Assembly (NCBI GenBank): GCA_963693305.1
Contig: OY855910.1
Span: 21,406,862-21,470,861, forward strand
DNA length: 64,000 nt
Direction: 5' to 3'
Source of the DNA: Meandrina meandrites
Lineage: Eukaryota > Cnidaria > Anthozoa > Scleractinia > Meandrinidae
Positions 1 through 64,000 of this stretch are shown here, in pieces. Made by a program: the position numbers and the translations under genes. The notes below the pieces were generated by a model. The model was not told the DNA's origin. It saw only the letters and a list, made by a program, of their open reading frames with translations, and did no database searches. Positions within the stretch are counted from its first letter, which is position 1. Each line of letters starts with the position of its first letter.

Positions 1-2421
1 GTTTTGTGAAAGGTGAAATGTCTTTCTCTCAAAAACAAGCTGTGATTACTCTCATTGAAAAGAAGGGAAAGGACCGTACTCTGTTAGAAAATTGGCGACC
101 AATCTCCTTAGTTAATGTGGACGCAAAAATTATGTCAAAAGTCATAGCATCTAGAATAAAAAATGTTTTACCCAGTATCGTTCATTACAATCAAACTGGT
201 TTCGTTAAAGACCGTTACATTGGCGAAACAATAACATCTATTTTTGACATAATGGAATTTACTGTCACGGAGAATATTCCTGGTTTGATGATTTTTATAG
301 ATTTTCAGAAGGCGTTTGACAGTGTTGAATGGGATTTCATATTAAACTGCCTTGAGGCTTTCAATTTTGGCCCGGACTTTATTCATTGGGTTAAAACATT
401 TTACAAGAATATCCAAAGCTGTGTAATAAATAATGGTAACACATCTGATTACTTCCTTCTTGAACGCGGTGTTAGACAAGGGGACCCTCTATCCCCATAC
501 ATTTTTGTTCTAGCAGCTGAGGCCCTGGCAATTGCTGTTCGTCAAGATGTGACAAAAGGCATCTCGGTAGGAGGAGAAGAGACGAAATTGCTTCAATATG
601 CCGATGATATGACTGCAGTTCTTGCAGATGTTAACTCGGCTCAAGCACTTCTTGATTTACTGGAAATTTTTAAGAAAGCATCCGGTTTAATGATGAACTT
701 TACCAAAACCGAAGGCATGTGGATTGGGTCCTCCAGGAATAACAAAACTAAACCTTTAGTTATTAAATGGCCAAGCGAGCCAATTAAGGCCCTTGGGGTC
801 TTTTACACCTATGATCAAAAGTTGCTGCTTGAAAAGAATTTCATCAAGAATTTAGACAAGATAAAGAAGCTAATTAATGTTTGGTCCTCTAGAGGCCTAT
901 CTATTTATGGTAAGGTTACTATAATTAAATCTTTAGTGATTCCTAAGTTTGTCTATGTAGCCTCGTTGATGCCAACCCCGAAAGATGCGGTCGTTGAATT
1001 GAATCGATTACTGTTTAAATTTTTATGGAATGGTAAGGACAAGGTTACTAGATTGTCAACAATAAACGAGCTCGAGAATGGAGGTTTGAGAATGATAGAC
1101 CTAGAATGTATGATAAAATCCTTGCGTTTGGCCTGGTTAAAAAGAATATGCAGCGAAAGTAAAGGTACATGGAAAAATTATTTACGGCATCTTCTGGCTA
1201 AATTTTAGAGGCCTTTTTTTTCTCTGATGCAACTTTGACATGAAAGATTACACCATTAATTCACCCTTTTACTCTCAACTCCTAAAGTGGTGGTCAGAGT
1301 TTCGTGAAAATTTTGCATCAATTAAGGACTGGCGCAATATCATATGGAACAACAAAGAAATCCGAATTAACAGTTCACCAATCTTCTATAAAAACTTTTT
1401 TTGATTCCGGTATAGTTTTGGTAAGTGATTTGTTGTTCAATTTAACTAATACTGAATCGTTTAACATTATTAGGAACAGGATTGACAAAACAAATTTCCT
1501 CATCTGGGCCGGCCTTCGTCATGCTGTACCCCGTGAATTGAAAAAAAATACTACTCCACGTACGATCTCATTATCTTTTGCCATCAATAACAATGTTTTT
1601 GATATCTCCAAGAAAAGATCAAAACATTATTATTCATTGTTAACAAGTGAAAAGGCCCAACTCCCTAGTGCCGTTAACAAGTTGCAAGATGAGTTTCATC
1701 TCTCCATTGATTCTTTGCAGAACGTGTTTATGCTTCCACATAACGTTGCACTTGAGCCTTACGTTAAAGCATTTCAGTACAAGCTACTAAATAATCTTTT
1801 ATTTACCAATGCAAAACTTTACAAAATTGGCTTCAGGACTTGTAATAAATGTTCCTTTTGTAAAACAGATTTAGAAACATTACATCATCTTTTATATAGT
1901 TGTCCATACTCGAAAACTTTCTGGGATGAATTTGAACTGTACTGGTTTTCAATTTCAAAGGAGAGAATTTCTCTTAGTAAAAAAGATATAATTGTAGGCA
2001 TCATAACAAGAACATGCCCCTTACTTAACTATCTTCTTATTATCGCAAAACTCTACCTATGGGATTGTAGAAGGAGCCAAACTATTCCAAATATTAAAGC
2101 TTTTAATTTTAAAGTTCAAATAAAATATGAAACTGAACTCTACATTGCACGAAATGGCAAAAAATTGGAATTTTTAAGAGAAAAGTGGGCTGATTTTCAA
2201 ATATTATAATTTCTCTATATTTTTTTTTTTGTTCTTAGTGGAGGAAGAATGTTAAGTATTTCTAGAATTCATATCGTAGTTATTATCTTTTTTTTGCGTA
2301 CCTGTAGAGAATACCCCTTCTGACAATTGTAATTGTAATGTAAAATGTAATGTCAGTATAATGTTAAATTAGTTTTTGTATTTGTAATATGTGTATATTT
2401 GCAGCAATAAAAAAAAAAAAA
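1..2421 (+). mobile_element. L1/Tx1-type LINE, 3' part, running off the left edge
   Basis: A non-LTR retrotransposon copy. It begins inside the reverse transcriptase domain at the window edge, continues through the C-terminal zinc-knuckle region, and ends in a 3' UTR with AATAAA running into an A-tract at about 2407-2421. The 3' UTR is AT-rich with repeated TGTAAT words. The copy is decayed because its ORF2 is frameshifted. A related minus-strand copy lies at 29,187-33,881. The clade assignment to L1/Tx1 is by protein feel and not by phylogeny. Confidence 0.9.
6..2209 (+). pseudogene. LINE ORF2 fragment: reverse transcriptase and C-terminal cysteine region, frameshifted
   Basis: The first open stretch (6-1208) carries reverse transcriptase signatures. 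NWRPISL opens the fingers, FIDFQKAFDSVEWDF carries the first catalytic aspartate, GVRQGDPLSPYIF is the next block, and the YADD catalytic box is encoded at 597-608. A second open stretch (1304-2209) encodes the region after the polymerase, including a CNKCSFCK..H..CPY cysteine-histidine knuckle. Frame is lost near 1205 and again between roughly 1210 and 1390, where recognisable LINE protein continues in another frame. This copy therefore cannot make full-length ORF2. The endonuclease half would lie left of the window. It is not a host gene. Confidence 0.9.
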
Positions 2422-2774
2422 TGAAATTCTGTATCAGCGGAGAAAACTTGGACACAAAATTCCAGGTTTTGCTGCTTCCGAAGACCTTCTGAGTTTATGT
2501 TTACAACAGCGTGCCCTATATTCAAAGCTGTAAATCTAATTATGATAATTCGCTACCTTCCAGTGAAGGGTCCTGTTCAGCCTTAATCAAAGTGCTTTGC
2601 TGGTTGTTTTAATATTCGAAAAGTTTTGACCTCCATTTTACCGTCTTAATGATATAGTATGGTTCTCTATATTTTTACACATGAATGTAATGCATTTGCT
2701 TTCATGTTTTGAAAACTTAATGATTTCTTTTAAAATTTCTTTTGGTTAAAGCTCGCATAATTCTTACTACTGGT
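2422..2774. other. Non-coding spacer
   Basis: AT-rich sequence between the LINE tail and the next transposon. No convincing exon, RNA gene or repeat structure is visible. Confidence 0.5.
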
Positions 2775-2797
2775 TTAAACAGGACAACTCAGATTAA

Positions 2798-3382
2798 CCC
2801 ATTGACTCCTGGAGCTTTTCCCCAAAAACGCATTTTTTAGACGTTTTTGACCTTTTAAGGTCTATTATAAGCTAAAATAGCTCCAAATCACTCAAAACGG
2901 TCCTGAGATGCAAAATACGTCCTTGTTTTTCACAAGAATCATGTTTAACAACTTTTTCGCTTGTGCATGCGTACAAGTCCTACCACTTTTAGGCTTTTCA
3001 TTTTTTTATTTTTGTCGCTTTTTTCTTTTCTCTTCTTCCTTTCTTTTTGCTGCGGTTTTTGGCCTTCTACCAGGCTTCTTTCCAGTAGAAGAATTTCAGA
3101 GAAAGTGCAAAATAAGGCAAGAACTACTTACCATCGACAAGCAAAGGGTAGAAAGGGGAAATTTTCCTCTGAGTTTTTCACTAAAATTTTGAAGCATTTT
3201 GGTGCATATTTCATGCTCCATCAATCTAATCACGCTGGTTTAGGTATCTTTGGAAAGGTCTTGTTCTGCTTCACAATTTGAGCATAGATTTCGCCTTTCT
3301 GGGTAAAAGTTGATGATGTCACAAGCGGGGCAAATGCCTGGATCCTTTACGGCTGGTTTAGGCCGGTTCAGGAGTCAATGGG
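2798..3382. mobile_element. 585-bp TTAA MITE (CCCATTGACTCC family)
   Basis: Termini CCCATTGACTCCTGG and TTCAGGAGTCAATGGG are inverted and flanked by TTAA (2794-2797 and 3383-3386). The element interrupts the left terminal repeat of the 2779-7684 transposon. The small open frames inside are T-rich and have no recognisable domain. The same terminus recurs near 19,145-19,163 and 57,650. Confidence 0.8.
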
Positions 3383-3809
3383 TTAATATCAATCCATGGA
3401 TTATAATAATATATTATAATAGGGTTATTATAATCCGGTAATAGATTATTATAATCCAGTAATAGATTATTATAATCCAATAATAGATTATTATAATTCA
3501 GTAGTAGATTAAGGCACGGCAAAAAATTAGCAGAATTAGATTATTATTCATAATATCATCCGGATTAATATCAGTTTATTATAATCTAGATAAAACTCCT
3601 GTGAATGTTCAGATATAACAGATCTTTATGACAGACACACTGCAGAGATAACACAGGACTGACGGGACATAACACTGATCACATCAGTCACATGACGATC
3701 ACCAAGCGCCTCTGGGTCACCAAATCTGTGCCGTGGGCATTTGCGTTTACAAAAATAGGGACCTCGAGAAAGGGAATAACTACCAGCTGCGTAGAAACAC
3801 GGTGTCAAA

Positions 3810-6025
3810 TTGCACCTAATACAGGTGCCAATGCGACTAAATTTTTCACTTTGGCGACCAAATCCTGAAAGTTAGTCGCCAAAATGGCGACTATATTTCT
3901 GTGTGTTGACGATGAATAATGTACATTTCCTCAGACATTGTGCCCTTCCATAAAGTTACATCGGAAGATCTTTATTTCTAAAACATCAAAAATAAGATAA
4001 GAAGTCAATTCATCCCTTCCTTTGCTATAAAAGATTCTACCACATCAGAAAACTCGCAAAAAGCTGACTGCGTTTGAAATCGCCCTATAATGCTTTGCAT
4101 GTCTTTGAGCACATCATGTATGCATATGGATTGTGTCTCTTGTTGATTCCTTCGATAGTGGCCACAGAATCTTATCTATTGTGTTTGTTTTAAGGTTACA
4201 CAATACCTTCGAGGGTGTCCTTCGGGAAAAAATTCGTACGCGCGTTGTTTTAAAGTAAACTACCACAAACTATATATCAATAGAAATGTAAAGAACTGTA
4301 GAATTCGAAAAAAAATATCCGCTGTTTGTCAGAGCCATTCTTGAGAAGAAAGAAGCCGATAAAGCGAAAACGACCGAGTGTCATTCCGCCGAATTAATCG
4401 GGTATCAAACACAACCACTATTGCAAAAGTACTGCACAATGTTAATTAGCAAGTATCAATCTCTGAAAGGGTGTCAGGCTTTTTCGTTATTCTTATTGGT
4501 TATCTTTTTATAGACCCGTAAAGTTTTAGTAGCAAATAATTTGCCGACCCCGTTGCGTTCGCGGCCGTAAAATGAGAAATATCCAAATTAACGCTAATCC
4601 CCGACACCGTTTTGTTCCTCGATGCTTAACGAATGTTCTGGCCAAATTTCGTTAGAATCCGTCAACTCTACATACCCTATTAATTCATTCAAAGAGATGG
4701 TATTCTCGTGCGAAACGATTGCGAGTTTTCGCCATTTGAAGATTTGTTAACACGTTAGGCCCTTCTGTCAACAGGATATGCCGCCGGCCAATGAGATGAC
4801 GGCACCCCTACCGTTCACAGCGAGCGAAACGATGTTCGCGGGAATTCAAAGGCATTAATAGTGTGACAGTCACGTATGTTCTCTTTGTTGAACTTGAGCG
4901 TACGAGAGAAATGGAAAAACTAAGGAAAATATGCGAGGGAAGAGTACAGAAAATGTAGCAGCAACGGGTAGTTCGATTTGTTCGAAGGATTCCTTGTCGC
5001 TGTCGGCCAAGTTTTCCTTCTTGCTTTCGGCAAATTCCGCTTTTGTCTTCTTCATAGGTCTTGTTTCGTTTTTTTTGTCGCTGTCAAAGGACTTTTCTCT
5101 GTTTTTTAACTTGTTTCACGACCTCAATAAGGCCAAATAGAGAATCGAAGAGCGATAAAACGAAGATTGAGAATAAAAGAGAAGCAAAATCACATGTAAA
5201 CAAAACAATGCTAATGATGTCCTTGTAATAAGAGCTCGCTAATAAGGCCGTTTCGCGCAAAAACATCGCCGGGGAATCAACGCGCTATGACGATTATGAC
5301 ACCTAACTATTTTATTAACTTTTATTAAAAAACCCTTTTTTCGAAATAACTCGCGTGCGTTTTAAGATTTTACTCTAATTTTTGCGGAAATGTTAGATCT
5401 AAAGTAAACTTTTATTTTAGTCCAAAAAAATTTTTTTCGACAAAAGTAGACCTCTGAAGGTATTGTGTAACCTTAAACCTAGTGATAAGATTGTTTTGTT
5501 TTTCCCTTATTTCTTTTCTGGATTAAATTCCTAGAAATGGTTTTAAACAGTTTTGAACAAGGCCCTATTTGATTTTGCAATCTGGCGACTAAAAATTTGC
5601 ATTTGGCAACTATTTTGTCTGTAAGATAATTAAAACTGCGTTGAATATAAAGGCTGGAAAAAAGAGCATGTATGGTTCTGTCAAAAATGGCCCTATTCTT
5701 GCCCCAGAATGCAGGAAATGCACTCTTTGAGGCTCAGATTTTAAAAGTTTCCCAGGCGAGCATGCCCCGGACCCCCCTAGAACGTCGTGGCTACAGCACA
5801 AGTACCGGTAACCCTTTCGCCGCCTATTTCTACATTTCTGCCACCTACTTTGATTCTTATTGAAAATCCTGATCTATTACAATGACAGGGTAAAAATGAT
5901 TTTTGTCATTGTCAACTTTTTTTTAAATTGGCTACCACTTTAAAAAATGGCGACCAACTTTTAGGAATTGGCTACCACTTTAAAATATTTAGGAGCCAAG
6001 TGGCTACCAGAAAATAAAGTTAATT
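3810..6025. repeat. Degenerate inverted-repeat element with GGCGACC words
   Basis: The words GGCGACCAAATCCTGAAAG and TTAGTCGCC at 3830-3895 recur in inverse, diverged form (GGCTACC, GGCGACCAACTTTTAGG) at about 5920-6010. This suggests another inverted-repeat element into which the 4195-5472 element inserted. The ends are not sharply defined. Confidence 0.4.
4195..5472. mobile_element. TTAA-flanked non-autonomous DNA transposon (GGTTACACAATACC family)
   Basis: The left terminus GGTTACACAATACCTTC and the right terminus GAAGGTATTGTGTAACC are perfect inverses, each abutting TTAA. No transposase ORF is present, and the short frames inside have no domain. The left coordinate is good to about one base. 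Confidence 0.75.
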
Positions 6026-6063
6026 TTCCGTCCTGAGAAATAGCAATAATCCCAAAGACACTA

Positions 6064-7329
6064 CCGTAAACACCCGCAGATAAGCCGCACCCGCAGATAA
6101 GCCGCACCCTGAATTTAGCAACTTAAATTTTGGAAAAAAAAAAAATTTTTTTTAAAGAGTCTTCAGAAGTCTTCTTCATCGAATGTAACTCACTCTGGCA
6201 ATGAAACGGAATTGAACATCACAGTCTTACCCACAATTTTAGCGTTTTAATATAATGAGCATCATTTCCTTTAACTTTGACATATGATTGATCTTTTTCT
6301 GGTACTTGTTGACAGGTTGATTCAACACTTTTTTCCACAGATTTTTGCGAACAAGAATGCGTGTTTTCGTTTGTCGAACGTTCATAGCTTAGTAACCAGG
6401 CATTAGATTGAACACGCTGGGACTAGGCTGAGAACGATGTTTGTTTACTCGGGAGTGACTATTCAGCACTCAGTTGATGTTGTGAGACTTCTCATTTTTT
6501 CATACATGAAGTATAAATCACACGACCAGCTGCAAGAAACTGTAAAATTTTGGGTATATATCCTAACCTCAATATAAAGCTAACCGCAAGCAAACTAAGC
6601 TAACGTAGGCTAACCGGAGTGCTTTTTAGGCTAAATGGAGTGCTAGTAGGCTAACCGGAGTGCATAGTAGGCTAACCGAAGTGTATAGTAGGCTAACCGC
6701 AGTGCTAAATAGGCTAACAGGCGTGCTGTTTTGTATTCACTACATGAACTGAGTGTTACGTGGTATAAAATGTCATGAGGTGTCTCCCTATTGTCTTACA
6801 ACGTCAACTGAGTGCAGAATAGTCACTCCCTTGTTTGTTTACTCAAGTTTCAAGATGGAGTGAGATTCTGCTGTTCGTGGCTATCGTGATGCACAAATAA
6901 ATAGATTTGAGAGCCAACTGTCGGAGATAAACTTGTTGCACAAAGGAGATTAAGAGAGTTTTGTAATCAATTTGTCATCGAAGTGCTAAACGGCAAAGTT
7001 CGACCACACAAATACTCGAGAATAACGTGCAATTTTCTCGCTCCTAGAGGCCGGGCCAATCGATTACTGTTGAAGTTTATTACAGGCCGTTGTCGACACT
7101 ACAAACAGCTTTGTGGGGGAATGGAAATTTTGTGCTGTGTGACGTTTTCCTGTTCTAGAAAAGCGGCCATAAACCGTTTAAAGGATCTGCTAACGAAGGC
7201 TTCTATCAAAGTGTCAATTCACTGAAATGTACGGCACCTTTTTGAAATGTTCCTGCAGATAAGCCGCACCCCCGATTTTGAGCGACGATTTTTGGAAAAA
7301 AGGTGTGGCTTATCTGTGGGTGTTTACGG
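6064..7329. mobile_element. TA-flanked MITE-like element (CCGTAAACACCCGCAG family)
   Basis: The left end CCGTAAACACCCGCAGATAAG and the right end CTTATCTGTGGGTGTTTACGG are inverted and flanked by TA on both sides, as for Tc1/mariner-type elements. The AGATAAGCCGCACCC word is repeated at the left end. An 80-codon open frame at 6983-7225 has no recognisable domain. The element contains the 6451-6830 insertion. Confidence 0.75.
6451..6830. mobile_element. 380-bp MITE with internal 21-bp GGCTAACCGGAGTGC repeats
   Basis: Termini GGGAGTGACTATTC and GAATAGTCACTCCC extend as about 38-bp imperfect inverted repeats. A shared 13-mer TGTTTGTTTACTC lies just outside both ends (one extra base on the right), consistent with a target duplication. 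The core holds about six copies of TAGGCTAACCGGAGTGCT-like units (6600-6725), the same module found at 12.4 kb and 29.9-30.1 kb. Confidence 0.7.
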
Positions 7330-7754
7330 TAACTGTTTCGAGGTTCGGAGCCGGCATATCATGATGGCAACTATGAACATGAATTTCTCCTGTCTCTTGG
7401 CGCCTTGGGCAAATATTAATCCCAGAAAGGAATAATATTAATGCTACATATGATTAATACAAATCGTATATAGGATTAGTATTCATCAGATTAATATTAA
7501 TATTATTAATAGTAATATTAATATTAACCCTAATTGATTAAGGCACGGCTCAAACCTCAGTAATGGATCATAATAATCTATTACTGGATTATAATAATCT
7601 ATTACTGGATTATAATAATCCATTACTGGATTATAATGATCATTAGAATTAATATTCGATTAATATTAATCTGAGTTGTCCTGTTTAAAGTTACATTTCT
7701 CAAAACAGAATCCAAGTTGGGTGTAAGCTATGTATAATTGTTATCTTTCTTTAG

Positions 7755-8031
7755 GAAACCCCCCCTGAACCCATGAGTGTCATAACTGGAGGACTTGCCA
7801 AGATGATTTACAAACCAGCAACTGAAATACTTGCCATGAATGCTGAAAAGTTTGGGCAATGGACAAGAAATAATTTTCCTATTGAACAGACAGATAATTA
7901 TGTAATTGGAAGCAACAGAGAGAAAAAAAGATTTTGGTTGAAGATAAAGAGTGCACACATAGATGATTCAGGCTTGTATTCTTTCAAGGTCAATGGTACA
8001 GTTGTTAGCCAGTGGCAACTGCAAGTTAAAG
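7755..8031 (+). CDS. IL-17R-like exon 1 of those visible: Ig-like module
   Basis: The acceptor TTTCTTTAG precedes 7755 and the donor GTAACA follows 8031. It encodes 92 residues ending in phase 1. The pattern DDSGLYSFKVNG matches the D-x-G-x-Y corner of an Ig F strand, but the usual cysteine position holds phenylalanine. No partner cysteine is seen in the B strand, so the canonical disulphide is absent. An ATG at 7773 is internal and is not taken as the start, because the frame is open back to the acceptor and no signal peptide follows. Confidence 0.8.
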
Positions 8032-11000
8032 GTAACATTTATTTGAAATGTTTGTTAAAGAGAGCAGTTTTATCTTGAAGTAGGCAGTTATATTCTGGTG
8101 TTCCCTATACAGAATTCTGTCTCCAGAGTCCACTTTTCTTCTGGTGTGGACTCTAGCCTGGCCAAGTCTGATTTTTGAGCATATGTCAACATTCTTGGTG
8201 ACATGTATTTTATACTCCACATGATATTAATTTTACTCAGTGATCACATTACTGTTTTTCCAGTCAGACTGGTGAGACTGTCAAAATGGAAAGCACCAGG
8301 CCACTGGGCTGGACTTGTGAGTCCAGTACACTAAACCACTCCATGTGCATACATATGTTGCTGGCAGTAAATTTATTCAAACTTTATTTTTTTTAACTTT
8401 TTAAAAAGTTATACAAGTTATTGTTGGTAGGTGAAGTCTGTATACGAGCCTAGGGGCCCATCAGGGCGGAGCTTATCCCGGTTTCCGTAGCGTGAAGCAA
8501 CTAGGAGTACTGCTACTCCCCCCTGGATGGGACGCTAGTCCATCGCAGGGTCACCCCCAGCAGTAAATTCGCCGGTACCCATTTATACACCTGGGTGGAG
8601 AGAGGCACTATGAGAGTAAAGTATCTTGCCCAAGAACACAACGCAGTGCCCCGGCCAGGGCTCGAACCCGGACCGCCCGATCCGGAGTCCAGCGCACTAA
8701 CCATTAGGCCACCGCGCCTCCCACAATTATTGTACTTTGTGATTATTGTGCTTTAAATTGCAAATCTGTACTTTGCAAAATCAGTCAATCAATCAATTGT
8801 TCAACCAATCTGTCTGTCTGTCTGTCTGTCTAGCTATCAAATTTAGAGAAGGACACTAGAAAATACAGCAAGTGCCATTTGGCTAATGCAATGATGTGAA
8901 AAAAATTTAACCAGAACATGTTTTTTTAGACAGCCTGAACCTTTTATGTTTAAGATATATTCATTAAATTTTTACACAGTTCTTATAGGTTAAACAGTTA
9001 CCATTTTGAACAGGTTATTGATGGCTTCCATTGAACTAAGTATAACCCTGTTCGGGAACATAACTTTTTGTCACCTGGGCAAAGGGCTGGGCATTGCCCT
9101 CCCCACTCCCTGGCACAGGCAGGCATAATACCTCTAAGGGGTTCTACTCTGACACTTGTCTGAACATGCATCAGGCCCCCTACATTTCACTGCTCTTCCT
9201 TGTGATCCAAGTTACCAAAATGCCAGCCGCAGGAGCTAATTATAAGTGGACCAACTTACAAAATATTACAGTTGTGCCCTGGAATGGGCACCTAGTTTGA
9301 AGGGGGACTTTGCTGTTTTAGAGTTTTAAAGTATTTATTGGACAGGTCATGGGAATTGATCAATTCTGTGATTGTACAGTTATTTCCAGTTTTAATCCCA
9401 GTGGTACTGTTTCCATATGCCCCTAATTACAGTATTTGTTAGACTTGAGTGATCATTGTTTTCTGATGGATTTAAGGGGGGTGACTCAAAACTACTAATT
9501 TGTTGCTAAGAAAGGTTTCTGACTGTCATATTTTGGAAACCAGACCTCATACAGATTTAGCTTTTTGCACAGGATTGTTCCATAAAGGATCCCTCCAAGA
9601 GTGTCAAGTCACAGCCATATTTGACAACACATGTGACCAGAACAGAAAAAAAAAGACTTAAAACTCATTACAAATGGCTGATAAATTTGAAGATCAAAAT
9701 CAGCCCCAATAGATAAAGAACGTCCACATGCTTAATGTGATGTATCACTTTTGTAAAATTCACATTAATTTAAAAGTTATGGCATAATAACACTCGTATT
9801 TAGACACTTTCTTCAGTAGAGTTTCCTTTTATTGTGTAAACAGTAATTGCATATGACAGATTATAGAGACGACTATGTTATCTCTGATTAATAAAACAAA
9901 TCAAGTCTCAACTTTAGGGATTTGAAAATCTAACATGCAGTTTGGGACTGGCACTAGTTTCCCAGGCACGGATATATATTTTTCAAACCATGGTGTGCCC
10001 CCATATAAAACTCACCGTTAAGCATTACAAAACTCTCCAAAACCACTTGTCACAAAATACAGTCTTCAGCAATCCCTTAGCAATTGCTCTGGACCTGTAG
10101 TTAAGACTGTCTCCCCCATTAAATATGTTGAAGAAATTTTAAACGGCAACAAAGGTGTGATGTTGGGGTTAGTATTGGGCAGATATTAATTGTTCCATGA
10201 TAAGAGCTATTAGAAGAGACTCCCGATAACTTGAACCTTCAAGGGAAATTGAAAAAGGTTCGAGTTATTGGGAGTTGAGAACAAATGACCGGAAATAAGA
10301 TAAAAACGGTGTGTTGAAAATGTTTTTTATTCATGCAGTGTACATTTAATTAAATTTAATATTCAAGGGAGCCAAAAGATTTGGCATTTTGAAAAAGGAG
10401 TTCAGTAAGAAGTAACACTTTGTGAAAACCAGCAAAAAAATTATCTGAACGGAACTAAATTGAACTGACACGTTTTGTGTAATGTAAAAGAAAGGAAAAA
10501 GCTCACATGGCTGCTTCAAAATAAATTTAATGTTTTGGACTATTGAAGAGATGGTTTGAGTTATCGAGAGTAAAATTATTTAGAAAATGACCTGAAGGGA
10601 AACGAAAATTGCTTCGAGTTAGTGGGAGGTTCGAGTTACCGAGGGAAAAATTACAGTAAATGTATGACAAATCCAGGGGAAATCGATTTTGGTTTGAGTA
10701 AGCGTAAGGTTTGATTTGGCAAGGGTTCAAGTTATCGAGAGTTATACTCTAATCACTGTGAAACGAGTATAAAACATTTTGTAATTAATCTTCAATAAAC
10801 ACACCACACAGTTCTAGGGGCGAGCATCTCGTTTATTGATGTCCGTGAGCACACACAGGTTACAATTGCAAATCGGAACGCTAACAAGTATACAAATATA
10901 CAGAAAACAGTACAGTAGGTTACACAAATTAAAAGCAAGTATAAAGAGATGCCTTCGAATGGTTTCTGCATAACTTACAATCTCTTAAATAACCAAACGA

Positions 11001-14000
11001 ATCCCACAGGATTAATAAACAACTAAATCATTAACACAATCTTATGAATACATTCCTACATACTTCAGTTACATACCAAAACATTACAAAATACATTTGA
11101 CTGTGGTTCCAGCTTTAATCCCACTCGCTGGAAGGGTACATTTTGATCAAATTTATTTTGAATTGTTTACAGATGTATTAAGGACGTTCGCGCTAATTGT
11201 TTATGCGCATCCTTACTGCGCACGTAATTCCTGTCGCAACACTCCGCCACGTCATGCATCGAGCGCGCGCACTGAGGAAACTTTCCAACCACATATAGGG
11301 TGAGTAGCCGTTGCGATAACTTCGCTTGCAGTTTGCTCGCTTAAATGGTTGGTGACCCCTATTTTTTTTTTAACAGATCACATTTGTTAACGATTATCTA
11401 CATTTTGTGAGAAAATGAAAAAAATCTATCGATTAAAAGGTTGATTTTTTTTGCCCCACGCACGTTCGAATTCCGCTTTTTGATCTTTTCGTTTTGTCGT
11501 ACGACTGGTTCAAATGCCTCTTCCAGGGCTACGTTTTGCATAAAAGATGGCAACACTTGAAATTATTTACGCAACAGACGCACTTCTTCAAAATATCACC
11601 AAGATCGTTTGCCTCTGTTTTCTCATCATCGATAATTTAAACTACAAACCTTGAAAGCCGTGCGAAATTACGTGCCCCAATTTTTCAAAATCAGGGTAGT
11701 TTTCTACAGATTTTATCTCTGAAACGAAGTCGGTGACCCCCACTTTTTTTGTATTTCTGACACAAGTAACTCATTATCCGTCCTCAGTAAAAAATTTAGA
11801 AAAATCTATCGACTAGAAAATTTTCGCGCGAACGTCCTTAAATCTAGAATTTGTTTGTCAAGTGATCACTGTTTTATATTGGAGTTAAATATGACTTTGT
11901 TTAAGAGATTAAGGAGAAAAACTCTTTTTTGCAAGGACGATAACCAACAATAAACTCAACCCAGATATGACCCAGGGTCAGGGAATCAAAGCCTGACCAC
12001 AATGGTGGGAGGCAACCAATCTCACCACTCGTACTCCTCAGGAGTTGGTTGAAGACAATGTGCCTGTTTCTTATCACTAGATTGCTATTGTTGACACTCA
12101 TCCGCAGCATTTTAGCAATTGGCATTTTTCACCTGAGTAGTGTCTGAAGGCTTCTTTAATTTCCAAATACTGTAAATTGGAAAATTCACAGCAAAGATTG
12201 TATCTCGCATCTATATCCGCAGTTCATATACGAATCATGTCATATACTTCACATCATTCCTCTCAGGAAAATATCAACCAATAATTGACCTTGCTTCAAA
12301 TGTGTGCCTAACATAGAGCATCACATCAGTATTGCGGAGATCAAATGTACAAATCCTGTTAAAACTGTGCTTTTTTCAGGCTTCTTTATCTCATTGAGAG
12401 CGCTATTCAGGCTAACCAGAGCGCTATTCAGGCTAACCGGAGTGTTATTCAGGCTAACCAGAGTGCTATTCAGGCTAACCGGAGTGTTATATTCAGACTA
12501 ACCGGGATGTTATTTAGGCTAACCGGAATGTTATTTGGGCTAACCGGAGCGCTATGCAGGCTAACTGGAATGTTATTTAGGCTAACCGGAAAGTTATTTA
12601 GGCTGACCAAAGTGCTATTCAGGCTAACCAGAGTGCCAGTCTGCAGTCTGCATTTGTCAGACACTGTTTTTCGACTCTTTTGCTTGTTTCAAGGAAAATA
12701 GATGATTTGTGGCGATCTTTGGCACTCTCTGACTCACATTTTTGCAAACTTTCAAGGGATTGTTTTAATTGTCAAGGGAATACTTTTCGCAGTGGGCGAT
12801 AAAAATGTCACTGGATAGGAATGCGTCAGCACTTCTCGATCCCAAAGTTTTATTTTCACACGTCGCTCATCATTTAGCCCGTCTAGCCTTTTGCAAACTA
12901 CAGGTAGGTATTTTTCAAAGATTTGTGCTCTTAATCGATTGAATTGCTGAGTTTTACATGTTTAAAAGCTGCTGCGAATCTTTATTGTCAGAGGATATTG
13001 GCCAATGCTATTTTCTGTTGTTACAAGTTGTCCAATGCATGTTGTCAGAAACTCATAAGGAGCTGAACAACCCTTCTGGGTTTCTGATGTCGTTTGTTTG
13101 TCGTCTTCATTGAAAGAAGTATTTTTAGCCCGTCACGCAATCTTTCTCGGTAACCAAATGTACAAGAGTGTTGTTGTTATGATCTTTTTTTGTATTCTGA
13201 GCACAGAGAATAGCTCTTATGCATGTTTACGTCAAACTGGCTAGTTTCACCACCAAGCCTCGTTTTCGAAGTGCAAACTTGTAAATTTTTTTTAAGAACG
13301 AATTCCCCAAAGCACCAAAGATGAAAAGAATACCCACGTGAAAACTGCGCAAAGGTGGTAGAGGGTTGAGAATAATTTGCGTAAACGAGGCTTGGTGGTG
13401 AATTTTGAGCATAATACATCATCATGCATAAGGCCTATTCTTTTCAAAGTTTAAAATGAAATGAAGAAACACTGATCAATTTTTAAGTGGATCTAAAATG
13501 GAAAATTATGGAGTACAATGTGCTAGAACCGTTCTGGTGAGATATGTATCTTTCATTCCGCTGCCAAGAAGACCTTGTGACATGCATGGCACTACCAATG
13601 TGTTTTTGACTATACTAATGCAGCTTCTCAAGACTTCAGAGGAAAATGGTAATGTACAATATTGCTTCAAACTTGAATGGAATTTTTAGAAGGATTGGTA
13701 AAGCCACTGAGTGAACAAGTGACTGCAAAAAGCCATCAGGCTAAAATTAAACTTACGCTTTAGCATGAATAATGCAGGATCTCACAGCTTCAAAAAAATA
13801 ATGTGCAGAATTTTGAAGCTTTTGAATACATTAGTAGCTACATCTTGAAATGAGAATTAATCTAAAACAAAACTTCTTTCAAGTTTCTTTCATTTGTCCA
13901 GTTTGCATTTGGAAGCACTCTGGTTACCCTACAGATCGTTTAGTTAGCCTTTTTAGTGCAGAATGCACTTTTGAAATGGTTAGGGGGCTGTCGTCCGTGA

Positions 14001-17000
14001 TAAGGCCCTATGGAGCTATGTCGTAAACTTTAATAGTCAATTAATTAATTAATATCAATTAATTATTCTTTTGGTGGTGGGGGAGAGAAGGTGAGGCACT
14101 TCTGTGTACTATGTAAAACATAGTAACTGTATTACCTCTGGTATATTGCAAAGGTTTATATTTGTTTCAGTGCGCCATGTTCCGTCCTTGTGGTATTGTT
14201 CTTTGTAGAACAAAGAAGTTTGCCTTGAACGCATGCGCAGAAGATTAGTTTCGTGGAAGATACTGCTGTAATTTTCCGCTGTTTTCAAAATGATTGATTC
14301 TCTTCTGTGACTTGTTTATGTCTTACTTTCTTTGGCCTTAAGAACGAGACCAAAACGTTTAAAATTAACCTGAAATGTAATTCAACTCAGTGCCGCGTTC
14401 TTGACAGCTATAAAATACGTCTTTGTCACGGTTTCAAATAGAGTAGAAATGAAGTTGCCACTTTCTTTGGGTTTCCGCCAGGTTTCAATCTTTGCATTGA
14501 TGGATAGTATACTTAAAAAGAAAATTTAAGCATTCCCAAGAATTTTTAAAGTTTGTGGCAACGAAACTTTATTGCAGCAGACTCCGTGGTGCTACTGAAA
14601 ACCGCAAATTAATTTAATCACTCTTCGAGGCGTCTTGTTGATGTCACTGATAATTCAGGATAAACACTAGGGAACGTAGCACAGTTTTTTTGGCATTTAC
14701 GCCCACTTCTTTAATCACTTGATATGCGTCTTAAAAGCGGATTCAATGTTAAAACCAAGGGAACTACTACTTGTGGCGACATTAAAATGCGAACGTGCTA
14801 TTCTGTGACGATTTGATAATTAAATTGGTTCCTCTTGTTCGGAATGTAAATAAGACAACTTGTGGGAAGAAGTCGTGATATTGTTTTTTCTCAAGATTAT
14901 TCTTGAAACCAGAAGTATCATTACGTTCCTTTGTAAGCAAAACAACTATATTATGCAAAAATGTTTGCAAAAAAGAATTCTCTAGTATTATGTTGCAAGT
15001 CTTTGCAAGAAAAACAAAAGTATCATATTACATTCACAGCGGTTATGGCAGCACGGGTAAGTTTGTCGGTGTCATGTCGTGAACCCTCGCTCAGAATTCA
15101 AAAGAAGTAGACGTAAATATTTTTAAAATGAACTGGTTAGCTGCCTAAAACTAATGCAATCTAACTATAAATCAGTTACTACAGGACAAGAAATGTATTC
15201 GATTGATTCACCTCGATGCCTTTGATGTCAACACGTGCAGCCGACTTTTATTTTTATTTTATTTTGCATATTTACGAACTTTGATTTTCTTCTGTTTTTT
15301 TGTAGAACATAACTATTCTTGGAGAAGAAATGCACTTTTTTATGATTTAGTCTTCGGATTTCCCATTCGTTTGCTTCAAGCTAATGATTGCAACTGATTA
15401 AATATGCAAAATTGATCAACTGCAAGAGCTTGGGTTATGTAGCAGCTCTCGTAAGGTCTCACATGAGTGGCTGAGAGAACAATAGAACAAACAACAAGAA
15501 CAATGCCCCTAGCCCCCAAAACAATAGCAGCTGCTACACTAGGGGACCAGTAGAATTACAAGCTTACGAGAGCTGCTTCAACTGTTCGGCATTGCAAATC
15601 CTTCTTTACATGTGTAGCATCTTTCATAATGTGACACAGAAGTTCTAAGCACGTTGATGTTCAGGAGGAAAACTGCTTCAAAATAATCATTCTCTCCAGA
15701 TTTTATATTTTTGAAGTATGGTGAGCAGTTGCTTTATCGCTAATATTAGGCAACTTTTTCTTTTTCTGTGTTGTGCGGGAAATGCTTTAATTTACAGGCT
15801 TATTAAAAGTCTTAAAACAATCATCTGCTAATTGATTGCATTGCATTCTGCCGTTGCATTCTGCACTATCATTTGAGTCTCTGAGTTATTGGGATTACGG
15901 ACTTCGGGCTTGTATGGCTTGCACGGCTCGCTGGCTCACATATTGTCCAGCATTTCTTGCGGCCGACTTACCGTCGCTTTGTTTATATGTGAAGATTTAT
16001 TATCGGCAGTACTTCAGAAAATACAAACAAGTAGTTTTATTATTATAGTTATAGCTATGCAGGGTTTTTGTTTGAGGCCGAAGGCCGGACGTATCGTCTG
16101 GCCATTTCCCATTCCACGTTCGGTACTTTGATACCAATATTTGGGAGTTTTTATTTTTTTTACTATTATATTTTTTTACTTAAAAAGAACTTGAGTGAAC
16201 TCCAGCCTGCCTGGGAAACACTTGAAACCGTGTTTCTGAGTGTTCTATTTTAATAATTTTCTGAGGGGGCATGCCCCCAGACCCCCCTAGGTGCTTGCGC
16301 CTTTGGCGCTCGCTAGGCGCCTTGTAGCTCCAAGAAAAATTTCACGTCCAGTGCTTTCACAACTATGTCCACTACTTTACAAAACTATTGAAAACCCTGG
16401 TGGTGGAAAGCATAAAAAGCAATGCGAGTGTTAATTTTGTGGAAGGAATTCAGTAGTTTTGCAAGCGGTTTTGGGCTATCTCACTGCACCATGATTCGCA
16501 AATAATTTTATTATTCCCAATTAGCGGTTTTCTGGCACCAAGATAATACCACTGGTTGGTAAATTAATGTCAGTGACAGTTGTACAGAATGAAAACCTAC
16601 CTTTCACCAGAGTGTTTTGAGCTAATGTTATATTTTGTATTAAGAGTTGTTTAAATGACGCGCGGAGGTGAAGAAATTTTTTTCACCGTCTTCAAGTTTG
16701 GTTTGGGATCAATTTATCAAGGTTGATAAGCATTTTAAATCATCAATTGAAAGGCCGTGGACAAAAACGTCATTGGCAAATTTTGGCAAAATTGAACATT
16801 GTCAAAACAACTTCAAATTCCGCATGCAGCTTTAATTTGTTTACATGTGTTTAACACTGTCCTGCATTTATTTTCGCTAGGTTGAGCTTGTACTTGGAGA
16901 AATAAAGAAGAGAATATACCATTAGTAAATCATTGTTCCAGAACGAATCTTAATGTTTATGATGGTTTCATTGTTCGGAGTAACAAAAGGTTTTTTGTTT

Positions 17001-20000
17001 CTCTTCCTGCTTTGGTAATTCAATTGGAATTTACTTGCTCAAAGAAGAGATCTGGATCGATACAGCAAACATTGTGACGTAAGCTTTTCGCGCGCAAAGC
17101 CTCTTCAGATTTTAATCGGACATTCGCGCATGAAGTGCACTTCTCTCCACTGATTTTCGCTTATTTGACATTTGCGCCGTCTGGTGGTGGAAGGACATCA
17201 TTAAGTCCCAAAACCCGCAAGCTCACAGCATGACCTCAAAGAAGCGAGGCATGTTTGTTCCATGATCGCTAAAACGGCGGTAAAGTTAGCGGTCGGGAGC
17301 TCTGATTCCAGATGGAAAGAGTTTAAACGCACTTCTCTTCCAAACCAAGTTCACCTTCGTTTGTTTGGGCTGATTTGCCATGATTTGGCGTGTTGAATGT
17401 TTGGAAATGAAGACTGGCTTTTAGACTGACTCTATAATTTTCTGTTGAATTTTGAGCGTAGGACTGTCCGTGTCGAAGAAACTCAGGGATATCCCATAAT
17501 AGTCTTTAATGCATTGATCGTGATTATTGCGTTATTTTTTAGCGTGACTTGACAGTTGGGCGAAAGGCGTGGCGGCAAAGTCTTCATTCATTTCACCTTT
17601 GCAAAACGCTTTCGCGATATATTTATAGTATGCCCAAAAAGAACAGAATAGGAGCTTACTGCAAGTCAAGCGGAATGAAAATCAACTGTTTAGATTTTGT
17701 GAGTGCGCATCATGGAATTCCATTGATTGCTTCATCGCTGTCTGTCGAGAGGAATGAAAGGACAAGACTGAACCCGGGCTCGCATGTAAGTTTTTTGTTT
17801 GTTTAAGCTGACTTGTTCTTTTCCATCGGTTTTCCAGCCGGCTTAAATTCGATTCAGTGTATTCATAACATGCCTGTAGGAGAAACAGCCTATTCAGCTT
17901 AAAACTAACTTCTTTTGTGTTGTCTGAAAAAACCGTTTTATGAAACCAGACTTTTACTGCCATTTTCGAGCTACCGTGAACGGCTAACTTTTTAGCGCGT
18001 CTTCTCACGATCGAGCAAAACATTCAAGTTTGTCTAGACAAACTGTCGCGTTTTGCAAGTGAACCAAAGATCAGTCAACGAAGATCGCTGTCTCAGCATT
18101 TACCAGAAATATAAAGCCGCCATTTGCTGTCGACATTCATTGAAGAAACATAAAACGTTGACGCAAAAGTTTTCGAAACACACAGGCCGAGTTGCCAAAA
18201 CTTGACATGTTTGCGCTCCAAACGCGACGGTTTGTCTAGGCAAACTTGAATGCTTTACGCGTGAAAATTCGTGGAAAAAAGTTCACCATTCACGGTAGTT
18301 CGAAAATGGAAGTATCTTTTTTAGTGAAACGGACTGAATTTGCTTTGCTAACGGCAGTGTTATTCACAAAAAATAATCATTTCGCTTAGCGAAATTTACC
18401 GCTGAGAAATTTCGAATACGTTTTCTTCCGTAATAATTTTGTAATTCGTCGCGCAGACAAAGCATAAATGGCAAGCGCTTTGCTGATAGCATCACTAAAT
18501 TTCAAAGCCTTTTGCAGCATCACAGTAGCATCTACGAAATGTCACATCTTGCTCTTGCTCTAATCCTTGACTTTATTTAGATACCGACTCATGCCATGCA
18601 ATTCAAAAGAAGAGATTTCTTTATTTTTGCTAGGATAACCCTATGCTAACCCTAACCCTAACCTAACCCTCACCCTAACCTAACCTAACCCTAACCTTAC
18701 CCTAACCCCTAGGGTTAATGTTTGTAGAGTTAAAACAGTAATCGGTTCAACTTCGCTGATTTCATTGTTTCGCAGAACAAAAGGTTTCTTTCGTCAAAGT
18801 CCAGTTTTTGCATGCGTAATTTGTGGGAAACAAGGCAGACAACAGCGGGAAAAAATACAGGAAACTGTTTAACAGACGTAAACAAACTCGCATGCGAAAT
18901 TTGGAGTTGTTTTGACAATGTTCAATTTTGCCAAGATTTGCCAAGATTTCGTTTTTGTCCGCGGCCTTTCAATTGGTCTTTCAGTGTGTTTAGTTGTAAT
19001 AAAAGTTTACTTCGAAACAAATTATTTTGTCTGAATTTAGTATGCATGTAGTTTATTTTTTTCCACTCGCACGTTTGTGTTAAATGACGTAAAAGAGCTT
19101 GAAATCTTTGGGGGTAGGGTGCATGCTAATAAAAGCCTTCAAGACAGGGAGTCAATGGGTTAATGCATTGCAAATCACTTTCAATATTATCATTTTCCTT
19201 ACGCATACTCCATGCAAAATAGTTGAATCTCGGAGAGATCTTTGATTTTTCTTGGTACCCGTTCATTTTAATTGCTTGCAATTATTCTCCTACCACAATT
19301 ACATGCATCTGAAAAGGTAAAGCTGCATTCCCTACATAATACAAGTTTTCCATTTTTATAGCTTCAACTATAAATGCCAAAAAAGACATTCACAGTGTTA
19401 GTATTAATGGAAGAATGACTTTACCCCCTCCTGAGCCAATTGTTACCATTGAACGTGTGTCATATTTGAAGCTTTTAGGAGTAACTTTCCAGGATAGTCC
19501 TACCAACTGGGATAAGCATTTTGATGATTTAATGAAAAGAGCTCTAAAACGTATGCATATCCTTAGAGTATGTAAAAGAAATGGTTATAGTGTATCTGAT
19601 CTTGATTACCTCTTCAATTGCCTCATTATGTCACTTTTTACTTACTGTATTAGAGTTTGGGGTGTTGCTGCTTATACCAAATACCTTATTCAGATTGATA
19701 GACTATTGAGAAGGGCCTTTCGATTTGGGTATATTCTACATGAATCATCGATTCAACAGTTTGTTAAAGACAGAGATGTGAGGCTCTGGAAAAGTATTAT
19801 GGGTACTTCCTCGCATCCCTTGCAGGATCTTTTCCCCCCACTTAAGAACCAGGCTCTACGTGGTAGGACGCATCCTTACCAGATCCCACGTGTTAACACA
19901 GAAAGGTTTAAGAAGTGCTTTGTAAATAGATGTCTTTTTTTATTCTAAATAGCTAGCTAGTTCCATCTTAATTTATAATGACTTTGTAAGTTTTAACGTT

Positions 20001-23000
20001 TGATTTAAAACTATGAATAAAGACTTTTATTTATTTATTTATTTCTGTAGACAATTCTTTCAAGGAGCCTTGTGGAGGACCTCTCCCAGATATAGGTGAG
20101 TGGCTGACCTCTCGCATGAGAGTTCATGATTCCACTAAATCTTGATTGTAACTAGAATATTCTTTTGCCAGGAGAATGATCTGCCCCCCCGGAAAAGGTC
20201 ATATCGAGATTGCCTATAATCTTTAAAATGTTCCCCGTGATTTATAGTATTAGTGGGATGATAGGTTTTTTTTTTAGTTTTTGAGTTATTTTTTTCAAAA
20301 AAATAACTCTTAGTCGGCGTGAAGACGTATTTGGCTATTAAGTGGGTGGATGTTGGATGTTGGATGTTGGTTGGGTGGATCATTCATGTATGTATTTCAC
20401 ACCAATCAGATTTGGGATTCTATCAAGGACCAATCAAATTGCGGCTTGTATATATGGATCGTTTTCATGAATATTTGTTTTGGATTCAAGGTACGGCCAT
20501 CTTTGTTTTGCTACAGATTCGACCTTATTAGGCTGTGTTGGCCTGAAGTCTCTATTCCAGTTCTTGATTTTTATGTAGCTTTGGGTGAGAACATTGTGTG
20601 TGGGTTCTGAAACTGAAAAGTGTTTGGAAATTTCATGGTGGTGAAGGTGATTCTCTTGGTTTACGGAATTAACTAGTTCAGTTGACGACAGAATATGGGT
20701 ATAGTATTTGTTGACCACTTCATTTACAATTTATGATGTTTTTGAGTAGAATAAATATGTGTATTGAGAATAAATTAAATGTTGTGACTTCCATTTTTTA
20801 TGTCAGTGTTGTGTGTTTGCTCAACGTTTTGTTTTGGTCCCCAAATGAGAACAAACTGACGCACTGTGGGTTGTTTGTAAGGGCGAGTGTTAAAGAAATT
20901 AAACGAGAAATCTTTCAGATTCTAACCGCGCGGTGTTTAAACTGTTTTCTCTCGGTTAAAAGTATAGCATTAGTAGGAGCTTTGGCTAAGTAATAACACG
21001 AGCGACCACAAGGCTGTGCTCTAAGAGAATTTTCAGGGAGCCCTTCGGGCTCCCAACCATTCCAGCTAGGGTGCCCGGCCCTTCATGTTGGTCGCCCAAA
21101 ATAATTAATTATTCAATTAATTAATTATTATTATCGTGGTTTAATTAGTTAATAATTAACTAAACCATGAAATTAAATCATACTGATAGAACCAATTTAC
21201 ATATCTTTTTGATGTTATAATATTGATTTGTACAGCATACACACTAACAACAGAGGGAAAAGAAACAAATTTTGGATGCTGTGCGTAGAAGACGACGTTG
21301 AGAGCGAGTTCAAGCGCAACAAGCAATCGCAGCAGCATAGCATACAACTCGTTCTAATTACCCACCAATGCTAACGATACCGCATTATAAAGGCAGTCTC
21401 CGTTTCCAGTCGTCTTTACAGCCTTGTAAATTCTTTTGTCAGTAGATGAAGGAAGGTCTTCTGGTATGAGAGCATTTCCCAGTTCATCGTTGGTAAGACC
21501 CACGTGGGAATTACATTGCAGGCTACAGATAAATTTCAGTTGGTTTTTGTACTTGCCAACGAGCGTACTTACGGACTTTTTAACTTTGTCTTCCGATGAG
21601 TTTTCTTTAGCTGGCAGTCGAGGATCTTATAAAGTGCATCAAGATCTTGATCCATCTTTTCACAATAACATGGTTGGCGATCTACATTGAATCTACACGA
21701 TGATCGAGGAAATATGCTGGCTTTGCGAGTAGAAAAAGTGTGATGTCCGGTATGTTGTCATACGAAACCCATTGAAGTTTTCGCGCGAAAAAGGGAAACA
21801 TTTATCGTCCCTTTTCGACATTTTCGTTAAAATTTCATCTAGTTTCATGAAAGAACGGTTACGCGAGAGAAGTAAAGGGTAAAATCATTGATTGGGAAGT
21901 TCTTCTTGTTGCGGCTGATTATTTGTGGAGAGTAAAAATTTTAAGAAAGTCGCTGAAATTATTCAAAGCCCATTTAAATTAGATCGAGTTTCTATTCTTG
22001 CCACGGCCTTGTCTCCCTCGCAGCCGTTTTTAGCCTCGTCACAGCTGCGAGAACCGTCATTCAAATGGTGAGTCTTTACTAAGCCGTGCAATTAGAAAAA
22101 GAAACGGATTGATTTATTTCTTAAACTTGCTGTAAGACATGGAACTGCCAACAATCAAATTCACCAAAGTTTCACACGCGGCGGAGTGATTGATGCTATT
22201 TTTAGCGGCCACTGCATTTCGATGAACTTGTGATATCTGATAAAAAAGTCCTTAATGTAACTACCTCCTAAATCTTAATATCGTTAAGAAGTCTCATTTG
22301 AGACAACAATTAGTCTAAAAACAAATGAAATCGGTTAAAGCTAAATGGCATTTCATTTTATCAAGATTTAGCGAGCAACAAGTCGCCGCTAAATTAGTTT
22401 ATTCATTTGTAAACATCGGCAGACAAAACCGAAGGGGAAAACATTTGCATTTTCGAAGAATTTCATTTTATGTTAACATTAACGTACTGCACCAACAAAA
22501 ACTATCCAAATATCAAAATAATTGAGAACTAAACCATCTCAAGGGAAAACCAAGATCTTCAACGCATATTTTTGCAATGTTCAACTTCATGCGGTTTGTC
22601 ACGTGAAAGTCAAGCTCGTGTTAAATCAAGCGGAACAACCTTGACAGCGCCGGCAAGCGTAAACATTCGACCCCGTGTTGTGCGAAGTTCTTTTCCCGCG
22701 AATAACATTATCAATCAGCAAAAATCAGAATGTTACACTCAATCACCTGCTTTTCTACAGTGTTGAACGGTGCACAAGAAGGCAGGGTGCCCGGTCGGGC
22801 GACCAGTTTTATTTTTCGGTCGCCCGAAACCAAATGTTAGTCGCCTGAGGCGACCGGGCGCCGCTAGAGCACAGCCTTGGACCATAAACCTCTCAAGGTT
22901 TTCCCCCAAAGAATAACGTACTTGTAATAGGTTGAGGCAAGTGGGTTTATTTGGGTTCAAAAGTTGCCAAATAATAGGTATTTTCGTGAGGTTGGAATGT

Positions 23001-26000
23001 GGTCGGAGAAGGTTCGACGTTTCCTGCTTAGGAATAGTAGGACTTCACATGGGCGGTCATGAGTTATTTATTGTACGATCGTTTGAAAAGCTCATAACGT
23101 GATGATGTTACAAGGGCACGTTTTGTCTGCTCGGCAAATATTAAATTTCCCCTCACGTGTTTTGACAACGTAGTTGGATGGCACGGAAAGAGAAAATCAT
23201 CATTTGTGCCGCGAGTGAGGGCCGCAGGAAGGTATAGTAGTCGTTGTGCGAGTCTCGCATTTCAAGCTTCGCATCCGATTGTTGATGGCTATCTTTAGTA
23301 GTACGGTGGTGCAATGCGGTTATTTCCGTACCAATGACGTAATGCTTGCAAGTGTTTACGTCGGCCAAATTTATTTTCTTCAGATCTCTGAACTCGCCCC
23401 GATGAAACAGCCAAAATATTCACTTCAACTGGTTAAACCAACAAGAAATAGTCGCAAAATTGCAAACAAATTAACGACCGTCGCTTCTGGCGAAATAAAC
23501 ATGCAAAGTAAACATAATCTTGTTTGTCACGTACCGAAAGTGAAAGCGGCAACTTCAGCGCATTCCATGGCTGATGCAATACCTTTTTAGTGTATTTACA
23601 GTGCGACTACTCGAACCGGGGCACCCTGAACAAAATTAACCAATCACAGTGTTAATTGAACACAAAGGATAAGGACATTTTTTTAGCAACGGACCAATGA
23701 CGTTCTAGGACGCAAACAAAAGATTAGTAACAAAATTTGAACTGTCAACAACGTTACAAACAGATGCGGACCTCTCAGGAAACTTGCCTTCTATTTGATT
23801 GGTTACTTTCGATCCTAAATTTTTAAGAACACGCAAAATCAGTCTTGGCTTTTCAAATTCGATGGAATAATAAATAATATTCGCCGCCACGATCAGGATC
23901 AGTGTAAAGGAAACGTTAGTATACAGTTGGAATTGAACAAACCTTTATTGGCTTTGCATTTACAGACAATCTCTAGCTCTCACAAGAACGTTTTTATGCT
24001 ATAAAATAAAACGCAATGCATGGAATGAACGTTTGTTGTTTACTTGTTATCGAAAACACGGTAGGTCAACATGATGAACGATGCCGTTGAGCAGTAGCCT
24101 TTGCTGCAGTTCTGTGCTACTAATGCTAGGCTTGCACAGTTTTTCGTTTTCTGAAATTCAACGACATCTTCCACCATTTTTGATCGTGGCGCAGCTGCTC
24201 TCCGTGCATGCATCGATGAATTGTTTAAATAATAGTCACGCAAAACGTTTTGCACAAAGTGCCGACTACTTTTGACTTTGCCTGCGATTATCTGTTGGTT
24301 CATTCCAGTGCGATGTAAGTCCAAAACACGCTCTCGTAACAATTGGGAATGACGGCGACCATTATCATATATCCCCCGTCACGATTCAATCGAACTTGAA
24401 CATTTTGATAAAACGCCATTTTGGAAACTTTTACATGGAAAACATGAACAGAGCTTTTTGATGAAACTTACATGTAAAATTTAGGATCGAAATGAACCAA
24501 TGAAATAGAAGGCAAGTTTCCTGAGAGGTCCGCATCTGTTCGTAACGTTGTTGACAGTTCAAATTTTGTTACTAATCTTTTGTTTACGTTCTAGAACGTT
24601 ATTGGTCCGTTGCTAAAAAATGTCCTTATCCTTTGTTTTCAATTAACACTGTGATTGGTTAATTTTGTTCAGGGTGCCCCGGTTCGAGTAGTCGCACTGT
24701 AATGTTCCCAACGCAAAGCGGTTGCAGTTACATGTACGTTTACTCATAGGCAAAAGAAAAAAAAAGACAGCCAGCCGTTGTTTGGGCTCGTCACGCAAAA
24801 AACAACGGCTGAAAAGAAAACTAGCTTTTTGGGTGTGCAGTCAAGCGTGTCACACAACTTTATCGACAGCTATTTTTAGCACGGCCGTGGGAATATCGGT
24901 ACTGATCATGTTACGCTTACAAGTTAGGGCACGTTTCTGCTTCTGGTTGCGAAATTATATATTGTACCAGTCCAAGTAAAATCGTCACGTGGTTTGGCCG
25001 AAATGCACTGGTGACTAGAGTTGTTTGTTTCTCGCGTTCGTCGAAAGAAAGTCGTCCTTGCTTGCAGAAAGGTTTCTGTTTTATATTGATGATGAAAATA
25101 ATGGAGCCATTTCAGAAACCCGAGAATACTTTGTTCTTGTTCCATCTGGCTATTCGTTTGCAATTTCTGGGTCAATTTGGCTTTCTTAGTGAGCGTGTTT
25201 GCGATTTTGTGATCATGTTTATGGTAAATGTTGTCAACAGTTTTCAATCCATGTTTTGATGTACTTAGCGGTTTTTTTTCGGCTTGGAATGAAGAGGGGA
25301 TGGATAGTTAAACATCAAGGTAACCTTAAAAGTGACTACCAGATATTTTTTTCTGTTTACGTTCGAAGAAATTACTGACGTATTTTTTGTCTTTAACAGT
25401 ATGGTTCGATCGATCGGTTGCACACCACAGTCATATTTACAAGGGAAAGCAGCCTAATTTTAGAAAATTTGCACAATTTCTTTTTAAATTGTTTTTGAGT
25501 TATTTTTCCAAAAGTAGCTCTTAGTCGGCGCGATGGACCGTGCACATGAACCATGCACAAATAGCTCAACCCATGAAATAAACCATCCCAACAGGACTAA
25601 CACCCAGTTCTACCCCAAGCCACCCAATCAATTGAAAAAAATAACTCCTGCACGCTTAGCGTGCCTATGTTTTTTTTTAGATGACCCCCCCCCCCCCAAA
25701 AAGGAAGTAAACATTTAACTTGTTTATTTATCAAGCTACACTCAAAGCAGATAAAATTGCAGTTTTAAGCTATCTTAATAGTGATAACATATCCATTCAG
25801 GGCCTGCTTCGCCTTCTTGTTTGTGCAGTGATTACCTGTTATTATTGATGGGATGTGTATTGATAGTTGGTGAGATTGAGTTGACAATTCTAAATATAGT
25901 AGGGGGGTCCGAGGAGAATTCAAAATTTTTCACAACCTCAGAAACACTATTTTAGGCATTCTGGTAGAATTTTTGCATCATTATAGATGCTGTGGTTGCA

Positions 26001-29000
26001 CTTAAAGGTGATAATGGTAATGATATTGCAAGTGGTCTGATTAACTGTTTTTTTTATGAGTCTTGTTTGTTGGTATGTGTGAACTGTATTTGCAGCCAGT
26101 AGTTGCAATAGTCATTGGGGTTGAGTTGATGAGATTCCAGACATAGTAGGAGGTGCGGGGGCATGCTCCCCCTGTGAAAATTTAGATTTTTCGGAACCTC
26201 AGAAACCCTATTTTAGGCGTTCTGGTAGAAGTTAATTGCACTATAACAGATACAGTCATTAATTGCACTATAACAGATACAGTCATAACAACACTCAACC
26301 ATAATTATTTTGGGTGACCCCCCCCCCCCCCCTTTATGGACCATATTTTTTCGCTGCATGGCCTCCCCTTCGAAGCCAATTTTTTTTGCATGCCCCCCCT
26401 CCCAAATCCCACCAGCACCCCCTACCTTATAAAAAATGAAAGGTTCCCAAGTAGGGTTTTTTGGGGGTATTACTGACCTTGGCTGCGTAGTTCCACGAAT
26501 AAAGCACAGTCAAAGGAGTGTTCTTGGGTGTCTCTAGTGTTGCTAAAATGACTACCAGATGAAGAAAAGACAAATTGAGATGGTATGACAAATAAACTAA
26601 TGTTTAATGTTTTCTAATGTTTTAATGTTTGGGTCAGAATTTTGGCATGGAATTTTTTTGGGTTTTGTTGGAGGCCCTAGGGATTTTTTTGGGTCTGGAT
26701 TTTTGTACCCATTCAGCCCATTCGATCATCCCCGTCACTTAAAATCCCAGGTACCCCCCTGGGAGAATGATAGGCTTATTATTAACAAGGAAGTGAAAAG
26801 GAAGGGTGTTTCCTCAAATAATATGCAATATTAGATGTAGATAGAATAAATTTATTCTGAATCAACATTTTGTTGTTATTTTTTCCAGCAACATCATGTA
26901 TGTCATTTAGTAAGACTTCACATCCAAACTGTGAATCATTTCCTGGATCACCATTGGACATGCAAGTTACTAGTTATCCTTACGAGGGAAGGCCAATCAT
27001 ACAAATTAAATGGAAACCACCAAACAATGGTTAGTAACAAATACTCTCATTTACCATTTAAGGTAGTCTCCCACACATTCGTTTCTTAGGGGAGATTGGG
27101 TTGTACTCCCTCCCCACAAATGCCTGCTCAACTGAGAGCAACATTCCTTTCCCATTGCTTTGCCAGACAACCTTACCAATTACCACTAAGGCATTGTCTT
27201 ATGATGACCAATCAATTTTTTTTTTAATATATCTTTATTCAAACAAAAATTACATTACATTTCTAGATTAAAACAAGAAGTTGCTATAGCAACTTAAAAC
27301 CGCGCTTATATTTTTGCCTAATTTAGAGCTTTCTTTCTCAAAAGTCACGGTTAAATTTAATCTGTTTGCATTATGAGTAAAGGACTAGCAAAGTAGTCAC
27401 GTTAGTCACACGTTTACGTTGTGCCCGGCTATCTTTAGCTTAGGGGTTTTTCCCTTCTAATGACGTAGCCCCTGCACGTTCGGGCACGCTCAATTGTTTA
27501 CCTAAGCAAATAATTCATTTCCTTTCAAATATTTGAACTCACTTCAAGGAAATAGCCAAAGAATTCACTTCGATTGCCTAAACCCACAAGAAATACTCGC
27601 AGAAGAGGAAACAAATTAAATTAATGACCGTTGCTTCTGCCGACATAAACATGCAAATAAAACACAATGTTATTTGTCACGTAACGAAAGTGAAACCTGC
27701 AACATCAGCGCATTCCATGGCTGACGTAATACCTTTTTTCAGTGTATTCAACATTCGCTTTGAATCTAACGCTTCGATAAAACCAAAAGAAAATATACTT
27801 TATACACAATAAAGAAAACAACATCCGCAACATTTTCGGTACATTAATGTTTCAACAGCTTTTGGCGAATAAACATCATAGGTTGCGTGATTTCAAAGCC
27901 CCAATCACGATTTGGCCGAGTGGAGGTTTGCGTCTGGTCACCGACAAAAAAAAAAAAAAATAATAATAATAAATCCCGTGTAAATCAAGAACTGCGCTCG
28001 GCCCATGGCCGCGCGGTTAAAAAAAAGGAACAGAGACAAAAAAAGAAGTACTAAGTAAATAATATGTGACTACACTAACATACTCACAGCTACACTTCCA
28101 TGTGTTACAGAACCTAATTGCTAACCTAATTACTGTTAATTGCGTTATATAACACATTAACAGGGTTTTCTAATTTAAAGTAGCAATTATATCGAGTTCT
28201 TACTATACAGGAGCAAGCAACCATTTTTTTTTTCAAAGAAGTCTTTCTTACTGATTTTTCTTTCAATATCAGACTTATTTTTAATTTTCAATTGAAATCC
28301 TTGAATTTTGGGTAAGGTTTGGCTTCTTCTGCAGTCCCATAAGAATAATTTTCCAATTATTATGAAATAGTTGTGTAGGTTAGATTATTAAAAGGGCATT
28401 GATGTAATGTATATGAAATGACTCATATATGAACTGCGGATATATATGAAGGTGATATGTGATCTTCACAGTGAATTTCCAATTTAAGCAATTGGGATTC
28501 GAACCCGTGACCTCCGCGATACCGGTGCGATGCTCTACCAACTGAGCTATGAATCAGTTGGTAGAGCATCGCACCGGTATCACGGGTTGGAATCCCGTTG
28601 AAGCCCTGATTTTTTTCAGGCTTCTTAATTCCAATTGCTTAAATTGGAAATTCATTGCGAAGATCACATATCACTTTCATATATATCTGCAGTTCATATA
28701 TGAGTCATTTCATATACATTACATCATTTCACTCCTTTCACGGGAAAATATGAACTCACAATTGACCTCGCTCCCAATGTGTGGCTTCATAGCTCAGTTG
28801 GTAGAGCATCGCACCGGTATCGTGGAGGTCACAGGTTCGAATCCCGTTGAAGCCCTGATTTTTTTTTCAGGCTTCTTAATTCCAATTGCTTAAATTGGAA
28901 ATTCACTGCGAAGATCACATATCACCTTCATATATATCCGCAGTTCATATATGAGTCATTTCATATACATTACATCATTTCACTCCTTTCGCGGGAAAAT

Positions 29001-29079
29001 ATGAACTCACAATTGACCTCGCTCCCAATGTGTGGCTTCATAGCTCATTTGGTAGAGCATCGCACCGGTATCGCGGAGG

Positions 29080-29110
<31 letters not shown>

Positions 29111-32100
29111 TTTTTTTTCAGGCTTCTTTAAATTCCAATTGCTTAAATTGGAAATTCACTGCGAAGATCACATATGATTATCACCTTCATAAAGGGCATT
29201 GTTTCTCTAAAATTCCAAATAAAATATTTCGCATAGAAAGGGAAACCTGTTGATTCGATAAAAAGTACCAATAGGACTCAAAATCAATCCAAAACTTCTT
29301 GGAGTGAGAGCAATCGTAGAAAAGATGGGATAAAGTTTCAGGTTCAGCGTTGCAAAAAGTATACAGATCATCCGTTTTGTAGCCAATTTTAAATAATTTG
29401 GTGTTGGTGTAAAGGATAGAGTTTATAACTTTGTATTGGAAGGCTTTCAAATATGTGACCCTCCACGGGATTTGGGTTACTTTGGTGTTGACATGCGCAT
29501 GACACGTTCGCATGGTAGGACAAAAGAGACACGGTTTAACACGGAACAACCGTGTCAGGATATTTCCTCATTTAAATTTTCTTTTGTTTAATACAGCACG
29601 TTAGAAACAAAGGAATGGACAATGGTGCGTGTCAGTACTTGCAAACAAAAGCTACTGTGCGAGACTGTGCGAAAAAAGCACGCTTTTCATGCGAAAACAC
29701 ACGCTTATCGTGTGAAAAACACGTGCATACCGTGTCAATAACATTTGCTTACCATGTCAACACACACTTCCATGCGAACACGCTGAGTGTGTACAATATG
29801 CAAGCCAGCGAGTCATGCGAGCCATGCGAGGCAGACCTGCGAGGCACTTGAAAATCCCAATAAAAAGACTACCTAAACGATCTGTAGGCTAACCGAAGTG
29901 CTTTTTTGGCTAACCGGAGTGTTGCTAGGCTAACCAATGTGTTATTTAGGCTAACCAAAATGGCTCGCTTGCCTCGCATGACTCGCAAGCTATGTGAACC
30001 GGGCAAGCAAGAAATCCCTTATCCCAATATAAAAGCTAACCGCAAGCTACCTAAGAGCTAACTGTAGGCTAACCGAAGTGCTATTTAGGCTAACCGGAGT
30101 GCTATTTAGGCTAACCAATGTGTTTTCAAGTGCCTCGCACGTCTGCTTCGCATGGCTCGCTGGCTCGCACATTGTGCATTCCCAACACGCTTAACGTGCA
30201 AAGGAGTTGTTTGAGACAGAAGTAAGGAAAATTCTTAGCACACTGCCCCCCTTATTGACACTAGATGCCTAATACAGACCATAGTTAGTCCCCTCTACTA
30301 ACTATGTAACTATTTTGCAAGAACATAGGCTAAGTCATTTTCATGTTGAAGAATATCATCTTCTGAGATATAAAACACTATATTTTGAATAATATCAGTT
30401 TTTTATCGCTGAAACGACCTCAGAAATCCAGCGGCTAATAAAAACAACAACATGAAATGACCAGATTTTGGGTATTGTGGACAAACTGGACCACGACGGA
30501 TAATTTTGGGTTTTGGACTAACTATGATCAGCAGTTAAATGCGACATTTAACACCAAATGCCCAATTGTTTCTAATTCAAGTCGACTGGAATGAGTATTG
30601 TATTCGGCGCATGTAAAATGCGACGTTTAAACCAGGCCTTATTTGCTGTCATGCCCAGGCTTCCATTGATACGCGAAGTCAGAAATCAAAACACTCGCGG
30701 AAACATTTCAAAGAGAGAGAGGGAGAGAGGGAGGGAGATAGAGGGCCTGGACCGAGCAAGTAAAAGTCAACATTTCATTATTAGTGTCGTACGACTGTTG
30801 TTGTTTTGAGATACTTTGCACATTGCGATAAGAAATCCAATAGTTCAACAACCGAAACTCTAGAAAGAAGTTAAGATTCCATCGAGCTTGTGAAATGAAC
30901 ACACACATTACTCTCATTTGAAAGAACTACAACCTCGGAGCAAGTTGGGTTGGGTTCTTCGCTTTTTGTACCAACAGTATATCTGATCGAACTGGAAATT
31001 TAATGAGTTTACTTATGTGTCATCTCGGCTGCGTTTTCGTCAATTTAATGTTAGATACGATATTGTGCTATGTTGCACGCTACAAGCCAAAGAAGTGTAC
31101 CGTGTCAAGAACAGAGCCATTTCGGGGTACCGTGTCAACATTTTTTACCGTGTCAAGCAACTGCAAGGCCTTCTCGTACCATGTCAAGAATACAAAGCTT
31201 TTCCGTGTCAAGCAGGTAAGAACAATACCGACCAACACGGAACACGTTATCTTTTGTTTTGCCTATTAGATATGCGCATATTCACGTTCTTGACATGCTA
31301 AGCGTGTCGTGTTATAACTGTGCGAGCGTGTCATGCGCGTGTCAACACCAAAGTAGCCCAAATCCCATGGAGGGTCACATATGATTCAAGTGCAACTACG
31401 GTAAATGTGGCAATGCAAAGATTTGTTCGATTTGGTCAGTTGTAAGGTTGAAGTCATTCTGCAATTTATATATTATATTTAGTGGTTTTGCTTTTTTCTG
31501 AAACTAGTAGAGAGTAATAATCTTTTGATCTTTTACCTGTAACATCAAAGATTTTGTTCTCAATTGAAAAAGAAGGCGATTCGGTTACAGTTACATTTAT
31601 TTATTAGTTTTTAAATGTGAGGGTATAGAATATCAGAGGCCTGCCCATTGAAGAAAGTTGGTTTAATAAATCTTGTTTGAGAAGTAAATAAAGGAGTCGG
31701 TTATGTTTAGATTGAATCGAAGATCATGTATATTAATAATTCCTGATGCAAGGTAGTTTTTGAAATAAACTGGCTTATTATCTATTTGCAGTATTTCTTT
31801 ATTTTGCCAAATAATGTTTCGGTAATCACTTTCTGAAGAGAAAGTTTGGCGGAATTCAGACCACCATAGTAAAAGTTTGTTGTAAAACTGTGAAGAAAAA
31901 TTATAGTCCTTGATATTATAATTGCAGTTTAGAAAGAACAGACCTCCTACGGGCTCTAGAAGATGCAGAAAATATCTCTTCCATGTTACAATTGAATCAT
32001 TAAATAGCCGTTGTAACCATGCTAACCTTAAAGATTTAATCATACAGTCAGTGTCTACCATTTTTAAGCCGCCACTCTCATATTCATTGATTACTGATAT

Positions 32101-35100
32101 GCGAGTTACTTTGTTTACCCCTTTCCATAGAAACTTAAATAGCAGGGCTCAAAATAATTTTTGAATACTGACTGGTCATGTTGACCGGCCAAATCAATTT
32201 TTGCTCGGTCATGTCTCGTTTTTGACCGGTCAAAACATTGGGTATTTACTTTGAAGCAATAGCCTACTCTGCCAAAAATTTCGCCTCATAAGCTAAAACA
32301 CTCGTTGTTAAAGAGTGTAAGGCTTAAGCTTAAATGTTTTGATCGCTAAAAGTGTCATTTTATTATGTTCGCTTTTTGAATTTCCATTTCTTCTGCGTTC
32401 TACTCTACATAAAACAAAATGCTCAGTAGCCGTAATGTTATGTTACTCTGCATAGTTTTATATTAGTTAACGACTTCAGTACAGGTGGAGGCGATCTTGG
32501 TTGTAAGCACTTTACTGGTCTTTACTAACGAACACTAATTAACAATTAGATTATGAGCTCGAGATTTCTATGAGGTGATAGTTGATGAGGCCGCAGGCCT
32601 CATCAACTATCACCTCATAGAAATCTCGAGCTCATAATCTAATTGTTAAATAGGACATATGCCCATACTACAAGTGAGATATCTGTGCCTTTGCTCAGCA
32701 TGTAGGAAGAAAGGAAACGTCAACGGCCTCATGTCAACTGTGTCCAGTAAAAAGGATTTACGTCCTCGACTTTTAGATATCTTTCCTGTATCATGCGATA
32801 CCAATATCCCATTTCAAGCTAGGGTATTAACAAAATAACCGCCGAGAAAAGATTTCACATTCGTCCACAACGCTTAGCAACCAGGCCTTTCAGTAAGGGT
32901 GTGCCGGAAAACATATCTTTTGTTGCTTTTTCAGGTCTGCTGGAAATCTACTAACAAACCAACTTTTACTTAACTAATTAGCGATAAACATAGCCTGCGT
33001 AGCTGGCGGGATTTCGCGAGCGAGTGCTTTTTTTAGCGGCCACATGCTTTGGTCTTGGCCGCCAAGCAGCAGGGCTTCGTTCGCGCGAGAAAAATTCACT
33101 CGGGCCCGCTAATCCCGCCAGCTACGCAGGCTACGATAAACACGGTCAGGAAGTTGTCAAAACTTCAAAATACAATCTGCTTGGAACTGAACTTAAAAAA
33201 TTCAAAGCGTTTAATGATTTTATTATTTTCTCATGATCTTGCTTGTGAAAAACACGCTACGGACTCGTACTTTCTATAGGTGCATATAGTTTTTTAAATC
33301 CACTAACGAGTGCTATTTATCTCGGCCCGCCTGACAATTCAAACCGTAATTGCGTACGCGTGTTAATAGCAGACGTTGATTGATGCGATGTTCATTGTTG
33401 TCTGTTTAGCGTATTTACAGACGTGGATGTTTCCTGTTTTATTTAAGCAAACCGCTAACAAAGCCGCAGAGCGTGACCGTCTCATCTGTATTCTACAAAT
33501 TTGTGACTGCAAGCTGCTATGATATTTTATGATTTTACTGTAAAATTTCAAGAAATACTTGTTTGAAAGCCGTGTACGTGACCGGTCAAAATGACCGCCG
33601 AACCAAAATTTTGTCCGGACAAATCGTCATTTTGGCCGGACATTGTCCGTTGACCGGCCGTTATTTTGAGCCCTGAATAGCAATTGATGTAGTTCGTTCA
33701 CAGCTTCTTTTGGTGTAGGTAGTATTGAGAAAGCGTATACGAACTTTGGAATCAGAAAAGATTTGATTTTCGTCACCGTGCCGTAAACAGATAGGCCCCT
33801 CGAGGACCAAATATTGATAAGTTTTTTAATACTATCTAGCCTTTCAATAAAATTCTTTTCTTTCAGCAGTTCTTTCAGCAACCCCCCCGAACCCCCCCCC
33901 CCCCCCCCCCACTAGATCCACCCCAGTTGACCATTCCTAGCTTGGAGTATTAGTTTTTTTATGGGGCAGGGTCATTAACCCAGTGCCCAATCCCAAACCT
34001 GGAGGACCAGGAGGTTCCTACCCTTTGACCTGTTTGGTATAGGTGGCCCAGCCAGGAGTACTCCAGGCGACATAGCTCTACAGGTCATTGAGACACACAG
34101 ACTACCCCACCATGGTAGGGTGGTGACCCCATTCAGAGTTTTAGTGCGCAATAATTTATTAATTAAAAATGGTATTTTCTCAGGATTCAGTGATTTGTGG
34201 GGCTATCATGTGTATATTGCTGGAAAAGGTAATCACCCTGGTCACTATGACTGTGTACAAATAAACAGCAAGGTAAAACATTTGTTTCTTCGTAGTTTGT
34301 TTATAGTCATTTCTAATCAAATGAATGATTTGCCAGTTATCGGATCTGTTGTTATGAGCAAAGGATTCTGGGATCGCCAGGGGGCAAACATAGCAAGTTG
34401 CCAGAAGAAAATGTATAGCGAAAAGTTGTTTTGACATTAAAAAAAAAAGATCTTGAAGAAAGATCAATGCTTTTTCACCATTATTTTATCAGAAATGGAT
34501 TTGGGTAATGTTGATGCATGGAAAGTGTAAGTTTTTGTTTGAATAACCGTGAAATATGTGATAAAATCTAGTCCATACTAAGCTCTTATCTATTTAGCGA
34601 ATAATATTTTAACCAATAACTCTCAAATTTGGGAAACTTACCGATGTTTGGATGCTCTTTCCAGGGTTCGTACAGAGTCTTGAATTCTTGAAAAAGTCTG
34701 GAAATTTGCGAACTAATTTTCCAGACATGGAAAAAGTATGGAAAATTGAGATAAAGTCTTGAAAAAATGGGAAGAAGTCTGGAGTTTTTTCCAAGCTGCA
34801 ACAAGTGCTTGATTGCTGGGTGAATTCTCTGTAAGGTAGCAGACTTTCACCTAAATTAGCCTGGCCAAAACGTTTTATAATTGCGATTGGAGAATTTTAC
34901 TTTTGAGGCAAACCCTAGTCTCCTTCGCAGTCGTCATTTTGGTCGTCACCAGGCAGCGTTTGTGTTCCCAATGCATCATGGTTTTATTTCAATTGGTTCC
35001 TGTGTTTAGCCGAGCAACATAACATGTTACAGTGCAGGGCCATAGCTAGACTTTTGACATAGACGAGGCAAGTTCTGCGATCGGCGAAGGCGCGAGTCAC

Positions 35101-38100
35101 TAGATCTGTGGGCTAGCCCCCCTGAAATTATTTGTTACATCTTGAAGCTGTGAAAGGCTATTTTCAGCATTTTCCATGAAGTATTTCTTCTGAAAAAGCA
35201 ATGTCATTCAACTGGGGATCATTTTCCCAACTAAACGTATTTTATTTCTAATTTTAGGTTAAAATCTAGACGAGGTAAGTGCCTCGTCTTGCCTCTTGTT
35301 AGCTACTGCCCTGCCATGTTTTTGATTGGGTTTTTATACGCTTTTCTTTTACGTTGCGATAATGGGGAAATGTGTTTAAATGATGAAAAAGTTAAGGCCT
35401 GGATTGCAGCCGATTCTTGTCAAAGACCAAAGCGTTGTGTGTTGTTTGCAATACGACAATCAACATTTCAAGGTTGGAAGAAGCTGCCTTGGAAAGCCAC
35501 ATGATTGGCAAGAAACACAAGAGTCTCATGGAAATAAACTGGTCGTCTCCTCCTGTCAGCCTTTTCCTATCTTCTACAGGCAGTTTCAAAATTTATGAAA
35601 CACTCAACCAAAAATTTTATTCTTAATAAAGCATTCCCTCACTCAAATAATAAACAAATGCATCTTATTCTTAACGACCCTCCCCATTTCAAAGTCGCTG
35701 CCTGAAGGTTTAAATACAATCCTGAAACTTGGACAACATTGATCAGGTACGAGGGCGACACAAGGTCACAATGTGAAAATATCCTTTTTGAAACTTTTTG
35801 GTTGTAGTACGGAAAATGAAAGGTCGGAGTAAGTTGCTTGTCACTGAAAGTGAACCTTCGTTTCTGCAGTTGTAGAGCGCGCCGTATTATCATAGAAAAG
35901 GCCAAGTCAACTGGCAAAGTTACTCGCATTTCTAAGTCAAATGCAATGAGGCGAAGTGCTAAGCAGAAAAAAGGAGAGTTGAAGTCAATAGAAGAGGAAA
36001 TAGACAAGAAACTTGAAGCACTAAAGAAGTAGTTCTTTGTTCATGCAATATTATGTAATTAGTACACTTATGGCAGAATATTGTAAAAGTTTAATGCTAA
36101 ACACTGTTGATTTAAACGACCATATTATCTGCTAATCACCCCATAAATAAGCGTACTTCAATGTTTTGGTTGCATTACTGAAAGCTTAGAATTAAATAAA
36201 CAATGGTAGCTGAAGTTTCCTCGTTGTTTTTAAACATTTTTCCTCTGGCCATGTAATTTGACTCATAACCTAGAGTCTGGAAAATGAAAATAATGGTTTG
36301 GAAATAGTCTGGAAAAAGTCTTGAAATTTATACACAAAAATTTGTACGAACCCTGTCTTTCAGATGACCGGCACCATTTTTCAATTCAATCAATTTTAAA
36401 TATTAGTACCCAGTCCCCTGCTCATTTAGAAAATGGCCAATTGTGTTGTTCCAGAAAATATCCATACGCCTCCCACAGAAGATTTTTTGGTTTGAGTCAC
36501 CCCACCCCTTTGGAAATTCCAGTTAAGCCCCCTACATTTCTTTTAAATTTTTGGCTTTTGAGACCCCCCACCCCTTCGGAATTTCCATTGTGCTTCCATG
36601 GGGTGGGTAAAGATATTTTCTGGAACTGCACATTACTGACCTTACAAAAAACCCGTAAGCAGCCTGTACACATGTAAATACAACTGAAATGGCTTTACCA
36701 AGTTATTTCCTCTCGATTTGTACCTATAATTGTGTGAGAGTTTGAGAACGTTACGTGATGTCAATTTTGCAATAAACCTTATGCAAGCAAGAAAGTTTAT
36801 CGGTAGGTTTTATCACATAGTTCACAGTTATTCAAACAAAAACTTACAGTTTACGTGTATTGACATTACTGAAATCCATTTTCAATAAAATGATGGCTTA
36901 GAAGCGTTGATCTTTCTCCAAATCGTTTGTTTGGATGTCAAAACAAGTTTTCACTATACGTTTTCTTCTGGAAACTTGCAATGTTTTGCCCCCTAGCGAT
37001 CCCACAATCCTATGAAAATAACACCAGATCTGATTACTGGCAAATTATTCATTATTCTACTGATCACTTTCCAGTTGTGAATCATTCCTTTGATAGTTTA
37101 CATGTACAATGTACCTCACTTGATGTAGTCTGATCAATGTTTAAATAAATAGTTGTTCACCAGTTCTGGATGAAGTTGTAGTTCCTCGTGTTTACTTCTG
37201 AACAAATAAAGTTAGTTCTGCATAGTCATCAACCTTATCATATGGGGCAGAGGATGAATAACCAGAAGTTGGTGACAGTGCAGGTGTCACTGTGAACAGT
37301 GACACAATTATATGACATTTACATCTAAATGACAACCCACTGGGTCATGTTAAAGCTAGGAAAACATAAAGTACAGTTGAATCCCGAACACTCTAAAGGG
37401 AAGGAAAGGGAAATCAAAAAAAGTTGGAGTGGCTCAAGCTATTGAGGGTAGAATAAGAAAATAATGTGGAGGGGAATTTAAACAGGTTCAAGTTATTGAG
37501 GATTCGAGTTACACCCTTCTCTAAAAGGACTAATAAGTGCCCCCTTAACTCAATGAATGTTAGCAAAAAGTATTTAAGGTTAAGTGACTATATTCCAATC
37601 CCAGGGGGGGGGGGGTACTCGAATTATACATGACGGGGGGTCCGACATATTTTTTTGGGTTTAAAATTTACATGCTCAGTATTTTTTTGGGTCAAGTGAT
37701 CTGTTTGGCTCGATATCCGCCGTCCTGTCGTGTTTGGTCTTTCCTCCCCGAGAAGTGACGGCTAGACACGTGAGTGGCCGATCGTGTCTGTGACGTAGAT
37801 TAAAAATTTAATTTATGCGTCGTTACTGATCACCGGAACTGGCATAAAAAATACATGTTTTCTCTTTCCAATATGAACTTTGCCTTTTACGGCATACCCG
37901 ATAAGTTTATATTTTAGATTGCTAAAGGAGTATCGAGTGTCTAAAAAAATTCTGAGACAAAGCGAAGCAAATGTTGCTGAGAATCGTGACAAGCTGACAC
38001 AGACTCACTACTGTGGATTTGTCTTTGTTTTGACATGTTACACGTTTGCATGATGCTCTGCTCGAGCGGTTTGGCTCGCTTCTATTTGTAAGATATTTTG

Positions 38101-41100
38101 ACTTCGCAAAGATCTGAAAATTTTTCGTTAAAGATGATGCATTACTTTCATTTAAACAGCTAAGCTCGGCTGTCTAATTTAACTGTTACAAATCTTGCAA
38201 GATGTGTTGTATTTTATCACGGATGAAATATTTATCTTTGTCCGGCTTCTGACCAGAGACTGCTGTAACTTATACATGTAATAGCTATTAAGTTTGTTTT
38301 AAAGAGGCTTGAAGCTAGTTCTGGCTCCAACATTTGCGAACAGCAATGGACTTGTATGTCGCCGTCTCTTTCACGATGTCAATAACCACCGTTTCTGACT
38401 GTAGGTTGAATTACAAAATCATTTTCACCATTATCCAGCTCCTCTAACGCTTTCTTGTTGTAAATCTTCCAGGTTTAAAGTTTAAAGCGCTTCAAAACAT
38501 GAATGCATGCCTTGTCAAACTACACTCTCGCATTTGTCATTTCGAAGTCTGCTCCAGAAAAATAATTTATTCTACCTGCACCATTTGAGCAGGCGACCTT
38601 CTGATTGGTGGAAATCAACAATGGTCAATCCACGCATCCAGCCGTCGTTTCGAGGAGGAGCGCGGGCTCATTCACCGAACAGCGGCTGGTAATCGAGCCT
38701 AGTGATCTGTCACATATTTTTTTAGGTCTTAAAAAAATATGCATATTTTTTTGGGTCTCATCTCCAAGCGAACTTTTCGTTTCGGCTTTTCATTGCGATC
38801 AGTGGATCAGAAAAATATTCATTCGAACTTTTTTTCAGCGACGTGTTTTCCAAAAAAACAGTTAATATTAAGTCTTGTGTTTTTGGGGGGTGGAATTTTG
38901 ATGCCAGGTATTTTTTTGGGTCTAAAATTTCTGGCTTGTGTATTTTTTTGGGTTTGCAATATGACGCTCCGTCAGAACCCCCCCATCAAGTATACTTCAA
39001 GTACCCCCCCTGGGATTCCAATAAGCAACCCTATTCTTACATGTCTAATAAATGGCTGCTCTTTCAGTAAGTGCACTAATCAAAACTATAATAAAATTCT
39101 TGCATCATGCCTGTAAGTGCACAACATTTGTGCGTGCCTTGCTGTTATATATAGATCATTGAATTCATTCCTTTATGCATTTCTGCTGAAAAAGTCAAGT
39201 GTTATGTCTTTATTCATGAAGACGTTTAACTGATGGTTATTTTGCTTCTCAAATTTTGTCATAGTATTGATTAGTTGGTAACAGGACTTCTTGTTGTCCA
39301 ATTTTGTCTGTACTCAATCAGAGCCCTGCTACATGGTTGTCCTATTTTGTTAATCACTCAGATGATTACAGACCAAATTGGACTCCACTCAATCCTGTTA
39401 CCATATTGTTTACTGGAATAGTGCATTCTTATTCAGATGGGTGTTTTCCATAACAACCTAACTCTGGAACATGTCTTCTTTAATTTAGGATAAAAGGTTA
39501 TATTGGTTTTTTAAAGACCACATTAAATATGGAGCAACATATCGGATCACAGTGCAGAGCATGCCAGCACATCACACAAGTGAGGAAACAAATGTAGTGG
39601 TTAAGGATGTCAAAGTTCCAGGTAATTGTGTAGTAATAAATGATTTAAAAAACTGCAGCTAAACTGGAAGGAAATGGCGGGCTTTGTCCAGCAAGGACAA
39701 GAAATGCTAGAGATGAACAAATGAGGTGCCACTTAACTCGCAATATTAATGACAAAAGCTAGTGCTTGCTGCTCTGATAGAGCTATGTATTTCTTTTTTT
39801 GTCTGGCTCTAGCTAGTTTCAAATGTTTTGAAGTTTCAAAGTCGTAATTTTGTTTGCTGGAGTGCTGGAGCCCAGGTTGCTATGCATAGCTGACATTTAT
39901 GGATATGTATACTTCAACCATGTCATTAGGCACATTTGCTCTCATGCTATTTATGTATGCTGTGTACTTGTAAAACTAAAACATGCGATCATATTAACTG
40001 TAATGCTTTGTTTGCAGAAAAATGTCAGTTTCCAGAGTACATAAGTTCATCAGAATGCTGTAAGTTTTTTTTTCTATTCAAGTGTAATAACATGTAAATG
40101 GATTCAGTTGAGGCAACAGTGTGGTTTATTAATTAAAATAATTCCCTATATACTGTAATATAATTTTATACACATGTTTGTATCTGTAATGAAGTTCTTG
40201 ATTCTGATTCGTTCTTCCAGGCAAGTTACCTTAAGTTATCTCTTTATAACCATATATACCTTTACTTTATAGTGAGATTAACACTCTCAGATGGGTATCA
40301 AATTGTTTAATTCAGCGGTTTTGGTTACCTTGAAACTGGACTATTGTTATCCCAAACATACTCTCATCCATGTTTTAACACTGGAACATTGGAATCTTCA
40401 TAACACTACTGGCGTAGTGTGTCCCCCAAAACGACTATTGTTTTTTTATAATGTTGGCCTGTGTTATATTGCTTTGATGTGAATTTGTTCCCCTTGGACA
40501 GGTTCACTAGTTAATATCACAGCTAAGTACAGGGGCAAACAAATACATCTTAAATGGACAATGCCTTCAAAAGACGAATGTAAGGAAATCAAGACATTTA
40601 CAATCAAATGGAACAACATTCAGAAACCAGCAGAATGCAATGGGCAAAAGTCAGTCAAGGTAAGTGTTGAATAGAGGCGCCTCTATTAGAGACTATATAC
40701 TGTTTTTTTTTTCGTTAATTTATTACTATTATTATTACTTACTATTACTACTACTATTATTATTACTATTTCTATTATTATTACTATTACCATTACCATT
40801 ACCATTATTACCATACCATTACTATTACTATTACTATTACTATTACTATTATTATTACTATTACTATTACTATTACTATTACTATTACTATTACTATTGC
40901 TATTGCTATTGCTATTGCTATTGCTATTGCTATTGCTATTGCTATTGCTATTGCTATTACTATTGCTATTGCTATTACTATTGCTATTGCTATTGCTATT
41001 GCTATTACTATTGCTATTGCTATTACTATTACTACAGTGTATTACTATTACTATTACTATTACTATTACTATTACTATTACGAATGTCGGTCGTTTCGCC

Positions 41101-44100
41101 TACATGTCGATTTGCCTACACTTTCACGCTTTTAGAACGAGGAATATACATTGTGTTTAGCGTGTTTGGGCTCTCACGTTTTTAGAACGAAGAATATACA
41201 TTGTGTTTAGACTTCAGGGTAGGCGAAACATCTCATGATGTTGGCACAGTTCGTTAGCAATACTAAGACACAAGGCAAAACGTTGATGATGAATTATGTT
41301 CATCATAATGTCTTAATACAGTTAGTTAAGTGTGTCAAACAGCTGTCATGTAGCACCCGTGCACACACTTGCAAATTGCAATTACTTTTGCCGGTAAAGG
41401 CACTTATGTTTGGCACGGTAAATTAAAATTGCAGGGTAAATATGAATACATTATTCCATTAGAGAAGGACGAGTGTACCAGATTTAACTACTCTATTAAG
41501 GTATGTAATACAAGAAAGCTTAATACTGGAATAGTTGTCTAATTTTGTTGTTAGTGAGCGTAGCATAATTCTACCAACAACAATTTCCTATCAGAGTCTG
41601 ACAAAATGAATTTCAAAATTCACAAGCTAAATCTCAGGTGAAGGGGGTTTGTAAAATCGTCTTAAGGGGGGAGACTCTTAACTACAGATCTGGAGCAGTT
41701 GCTAAGGAATTGCTGAAGACTGTATTTTGAAGCAAGCGATTTTGAAGCTTTTTGTGACACTGAGTGGTGAATTTTATTTGGGGGTACACCAGTTTTAAAA
41801 AATATATCATTGCACATGCGAAACTAGTGCCAGTCCCAAACTGCGCGTTAGAATTTAAAATCCCTAAAGCTCCACGGAAACGAGGTAAAGTTCCGATTTC
41901 TCTTACGAATCAGAGACAACGTGGCCGTCTTTATAATCTAACGTATGCTTTTACCGTTTACACGAAAAAAGGAAACGCTACTGATGAAAGTCTGTAAATA
42001 TGAGTGTTTATTACTCCATAACTCTTATAATAATGCGAATTTCACAAAAACGATACGTCACATTACGCATGTGCACGTTCTTTATCTATTGACACTCATT
42101 TTAATTTTAAAATCTATCCGCCGTTTGAGTTTTAGGGTTTATTCTGTTCTGGTCACGTGACGCGTTAAATATGACCGTGATCTGAAACTCTTGGAGGAAT
42201 CGTCAATAGAACAAACTCGTGCAAAAAGCTTATCTGTATGATGTTTTGTTTCCAAAATATAGCAATTAGAAACCTGCCTTAGAAACAAATTGGTAGTTAA
42301 GAGTCACCCCCCTTAAAGCGATTGAGTGGAATTCAGTGGAAATTCGAAATTTGTTTTCGATGTTTGGTGTTGTTAGGAAAAATTTCTTTTGATAAGATAT
42401 TTGAATCAGTAACACAAACGTTTGCAGTAAGGTGTAAATAATTTTGGTACATAATTTTGTCCAATAACTACTCGAACTCCTGACGGATTCCGTCTTAATG
42501 AACTTGAAACGTCACCTTCTAAATTTGCCAATCGCTGAAAAAAATGGCAGAAAATTATTTAAAAGCTATAAATTGCCGATTTTTATTACGAATAAATACA
42601 AATGATATTACCGTAAAGTTTGGAAAGTAGCGATAGTATGAGGTGGTTTTTGGTGAGCTCTCACTCGACTTGACGTGTTCAGTGGAAAAAAAAATAAGCA
42701 AGCTCTAACAAACTCATCAATATTTGTTTTGTATGACGTGTGTTTCAAACGCAAGTTGCAATACTTTATTTCCATTGAGATTTATCCATTTCAGGTCTGG
42801 GTATACTGAAATTAATGTTTTGGTGCATGGCTGCAATATTATATTACAGAGAGAGAACAAGCCTTTACACTTTCTACTAACTCACCCAGACAGCTCATGT
42901 ATCAAACTATCGTATAAATTTAAGTTTTTTGTTTTCTCCTACAAAACCTTATTGCCTTTTAAGCAATAAATACATTAAAATAAACAATGACCCAAATCTC
43001 GCCATTAATTTTCAGCTCAGTGGAAAAACCAACAAAACAGAGACCAAAGTTTTTAAAGTGACGGTATTAATTCCGGAGCCAAATGTATTTCCACCTAAAC
43101 CAGGTTTGTTTTAGTCAGCAATAAGTCTGTGCAATTTAGCTAGAATCTCCTCTGCTTTACACACCCTTTATAACTATATACTACGTTTAGTTATTCACAA
43201 ATATTTATCCTGAAGAGTCACTGCATGCAACCCAATCCTCAGGCAAGAATTCTTATTGTACAAAATAGTTTGAAGGATCAACGAGCTACGCTTGACGCAT
43301 CCTAAATGTGCTGGTGGGTTGAACTGCCACCGCCGGAAAGATGACCTGAAGTGAGACAACCAAACTTTGGCTTTAAAATGCCTTTGCAGTTGTCAAATTC
43401 GATCAGTGGCGCTTACACCGTCACGTCAAACAAAGTGATGAATTTAATGTGCATCCTTTGAATTTGGCTTGACCTGATTTGTTGAAGGATAAGGTTACAT
43501 TTTTTAATGTAACTAAGGAAATTCGAAAGTTAAGGTACGTTTTACCCTGAAACTACAGGCTAGGGCTTACATAAGGAGTCAAATTCTCTCGTGATTCACT
43601 CGGGGTTTGCATCAGCCGTGTATCTTAACACAAAACAGCCACATTCTATTTCTTTTTCCACAAGATAATGTTTTGTTCCTTGCTTTTGAAGATTCTAATT
43701 GATCTTTTTTTTGTCCTAGATCTTAAATCGCTTAATATATGTGTAGTTCATTATTCTTTGATCAGCAATAATATTCGGGATACGGAACATGTTCAGTAGA
43801 CATATAAAACATAGAGCATTCGTGATTTGACTGCTTACTCAATTGTTTCTTGTTTGGGGAACAGTACAAGCTCCAGATAATTCCAAGAAAATCCTGATCG
43901 CTGTTTTTGGTGCTTTTCTTGGACTGCTCACCTGTACCCTTCTTGTGATGTACAGGATATTTTTCCAGCAAGGTAATGTCGTTTATGGTATTTAAAAATA
44001 TTTCACAGTGACAAGTAAACTAACTTCCATGGTAGTCTATTGTTAGCAAGGACGCTGCACATGTGGTGCATTATTGAAGGATAACAAAAATATTAAAACT

Positions 44101-46091
44101 AAAGTTGTCCGACGTATCGATGAAGCTAACATCATTATCAAGGTAAAGTGTTGTATCGTGGTGTGAATATAAATTAGTTTGTGGAAAATAATATAATAGA
44201 CATTTGCTGCATGATTACAGTGTATATAAATAGTTTCGCGCGGATGGAATCACTGCACGTTTAAAGTTGGCTTTTCGTGAAAAACGATAACTGTTTGGTT
44301 AACTGTTAAGGATGGAGTATAGATCAGTACTACAGGGCAGGAAGTATTCAAATACTGGTTTCTTTTGTAGTGCGGATTAAGCTTCCAGATCCTCCTTCAC
44401 CAAGACCTCATTCCAGTGATCATTTACTCGAGACTGGTAAGTTCAAAGCCTAAGCACCATTGCAATCTGAATTGTACGACACGAGGTCCAATTGAAATTT
44501 AATTAGACAGCAAAATTCCGAAAGTTAATCAATCGATCTTTGAGTTAAAACGTGAGTGTAGTACATCAGTTATATAACAACACGGAAACAGCAAGAAAAA
44601 ACTCATTTCATTCATGTACTTGACGTGGGAGTGGTGAAGGTGTCCAATGATAATTTCCGATTACAAAACGTTTTACTTAAACAGGGGCGCCGTGATCGCG
44701 CGCCAATTACGTGACAAATGGGCGCGCGGACGACCAGTTGGAATCGAAAATTTTGTTATACAGATACTATTAGTGTGTTTTGATATGTAGCATCAAAAGG
44801 CCGCACTAGAAATGCCCTATGAATTCCTGAAAACCAGTTATGATGAATGTGTGCTTGCAGTATAATAGAATAATTAAGAAGTGAAAGAGGAAACTTTGAG
44901 TGCTATGTTCTGTTATTTTTCAGACAAGAAGCGGGTTTTTATTATGCACACCAGATGTTGCGAGAAGTGTAGCTATGTGGTGCATTGTTTTGGCACCGTC
45001 CTAAATTCGACAGAATTGATTGAGGCTAGTATAGACATGTGGAATACGCTGGATATTGCACCCAATGTACCCCGTTGGTACGAAGACCAAGTCAAGAATT
45101 CGCACTGTGTTGTAGTTCTCGCTTCAAACAAAATGTCTCTTAGATGTCAGAACTCAATGGAAGAGGGAGATGATCGTAAGTATTCACAGTTTCATGTTAA
45201 ATAGTTAGCTTAACAAAGAAATGAATAAAGGGTCTGTCTTGACGAGGCGGCACAGTCACCTCTTTTGGGGAGTTGCATTGTTCGTGTAAATCCTTCTAGG
45301 AGAAGTTCGAAGAAGAAGTTCAAAGAAGTTCAAGAGGCACAAAGTCACATTATTAAGTTAAACAAGCGTTTGTTGTGTCATGTTCGAAACAAGACCCGCT
45401 GTTGAAATGCTCTAGTACCTTGCTCATGTCTTACTGTTTAGTTTTAGCCCACGTATTGAACTTTCAACGCAAATCATGCCAACATCTTAGACAACATGCA
45501 TGTACAAGACCCATGCAGGATTTCTATCATTTATGTGAAGCGTAACGTCGTGGTGACATACATTTTATCGTGAAAGAGAAACGTTTAGCGTTTTTACTCT
45601 GCCCAATAGTTAAAAAGATGCCGTCACCATTTCTGCCTTTTCCCCCTTGAAGTTTTCTTTAATGCATCTCTTTTCGTTGCACATCAAATACTCGACACAA
45701 TAAACCAACGGTTTGCAGGAAACATTTAACATTTGATACTATTATATTCCTAGCCTTGAATATCAGATGCCAGTTAAATCTCGTACGAGGAAACATCGCC
45801 CAGAATCCTGATGTTCACAGATTCATCCCAGCCTTCTTCACGTGTAGTGGCAGCAAGAAAAATATTCCAGAATTTCTGTGCGCCCGATGGAGTCATAAGC
45901 TGCCCAAAGAAGTTGACCGTGTTATCTTTCATTTGCTCAATGTTGAGAAGATTCAACCATATCGCACTCAGCCAATCATTGTGATGGGCGGCAATGGGCA
46001 CCCATTTGATGAAAAGAAGAAGGAATTAGAAAGAGCAGTACAGGAGGCAGAAATGTATCACAAGAGAAATAACAATGTACAGAATGTGTAA
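7755..46091 (+). CDS. IL-17-receptor-like (SEFIR) transmembrane receptor, 13 visible exons, 5' end missing
   Basis: Thirteen exons, listed separately, join at GT-AG borders with compatible phases into 600 codons plus stop. Residues 1-92 form an Ig-like module. Residues about 120-228 and 229-346 form two FN3-like modules. Residues about 356-375 are one transmembrane helix. Residues about 406-570 are a cytoplasmic SEFIR domain. SEFIR domains of IL-17 receptors recruit SEFIR adaptors such as Act1 by homotypic contact. The Ig plus FN3 plus SEFIR order resembles IL17RD/Sef most closely, but orthology is not proven. The visible protein lacks a signal peptide, so at least one upstream exon is missing or lies beyond the window. 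An AATAAA at 46,151 follows the stop. Confidence 0.88.
8040..8435. other. Intron sequence without recognised feature
   Basis: Unique-looking AT-rich intron DNA. The open frames are short and carry no domain. Confidence 0.5.
8436..8722 (-). mobile_element. tRNA-derived SINE
   Basis: On the minus strand the element starts with a tRNA-like head. It contains an A box (TGGCCTAATGGTTAG) and a B box (GGTTCGAGCCC), followed by a body with TTGGGCAAGATACTTTACTC and CTGCGATGGACTAGCGTCCC. The A and B boxes form an internal RNA polymerase III promoter. The head is at the 8700 end. The tail end near 8436 is approximate. It is not a functional tRNA. Confidence 0.85.
8808..8832. repeat. (TCTG)n microsatellite
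   Basis: About five tandem TCTG units. Confidence 0.8.
8833..9470. other. Intron sequence without recognised feature
   Basis: No exon, RNA gene or clear terminal repeat is seen. A short frame at 9094-9300 has no domain. Confidence 0.4.
9476..10118. mobile_element. 643-bp TTAA MITE (GGGGGGTGACTC family), copy A
   Basis: The left end GGGGGGTGACTCAAAACTAC and the right end GTAGTTAAGACTGTCTCCCCCA are imperfect inverses, flanked by TTAA at 9472-9475 and 10,119-10,122. A second copy at 41,666-42,312 matches in inverse orientation, including the GGGACTGGCACTAGTTT word. Confidence 0.8.
10214..10750. mobile_element. MITE-like element with CCCGATAACTTGAACC termini
   Basis: The left AGACTCCCGATAACTTGAACC and the right GGGTTCAAGTTATCGAGAGT are inverted, with several internal TTCGAGTTATCGAG words. 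Related words occur at 37,375-37,515. Exact ends and target duplication are unclear. Confidence 0.55.
10751..11177. other. Intron sequence without recognised feature
   Basis: AT-rich. No structure beyond scattered open frames. Confidence 0.4.
11182..11837. mobile_element. 656-bp TTAA element (GGACGTTCGCGC family)
   Basis: The termini GGACGTTCGCGC and GCGCGAACGTCC are perfect inverses flanked by TTAA (11,178-11,181 and 11,838-11,841). GGTGACCCC and AAAATCTATCGA words recur internally in both halves. No coding potential. Confidence 0.8.
12130..12310. repeat. Diverged copy of the 28.5-29.1 kb repeat body
   Basis: Words such as ATATCCGCAGTTCATATA and ATTGACCTTGCTTC match the non-tRNA part of the repeat units at 28,555-29,185, without the tRNA-like head. 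Confidence 0.6.
12399..12633. repeat. 21-bp tandem repeat array, about 11 units
   Basis: Units of consensus AGTGCTATTCAGGCTAACCGG repeat head to tail with few changes and one 2-bp expansion. Because 21 is a multiple of three, the array opens frames on both strands (FRLTGVL repeats), which are artefacts. The same unit is found inside elements at 6600-6725 and 29,880-30,115. Confidence 0.9.
12640..13240. other. Intron sequence without recognised feature
   Basis: Nothing supportable seen. Confidence 0.4.
13245..13402. mobile_element. Short MITE, TTCACCACCAAGCCTCGTTT termini
   Basis: TTCACCACCAAGCCTCGTTT at the left is the exact inverse of AAACGAGGCTTGGTGGTGAA at the right. About 158 bp. No clear target duplication. 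Confidence 0.65.
13403..16640. other. Long intron stretch without recognised gene
   Basis: AT-rich intron DNA with only short open frames lacking domains. A GCATGCCCCCAGACCCCCCTAG word at 16,270 recurs in diverged form near 5760, suggesting an unclassified dispersed repeat. Short opposed words CAGCTCTCGTAAG and CTTACGAGAGCTG lie at 15,440 and 15,565. Confidence 0.4.
17935..18330. repeat. Fold-back: about 125-bp arms around a 145-bp spacer
   Basis: The left arm 17,935-18,058 (CATTTTCGAGCTACCGTGAA, CATTCAAGTTTGTCTAGACA) pairs with the right arm 18,205-18,330 (TTCACGGTAGTTCGAAAATG, TGTCTAGGCAAACTTGAATG) with moderate divergence. Confidence 0.65.
18635..18717 (-). repeat. Interstitial telomere-like (CCCTAA)n tract
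   Basis: A run of CCCTAA, CCTAA and CCCTCA variants, about 13 units. It is the complement of the metazoan telomere repeat TTAGGG and is imperfect, so it is an old internal tract and not a chromosome end. Confidence 0.85.
19358..20048 (+). mobile_element. CR1/L2-like LINE fragment with (ATTT)n tail
   Basis: A 5'-truncated non-LTR element. The open frame at 19,415-19,948 encodes the region after the catalytic core of a LINE reverse transcriptase: YLKLLGVTF, NWDKHFDDL, then a basic thumb-like segment ending in RFKKCFVNRCLF. It stops at 19,948, and the short 3' end closes with ATTTATTTATTTATTT instead of poly(A). Exon 2 of the receptor gene begins immediately downstream. Confidence 0.8.
20051..20095 (+). 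CDS. IL-17R-like exon 2: 45-nt linker
   Basis: A phase 1-1 microexon encoding DNSFKEPCGGPLPDI (first codon split). Its acceptor CTGTAG lies directly after the (ATTT)n tail of the LINE fragment at 19,358-20,048, and the donor is GTGAG. It is supported by phase on both sides and by its cysteine-proline linker character; transcript evidence would settle it. Confidence 0.65.
   Translation, partial: TILSRSLVEDLSQI
20130..21000. other. Intron sequence with one dispersed word
   Basis: TTGAGTTATTTTTTTCAAAAAAATAACTCTTAGTCGGCG-type sequence at 20,281-20,318 is a short hairpin that recurs in diverged form at 25,495-25,530. A triple GGATGTT run sits at 20,346-20,370. No gene seen. Confidence 0.4.
21007..22880. 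mobile_element. Putative DNA transposon with CAAGGCTGTGCTCTA termini
   Basis: CACAAGGCTGTGCTCTA at the left and CTAGAGCACAGCCTTGG at the right are inverted. Sub-terminal GGGTGCCCGG and GGTCGCCC words occur in both halves. No transposase frame. The target duplication is not clear, so the boundaries are tentative. Confidence 0.45.
23380..23598. repeat. Dispersed repeat, copy A (pairs with 27,530-27,750)
   Basis: About 210 bp (AAATATTCACTTCAACTGG, AAACATGCAAAGTAAACATA, CAGCGCATTCCATGGCTGA) match 27,530-27,750 at high identity in the same orientation. The translated similarity between the two copies comes from this repeat and not from a gene. The element at 23,599 interrupts this copy. Confidence 0.65.
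23599..24699. mobile_element. Tc1/mariner-like element with about 220-bp inverted repeats
   Basis: The left end CAGTGCGACTACTCGAACC and the right end GGTTCGAGTAGTCGCACTG are flanked by TA (23,597-23,598 and 24,700-24,701). The inverted repeats run about 220 bp (23,599-23,820 and 24,480-24,699) with few mismatches. The 1.1-kb element holds only a short HTH frame, so it is non-autonomous. Confidence 0.85.
24040..24342 (-). pseudogene. Tc1-type transposase N-terminal helix-turn-helix remnant
   Basis: A 100-codon frame. The first 35 residues (RERVLDLHRTGMNQQIIAGK, then VKSSRHFVQNVLRDYY) have the shape of the paired-like HTH of Tc1/mariner transposases. The DDE catalytic domain is absent. The frame fills the space between the long terminal repeats. 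It may be a deletion derivative, or could make a DNA-binding-only peptide; expression is unknown. Confidence 0.6.
24702..26880. other. Intron stretch with poly-C tracts and small duplications
   Basis: No gene is recognised. Poly-C runs lie at 25,685-25,697 and 26,318-26,332. A 30-bp tandem duplication of ATTGCACTATAACAGATACA lies at 26,235-26,290. Near 26,680-26,765, TTTTTTTGGGTCTGG and CCCAGGTACCCCCCTGGGA resemble the right end of the 37,600-39,014 hAT-like family, so a relic of that family probably sits here. Confidence 0.45.
26889..27029 (+). CDS. IL-17R-like exon 3: start of first FN3-like module
   Basis: Acceptor TTTTTTCCAG, donor GTTAGT, phase 1-1, 47 residues. After a cysteine-containing linker, the run IIQIKWKPP is the hydrophobic B strand and conserved tryptophan of an FN3 fold. 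Confidence 0.8.
27216..28020 (-). repeat. Dispersed repeat region, copy B, with LINE-like A-tailed end
   Basis: Copy B of the 23,380 repeat at 27,530-27,750. The left boundary TTTTTTTTTTAATATATCTTTATTC reads on the minus strand as AATAAAGATATATT plus poly(A), as in a retroelement 3' end. (TAA)n follows A-runs at 27,945-27,972. Confidence 0.5.
28494..29185. repeat. Array of tRNA-like SINE units, 251-bp period, with a head-to-head junction
   Basis: Two full tRNA-like heads lie at 28,783-28,854 and 29,034-29,105. Each is 72 nt, begins GGCTTCATAGCTCA, carries the B box GGTTCGAATCC and ends TGAAGCC, so the acceptor stem pairs. Each head is followed by a body with CTGATTTTTTTTCAGGCTTC and ATATGAGTCATTTCATATAC, at a 251-bp period. 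A third head at 28,551-28,624 is joined to an inverted copy at 28,494-28,552. In the heads the anticodon stem pairs poorly and position 33 is C, so they are probably tRNA-Thr(GGT)-like relics and not working tRNAs. Confidence 0.75.
29454..31379. mobile_element. 1.93-kb TA-flanked DNA element inserted in the LINE
   Basis: TGTGACCCTCCACGGGATT at the left and its inverse at the right (AATCCCATGGAGGGTCACA) extend about 60 bp, flanked by TA (29,452-29,453 and 31,380-31,381). Excision on paper rejoins the LINE frame. Sub-terminal regions are packed with CGTGTCAA/ACACG words on both sides. No transposase. It contains an inner inverted pair at 29,796-29,855 and 30,122-30,176 (GCCAGCGAG, CATGCGAGCCATGCGAGG) that brackets the 21-bp GGCTAACCGGAGTGC units. 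Confidence 0.8.
32539..32649. repeat. Perfect palindrome: 54-bp arms with a 3-nt loop
   Basis: Arms 32,539-32,592 and 32,596-32,649 are exact reverse complements around GCA. The outermost bases are TTAA at both ends. No mismatch is seen. Confidence 0.9.
32991..33133. mobile_element. 143-bp MITE with perfect 9-bp target duplication
   Basis: TAGCCTGCGTAGCTGGCGGGAT and ATCCCGCCAGCTACGCAGGCTA are inverse termini. CGATAAACA is duplicated exactly at 32,982-32,990 and 33,134-33,142. A 9-bp duplication suits a Mutator-like family. Confidence 0.85.
33878..33911. repeat. Poly-C tract at the LINE break
   Basis: A C-rich run of about 30 bases interrupted by GAA, exactly where LINE similarity ends. Confidence 0.7.
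34184..34272 (+). CDS. IL-17R-like exon 4: FN3 C/C' strands
   Basis: Acceptor TTTTCTCAG, donor GTAAAA, phase 1-0, 30 residues including LWGYHVYIAG, which fits the FN3 C strand with its tyrosine. A long inverted-repeat element begins only about 15 bp after the donor. Confidence 0.75.
34662..36355. mobile_element. hAT-like element with CAGGGTTCGTACA termini
   Basis: CAGGGTTCGTACA and TGTACGAACCCTG are perfect inverses. TCTTTC flanks both ends (34,656-34,661 and 36,356-36,361), shorter than the 8 bp usual for hAT. Sub-terminal AGTCTGGAAA/AAGTCTTGAAA words occur on both sides. It carries a degraded zinc-finger frame but no transposase core. Confidence 0.75.
35375..36032 (+). pseudogene. Zinc-finger remnant within the hAT-like element
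   Basis: A stretch at 35,417-35,560 encodes CVVCNTTINISRLEEAALES, then HMIGKKHKSLM, a C-x2-C...H-x5-H finger like the BED/C2H2-type fingers of hAT proteins. The preceding LNDEKVKAWIAAD segment is in another frame. A basic, lysine-rich 3' frame at 35,838-36,032 ends in a short coiled region. No DDE-RNaseH core is present. Confidence 0.45.
36448..36626. mobile_element. Short MITE, GTTCCAGAAAATATC termini
   Basis: GTTCCAGAAAATATC and GATATTTTCTGGAAC are perfect inverses about 180 bp apart, with internal CACCCC-rich DNA. Confidence 0.65.
37600..39014. mobile_element. 1.4-kb hAT-like element with perfect 8-bp target duplication
   Basis: The termini CCCAGGGGGGG and CCCCCCCTGGG are flanked by ATTCCAAT at 37,592-37,599 and 39,015-39,022. 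TTTTTTTGGGTCTAAAATTT words repeat near both ends. No transposase; open frames at the right are shadows of these repeats. Confidence 0.8.
39489..39621 (+). CDS. IL-17R-like exon 5: FN3 E-G strands
   Basis: Acceptor TAATTTAG, donor GTAATT, phase 0-1, 44 residues. YGATYRITVQSMPA is the typical F strand of an FN3 module with its conserved tyrosine. It closes the first module. Confidence 0.8.
39640..40010. other. Short introns of the receptor gene without recognised feature
   Basis: Unique-looking intron DNA between two small exons. Confidence 0.4.
40018..40059 (+). CDS. IL-17R-like exon 6: 42-nt cysteine linker
   Basis: Acceptor GTTTGCAG, donor GTAAG, phase 1-1. It encodes EKCQFPEYISSSEC, with two cysteines between the two FN3-like modules. 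Confidence 0.7.
40502..40659 (+). CDS. IL-17R-like exon 7: second FN3-like module, first half
   Basis: Acceptor TTGGACAG, donor GTAAGT, phase 1-0, 53 residues. KQIHLKWTMP and TFTIKWNNI are the B and C strands with conserved tryptophans. The Asn-Ile-Thr near its start is a possible N-glycosylation site. Confidence 0.8.
40725..41085. repeat. Large (CTATTA)n/(CTATTG)n microsatellite
   Basis: About 360 bp of trinucleotide ATT/ACT and hexanucleotide CTATTG units, with blocks of variants in order. The long open frames through it (poly-Tyr/Cys and poly-Leu) are artefacts. Confidence 0.95.
41435..41500 (+). CDS. IL-17R-like exon 8
   Basis: Acceptor ATTGCAG, donor GTATGT, phase 0-0, 22 residues rich in aromatic and acidic residues, with FNYSIK at the end. 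It continues the second FN3-like module and follows a 360-bp microsatellite in the preceding intron. Confidence 0.75.
41520..42494. mobile_element. TTAA element of the GACGGAATCC family, split by another MITE
   Basis: The right end GGATTCCGTC is followed by TTAA (42,495-42,498). Its interior (CAATAACTACTCGAACTCCTG, AATTATTTACACC read in inverse, TAACAACACC in inverse) matches 54,983-55,614. The family sequence is interrupted by 41,666-42,312. The left end is uncertain. Confidence 0.6.
41666..42312. mobile_element. 647-bp TTAA MITE (GGGGGGTGACTC family), copy B
   Basis: GGGGGGAGACTCTTAACTAC and GTAGTTAAGAGTCACCCCCC are inverse termini flanked by TTAA (41,662-41,665 and 42,313-42,316). It is homologous to 9476-10,118 in inverse orientation. 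Confidence 0.85.
42499..43000. other. Intron without recognised feature
   Basis: Nothing supportable seen beyond short open frames. Confidence 0.4.
43016..43103 (+). CDS. IL-17R-like exon 9: end of second FN3-like module
   Basis: Acceptor AATTTTCAG, donor GTTTGT, phase 0-1, 29 residues. KVFKVTVLIPEPN reads as the final G strand and a proline-rich stalk before the membrane. A second AG five bases on would shift frame and is rejected. Confidence 0.75.
43865..43972 (+). CDS. IL-17R-like exon 10: transmembrane helix
   Basis: Acceptor TTTGGGGAACAG, donor GTAATG, phase 1-1, 36 residues. ILIAVFGAFLGLLTCTLLVM is a 20-residue hydrophobic helix after KK and before YR, i.e. a single-pass segment. Confidence 0.85.
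44371..44436 (+). CDS. IL-17R-like exon 11: juxtamembrane
   Basis: Acceptor TTCTTTTGTAG, donor GTAAG, phase 1-1, 22 residues. It is a short proline- and serine-rich cytoplasmic linker leading to the SEFIR domain. Confidence 0.75.
44575..44785. repeat. Dispersed repeat, copy A (pairs with 50,960-51,200)
   Basis: AAACAGCAAGAAAAAACTCATT, GTGGTGAAGGTGTCCAAT, GCGCGC words and GAAAATTTTGTTATA are shared in order with 50,960-51,180. Confidence 0.6.
44924..45175 (+). CDS. IL-17R-like exon 12: SEFIR domain, first half
   Basis: Acceptor TATTTTTCAG, donor GTAAG, phase 1-1, 84 residues. KKRVFIMHT is the first beta strand. SIDMWNTLDIA, then VPRWYEDQVKNSHCVVVLAS, match the central helix-strand core of SEFIR domains: the W-x-x-L box, a W-x-x-x-Q-[VI]-x-x-[SA]-H block and a hydrophobic strand. 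Confidence 0.88.
45190..45740. other. Intron within the SEFIR-coding region, no recognised feature
   Basis: No repeat or ORF of note; a small AGAAGTTCGAAGAAGAAGTT repeat lies near 45,300. Confidence 0.4.
45754..46091 (+). CDS. IL-17R-like exon 13: SEFIR domain second half and C terminus
   Basis: Acceptor ATTCCTAG, phase 1 in, stop TAA at 46,089-46,091. The HRFIPAFFTCS and IPEFLCARWSHKLP blocks match the later SEFIR strands and helix. The tail is lysine/glutamate rich with no further domain. Polyadenylation signal AATAAA lies at 46,151-46,156. Confidence 0.88.
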
Positions 46092-46150
46092 TAAGCTTGT
46101 AGTGAGTGATGTGTGGTCAGGACAAGAGACTTATGACATTAGACACAGGG

Positions 46151-46156
46151 AATAAA
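46151..46156 (+). terminator. Polyadenylation signal of the receptor gene
   Basis: AATAAA, 60 bp after the stop codon. Confidence 0.6.
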
Positions 46157-46159
46157 GGG

Positions 46160-48410
46160 CATCAATTTGCCGTGTTTCTATGGCCCATTCTCACTCAAAT
46201 ACGTTCCTGATAAGTGATTTCTTTAAAATGTAAGTAGGGTAATGCTGTCTTAAAATGTTTTAATTAAGGTATTTTTAAGTTCTTTTGAGATAAGTTTCAT
46301 TCTGTGATTTTATTTGTCAAGAGTAACTAGTTATCACAGATGAACTCTCAGTATTGGCAATGGACCACTCTGTACTGTTGCGCAGCTGTAGAAATTTGTG
46401 CATTGAGGCTAGCAAGCAATCAGGTTGTCATCATAATCAAATCACTGCATGTAGTACACTTGTAAATAATAGAAACAGCTAATTAAAACCGAGCCAATAG
46501 TTTGAGCATGAGCCAGGTAAAGCTACTTGGTATGTTTAGAGGCTTCAGTTTGATCGATTATTATACGGTTTGTTTTTAAGGTGGCGCGCGGCTATTTTTT
46601 GGGAACGGAGTTGCTCTTTTCTAAATCACGTTTTGGGCATGTAAACCTCAACCGATTTTTCTGATTTTTGGCAATCGAAATAACAAATGTTCAAATTTTA
46701 TAAAGCTTTAAATTATAGGGCAAACAAGGCAAACGATCACGAGATATTAAGTAATGCTAAGATCCCATGGATTATTTGAAAGCTTAATGCCAGCTAAAAC
46801 GTTGCTGAAAAGTATGGAAAGATCGGAAACTCCTAGCAAAAGTTGTAAACAAATGAAGAGGAAGAGGTTTACGATGCGTACATTGTGAATTTTGAAATAA
46901 TCCTTTTTCTTTTTTTTAGTTTCGTTTGTCTAGTATCGATGAAGCGCGTCGAATTGTGCTCGCCAAGGTAGCTACAAGATAGCGTCTTCCGTTTTGAAGC
47001 GCTTTGGAAACCCTCGCGTAACGGTAAATTATTCAAACTTGCCGCATTCTCAAGACTATTTAGCACCTGGAATTGAACGTGAACAGCAAAATTCGACGGT
47101 CCCGAATAATCAAGGTAAGTGTTATCAGCCTCCGGCTTCGGCTGCTAACACCGAGACCTTGATTATTCCGAATATCACACGGCAAGAACCGAATCTAGCA
47201 ATTGTTTTATTATACATTGTTTTAAAGGAAATAGCGAACAAACACATTCTTATAGAAGCGAGTAGACGAGACATGTTTTTTCTTCGCTGTTTGCAAGATG
47301 CCATTCACCCTTACTCACCACCCGTGAACTTGACGTTGCTGCAGGAAATCATGCATTGCGCGCGAAACCTACAGATTATTCACTAACTGCAGGCTCTTAG
47401 CCAATGAGAAAACAGACAGTGACTACAATGTATAATAATTCGTTATCCTTATCGGTAACCTGTCGTCTGCCGCCCCAACCACAACCTCGTTCCCAGACTC
47501 TCTCTCCTTTTCCTCTCTTGTCGTCGAGGGGAGAGACCCTACATGAGGCTGGTCACGTGGCACCCAAAATCTGGGTGGCTTTCAAATGTCTGTTCTAAGG
47601 GAGGGGTGGTTAAGTGTTTTGATTGTTGCTGTGACAAATCTGGTTCGTTTCAAATCCTCGGGTAAGCAATGTAAAAGGACTTCGAAGTTATGTTGGCTGT
47701 TGGCTGTTTCATGGGCGCTCGGTAAATGTCGTGTAACTAATAGATATCGATATCCAGGAATGAAAACATGCGTATTGATTTATACGTGCCTCAAAATTGT
47801 TCTTGTTTCTCACTTTTCGAAATTGTAGATGGGAGTTGCAGTTGCAACTACAGTAAGTTTTCCTTATCATTGAAAATATCTGCAAATATTAAACAGGCGG
47901 CGATGCTGTGCACCAAAGACATGTTGTGATTGATCTGCTCATTCATAAGCGCCAGGGAAGATTCTCTTTCGATACCCATTGTATTGCGCAAGTAAGTTTT
48001 TAGCTTTTGAGAGAGCTGAAGGACCGCTCTCTCTCACATGAATATTTCATATCATGTCGACATCAAAACTGCTTTTTTGCTAAAAAAAGAAAATCCACCA
48101 GAAAAGTCGGCGGCCCGGGCCCCTAAGACCCCCAGCTCTGGTTACGCCTCTGACTTCCGTGCACGAAGAAATTCGGCAGACGAATGGAGCACAAACGTTC
48201 AATGGTTAAACGTCACGAACCTAATCGAACTGAAACCAGTAGATCAAACGTGGCGACATTTCAAGCGCCAAGGGGAAATGTTGGTTTTGGGTGACAGTCC
48301 ATTTGTTGTCGGGCTCCTGACCTCACGAGGTGCCTTTCATCCGGAGGCGGTTTCACAGTGCCAGGAGGTGTTTGGCTGGGGTATCTTGATGGATCCCTCG
48401 TTGTTGTATT
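46160..48410. other. Intergenic DNA with repeat-like hairpin
   Basis: A 130-codon open frame at 46,994-47,386 has no recognisable domain. It spans a hairpin at 47,107-47,170 (AATAATCAAGGT...ACCTTGATTATT with an inner GTGTTATCAGCC/GGCTGCTAACAC stem) that looks like a dispersed-repeat core. Frames at 48,038-48,412 and on the opposite strand at 48,261-48,542 have no domain and may be relic retroelement DNA. Confidence 0.4.
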
Positions 48411-48989
48411 AGGTGCCGGGTGGAGGTGTTGGTACCACGCCCAACCCCCAACATGGAGGGCCAAAGGAGTGCTTTTGTCTGGTGTCGCCCTGAAGACCAA
48501 CCCGACCTTGTTGATCTTATCTTGAGCCCCCGCCGAGTTCACAGATTAAGAGACAGGCAAAGTACAGCCCAGTTATAGAGAAAAAAAATGCATGACCATG
48601 TGTCCTGGTTCACAAGTGAGACGCAAACCCAAACAAAACATTCGTGAACTAGCCCGTGTACGCAAAAGCAAATGCAAGCGTAAGGAATGGAGAATTGTCC
48701 ATTCTGTTGCATTTGGAAAGCACATTTCATGACTGGTTGTGTAATTTATGCGATTTTACGGTACTCGCATAACCATGGTTTTGCCTTGCGCTTGATGCCG
48801 CTGTCGTTTAGTTTCGTGACGATGTTCTCGCAAATATTCTGCTCTCAACCCATCCCCGTCATCCCCAGGAACCCATCGCCAATAATTTTCGTTGTATCGC
48901 TACATCGGCCCATATTCTAACTAAACATTTGATCTCATAGTAGGCCCAATTTTGGATTTTTTGGGCACTCGCCTCCTCTCTGCATGTCC

Positions 48990-49150
48990 GCCATTTTGAA
49001 CGTGTTTCATCTGATCATGATTGAAACTACCTCGTGAAGTTGTTTCAATCATGCTCAGAGTAAACATGTTTCGATCATGATTCGCGCAACGCACCGTCTG
49101 AAGTGAACACTTTTCATAGCGAAACATGTTTCATTCGTGATCAGACTAAT
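48990..49150. repeat. Cluster of GAAACATGTTTC and TGATCATGATT palindromic words
   Basis: Short palindromes GAAACATGTTTC, ATCATGAT and TTTCAATCATG recur five or more times in both orientations within 160 bp. This suggests a small fold-back repeat. Confidence 0.5.
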
Positions 49151-49484
49151 CATGTTTAGGTCTAGTGTGAGCACGGTATGAGAGATGAAAAAATTAGAGA
49201 CTTTGATCTGTCGATTTCCCCATTCCCTCAACGTTTTTACCGTTGATTTGCATAATTCACTGGGTGTGACTTTGAGGAAAGAAGAACGATCGCTCGCTAT
49301 CTGGAGAGTAGTGTAAAATGGTAGGTATTTGACAAGTTGAAGTATGGAAAACAGGCAAGGACAACTGTCATTTAGATATAACAAGTGTAATGGTGGCTTG
49401 GATGCTTGCTTGATTTTTTTCCTTCGTAACAGCTTTACTCGAGTTTTTTTTCCACTCAGAAGACCTTGCTCGTTTTTTTTTTGG

Positions 49485-49498
49485 AGGGGGGGGGGGGA
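49485..49498. repeat. Poly-G tract
   Basis: A G-run with one A, probably part of a G-rich MITE end. Confidence 0.6.
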
Positions 49499-50182
49499 TT
49501 TGTACAATTCCCCATCAAAAAACTAATGGCCCACCCCAAAACAAATATCGCATGACGGCACTGGATCACCGGCGTACGCGTTCAAGATCGTTTTACGGGT
49601 CCATTTTACGGTAGAAGACAAATTTGACTCCTCCTGTGAACCAATGCTTATAGGGCGAAAATCCGTTAGAGGGAAAAAGGTGAGTAAGACATAGGTCTGA
49701 AAGGGATGAAGATAAGCAAGGCTGATTAAACAGTTGGGAATATATATTTTCCAATATTTCGGGAGGCATGGCTTTCCTTCTTCAGGGTGTTACAGAGAAT
49801 GACTCTAAAAGTTAGACGTTACAAATTTAAAATATGGGAAATACGATACAACAAGTAAATAATGACAAAAGACTAGACTTGGTGACGCGGCTAAGAAATA
49901 AGTAACGGTAAGGCCGCGATCACCAGGAATCTCGATTTCTGGCGGCGCTCGGCCAACGCTCGGCCTCTGCAAATATCCGAGCATGCGCAGTCATTTTGCC
50001 GCTGTGTCGCTCCAGGCCTTCTCTTTCCCCGAATAATCAACCCACAATGCATTTGGTGAGTCCTCTGCTTCCCTTCCGGTTCTTTTGCTGTTTTGATGCT
50101 GGATAAAGATAATTCGACATGGTAATAACAAGTATATCGGCATTTACGTAAATGAAACCGTAACCAGTAAAACCTGGGCACC

Positions 50183-50338
50183 ATGTACTTCGATCAAGGA
50201 GAGCAAAGGGAACTCAAAGTTTCTGTTATGTGGAAACGAGCCCAAGGAAGAAAGAAAGTCCTTACGTCTGTCAACTGGAAAGAACGAGTTTTTGTGTTAA
50301 CACCTAAAACTCTCAACTATTTTGAGGGCAGTTTCGAG
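50183..50338 (+). CDS. Tec/Btk-family tyrosine kinase, coding exon 1: start of PH domain
   Basis: The ATG at 50,183 lies in a good context (GCACCATGT) and opens 52 codons to the donor GTAAGT at 50,339, phase 0. The protein opens with VSVMWKRAQGRKK, then NWKERVFVLTPKTLNYFEG. This is the beta1-beta2-beta3 pattern of a Tec-family PH domain, with the lysine/arginine cluster that binds PtdIns(3,4,5)P3 in Btk and Tec. Tec kinases are recruited to the membrane by this domain and act below immune and integrin receptors. The SH3, SH2 and kinase exons would lie right of the window. Another PH protein is possible, but the join to exon 2 strengthens the Tec reading. Confidence 0.75.
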
Positions 50339-50959
50339 GTAAGTTTGGGAAAATAGTTTGTGATTTTATTCTCACCAACAGAGAAGAGTAGCAGTGTGTT
50401 GTGAATGTATTAATTTCGTTTTAAGCAAAGATGTTTTCTAGCCTCTGACTGAGCGTTTCCTGTTGGCCGATTACAATCTTTGATTTCTTTTGAGAGGGTT
50501 AATTTAACTCGATGTGAGCTAATAACAATCAACTGCTAGAGCAGGATGTAGCGTAACGTATTGATACTTTCGATACTCCTGTTTTATAATTAATTTTAAG
50601 ATGTACTACATGTAGGTACATGTGTACATGTTATATAATATACAGATTTAGCCAAAGCTCCACTTATACGTATACATTTTTGCAGGTTCTTAATAATTTG
50701 TGAAAATACTCTCACTGAAAATGCTGTTAGTAATAGTAATTGGACTGAGTGGAGTACAATTCAGGGAGTAATCAGGTGAGTAATTTCAAATCGACCGAGC
50801 ACACAGCGCAAGGCTGATTTGAAATTACGAGCACAATTACTCTCTCACAAGGTCCAATTACTAATTAATTGTATCAAGAACAAAATCCGAGGTTAGGAAG
50901 TCTGAGAACCTGTTTTATGTGAAAAAATTCAAAAATATGTTCAATCGGTTTTATAAACA

Positions 50960-51200
50960 GTTGGAAAACAGCAAGAAAGAACTCATTAAGTGCAGGTGAT
51001 TGACACGTGAATGGTGTAGGTGTCCAATTACAAGAAGTTGTAACTGGACAGCTGTAATTGGACACCCATGTGATCGTGTGCCAATTATACGAAGAATAGG
51101 CATGCACAGAACCAATAAAAAAATAGGCGCGCGCAGAACCAATCAAAATCGAGAATTTTGTTTTAGATACAATTATTGAAGTTATTAAATATGCCTGACG
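50960..51200. repeat. Dispersed repeat, copy B (pairs with 44,575-44,785)
   Basis: Shares AAACAGCAAGAAAGAACTCATT, GTGTCCAATTACA, GGCGCGCGCAGAACC and GAGAATTTTGTTTTA with copy A in the same order. It contains a small hairpin TTACAAGAAGTTGTAA and TGTAATTGGACACC. Confidence 0.6.
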
Positions 51201-51328
51201 TATGCAACTACTCAAGAAGTCGAAATAAATTGTCAACTCTGATCGTAGAAATTCTGTTGACAAAATTGTTGCCATAACTCTAGACAGAAAAAAGGACTTG
51301 AGCCCATGATCCAATGGAAAACCATTAC

Positions 51329-51571
51329 CTGATCAGCAGGTAACTTAAAAAACCATGTGACCTTGACGAGTTCTACATCTGAGTCTGCAATATGGTTACG
51401 ATACTGGTCAGCAGATACGTCTAACCTCATTTTGAGAGCTGCCAATTGACCATAACATGGATGCCCAGTATCGAATATGTAAAAATACAGTTTCAATGAT
51501 TCTTCATCTGTCACCTTTCTTGGCACTGTCTCACTTCTGTTTACAACTTTTATGAAGAAATCATGCAGCAT
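51329..51571 (-). CDS. Possible coding exon, function unknown
   Basis: 81 codons from an ATG to a consensus donor (CTGATCAG followed by GTAATGG). The composition looks protein-like (VTDEESLKLYFYIFDTGHP, then RLDVSADQYRNHIADSD), but I recognise no domain. It is antisense to the Tec-like gene and inside its intron, so it is either an exon of a nested gene or a remnant of a mobile element. No partner exon was identified. Confidence 0.3.
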
Positions 51572-52020
51572 AAAAGATCATTTTAAACAAAATAACAAGG
51601 GAATAGAGGTGAAGTTGTTCAGTAAAAATTCAGTAAACAAATGCGCATTCAGGGTAGGGTTTTATAAAAACTTTGAAAACCCTTTAGCCTAACAATTTTT
51701 CAAAACGCATATTGCAATCTGTACATTTTTATCTTCTCCACTATTTTGTATTTGCTGTAATTGAAATGTCCCTTCACTGTTTTAAGTGATTATTTTAATT
51801 ATATTTCACTCAATTTGGTGGCCATTTTGTTACAGGTTTATCTAAATTTGGCTAAAATCCATGACACAGTTCCTTTAAGTCATTTAGTTTATAAAACTGT
51901 TATTTTTACCCTCTGGTTAGCAAGCCTCCAGTTGGTCTAACCAAAAGTGAGTGTAACCCAGGGCCAGTTTTTGAACAGCTGGGTCCTGGGTCCCACCTTG
52001 GTAAATGAACTTAATATTTA

Positions 52021-53480
52021 CAGTAGCGCTCAAATGTAAGTTGACAGTCCCTTGAGCCTCGAGCCTCGAGACTCGATCCTCGAAACTCGAAAACTTCGAG
52101 TTTCGAGTCTCGAGTCAAAAATTTTGAGGTTCGAGTATTGAGTCTCGAGTCGAGAAAAATAATGAGCTTGTCGCTTGAATGATTCCTCAAGAAATAAATT
52201 GCGCAAGCAGGCCACACTCTCAAGTGTTGTACACAGTCGAAGCCAGCGTGCGGGCTACTCATCTCTACTGTAACAACGTGCGCTTGTTCGTTTAATATTA
52301 TTTCGAATCGTCAGGTGAACAAAAAGTTCGAAATAGCGAGAGCTCGAAACAGTCGATAGTGAATGAATTTAGGGCAAATAGAACCAGAAATAACCGATTT
52401 GGAATAAGTGCGGTCTCACCGAATCAACAACATAAAACTTAAGCTTGCAATCAGGCGTTCTCAGAACAAACATGAAGCATGTGTGTAATGTCACACATAC
52501 GACTGTTTGTGTTATGATTTAGGACGCAAATATTAAGCCTAAAGTTCACTCTGTCATTTAGTTTTCTTTTGAAAAATGCAGTTACATGTGTATGGAAGAA
52601 TCTAAATCGGATACTGCGTGTGGCGTTGTGTCACATGTACATTTATTAACACTGGAGCTAAAGGTTTCAAATTACTTTTGACATATGCAAATTTTGCCAA
52701 CTTTCAATGCCGCAAAAAAGCAAAATTTGTATAACTTCTCTAAAGCTGTAAATTACAATTGTCGCCATTATCTGAGTTATAAATGAAGTCAAGTCTCATT
52801 CAAGAAGAATTTAGGTTTTGAGAATTTTATGCCAAATTCACAAAAAATAAAAACACTTTCAAGCTAGACATAATGGCGCGACACAAGGTTCCATTGCCAT
52901 TTATTTACGGAAGGCTTCACAGCTCCAATTTTTTCACGAGGAATGTTTTGTTTGCCGACATTTTTACAACTCATATTTAAGAACCGGTTTTATTTACAGA
53001 AACTCTTGTCTGAATTTCAGTAGCGACCAGAAAGAGACGTCTGAAGTTCAGGCTACTGAAACTCAAAGATTTGCTTGCGTCTGAAATAATCATTGATAGC
53101 ATGCACTTGCAGTGGGATCATACTTTCAAGTATTAGGGTGAGCAGAAGTTTTTAGTTCGGTTTCTACCAATTTCATTCTTAAAACTCATCATTCAACGTC
53201 TTTCTCTGACGTTTTTTATCAATACTTGTAGGCAAGTAAACGGAATATCAATTAAGTCTCCCCGAATTTATCGCACTGTCGAACGTTCATGCACTTGTGT
53301 TGGGCACGAAACACTTGTACATGATGTGCGAGCAGCTTTTATTCTCCACTCGAGAAATAAATTGTTTCCTCAAAAGCTTTTTCGAGTTATGAATATTCGA
53401 GATTGCCTTGTTTCTCGATCCTTGAGACTCGAGACTCGAGGATCGAGTCGAGACTGTCAACTTACATTTGAGCAGTACTG
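52021..53480. mobile_element. 1.46-kb TA-flanked MITE with TCGAG-rich ends
   Basis: The left CAGTAGCGCTCAAATGTAAG and the right CTTACATTTGAGCAGTACTG are inverse and flanked by TA (52,019-52,020 and 53,481-53,482). Beyond them both ends carry dense CTCGAG/TTCGAG words: 52,055-52,160 and, sparser, 53,415-53,455. Tc1/mariner-type non-autonomous element, no transposase. Confidence 0.85.
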
Positions 53481-53482
53481 TA

Positions 53483-54978
53483 TGAGTAATACATGTAGAC
53501 AAGGTTCACTCTCTTACCAATTGTGAAGAATGTGATATACAGAAAGCTGGACACCAGCTTGGGACTGGCTTTCCATTTTGTTCTGACGAAGGGTTAACAC
53601 TAGACCAAAAACAACTTTTCCAAGTTTGCTGAGATGGCGAGGGGACTAAGGCGAGAAGGGAAGGAATGCCTGTTAACATTTTTAACAAAAGCTAGTTCTG
53701 GTATAGATTGTTTTCACGTGATGTCATCAGGTACTAAAATCCAAAACTAAAGAGACACCAACGTTTGCATCCACATCGGGCATAAGAGGATTTAAAATTG
53801 TACAGTATCTGTTTGTAACTTTTCAGCTCAGTAGCATTCTTCGTTTGGAAACCAGCGCACTTTGAATTTCAGAGTTATGGCGGTGCGTGACATACCGTTT
53901 CGATCGTGTTTGTCAAAAAGTATACATTTATCTTGTGATTTTTTGCCATTTGAAGAGTTAAAGTAGCAGGGAATTTGTTTATGTAACTGTTTGTCTGCCT
54001 AGTGCAGATAATCAGTGGCCTAGATGACCAAACTAAGTTCCAGATGTTTACAGTATTTTTCGGCCACCATATTGGTGCACCACAGATGTGCACCAATATG
54101 GCGGATCCACACTGGGCTCTGTAAATTTGTGCAAAACATTTCGACGAATATCTGAAGTTTGGGATAATACACAGACCTAAAACTTGGAGAAATGACTTAT
54201 CTACTTATTTCCTTTAAAATCCCACTTTGTTGACCTCAACCAATGACTGGTTTTTCAATTTATATTTTTATTGCGTGACAGTGAAAACGATCTATACCAG
54301 ATTCTGGTATACCCTCTGATTGGTCAGTTTTGACACCTTTTTTAACACTCAAGCGTCCTTGATCTTGATGAGAAATTAGATATGGCTGCGGTAAGGAACC
54401 TTCAACATTTCACGGTCACGCAGAACTCCAATCTGTTGTAAACAACGTGTTCAAGGATTTTCCTGTCAAGAACCTTCACAAAGAACAGGAAGATTGCTTG
54501 TTGAAGAATTTAGTTAGTGGGACAAGGTCTGAAATATTCTGTAAAAATGTTGAATACTTGTATTTAATATTTGCCTGAACTAAAACATATACTGTACTGC
54601 ACGCAAAACAGTCAACAGACGCGTGTGAAATTTCAATCCGCATTAAATTTGAATCATGTGGTGCCTGAACGTATCACAATGAACAAGGGAGGTAAAAAAA
54701 TAAACATCAAGCTCAAGAGACTGAACACGCGATCAAATTAATGCAAGAAGCATAATCTTTACAACACAGACGGTCTCTCTATAACCAATCAGTTTAGCTT
54801 TTTCGAAGTACAGTGTAAAGCTACAACAATCTCTAGCGAAGCCGGACAAGGATAAATATGTCATCTGTGATAAGATCAATACATCTTGCAAAAAACTGCC
54901 TGGCTGTTAAACGCAAGCAATCAACATTTTCGCGAAATATCTGAGACCTTGTCTTTCTAGAGCGAATACTTTAAGAGC
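53483..54978. other. Intron DNA without recognised gene
   Basis: A short inverted pair GGTGCACC..., TGTGCACCAATATGGC at 54,065-54,105 forms a small hairpin. Otherwise nothing is supportable. Confidence 0.4.
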
Positions 54979-54982
54979 TTAA

Positions 54983-55614
54983 GACGGAATCCGCCAGGAC
55001 TTCAAGTAGTTATTGGACAAAATTATGTACCAAAATTATTTACACCTTATTGCAAGCTTTTGTGTTACTGCTTCAAATATCTTATCAAAAGAAATCTTTT
55101 CTAACAACACCAAACATCGAAAACCGATTTCGAAGTTCCGCTGAATTCCACTAAATCGCTTAAAAGACGTGAGCTTTTGCCTATACTGTAGCTTGTGAAC
55201 TTTGAATTTCATTTTCTCAGGCTCTGATAAGAAATTGTTGTACCAAAATTATTTACACCTTATTGCAAACTTTTGTGTTACTGCTTCAAATATCTTATCA
55301 AAAGAAATCTTTTCTAACAACACCAAACACCGTACCAAAAACAAATTTCGAATTTCCCACTGAATTCCACTGAATCGCTTAAAGACAATTTTACAAAATG
55401 GCTGCATGTGAGAATTTGCCTATACCTTGTGAACTTTGAAATTCATTTTCTAAGACTCTGATAAGAAGTTGTTGTCGGTGTTATCAGGGATTATTACTTA
55501 CATCTTTACCTTTTAGTTAGGGTAGAAAATAACGCAATAGGATTTAAATTATTCTGGTACTCGATTTTTGTCCAACTTAAATAAATATTACTCGACGTCC
55601 TGGTGGATTCCGTC
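54983..55614. mobile_element. 632-bp TTAA element (GACGGAATCC family) with internal tandem duplication
   Basis: GACGGAATCCGCCAGGACTT and GACGTCCTGGTGGATTCCGTC are inverse termini flanked by TTAA (54,979-54,982 and 55,615-55,618). A block of about 138 bp at 55,025-55,163 is repeated at 55,242-55,381 with about 90% identity by eye. The 41,520-42,494 copy has one such block. Confidence 0.8.
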
Positions 55615-56710
55615 TTAAAACATATCTTGCAAATAGAAATGAGCCAAACAAACCGCACTAGCGAAACGTAGCAAATTTCAGAGAAGTGTCAAACTCAACA
55701 TACAGGGAACCATGCCTCTAGACATTTGCTAGGCCACAGTCTTATGGCTCTATTCAACTTTAACTGCCTCCAAATAATACACACATAGTACCCTTCAGAA
55801 ACAAATGAGAAGCAAAAAGGTCAAAGGACCAAATTCAATACAGAATGGCAAAAGTACAAATGTCACGAACATAGGAGTCGTGTAGGCCTGTCACCTCAAT
55901 TTTACAATGATTGAAACTGACAACTGAAAACCACAAGCTGCAAAAATCTGTGGTCATCTTGCACAGGCCCTGTCGGTGGTCTGGCTGGGGGCGGAAAGAG
56001 CTTTTGTTAAAAATGTTCACAGGCGTTCCTTTGCTTTTTCCTCACACCCGTCCCCTCATTTTTCACTCGCCGCTCTTCATGCTGCCCACTAACCAAATGC
56101 GTAGAACAGGCTACATGTATCTTGAATGAAGTGGAGTTTTTCTGTGATTTTAATATGTAGAAGGGTTGTTATCACAATGTTTGAATGGCAAAGCCCCTAA
56201 ATGGTACTTTTATTACTTTATGAGCAACCACTGATTCAGTATTACTGTGATAATAAAAAACATTGTTGCCATTATGAACTCACTCCCTGCAGGTCTGTTA
56301 GTAAGAGGATTTATCTCTGGGGAGTTTTCTATGGGTAGGATGCTTTTGCACTTGCCTTATTAACTTTCTCCATCGATTGTAGTAAGGTTATCATCAATCT
56401 CTGGTTCTCTTTGAGGGATCCATACTTTCAGCTCCAGGTTTGACTCATACAGTTGCAAATTGTTGGTCTCCCATTTTATTGGGAAAAATGATGCAAAAAC
56501 TATGACTGATTACATTTCATTTTCTCCCAGTCAAACCTACTTGTAGCAACTTCTGGTCCTAAATAAATCATCCTAGATAGATAATATTATACAGATAAGG
56601 GCAAGCCCTCTTTGTCAAAATTGTAGTAAAAAGAATAAAATTAGTTATAAAACTTTAACCTTGTAATGAATAATAGTGTTTATTGTTCAGTGGATTGTAT
56701 CTTTTATTAG

Positions 56711-56818
56711 AAACGGGGAAGATGCAAGGGAACTATTCCTTTAAGCTCAGTGAAGGCTGTGGAGTTTGTAGATGACACAGCATTTGACAACAACAAGAAA
56801 TACTGCAACTGCTTTCAA
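56711..56818 (+). CDS. Tec/Btk-family tyrosine kinase, coding exon 2: PH domain continued
   Basis: Acceptor CTTTTATTAG, donor GTAAGT, phase 0-0, 36 codons. KRGRCKGTIPLSSVKAVEFV is the beta3-beta4 hairpin and strand. NNKKYCNCFQ ends at the typical exon border of Tec-family PH domains. It joins in frame to exon 1. Intron 2 continues to at least 63,991. Confidence 0.75.
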
Positions 56819-56876
56819 GTAAGTACGTTCACGTATAAACAGAAGCAGTCGTTTCAAAGGGTCTTGATAGCAGAAG

Positions 56877-57119
56877 GGGATGTTCCATTTTTTATCCGGA
56901 CACCCCCTAAGGATGGCAGGAATCCAAACCCTCAATTATTTGTCGGTGCCCTTTGAAAAATGAAATCCGAAGGGTTGATTGTTTGTCAGCACCTTTGAAA
57001 AAAATTTCTGAAGGGTCCAAATTTTGTCGGCTTCTTTGAAGACAAAATCCGAATCCCCCTTTGCAAAAACCCACCATCCTTAGGGGGGGGGGGGGTGCGG
57101 ATAAAAAATGGAATGTCCC
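56877..57119. mobile_element. MITE with GGGGATGTTCCATTTTTTATCC termini
   Basis: The left GGGGATGTTCCATTTTTTATCC and CCCCCTAAGGATGG pair with the right CCATCCTTAGGGGG and GGATAAAAAATGGAATGTCCC. It contains a poly-G tract and four tandem-like CCGAAGGGT/TTTGTCGGC units. It starts 58 bp after exon 2. Confidence 0.7.
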
Positions 57120-58975
57120 AAGGCAGGGAATAATTTTGATGAAAAAACCCACAACACTGAGCAAGACATGTTTTGGTAGTCTACTGTCATTATCAATATT
57201 ATTATTCTAAGTTTATTTTGTAATCATTTCATATTCTACTCCTGTGTAACTACTATTTAAAAGTGTTGTGTTTTTTTCTTAAAATATTTGTTTGTTGAAA
57301 ATACAGTCATGGCTAAAATGAGCATGACAGGGTTAATATCAGTCCATGATCACATATTCAGGTTTTATACCCAAGTTATTCCTAAAGTGAACAACTGTTC
57401 AAATTTTCCCTTTTGTTGTATAATGTTAGGGCTTCAAAGAGCTTTCTCTTGGAATGGGAATGTCTAAAAACACAGTTATGTACATGTACAAAAGGATAAA
57501 TTCTCTTGACTGTGGGGGATGAGTGCCTTACACCTGGCACATTATGGCTTTGGATGTCCTTTTGGCTGTAGAGATCTTCATACTATAGTCAATGTCTTTA
57601 CATAATTTATTCATTGTTTCCCTCTTTCCTAGCAGTATGTGGCATTTTTAACCCATTGACTCTTTGAAGTGTTTTTCAGGAAAAATGCATTTTTAAGACA
57701 TTTTTGTGTTCTGCTGGCATAACGTGATGGAATATGATGTGATGTAATAAGCTCATATTTCATTTAACTAGAAACTCGCTAAAAGAAATCACAAAATTAA
57801 TTTAAAGCACAATCTACATGTATGGTTTGTTTGGAGCTTAATTAGTTGAAAGTTCCGCTTAAAGAGCAGCTTTTCGTGTGGCTGAACTGACAGCCATTTT
57901 ATTCTTCAATGGCGAAAAAATTATTTATAACCATTTTGCTTCAGCACTGGAAGCAATTGTTTTGGAAAGTTTCACATCAGCTTGCACAGTCGGGCTGTTA
58001 TTGTGCGAATAACAGGATTGGCAGGCTTTTCCAATTAATAATAGATAATGATTAACTGTTTGATCTTATGACTCGTCAATTTGTTCCTCCAGTTTGTCAA
58101 CTGGAGGAGGAGAAGAGAGGAGAAAATTTTCAAAGTGAAGTGGGGAAAAAGGAGAAATGATTTGTTGAATACCCGATACCTAATTTCAACTTGATCGACA
58201 AATCGATGATTAAGGATCAAGAAAGTGGCCTAAAAAAGCTGCAGGAGACCTGCAGGAGTTTCCATAGCACAACACCAAATATTAAACGTAACACAGTAGG
58301 AGGTCAGTACCCAAAGTCAGCATGTCCAGCAATGTAGACAATGTACATTAGTGTGTCCATGAGCACAGAGGTGGTCCAACAAAGGCACGACTTTAAGACC
58401 TTTGACACAGAACAGTAACAACTGCATTAATTGCTCATCTCTTACAAAGCCATGGGAGTAACTGGTACTCATGAAAGTGCATGACCCAGATACTCTGACA
58501 GCAAAACTAAAGTATTGCGGCTATTATAATGAGTGTGATGATATCTGTTATCAAAACACATAGGGTCATATAATTGTAATGGAATTGATGAGGGCAACTT
58601 GCACATTTGTAACTGCAGTTTTGGTTTTTTGTTCAAAGTCGATGCGGTATGCAGTGTTCAATCTAGAAATCAGTCAAAGTGGGTCATACTGTATGTCCCA
58701 CTTGACATTTAAAATTGGGTCATTTAAAAAATGGTGTGGGTCAAACTCCGATATTGAAACTTTGAAAAGCTGACATCATCCAAACTATCACCAGTATATT
58801 ATACTGTACATGTAGTTATTATTATAGTTTTTATGCTTTTCACAGTTTTGATTCGTTTATTGCAGCAAACGGTCAAATAATGGTAAAGCTGAAACATTAT
58901 TTTACAAAATGACAGACCAATTCTGAATAAAGGTGACAAAAAACATTCCCTTGGTAAATCCATTCTTCTTTTTGT
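57120..58975. other. Intron 2 DNA with one MITE end
   Basis: TTAACCCATTGACTC at 57,649 matches the terminus of the 2798-3382 TTAA family; the other end was not found. CTGGAGGAGGAG at 58,098 opposes CTCCTCCAGTTTG nearby. No gene is recognised. Confidence 0.4.
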
Positions 58976-58978
58976 GTT

Positions 58979-59323
58979 TCACACTTTTTCTTCATCGCAC
59001 TGTAGCCAAGTATATACATTTTTCCATGCAGGACGGAATTTTGAGGCAGTTGCCTCTTGATTTTCTGGAGGTTGACTTAATGTCAAACTGACTTCTCCAG
59101 CTTCACCATCCTTCTCCAGCCCATCTTCTTGATTTTCAGGTTCAACTGCCATTCTCTTTTGCGTAAGAAATAAACTTAGCTTTTGTTGCCATTTAATAAT
59201 GAAATGAAAATAAAATAGAACAAAGTCAACAAATGAAACATGAATTGATCGACAAAGTAACATATGCAGAACATAGAAATGTAGGCTCCTGTCTCTCTCG
59301 GAATTGCATGGAACTCCTGACAC
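58979..59323 (-). pseudogene. Open frame ending in a possible zinc-finger-gene N-terminal motif
   Basis: 114 codons. The last part (QPPENQEATASKFRP, then AWKNVYTWLQCDEEK) resembles the acidic linker and F-x-x-x-W...W-L-x-x-D-E-E lead-in found before the zinc finger of many hAT/TTF-type proteins. The frame then stops and no finger follows. The first half reads as low-quality hydrophobic sequence and is probably not coding. It lies 20 bp outside the left end of the hybrid element. Confidence 0.25.
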
Positions 59324-59344
59324 AAAACACAGTCTAAAATGCTA

Positions 59345-59607
59345 CAACCAGTTTCAAAATGGTTGAGACACTCTCCTCAAAAAATGCCATTCCCTTTAAA
59401 CTTGCTCCAAAAATTGGAAAAGAAGTAAGAAATATAGCTTCCGACCCCCCACCCCCCTTTCAAAGTTGTTGCTTAACTAACTCAATGTCATGCGCACAAG
59501 TTAGCAACATTGAGATGGGGGAGGGGGGTGAAAGATTGCTAAGTATTTGAAAATCTGAAAATTACCCAGAAAAGGTGTAGTGTCTCAACAGGTTTTGAAA
59601 ATGGTTG
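59345..59607 (+). repeat. Left 263-bp direct repeat of the hybrid element
   Basis: Identical to 63,450-63,712 except C at 59,401 versus A at 63,506. Each repeat has its own 28-bp terminal inverted repeats and folds further. A C-tract (59,445-59,457) faces a G-tract (59,516-59,528). GTTGCTTAACT (59,468-59,478) faces AGTTAGCAAC (59,499-59,508) around a 20-nt apical loop. A 63-codon open frame inside is a by-product and is not taken as a gene. Confidence 0.9.
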
Positions 59608-59736
59608 TCTCATTGTGTGATATCTTTAACAAGCTAGCATGAAAAGGGTATTCACTTAAAGCAGCTTCAAAATATACCAAAACAAAAAGGAATAATTGTT
59701 TTTTAAGGTATTAGTATAACGAAATCTAAGCATAGC

Positions 59737-59744
59737 CATATAAA
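59737..59744 (+). promoter_or_regulatory. TATA-like box upstream of the transposase
   Basis: ATATAAAG lies about 95 bp before the transposase ATG, outside the direct repeat. Position and sequence only. Confidence 0.35.
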
Positions 59745-59835
59745 GGAATTAAAGGGGTTCGAAAACATTCCAATTTCGAATTTGTGTTTATGACGCAAGA
59801 ATAATTAGGTGTAGAAAAAAAAGAAATCAATCAAG

Positions 59836-60909
59836 ATGGTTTACAACGGTGAAATAGATGCCAAAACAAAGGCGTTTGTAAAGTTTCTAAAGGAGGACAG
59901 TTTCCTAACAGTTAAAGAAATTACAAAAAGATGCAAAGTTTCACGAGCAACTGTTTACCGCTGTGTAAAGCCTAGCAAGATTAAGGAGAACAGGAAACCA
60001 TCTGGTAGACCGCGCAAAGTTACTACACGAGACGAAAGAGTGATTCGAAGAAACATTGCAAAACTGCGCAAAATAGAAGGTAACTTTTCATGCCATCGGC
60101 TAAGAGCACAATGTGGACTGCAACATGTGTCACTGATCACATTCAATAGAGCCTTAAAGCGCATGGGGTATAAGTTTTGTGAGGCAAGAAGAAAAGGCAT
60201 TTTGAGTTCCGCGGATCGCGCGAAAAGGGTTAAGTTTGCGCGAGGAGTACAGACCACGTTTGAAGACGATTTCTGGAAGCATGACGTATGTTTTTACCTG
60301 GATGGTGTAAGCTTCTGGTACAAAAAGAACCCTGCGGATGATGCGAGATCACCACACTCAAAAATATGGCGAAAACGAAACGAAGGACTTGATCCGGGAT
60401 GTGTAGCTAAAGGTTCACACACGGGATCAGGGGGCAGAACTGTTAACATGATTGTAGTAATTTCATACAGGAAAGGTGTTATTTTCTGTGAACAATACCA
60501 AAAGTTAGATGGAGATTACATTGGCGATTTCATTCGTAGAAACTTTCGTAATATATTAAGGAAGAGTGGAAAGCGTAATTCAAAGCTATTCGTTCATGAT
60601 AATTGCCCCGTATTAAACTGCGCAAAGGCACGCCAAGCTCTAAAGGCTATGAGGGCGGAATTATTCACTATACCACCAAGATCACCCGATTTGAATCCCA
60701 TTGAAAATATATTTAATATAGTTAAACGGGAATTGAAAAGACAGGCAATACGAAATAATATAACATACGAGACTTATGAACAATTCTCGGAAAGAGTGAA
60801 ATGCACCCTCTACGCTATGGAAAGTGATGTAATTGACAATACAATCGCTTCGATGAACAAACGCTTACAACTGATAACAAAAAGTAAGGGAAAACGAACA
60901 AAGTACTGA
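59836..60909 (+). CDS. Tc1/mariner-family DD34E transposase, intact
   Basis: 357 codons, uninterrupted. The N-terminal helix-turn-helix is at residues 23-43 (LTVKEITKRCKVSRATVYRC), followed by a GRPRK AT-hook-like link (57-61) and a second HTH-like region to about 115. The RNase-H-like catalytic domain shows FYLDGVSFW (D156), LFVHDNCPV (D255) and SPDLNPIEN (E290). The D255-E290 spacing gives DD34E, the Tc1 signature. The family cuts and pastes at TA, which matches the TA flanks. The length is normal for Tc1 transposases. The start is the first ATG, in the context AAGATGG. No defect is visible, so this copy may still encode an active enzyme. Confidence 0.92.
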   Translation: MVYNGEIDAKTKAFVKFLKEDSFLTVKEITKRCKVSRATVYRCVKPSKIKENRKPSGRPRKVTTRDERVIRRNIAKLRKIEGNFSCHRLRAQCGLQHVSLITFNRALKRMGYKFCEARRKGILSSADRAKRVKFARGVQTTFEDDFWKHDVCFYLDGVSFWYKKNPADDARSPHSKIWRKRNEGLDPGCVAKGSHTGSGGRTVNMIVVISYRKGVIFCEQYQKLDGDYIGDFIRRNFRNILRKSGKRNSKLFVHDNCPVLNCAKARQALKAMRAELFTIPPRSPDLNPIENIFNIVKRELKRQAIRNNITYETYEQFSERVKCTLYAMESDVIDNTIASMNKRLQLITKSKGKRTKY

Positions 60910-61185
60910 GCTTATTATTATTTAGAGGTTTTCGATTATTACTACTGCTGTAAACCATTGTAACGCTGTAAGCCATTGTAACACACTTAGTCACGCACTA
61001 GTGTTCAAGTTGCGAGTAGTTACTAGGCAACACTTTGTTATTTGTGCTACAAAAACTTTTCAAGCTTCTAATCACGCAATTCTTTCTAAATATCACCATG
61101 TAAAACATTTAATGGCAAGAGAAACTTAACTCAATAAATTTGGGAAAGAGTAAACCGCTTAATCTATTTTACATAAAATTTCCCA

Positions 61186-61287
61186 ACGGTCTACATGATT
61201 AGCACGGTCTACATTCTGTTATTAAAGATGAGTTATCTTATACCTTTTTATCTGTATTGTGTAGACTGTGTAGATCGTGTAGACCGT
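61186..61287. repeat. Iteron-like cluster of GTAGACCGT repeats
   Basis: ACGGTCTACA occurs at 61,186 and 61,204 (18 bp apart). In the opposite orientation TGTAGACTG, TGTAGATCG and TGTAGACCG follow each other at exactly 9-bp steps from 61,260 to 61,287. The arms can pair as a hairpin. The cluster sits between the convergent 3' ends of the transposase and Rep genes. It resembles the iterons bound by rolling-circle Rep proteins; this role is inference. Confidence 0.7.
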
Positions 61288-61353
61288 GGGATCCGGGAGG
61301 TGGTGTTTAATTGCACAAAACTTAGCCCAAATAAAGGTTTGCAATGAGTCACT

Positions 61354-62797
61354 TCAGTTCAAAATGAGAGAGGCAAAACATTTTGGACATTTGGGGATTT
61401 CCTTCTGGTTTCGTTCTTCTATTCTTACATTAAAATGAAAAATTTTCCAGCGCACTGCCATCATTTCTGTTTCCCGTTCATCAATCACGCCACTCTTAAT
61501 GTAAATAATGGGCTGTTTCCCTGTGCAAAATATCGGAGTGTCTTTGTCAAAGACAATGTCTCTAGCATAATGGGTCTTTGGAGCAGGCAAATGTACAATT
61601 TGTCCCTCAAGCATTAGAAGAAAATCGTGCCACTGGATTACTTGTTGCGACCACCGGAAATCGTTCAGAAAAATGCACTCAGCATCTTCGGCTCCAACCC
61701 ATGCAAAAGAGCTACACGCCGGATTACAAAAAGTGTTGTAAACAGATGTAAGAGGGTTCAGTATAAATGTCTTGGCAGAATTCGCGGGTCCACAAATCAT
61801 TATGTTTCTGAATTTGCTGCGCCCCTTATCTAGAAGTTCCTTTATGGACTCTGTAAATGTTTCCTTGCATATACCATTTTGCTGTAGCACTTCAAGTGCA
61901 CAAGAAAGCCACTGTCCTTCACATCCGGTAACACATTCGCCTTGCTCAGCCTCTTCAAGAATTTCAATGCGCGATTTGTTAGACCTGTCTAGCTTTTCTT
62001 GTGCGGTTCTCATTTCCCATGCTGTAGTCTAAACCTCTGCAACTACACGAGGTCCTCTATTTACAATAAACTCAGCAACGTCGAATTTTCCTTCCATTTT
62101 CTGCTTATTTGCAAACACCAACAATTCCGTTCTGTTTTTAATACCTTTTTGGACTATTAATTCAGAAAGGTCGAATGCAGATAGGCGTTTTTTTCGTTTG
62201 TTGCGGCTCGATCTCTTATCTTCTTCACAAACGCTTCCTTCAATATCCAAGTTAATGTCATCCGTGTCATCATCGGAGCTGGCGGTTTTTGGAAGCTCGC
62301 GCTTTGTAAACACTTTCTTTACACTAGAGGCAGCATTAGTCTTCGGAGGTTTTGAATTCCACAAGTCTGGATGATTGTCGCTTTGCAAAAATTCTTGGTC
62401 TTCTTTTACAACATATTTCCAAGCGCTATAATAATTATGATGCAGATTGGAAAAAGTAATTCTTTGAGGGTAGCCACCTTTTGCATTTGTCCAGTTTAAT
62501 AGCCAAGTGATAGTGATATCCTCCGTTTTCGTGGGACTCTCTGCAACAAGCCCAATGCAAAACATCTGAATTTGTTTCCTTGAAAGAACAAACAACAGCT
62601 TCGGCAAAAGATTTGCGCGTTAGAAACTTGTCCAAATTTGATTGGCTGTAGGTCACCAGATAAACCTGCCTCACAGCTGAGGATTTTAATTCCGTTAATA
62701 GATCTTCTTTTCCTTTTGTCGCACTGTGGCTTACGTTTTCATCACATCCATCATCGCTAGACTCGGAGTCAGTTCCATAAACCTCAAGAAACTCCAT
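61354..62797 (-). pseudogene. CRESS-like Rep: HUH endonuclease plus SF3 helicase, broken twice
   Basis: The likely start is the Met at 62,797 (MEFLEVYGTD); an open frame extends upstream to 62,899. RCR motif 1 is QVYLVTY. Motif 2 is GYHYHLAI (HUH, about 62,515-62,507). Motif 3 is YVVK with the candidate nicking tyrosine at 62,415-62,413. The helicase part (from 62,013) shows Walker A GPANSAKT (61,791-61,768), Walker B ECIFLND, a motif C-like TPIFCTGK, and a late arginine RW. It ends with a CPKC pair. Breaks: the frame changes near 62,456, between motifs 2 and 3, and an in-frame TAG at 62,031-62,029 separates the nickase part from the helicase part. Walker A has Ala in place of the usual Gly before Lys. 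The three segments are collinear, so this was one gene. Proteins of this kind replicate single-stranded DNA circles by rolling circle. Confidence 0.82.
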
Positions 62798-62899
62798 ACA
62801 CGTACAGAAATAGCAACCGTTGTAAATAAAATACAAAGCGCCGTTTGACGCGACTAAACGCGCAGTTCGTTCTAATATGAAACCACTGAGACTAACCAA

Positions 62900-63449
62900 A
62901 GGTATTTCCGAGAACTTTGTGAGAAATATACAATTTAAAACATATATTAAGGAAACGTGGTAACAACCGAATAAATTGAGCGAATTTCCTTCTCGTACCG
63001 ATACTTAATAGTTTTCTGGAAAATCACTTATCATCTCAATCTATGTTCTATTCGTTGCGTTGACGTAAGAAAGTGTTATCTCTGAAATCTGGCAACGTTG
63101 CCTGCGTAAACCAGTACAGAAAAAAAAATTTGGCGATCTTTTAACACTGTACATTGCGTTCTTAACTTCACCTCAAGCCAAACAAATCCAAAAAGCACTG
63201 GACTTCGCTTTATTTAGCACTTTACTGCCATTTTCCTTACTCCTCCCTTTTTGCAGTCAATTAGCGCTAATGACGTCAAAGACAGAAATGCAAAAAATTC
63301 ACTTCTTTATTGTGAAATTTCCAAACCGCGAAAGTTAGAGAAAAGAAATTCATATTTTTTAAAACGATACATTAAAAAGAAATAGTGCTGTAAATTTCAT
63401 CACTTGCTTAGGCTATAAAAGATAGTTATAACGGATTGAAGTACTCAGA
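62900..63449. other. Non-coding right part of the hybrid element
   Basis: 550 bp upstream of the Rep gene and before the right direct repeat. ATATATTAAGG near 62,942 is AT-rich enough to serve as a minus-strand TATA region. GGCTATAAAAGATAG at 63,410 is a TATA-like box pointing rightward into the direct repeat. No ORF. Confidence 0.4.
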
Positions 63450-63712
63450 CAACCAGTTTCAAAATGGTTGAGACACTCTCCTCAAAAAATGCCATTCCCT
63501 TTAAAATTGCTCCAAAAATTGGAAAAGAAGTAAGAAATATAGCTTCCGACCCCCCACCCCCCTTTCAAAGTTGTTGCTTAACTAACTCAATGTCATGCGC
63601 ACAAGTTAGCAACATTGAGATGGGGGAGGGGGGTGAAAGATTGCTAAGTATTTGAAAATCTGAAAATTACCCAGAAAAGGTGTAGTGTCTCAACAGGTTT
63701 TGAAAATGGTTG
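63450..63712 (+). repeat. Right 263-bp direct repeat of the hybrid element
   Basis: Same orientation as the left copy, one base different, offset 4,105 bp with no indel. Its right border touches TA; its left border is preceded by GA. Confidence 0.9.
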
Positions 63713-63825
63713 TAGCTAGTCATTTCATACGCTCATTTCAGGCTAGTAAGCACACATATTTTTTTAACATGTACTTTTATTGTTGCCTGCTGCTCTGGAA
63801 GTACTTGTATACGAGATAACTTTTT

Positions 63826-63846
63826 TGTTGTTGTTGTTGTTGTTGT
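63826..63846. repeat. (TTG)n microsatellite
   Basis: Seven TTG units followed by a T-run, still within intron 2. Confidence 0.8.
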
Positions 63847-64000
63847 TTTTTTTTGCATCAGTATGATCCACACTCATTTCATTTCACGTCAGAATAGAAT
63901 ATTCCGTGTCAATGACACAAAAACGTGGCCTAGATTGTCTTTGAACACTGGGTATTGCAGTTTTTAAAAAATTTCCAGTGCGGTTTTGCAGGTATTGAAC

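What the first reader, a model, noticed from the sequence alone, without database searches (positions are those of the whole stretch)
59345..63712. One TA-flanked element combines a cut-and-paste DD34E transposase with a rolling-circle HUH-SF3 Rep
Seen: TA flanks only the outer borders; 28-bp inverted ends; intact Tc1-type transposase on the plus strand; convergent Rep gene with HUH, YxxK and Walker motifs; both enclosed by 263-bp direct repeats. Established: Tc1/mariner elements normally carry only a transposase and integrate at TA; HUH-SF3 Reps belong to CRESS-type DNA replicons. Inference: the element may integrate by transposase and amplify as a circle by Rep, i.e. a hybrid transposon-replicon. 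I do not recall a described Tc1/mariner lineage with this gene pair and long direct ends.
Basis: partly seen in the sequence, partly recalled or inferred. Interest (0 to 1): 0.95.

Follow-up and report, generated by a model that had tools for sequence, protein, structure and literature searches.

The report
Tc1/mariner transposon carrying its own replicon
One TA-flanked mobile element in a likely cnidarian genome holds both a Tc1/mariner transposase gene and a virus-type replication-initiator gene (broken in this copy), a pairing repeated in several related families, so it is predicted to move by cut-and-paste and would likely also multiply as a DNA circle.

Summary
The 4,368-bp unit (59345-63712) is real and is one element. 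Its 263-bp long terminal direct repeats (LTDRs) differ at one base, carry their own inverted ends, and are flanked by TA only on the outside. A near-identical copy on another chromosome has the same outer TA and inner TC/GA borders; a third keeps the 5' TA and both inner borders. Of 24 Rep loci examined, 16 have a Tc1-type transposase, always convergent with Rep; 8 have none nearby. Six families with LTDRs were mapped; one locus is a perfect head-to-tail dimer. The window's transposase frame is open, but its Rep is broken twice; another copy has an open Rep frame. The Rep family combines a CRESS-like HUH nuclease fold with a parvovirus/papillomavirus-like SF3 helicase. Between the genes lies an inverted array of five 9-bp repeats, a candidate origin; comparable arrays are clear in only some other families. 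Likely mechanism (inferred): transposase moves the outer ends, Rep amplifies a one-LTDR circle. No circle, empty site or activity was shown. Closest known: KolobokP (same LTDR design) and a truffle Rep+transposase element. This combination was not found in ten paper searches.

The parts
59343..59344 (.). TA flanking the 5' outer border (target-site duplication, with 63713-63714)
59345..59607 (+). 5' long terminal direct repeat (LTDR) with its own imperfect inverted ends CAACC...GGTTG
   Evidence: same borders in L009 and L010
59608..59609 (.). inner 5' border, TC (not TA)
   Evidence: TC also in L009, L010, L012, C2:2.00 and C8:35.75
59836..60909 (+). Tc1-type DD34E transposase, 357 aa, open frame
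61183..61290 (.). candidate Rep origin: five ~9-bp repeats, ACGGTCTAC twice and three related boxes on the other strand, in a potential hairpin (DNA fold z -5.9, 0 of 200 shuffles)
61354..62797 (-). HUH-SF3 replication initiator (Rep), interrupted in this copy by a frame change and an in-frame stop
63448..63449 (.). inner 3' border, GA (not TA)
63450..63712 (+). 3' long terminal direct repeat
63713..63714 (.). TA flanking the 3' outer border

Best explanation
This is a single two-gene mobile element of the form LTDR-INT-LTDR that likely moves as a Tc1/mariner transposon through its outer TA-flanked ends and is predicted to multiply as a one-LTDR circle started by Rep at a likely origin, the repeat array between the genes. 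Shown: the unit, its borders, copies of the same element (one TA-flanked at both ends on another chromosome, one with only its 5' end kept), recurrence of the convergent gene pair and of LTDRs in several families, single-LTDR insertions at TA, and one perfect head-to-tail dimer flanked by TA. Inferred: (1) recombination between LTDRs, or Rep action, releases a ~4.1-kb LTDR-INT circle; (2) Rep nicks and unwinds at the iteron array, and rolling-circle copying makes head-to-tail multimers; (3) transposase cuts at the outermost inverted ends of an LTDR-INT-LTDR (or longer) stretch and inserts it at TA; (4) the non-TA inner borders steer the transposase to the outer ends. The present copy could move but would need Rep from another copy to replicate.
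For: Copies: C7:11183010-11190998 and C1:34434101-34441497, 96-99% identical over INT-bearing stretches, with inner borders GGTTG|TCTCATT and CTCAGA|CAACC; outer TA at both ends on C7 and at the 5' end on C1, whose 3' LTDR is truncated. Pairing: transposase convergent with Rep in 16 of 24 Rep loci, no other arrangement in those 16 (in L010 across a nested insert). Second family L012: LTDRs 96-97% alike, TA outside, TC/GA inside. C2:2.00: same rule. Dimer at C1:62011140-62019571: three identical 258-bp repeats, the two units identical throughout, TA outside, both genes open in the pieces listed. Candidate origin: 5 boxes, reached by 0 of 40 shuffles in the window and 1 of 40 for the same array in the C7 copy; like boxes at the same place in L012-L014, where coding DNA is ~64-75% identical, significant in L014 only (0 of 40); another box, ACGGTTCAC, 7 copies, in L058 (0 of 40). 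Selection: pN 0.25 vs pS 0.80 (transposase) and 0.20 vs 0.84 (Rep) between the window family and L012. Elsewhere: transposase and Rep relatives share exact contig lengths 6 times above 5 kb, 0.04 expected.
Against: No circular junction, read data, expression or activity was available. Dimers and solo LTDRs can also come from unequal crossover, as argued for KolobokP. 8 of 24 Rep loci have no transposase within about 3.4-4.1 kb on the 3' side. Iteron counts do not stand out in L012 (8 of 40 shuffles), L013 (35 of 40), L035, L038, L039, L040, L042, L044 and L048 (3 to 40 of 40), and no stable hairpin stands out in L012, L013, L039, L040, L042. Tree concordance of 12 paired proteins is weak (r 0.29, p 0.025). 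Among close copies dN/dS is 0.27-0.78, so these copies are not under strong constraint. In C7:9.145 the inner borders are TA and the outer are not; C8:35.75 lacks outer TA; the C1:62.01 dimer has TA at one inner border. No empty site was obtained.
Confidence: 0.6

Rival explanations
1. Composite-like transposon without an episome: transposase moves LTDR-INT-LTDR, and Rep nicks the chromosome to provoke unequal crossover or gene conversion in place, the role proposed for the homing nuclease of KolobokP.
For: Dimer, solo LTDRs and outer TA are what KolobokP shows (PMC9587614, passages); no circle was seen.
Against: A helicase-bearing initiator plus an iteron array with hairpin fits replication better than a simple nick.
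Confidence: 0.22
2. Integrated remnant of a small ssDNA virus that used a captured transposase to enter chromosomes and has lost its capsid gene.
For: The Rep fold is closest to viral Reps; parvovirus- and geminivirus-like repeats are known in genomes (PMC3198968, section 8); RepE1 cressvirus fragments joined to cnidarian DNA were reported from an anemone dataset (PMC11071296, passages).
Against: No further ORF of more than 100 aa in the unit; the two-gene, LTDR-flanked plan recurs across families; no relative was found in IMG/VR in four scans.
Confidence: 0.1
3. Rep itself drives movement (Helitron- or Replitron-like, recalled) and the transposase is a passenger.
For: HUH proteins can transpose DNA (recalled); Rep has been kept under purifying selection between families.
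Against: TA duplications and inverted ends are those of Tc1/mariner; solo LTDRs also sit at TA.
Confidence: 0.05
4. Accidental nesting: two small non-autonomous elements trapped a Tc1 gene and an endogenous Rep.
For: Solo 263-bp units exist at TA sites.
Against: Inner borders are identical in three copies and not TA; the gene pair recurs in 16 of 24 Rep loci and in several families.
Confidence: 0.02

Closest known systems
KolobokP (Kojima and Bao 2022, PMC9587614; abstract and passages seen)
   Same: INT flanked by long terminal direct repeats that have their own short inverted ends; solo LTDRs; (LTDR-INT)n multimers with target duplications; transposase plus a second DNA-cutting gene.
   Different: Kolobok transposase and other target duplications; accessory gene is a His-Me homing nuclease, not an HUH-SF3 Rep; LTDRs of ~450 or ~660 bp, here about 174-287. 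The paper calls LTDRs unlike any other DNA transposon.
Geminivirus-like transposon of Tuber melanosporum (Liu et al. 2011, PMC3198968; passages and section 8 seen)
   Same: A Rep-like ORF and transposase ORFs inside one repeat with terminal inverted repeats (37 bp).
   Different: Fungal, geminivirus-like Rep, no obvious target duplications, no direct terminal repeats mentioned; transposase type not stated in the section read.
Tc1/mariner (Sleeping Beauty, Mos1)
   Same: DD34E DDE_3 transposase, TA target, terminal inverted repeats.
   Different: Known elements usually hold only a transposase (recalled); here a Rep, a candidate origin and LTDRs are added.
AAV Rep68, papillomavirus E1, CRESS Reps
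   Same: HUH nuclease-type fold followed by SF3 helicase.
   Different: No capsid gene in the unit; integrated as a TA-flanked transposon; identity to the solved structures listed about 9-18%.
RepE1 cressvirus contigs from sea anemone datasets (PMC11071296, passages seen)
   Same: E1-like Rep linked with cnidarian DNA.
   Different: The reported one carries a capsid gene; the word transposase does not occur in that text.
DENSOV_HM and PIVE parvovirus-like repeats (named in PMC3198968)
   Same: NS1-like sequences repeated in hydrozoan and planarian genomes.
   Different: No transposase partner is described in the section read.

Membership tests
Tc1/mariner | DDE transposase with DD34E spacing and N-terminal HTH | tested here: met
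Tc1/mariner | TA target-site duplication and terminal inverted repeats | tested here: met
   window and C7 copy TA on both sides, C1 copy TA on its remaining 5' side; 7 of 14 single LTDRs fetched (of 19 listed) strictly TA on both sides, 2 more with a change at one end
Tc1/mariner | empty site restored to a single TA | not tested
   whole-genome requests 119, 131, 139 did not complete; one search compared joined flanks only with sequences already held and found none
KolobokP | LTDR-INT-LTDR with inverted ends inside each LTDR, solos and multimers | tested here: met
KolobokP | Kolobok-type transposase | tested here: not met
   Pfam DDE_3 (above cut-off) and HTH_Tnp_Tc3_2 (below it), PDB Sleeping Beauty and Mos1
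KolobokP | His-Me finger nuclease | tested here: not met
   no such Pfam match in the four ORFs scanned
CRESS-DNA virus | HUH nuclease plus SF3 helicase Rep | tested here: met
   on the family; broken in this copy
CRESS-DNA virus | capsid gene | tested here: not met
   no further ORF of more than 100 aa in INT
CRESS-DNA virus | origin hairpin with conserved nonanucleotide | tested here: inconclusive
   hairpin and iterons present; loop not conserved between families
Parvovirus | terminal hairpins and VP gene | tested here: not met
   ends are direct repeats with short inverted ends; no VP-sized ORF
Helitron | no target duplication, Rep fused to an SF1 helicase (definition recalled) | tested here: not met
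   TA duplication; SF3-type helicase fold
Truffle geminivirus-like transposon | Rep plus transposase within terminal inverted repeats | tested here: met
   same kinds of gene and ends; homology of the two elements was not tested

The most novel reading that the evidence does not exclude
A hybrid transposon-replicon lineage, at least in marine animals, that alternates between a chromosomal Tc1/mariner state and a self-replicating circular episome: its Rep fires a family-specific iteron origin to make head-to-tail multimers, and its transposase reinserts LTDR-bracketed units at TA. It would be a DNA counterpart of an LTR element and a living link between cut-and-paste transposons and small ssDNA replicons.
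Probability: 0.45. Interest if true: 0.93.

Novelty: new variant of a known kind. Interest (0 to 1): 0.82.

Why it matters
Tc1/mariner elements are thought to gain copies only through host repair or replication timing (recalled). An element that brings its own initiator and origin would amplify between jumps, and would explain how long terminal direct repeats can be made and kept alike in a DNA transposon. It also gives a concrete route by which ssDNA viruses and transposons exchange parts, and it is directly testable by looking for ~4.1-kb circles.

Tried and rejected
Accidental nesting was rejected because of the recurring families and non-TA inner borders. The idea that the C1:34.43 copy's divergent 5' LTDR shows insertion of a circle into an older solo LTDR was checked and dropped: the differences are mostly indels. 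Tree concordance was tried and is weak: r 0.29, p 0.025 over 12 pairs; leaving out either of two pairs raises r to 0.46-0.50, so these may be chance length coincidences or exchanges. The contig-length peak near 4 kb (26 of 120 transposase and 22 of 110 full-Rep proteins at 3,500-4,499 bp) was not used as proof of circles, because identical terminal repeats alone can make assemblers stop at one unit. IMG/VR and GTDB genomes (Rep only) gave no relative. A printed account of this pair was sought in ten paper searches (one returned no paper). PMC9587614 was seen as abstract and passages, PMC3198968 as passages and section 8, PMC11071296 as passages, the rest as search listings. Repbase could not be searched, and most subscription papers are not held.
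Full report
What is there. The unit at 59345-63712 is bounded by TA on both sides (59343-59344, 63713-63714) and by two 263-bp direct repeats that differ at one base. Each repeat has its own imperfect inverted ends (CAACCAG... / ...TGGTTG). At the inner borders the dinucleotides are TC and GA, not TA. Between the repeats lie a plus-strand Tc1-type transposase (357 aa, open) and a minus-strand Rep gene; the genes point at each other. The assembly is unnamed; the named relatives of Rep are from Acropora, Actinostola, Asterias and Apostichopus, the closest over most of the query from Acropora cervicornis, so a cnidarian host is likely.

The transposase. Pfam DDE_3 E=7e-17 and, below its cut-off, HTH_Tnp_Tc3_2; the closest solved structure by sequence is Sleeping Beauty; D156, D255 and E290 are invariant in the window protein and 19 relatives, giving DD34E. 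491 relatives were found, the best 94% identical.

One element, many copies. The genome is 551 Mb in 56 contigs. Two more copies at 96-99% identity lie on C7 and C1, each split by another insertion. All three share the inner borders; both outer TA are present in the window and C7 copies, while the C1 copy keeps only its 5' end. One search lists 19 single LTDRs (a lower bound, 40 of 123 candidates scored); of the 14 fetched, 7 are strictly TA-flanked on both sides, 2 more have a change at one end, 4 have TA on one side only (two of these are truncated and two share the same flanks), and 1 (L025) has none. The usual context is CTA|...|TAG.

Other families. From 76 Rep matches, 24 places were examined for a neighbour (the two units of the dimer counted as two); the remaining places, small fragments, were not. 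In 16 of 24 a transposase lies 3'-to-3' with Rep. In 8 none lies within about 3.4-4.1 kb on that side; seven of these carry stop codons and the eighth (C6:23.76) is in pieces. In the flanks held, no direct repeat brackets Rep at the seven tested. LTDRs were mapped in six families: the window's; L012 (TA outside, TC/GA inside); C2:2.00 (same rule); C8:35.75 (TC/GA inside, no outer TA, 3' LTDR doubled); C1:62.01 (TA outside; TA and GA inside); C7:9.145 (85% LTDRs, TA inside, not outside). C5:16.12 gave no direct repeat.

The dimer. At C1:62011140-62019571 three identical 258-bp repeats bracket two units of 4,087 bp that are identical throughout (and apart from one empty slice that one search covers), with both genes open in the pieces listed. 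This is what insertion of a rolling-circle dimer would leave; unequal crossover would also do it.

A candidate origin. Between the genes of the window element are two ACGGTCTAC boxes and three related boxes on the other strand 9 bp apart, able to fold back (DNA z -5.9, 0 of 200 shuffles). Five boxes are reached by 0 of 40 shuffles in the window and by 1 of 40 for the same array in the C7 copy. Like boxes stand at the same place in L012, L013 and L014, where coding DNA is only ~64-75% identical and the loop is not conserved; by count they are significant in L014 (0 of 40) but not in L012 (8 of 40) or L013 (35 of 40). L058 has seven boxes of another sequence, ACGGTTCAC (0 of 40). L037 reaches 1 of 40 with a different, AT-rich word; the other seven regions do not stand out (3 to 40 of 40). 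In hairpin strength, 7 of 13 regions are reached by at most 1 of 30 shuffles (window, L014, L035, L038, L044, L048, L058), L037 by 3 of 30; L012, L013, L039, L040 and L042 do not stand out. So the origin is well supported for some families and unseen in others.

Selection and linkage elsewhere. Between the window family and L012, pN/pS is 0.25/0.80 for transposase and 0.20/0.84 for Rep, synonymous sites being saturated, so both genes were kept while families diverged; among the close copies dN/dS is 0.27-0.78. In public proteins, exact contig-length coincidences between 120 transposases and 229 Reps number 6 above 5 kb (0.04 expected, maximum 1 over 120 offsets), 5 at 3-5 kb (0.8 expected, maximum 4) and 1 below 3 kb (1.75 expected). 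Same length is taken as same contig; this is inferred. The two gene trees agree only weakly.

Reading. The parts fit a hybrid: transposase for integration at TA, Rep plus iterons for copying a one-LTDR circle, LTDRs as the place where circles form and from which new units are cut. Only the architecture is shown. KolobokP is the nearest design and the truffle element the nearest gene pairing; neither, as far as read, has this combination.

Noticed in passing
L010:2510-5625: An element with a transposase-like ORF (starting with a THAP-like motif, recalled) is inserted inside the candidate origin loop of the C1 copy.
   Followed up: partly
L009:4606-8194: A 3.6-kb insertion near the right end of INT in the C7 copy.
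   Followed up: no
G000:C11:20378328-20382383: Tandem array, 1,245-bp spacing, whose units match the end of INT and part of the LTDR at ~69%.
   Followed up: no
Window Rep and relatives such as P0001, P0004-P0009: Walker A GPANSAKT lacks the glycine before lysine in a subgroup.
   Followed up: partly
L062 (C8:35751151-35751900) and L063: 120-bp tandem repeats abut the 5' LTDR of the C8 element, and its 3' LTDR is doubled head to tail.
   Followed up: no
L025: A single LTDR flanked by GA and GA rather than TA, its left flank resembling the inner INT border.
   Followed up: no
L031, L043: Rep loci without transposase that carry a 154-bp perfect inverted repeat and a 156-bp palindrome.
   Followed up: no
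L068, L069 (C7:9142500-9150000): The C7:9.145 element sits inside a large diverged satellite-like array.
   Followed up: no
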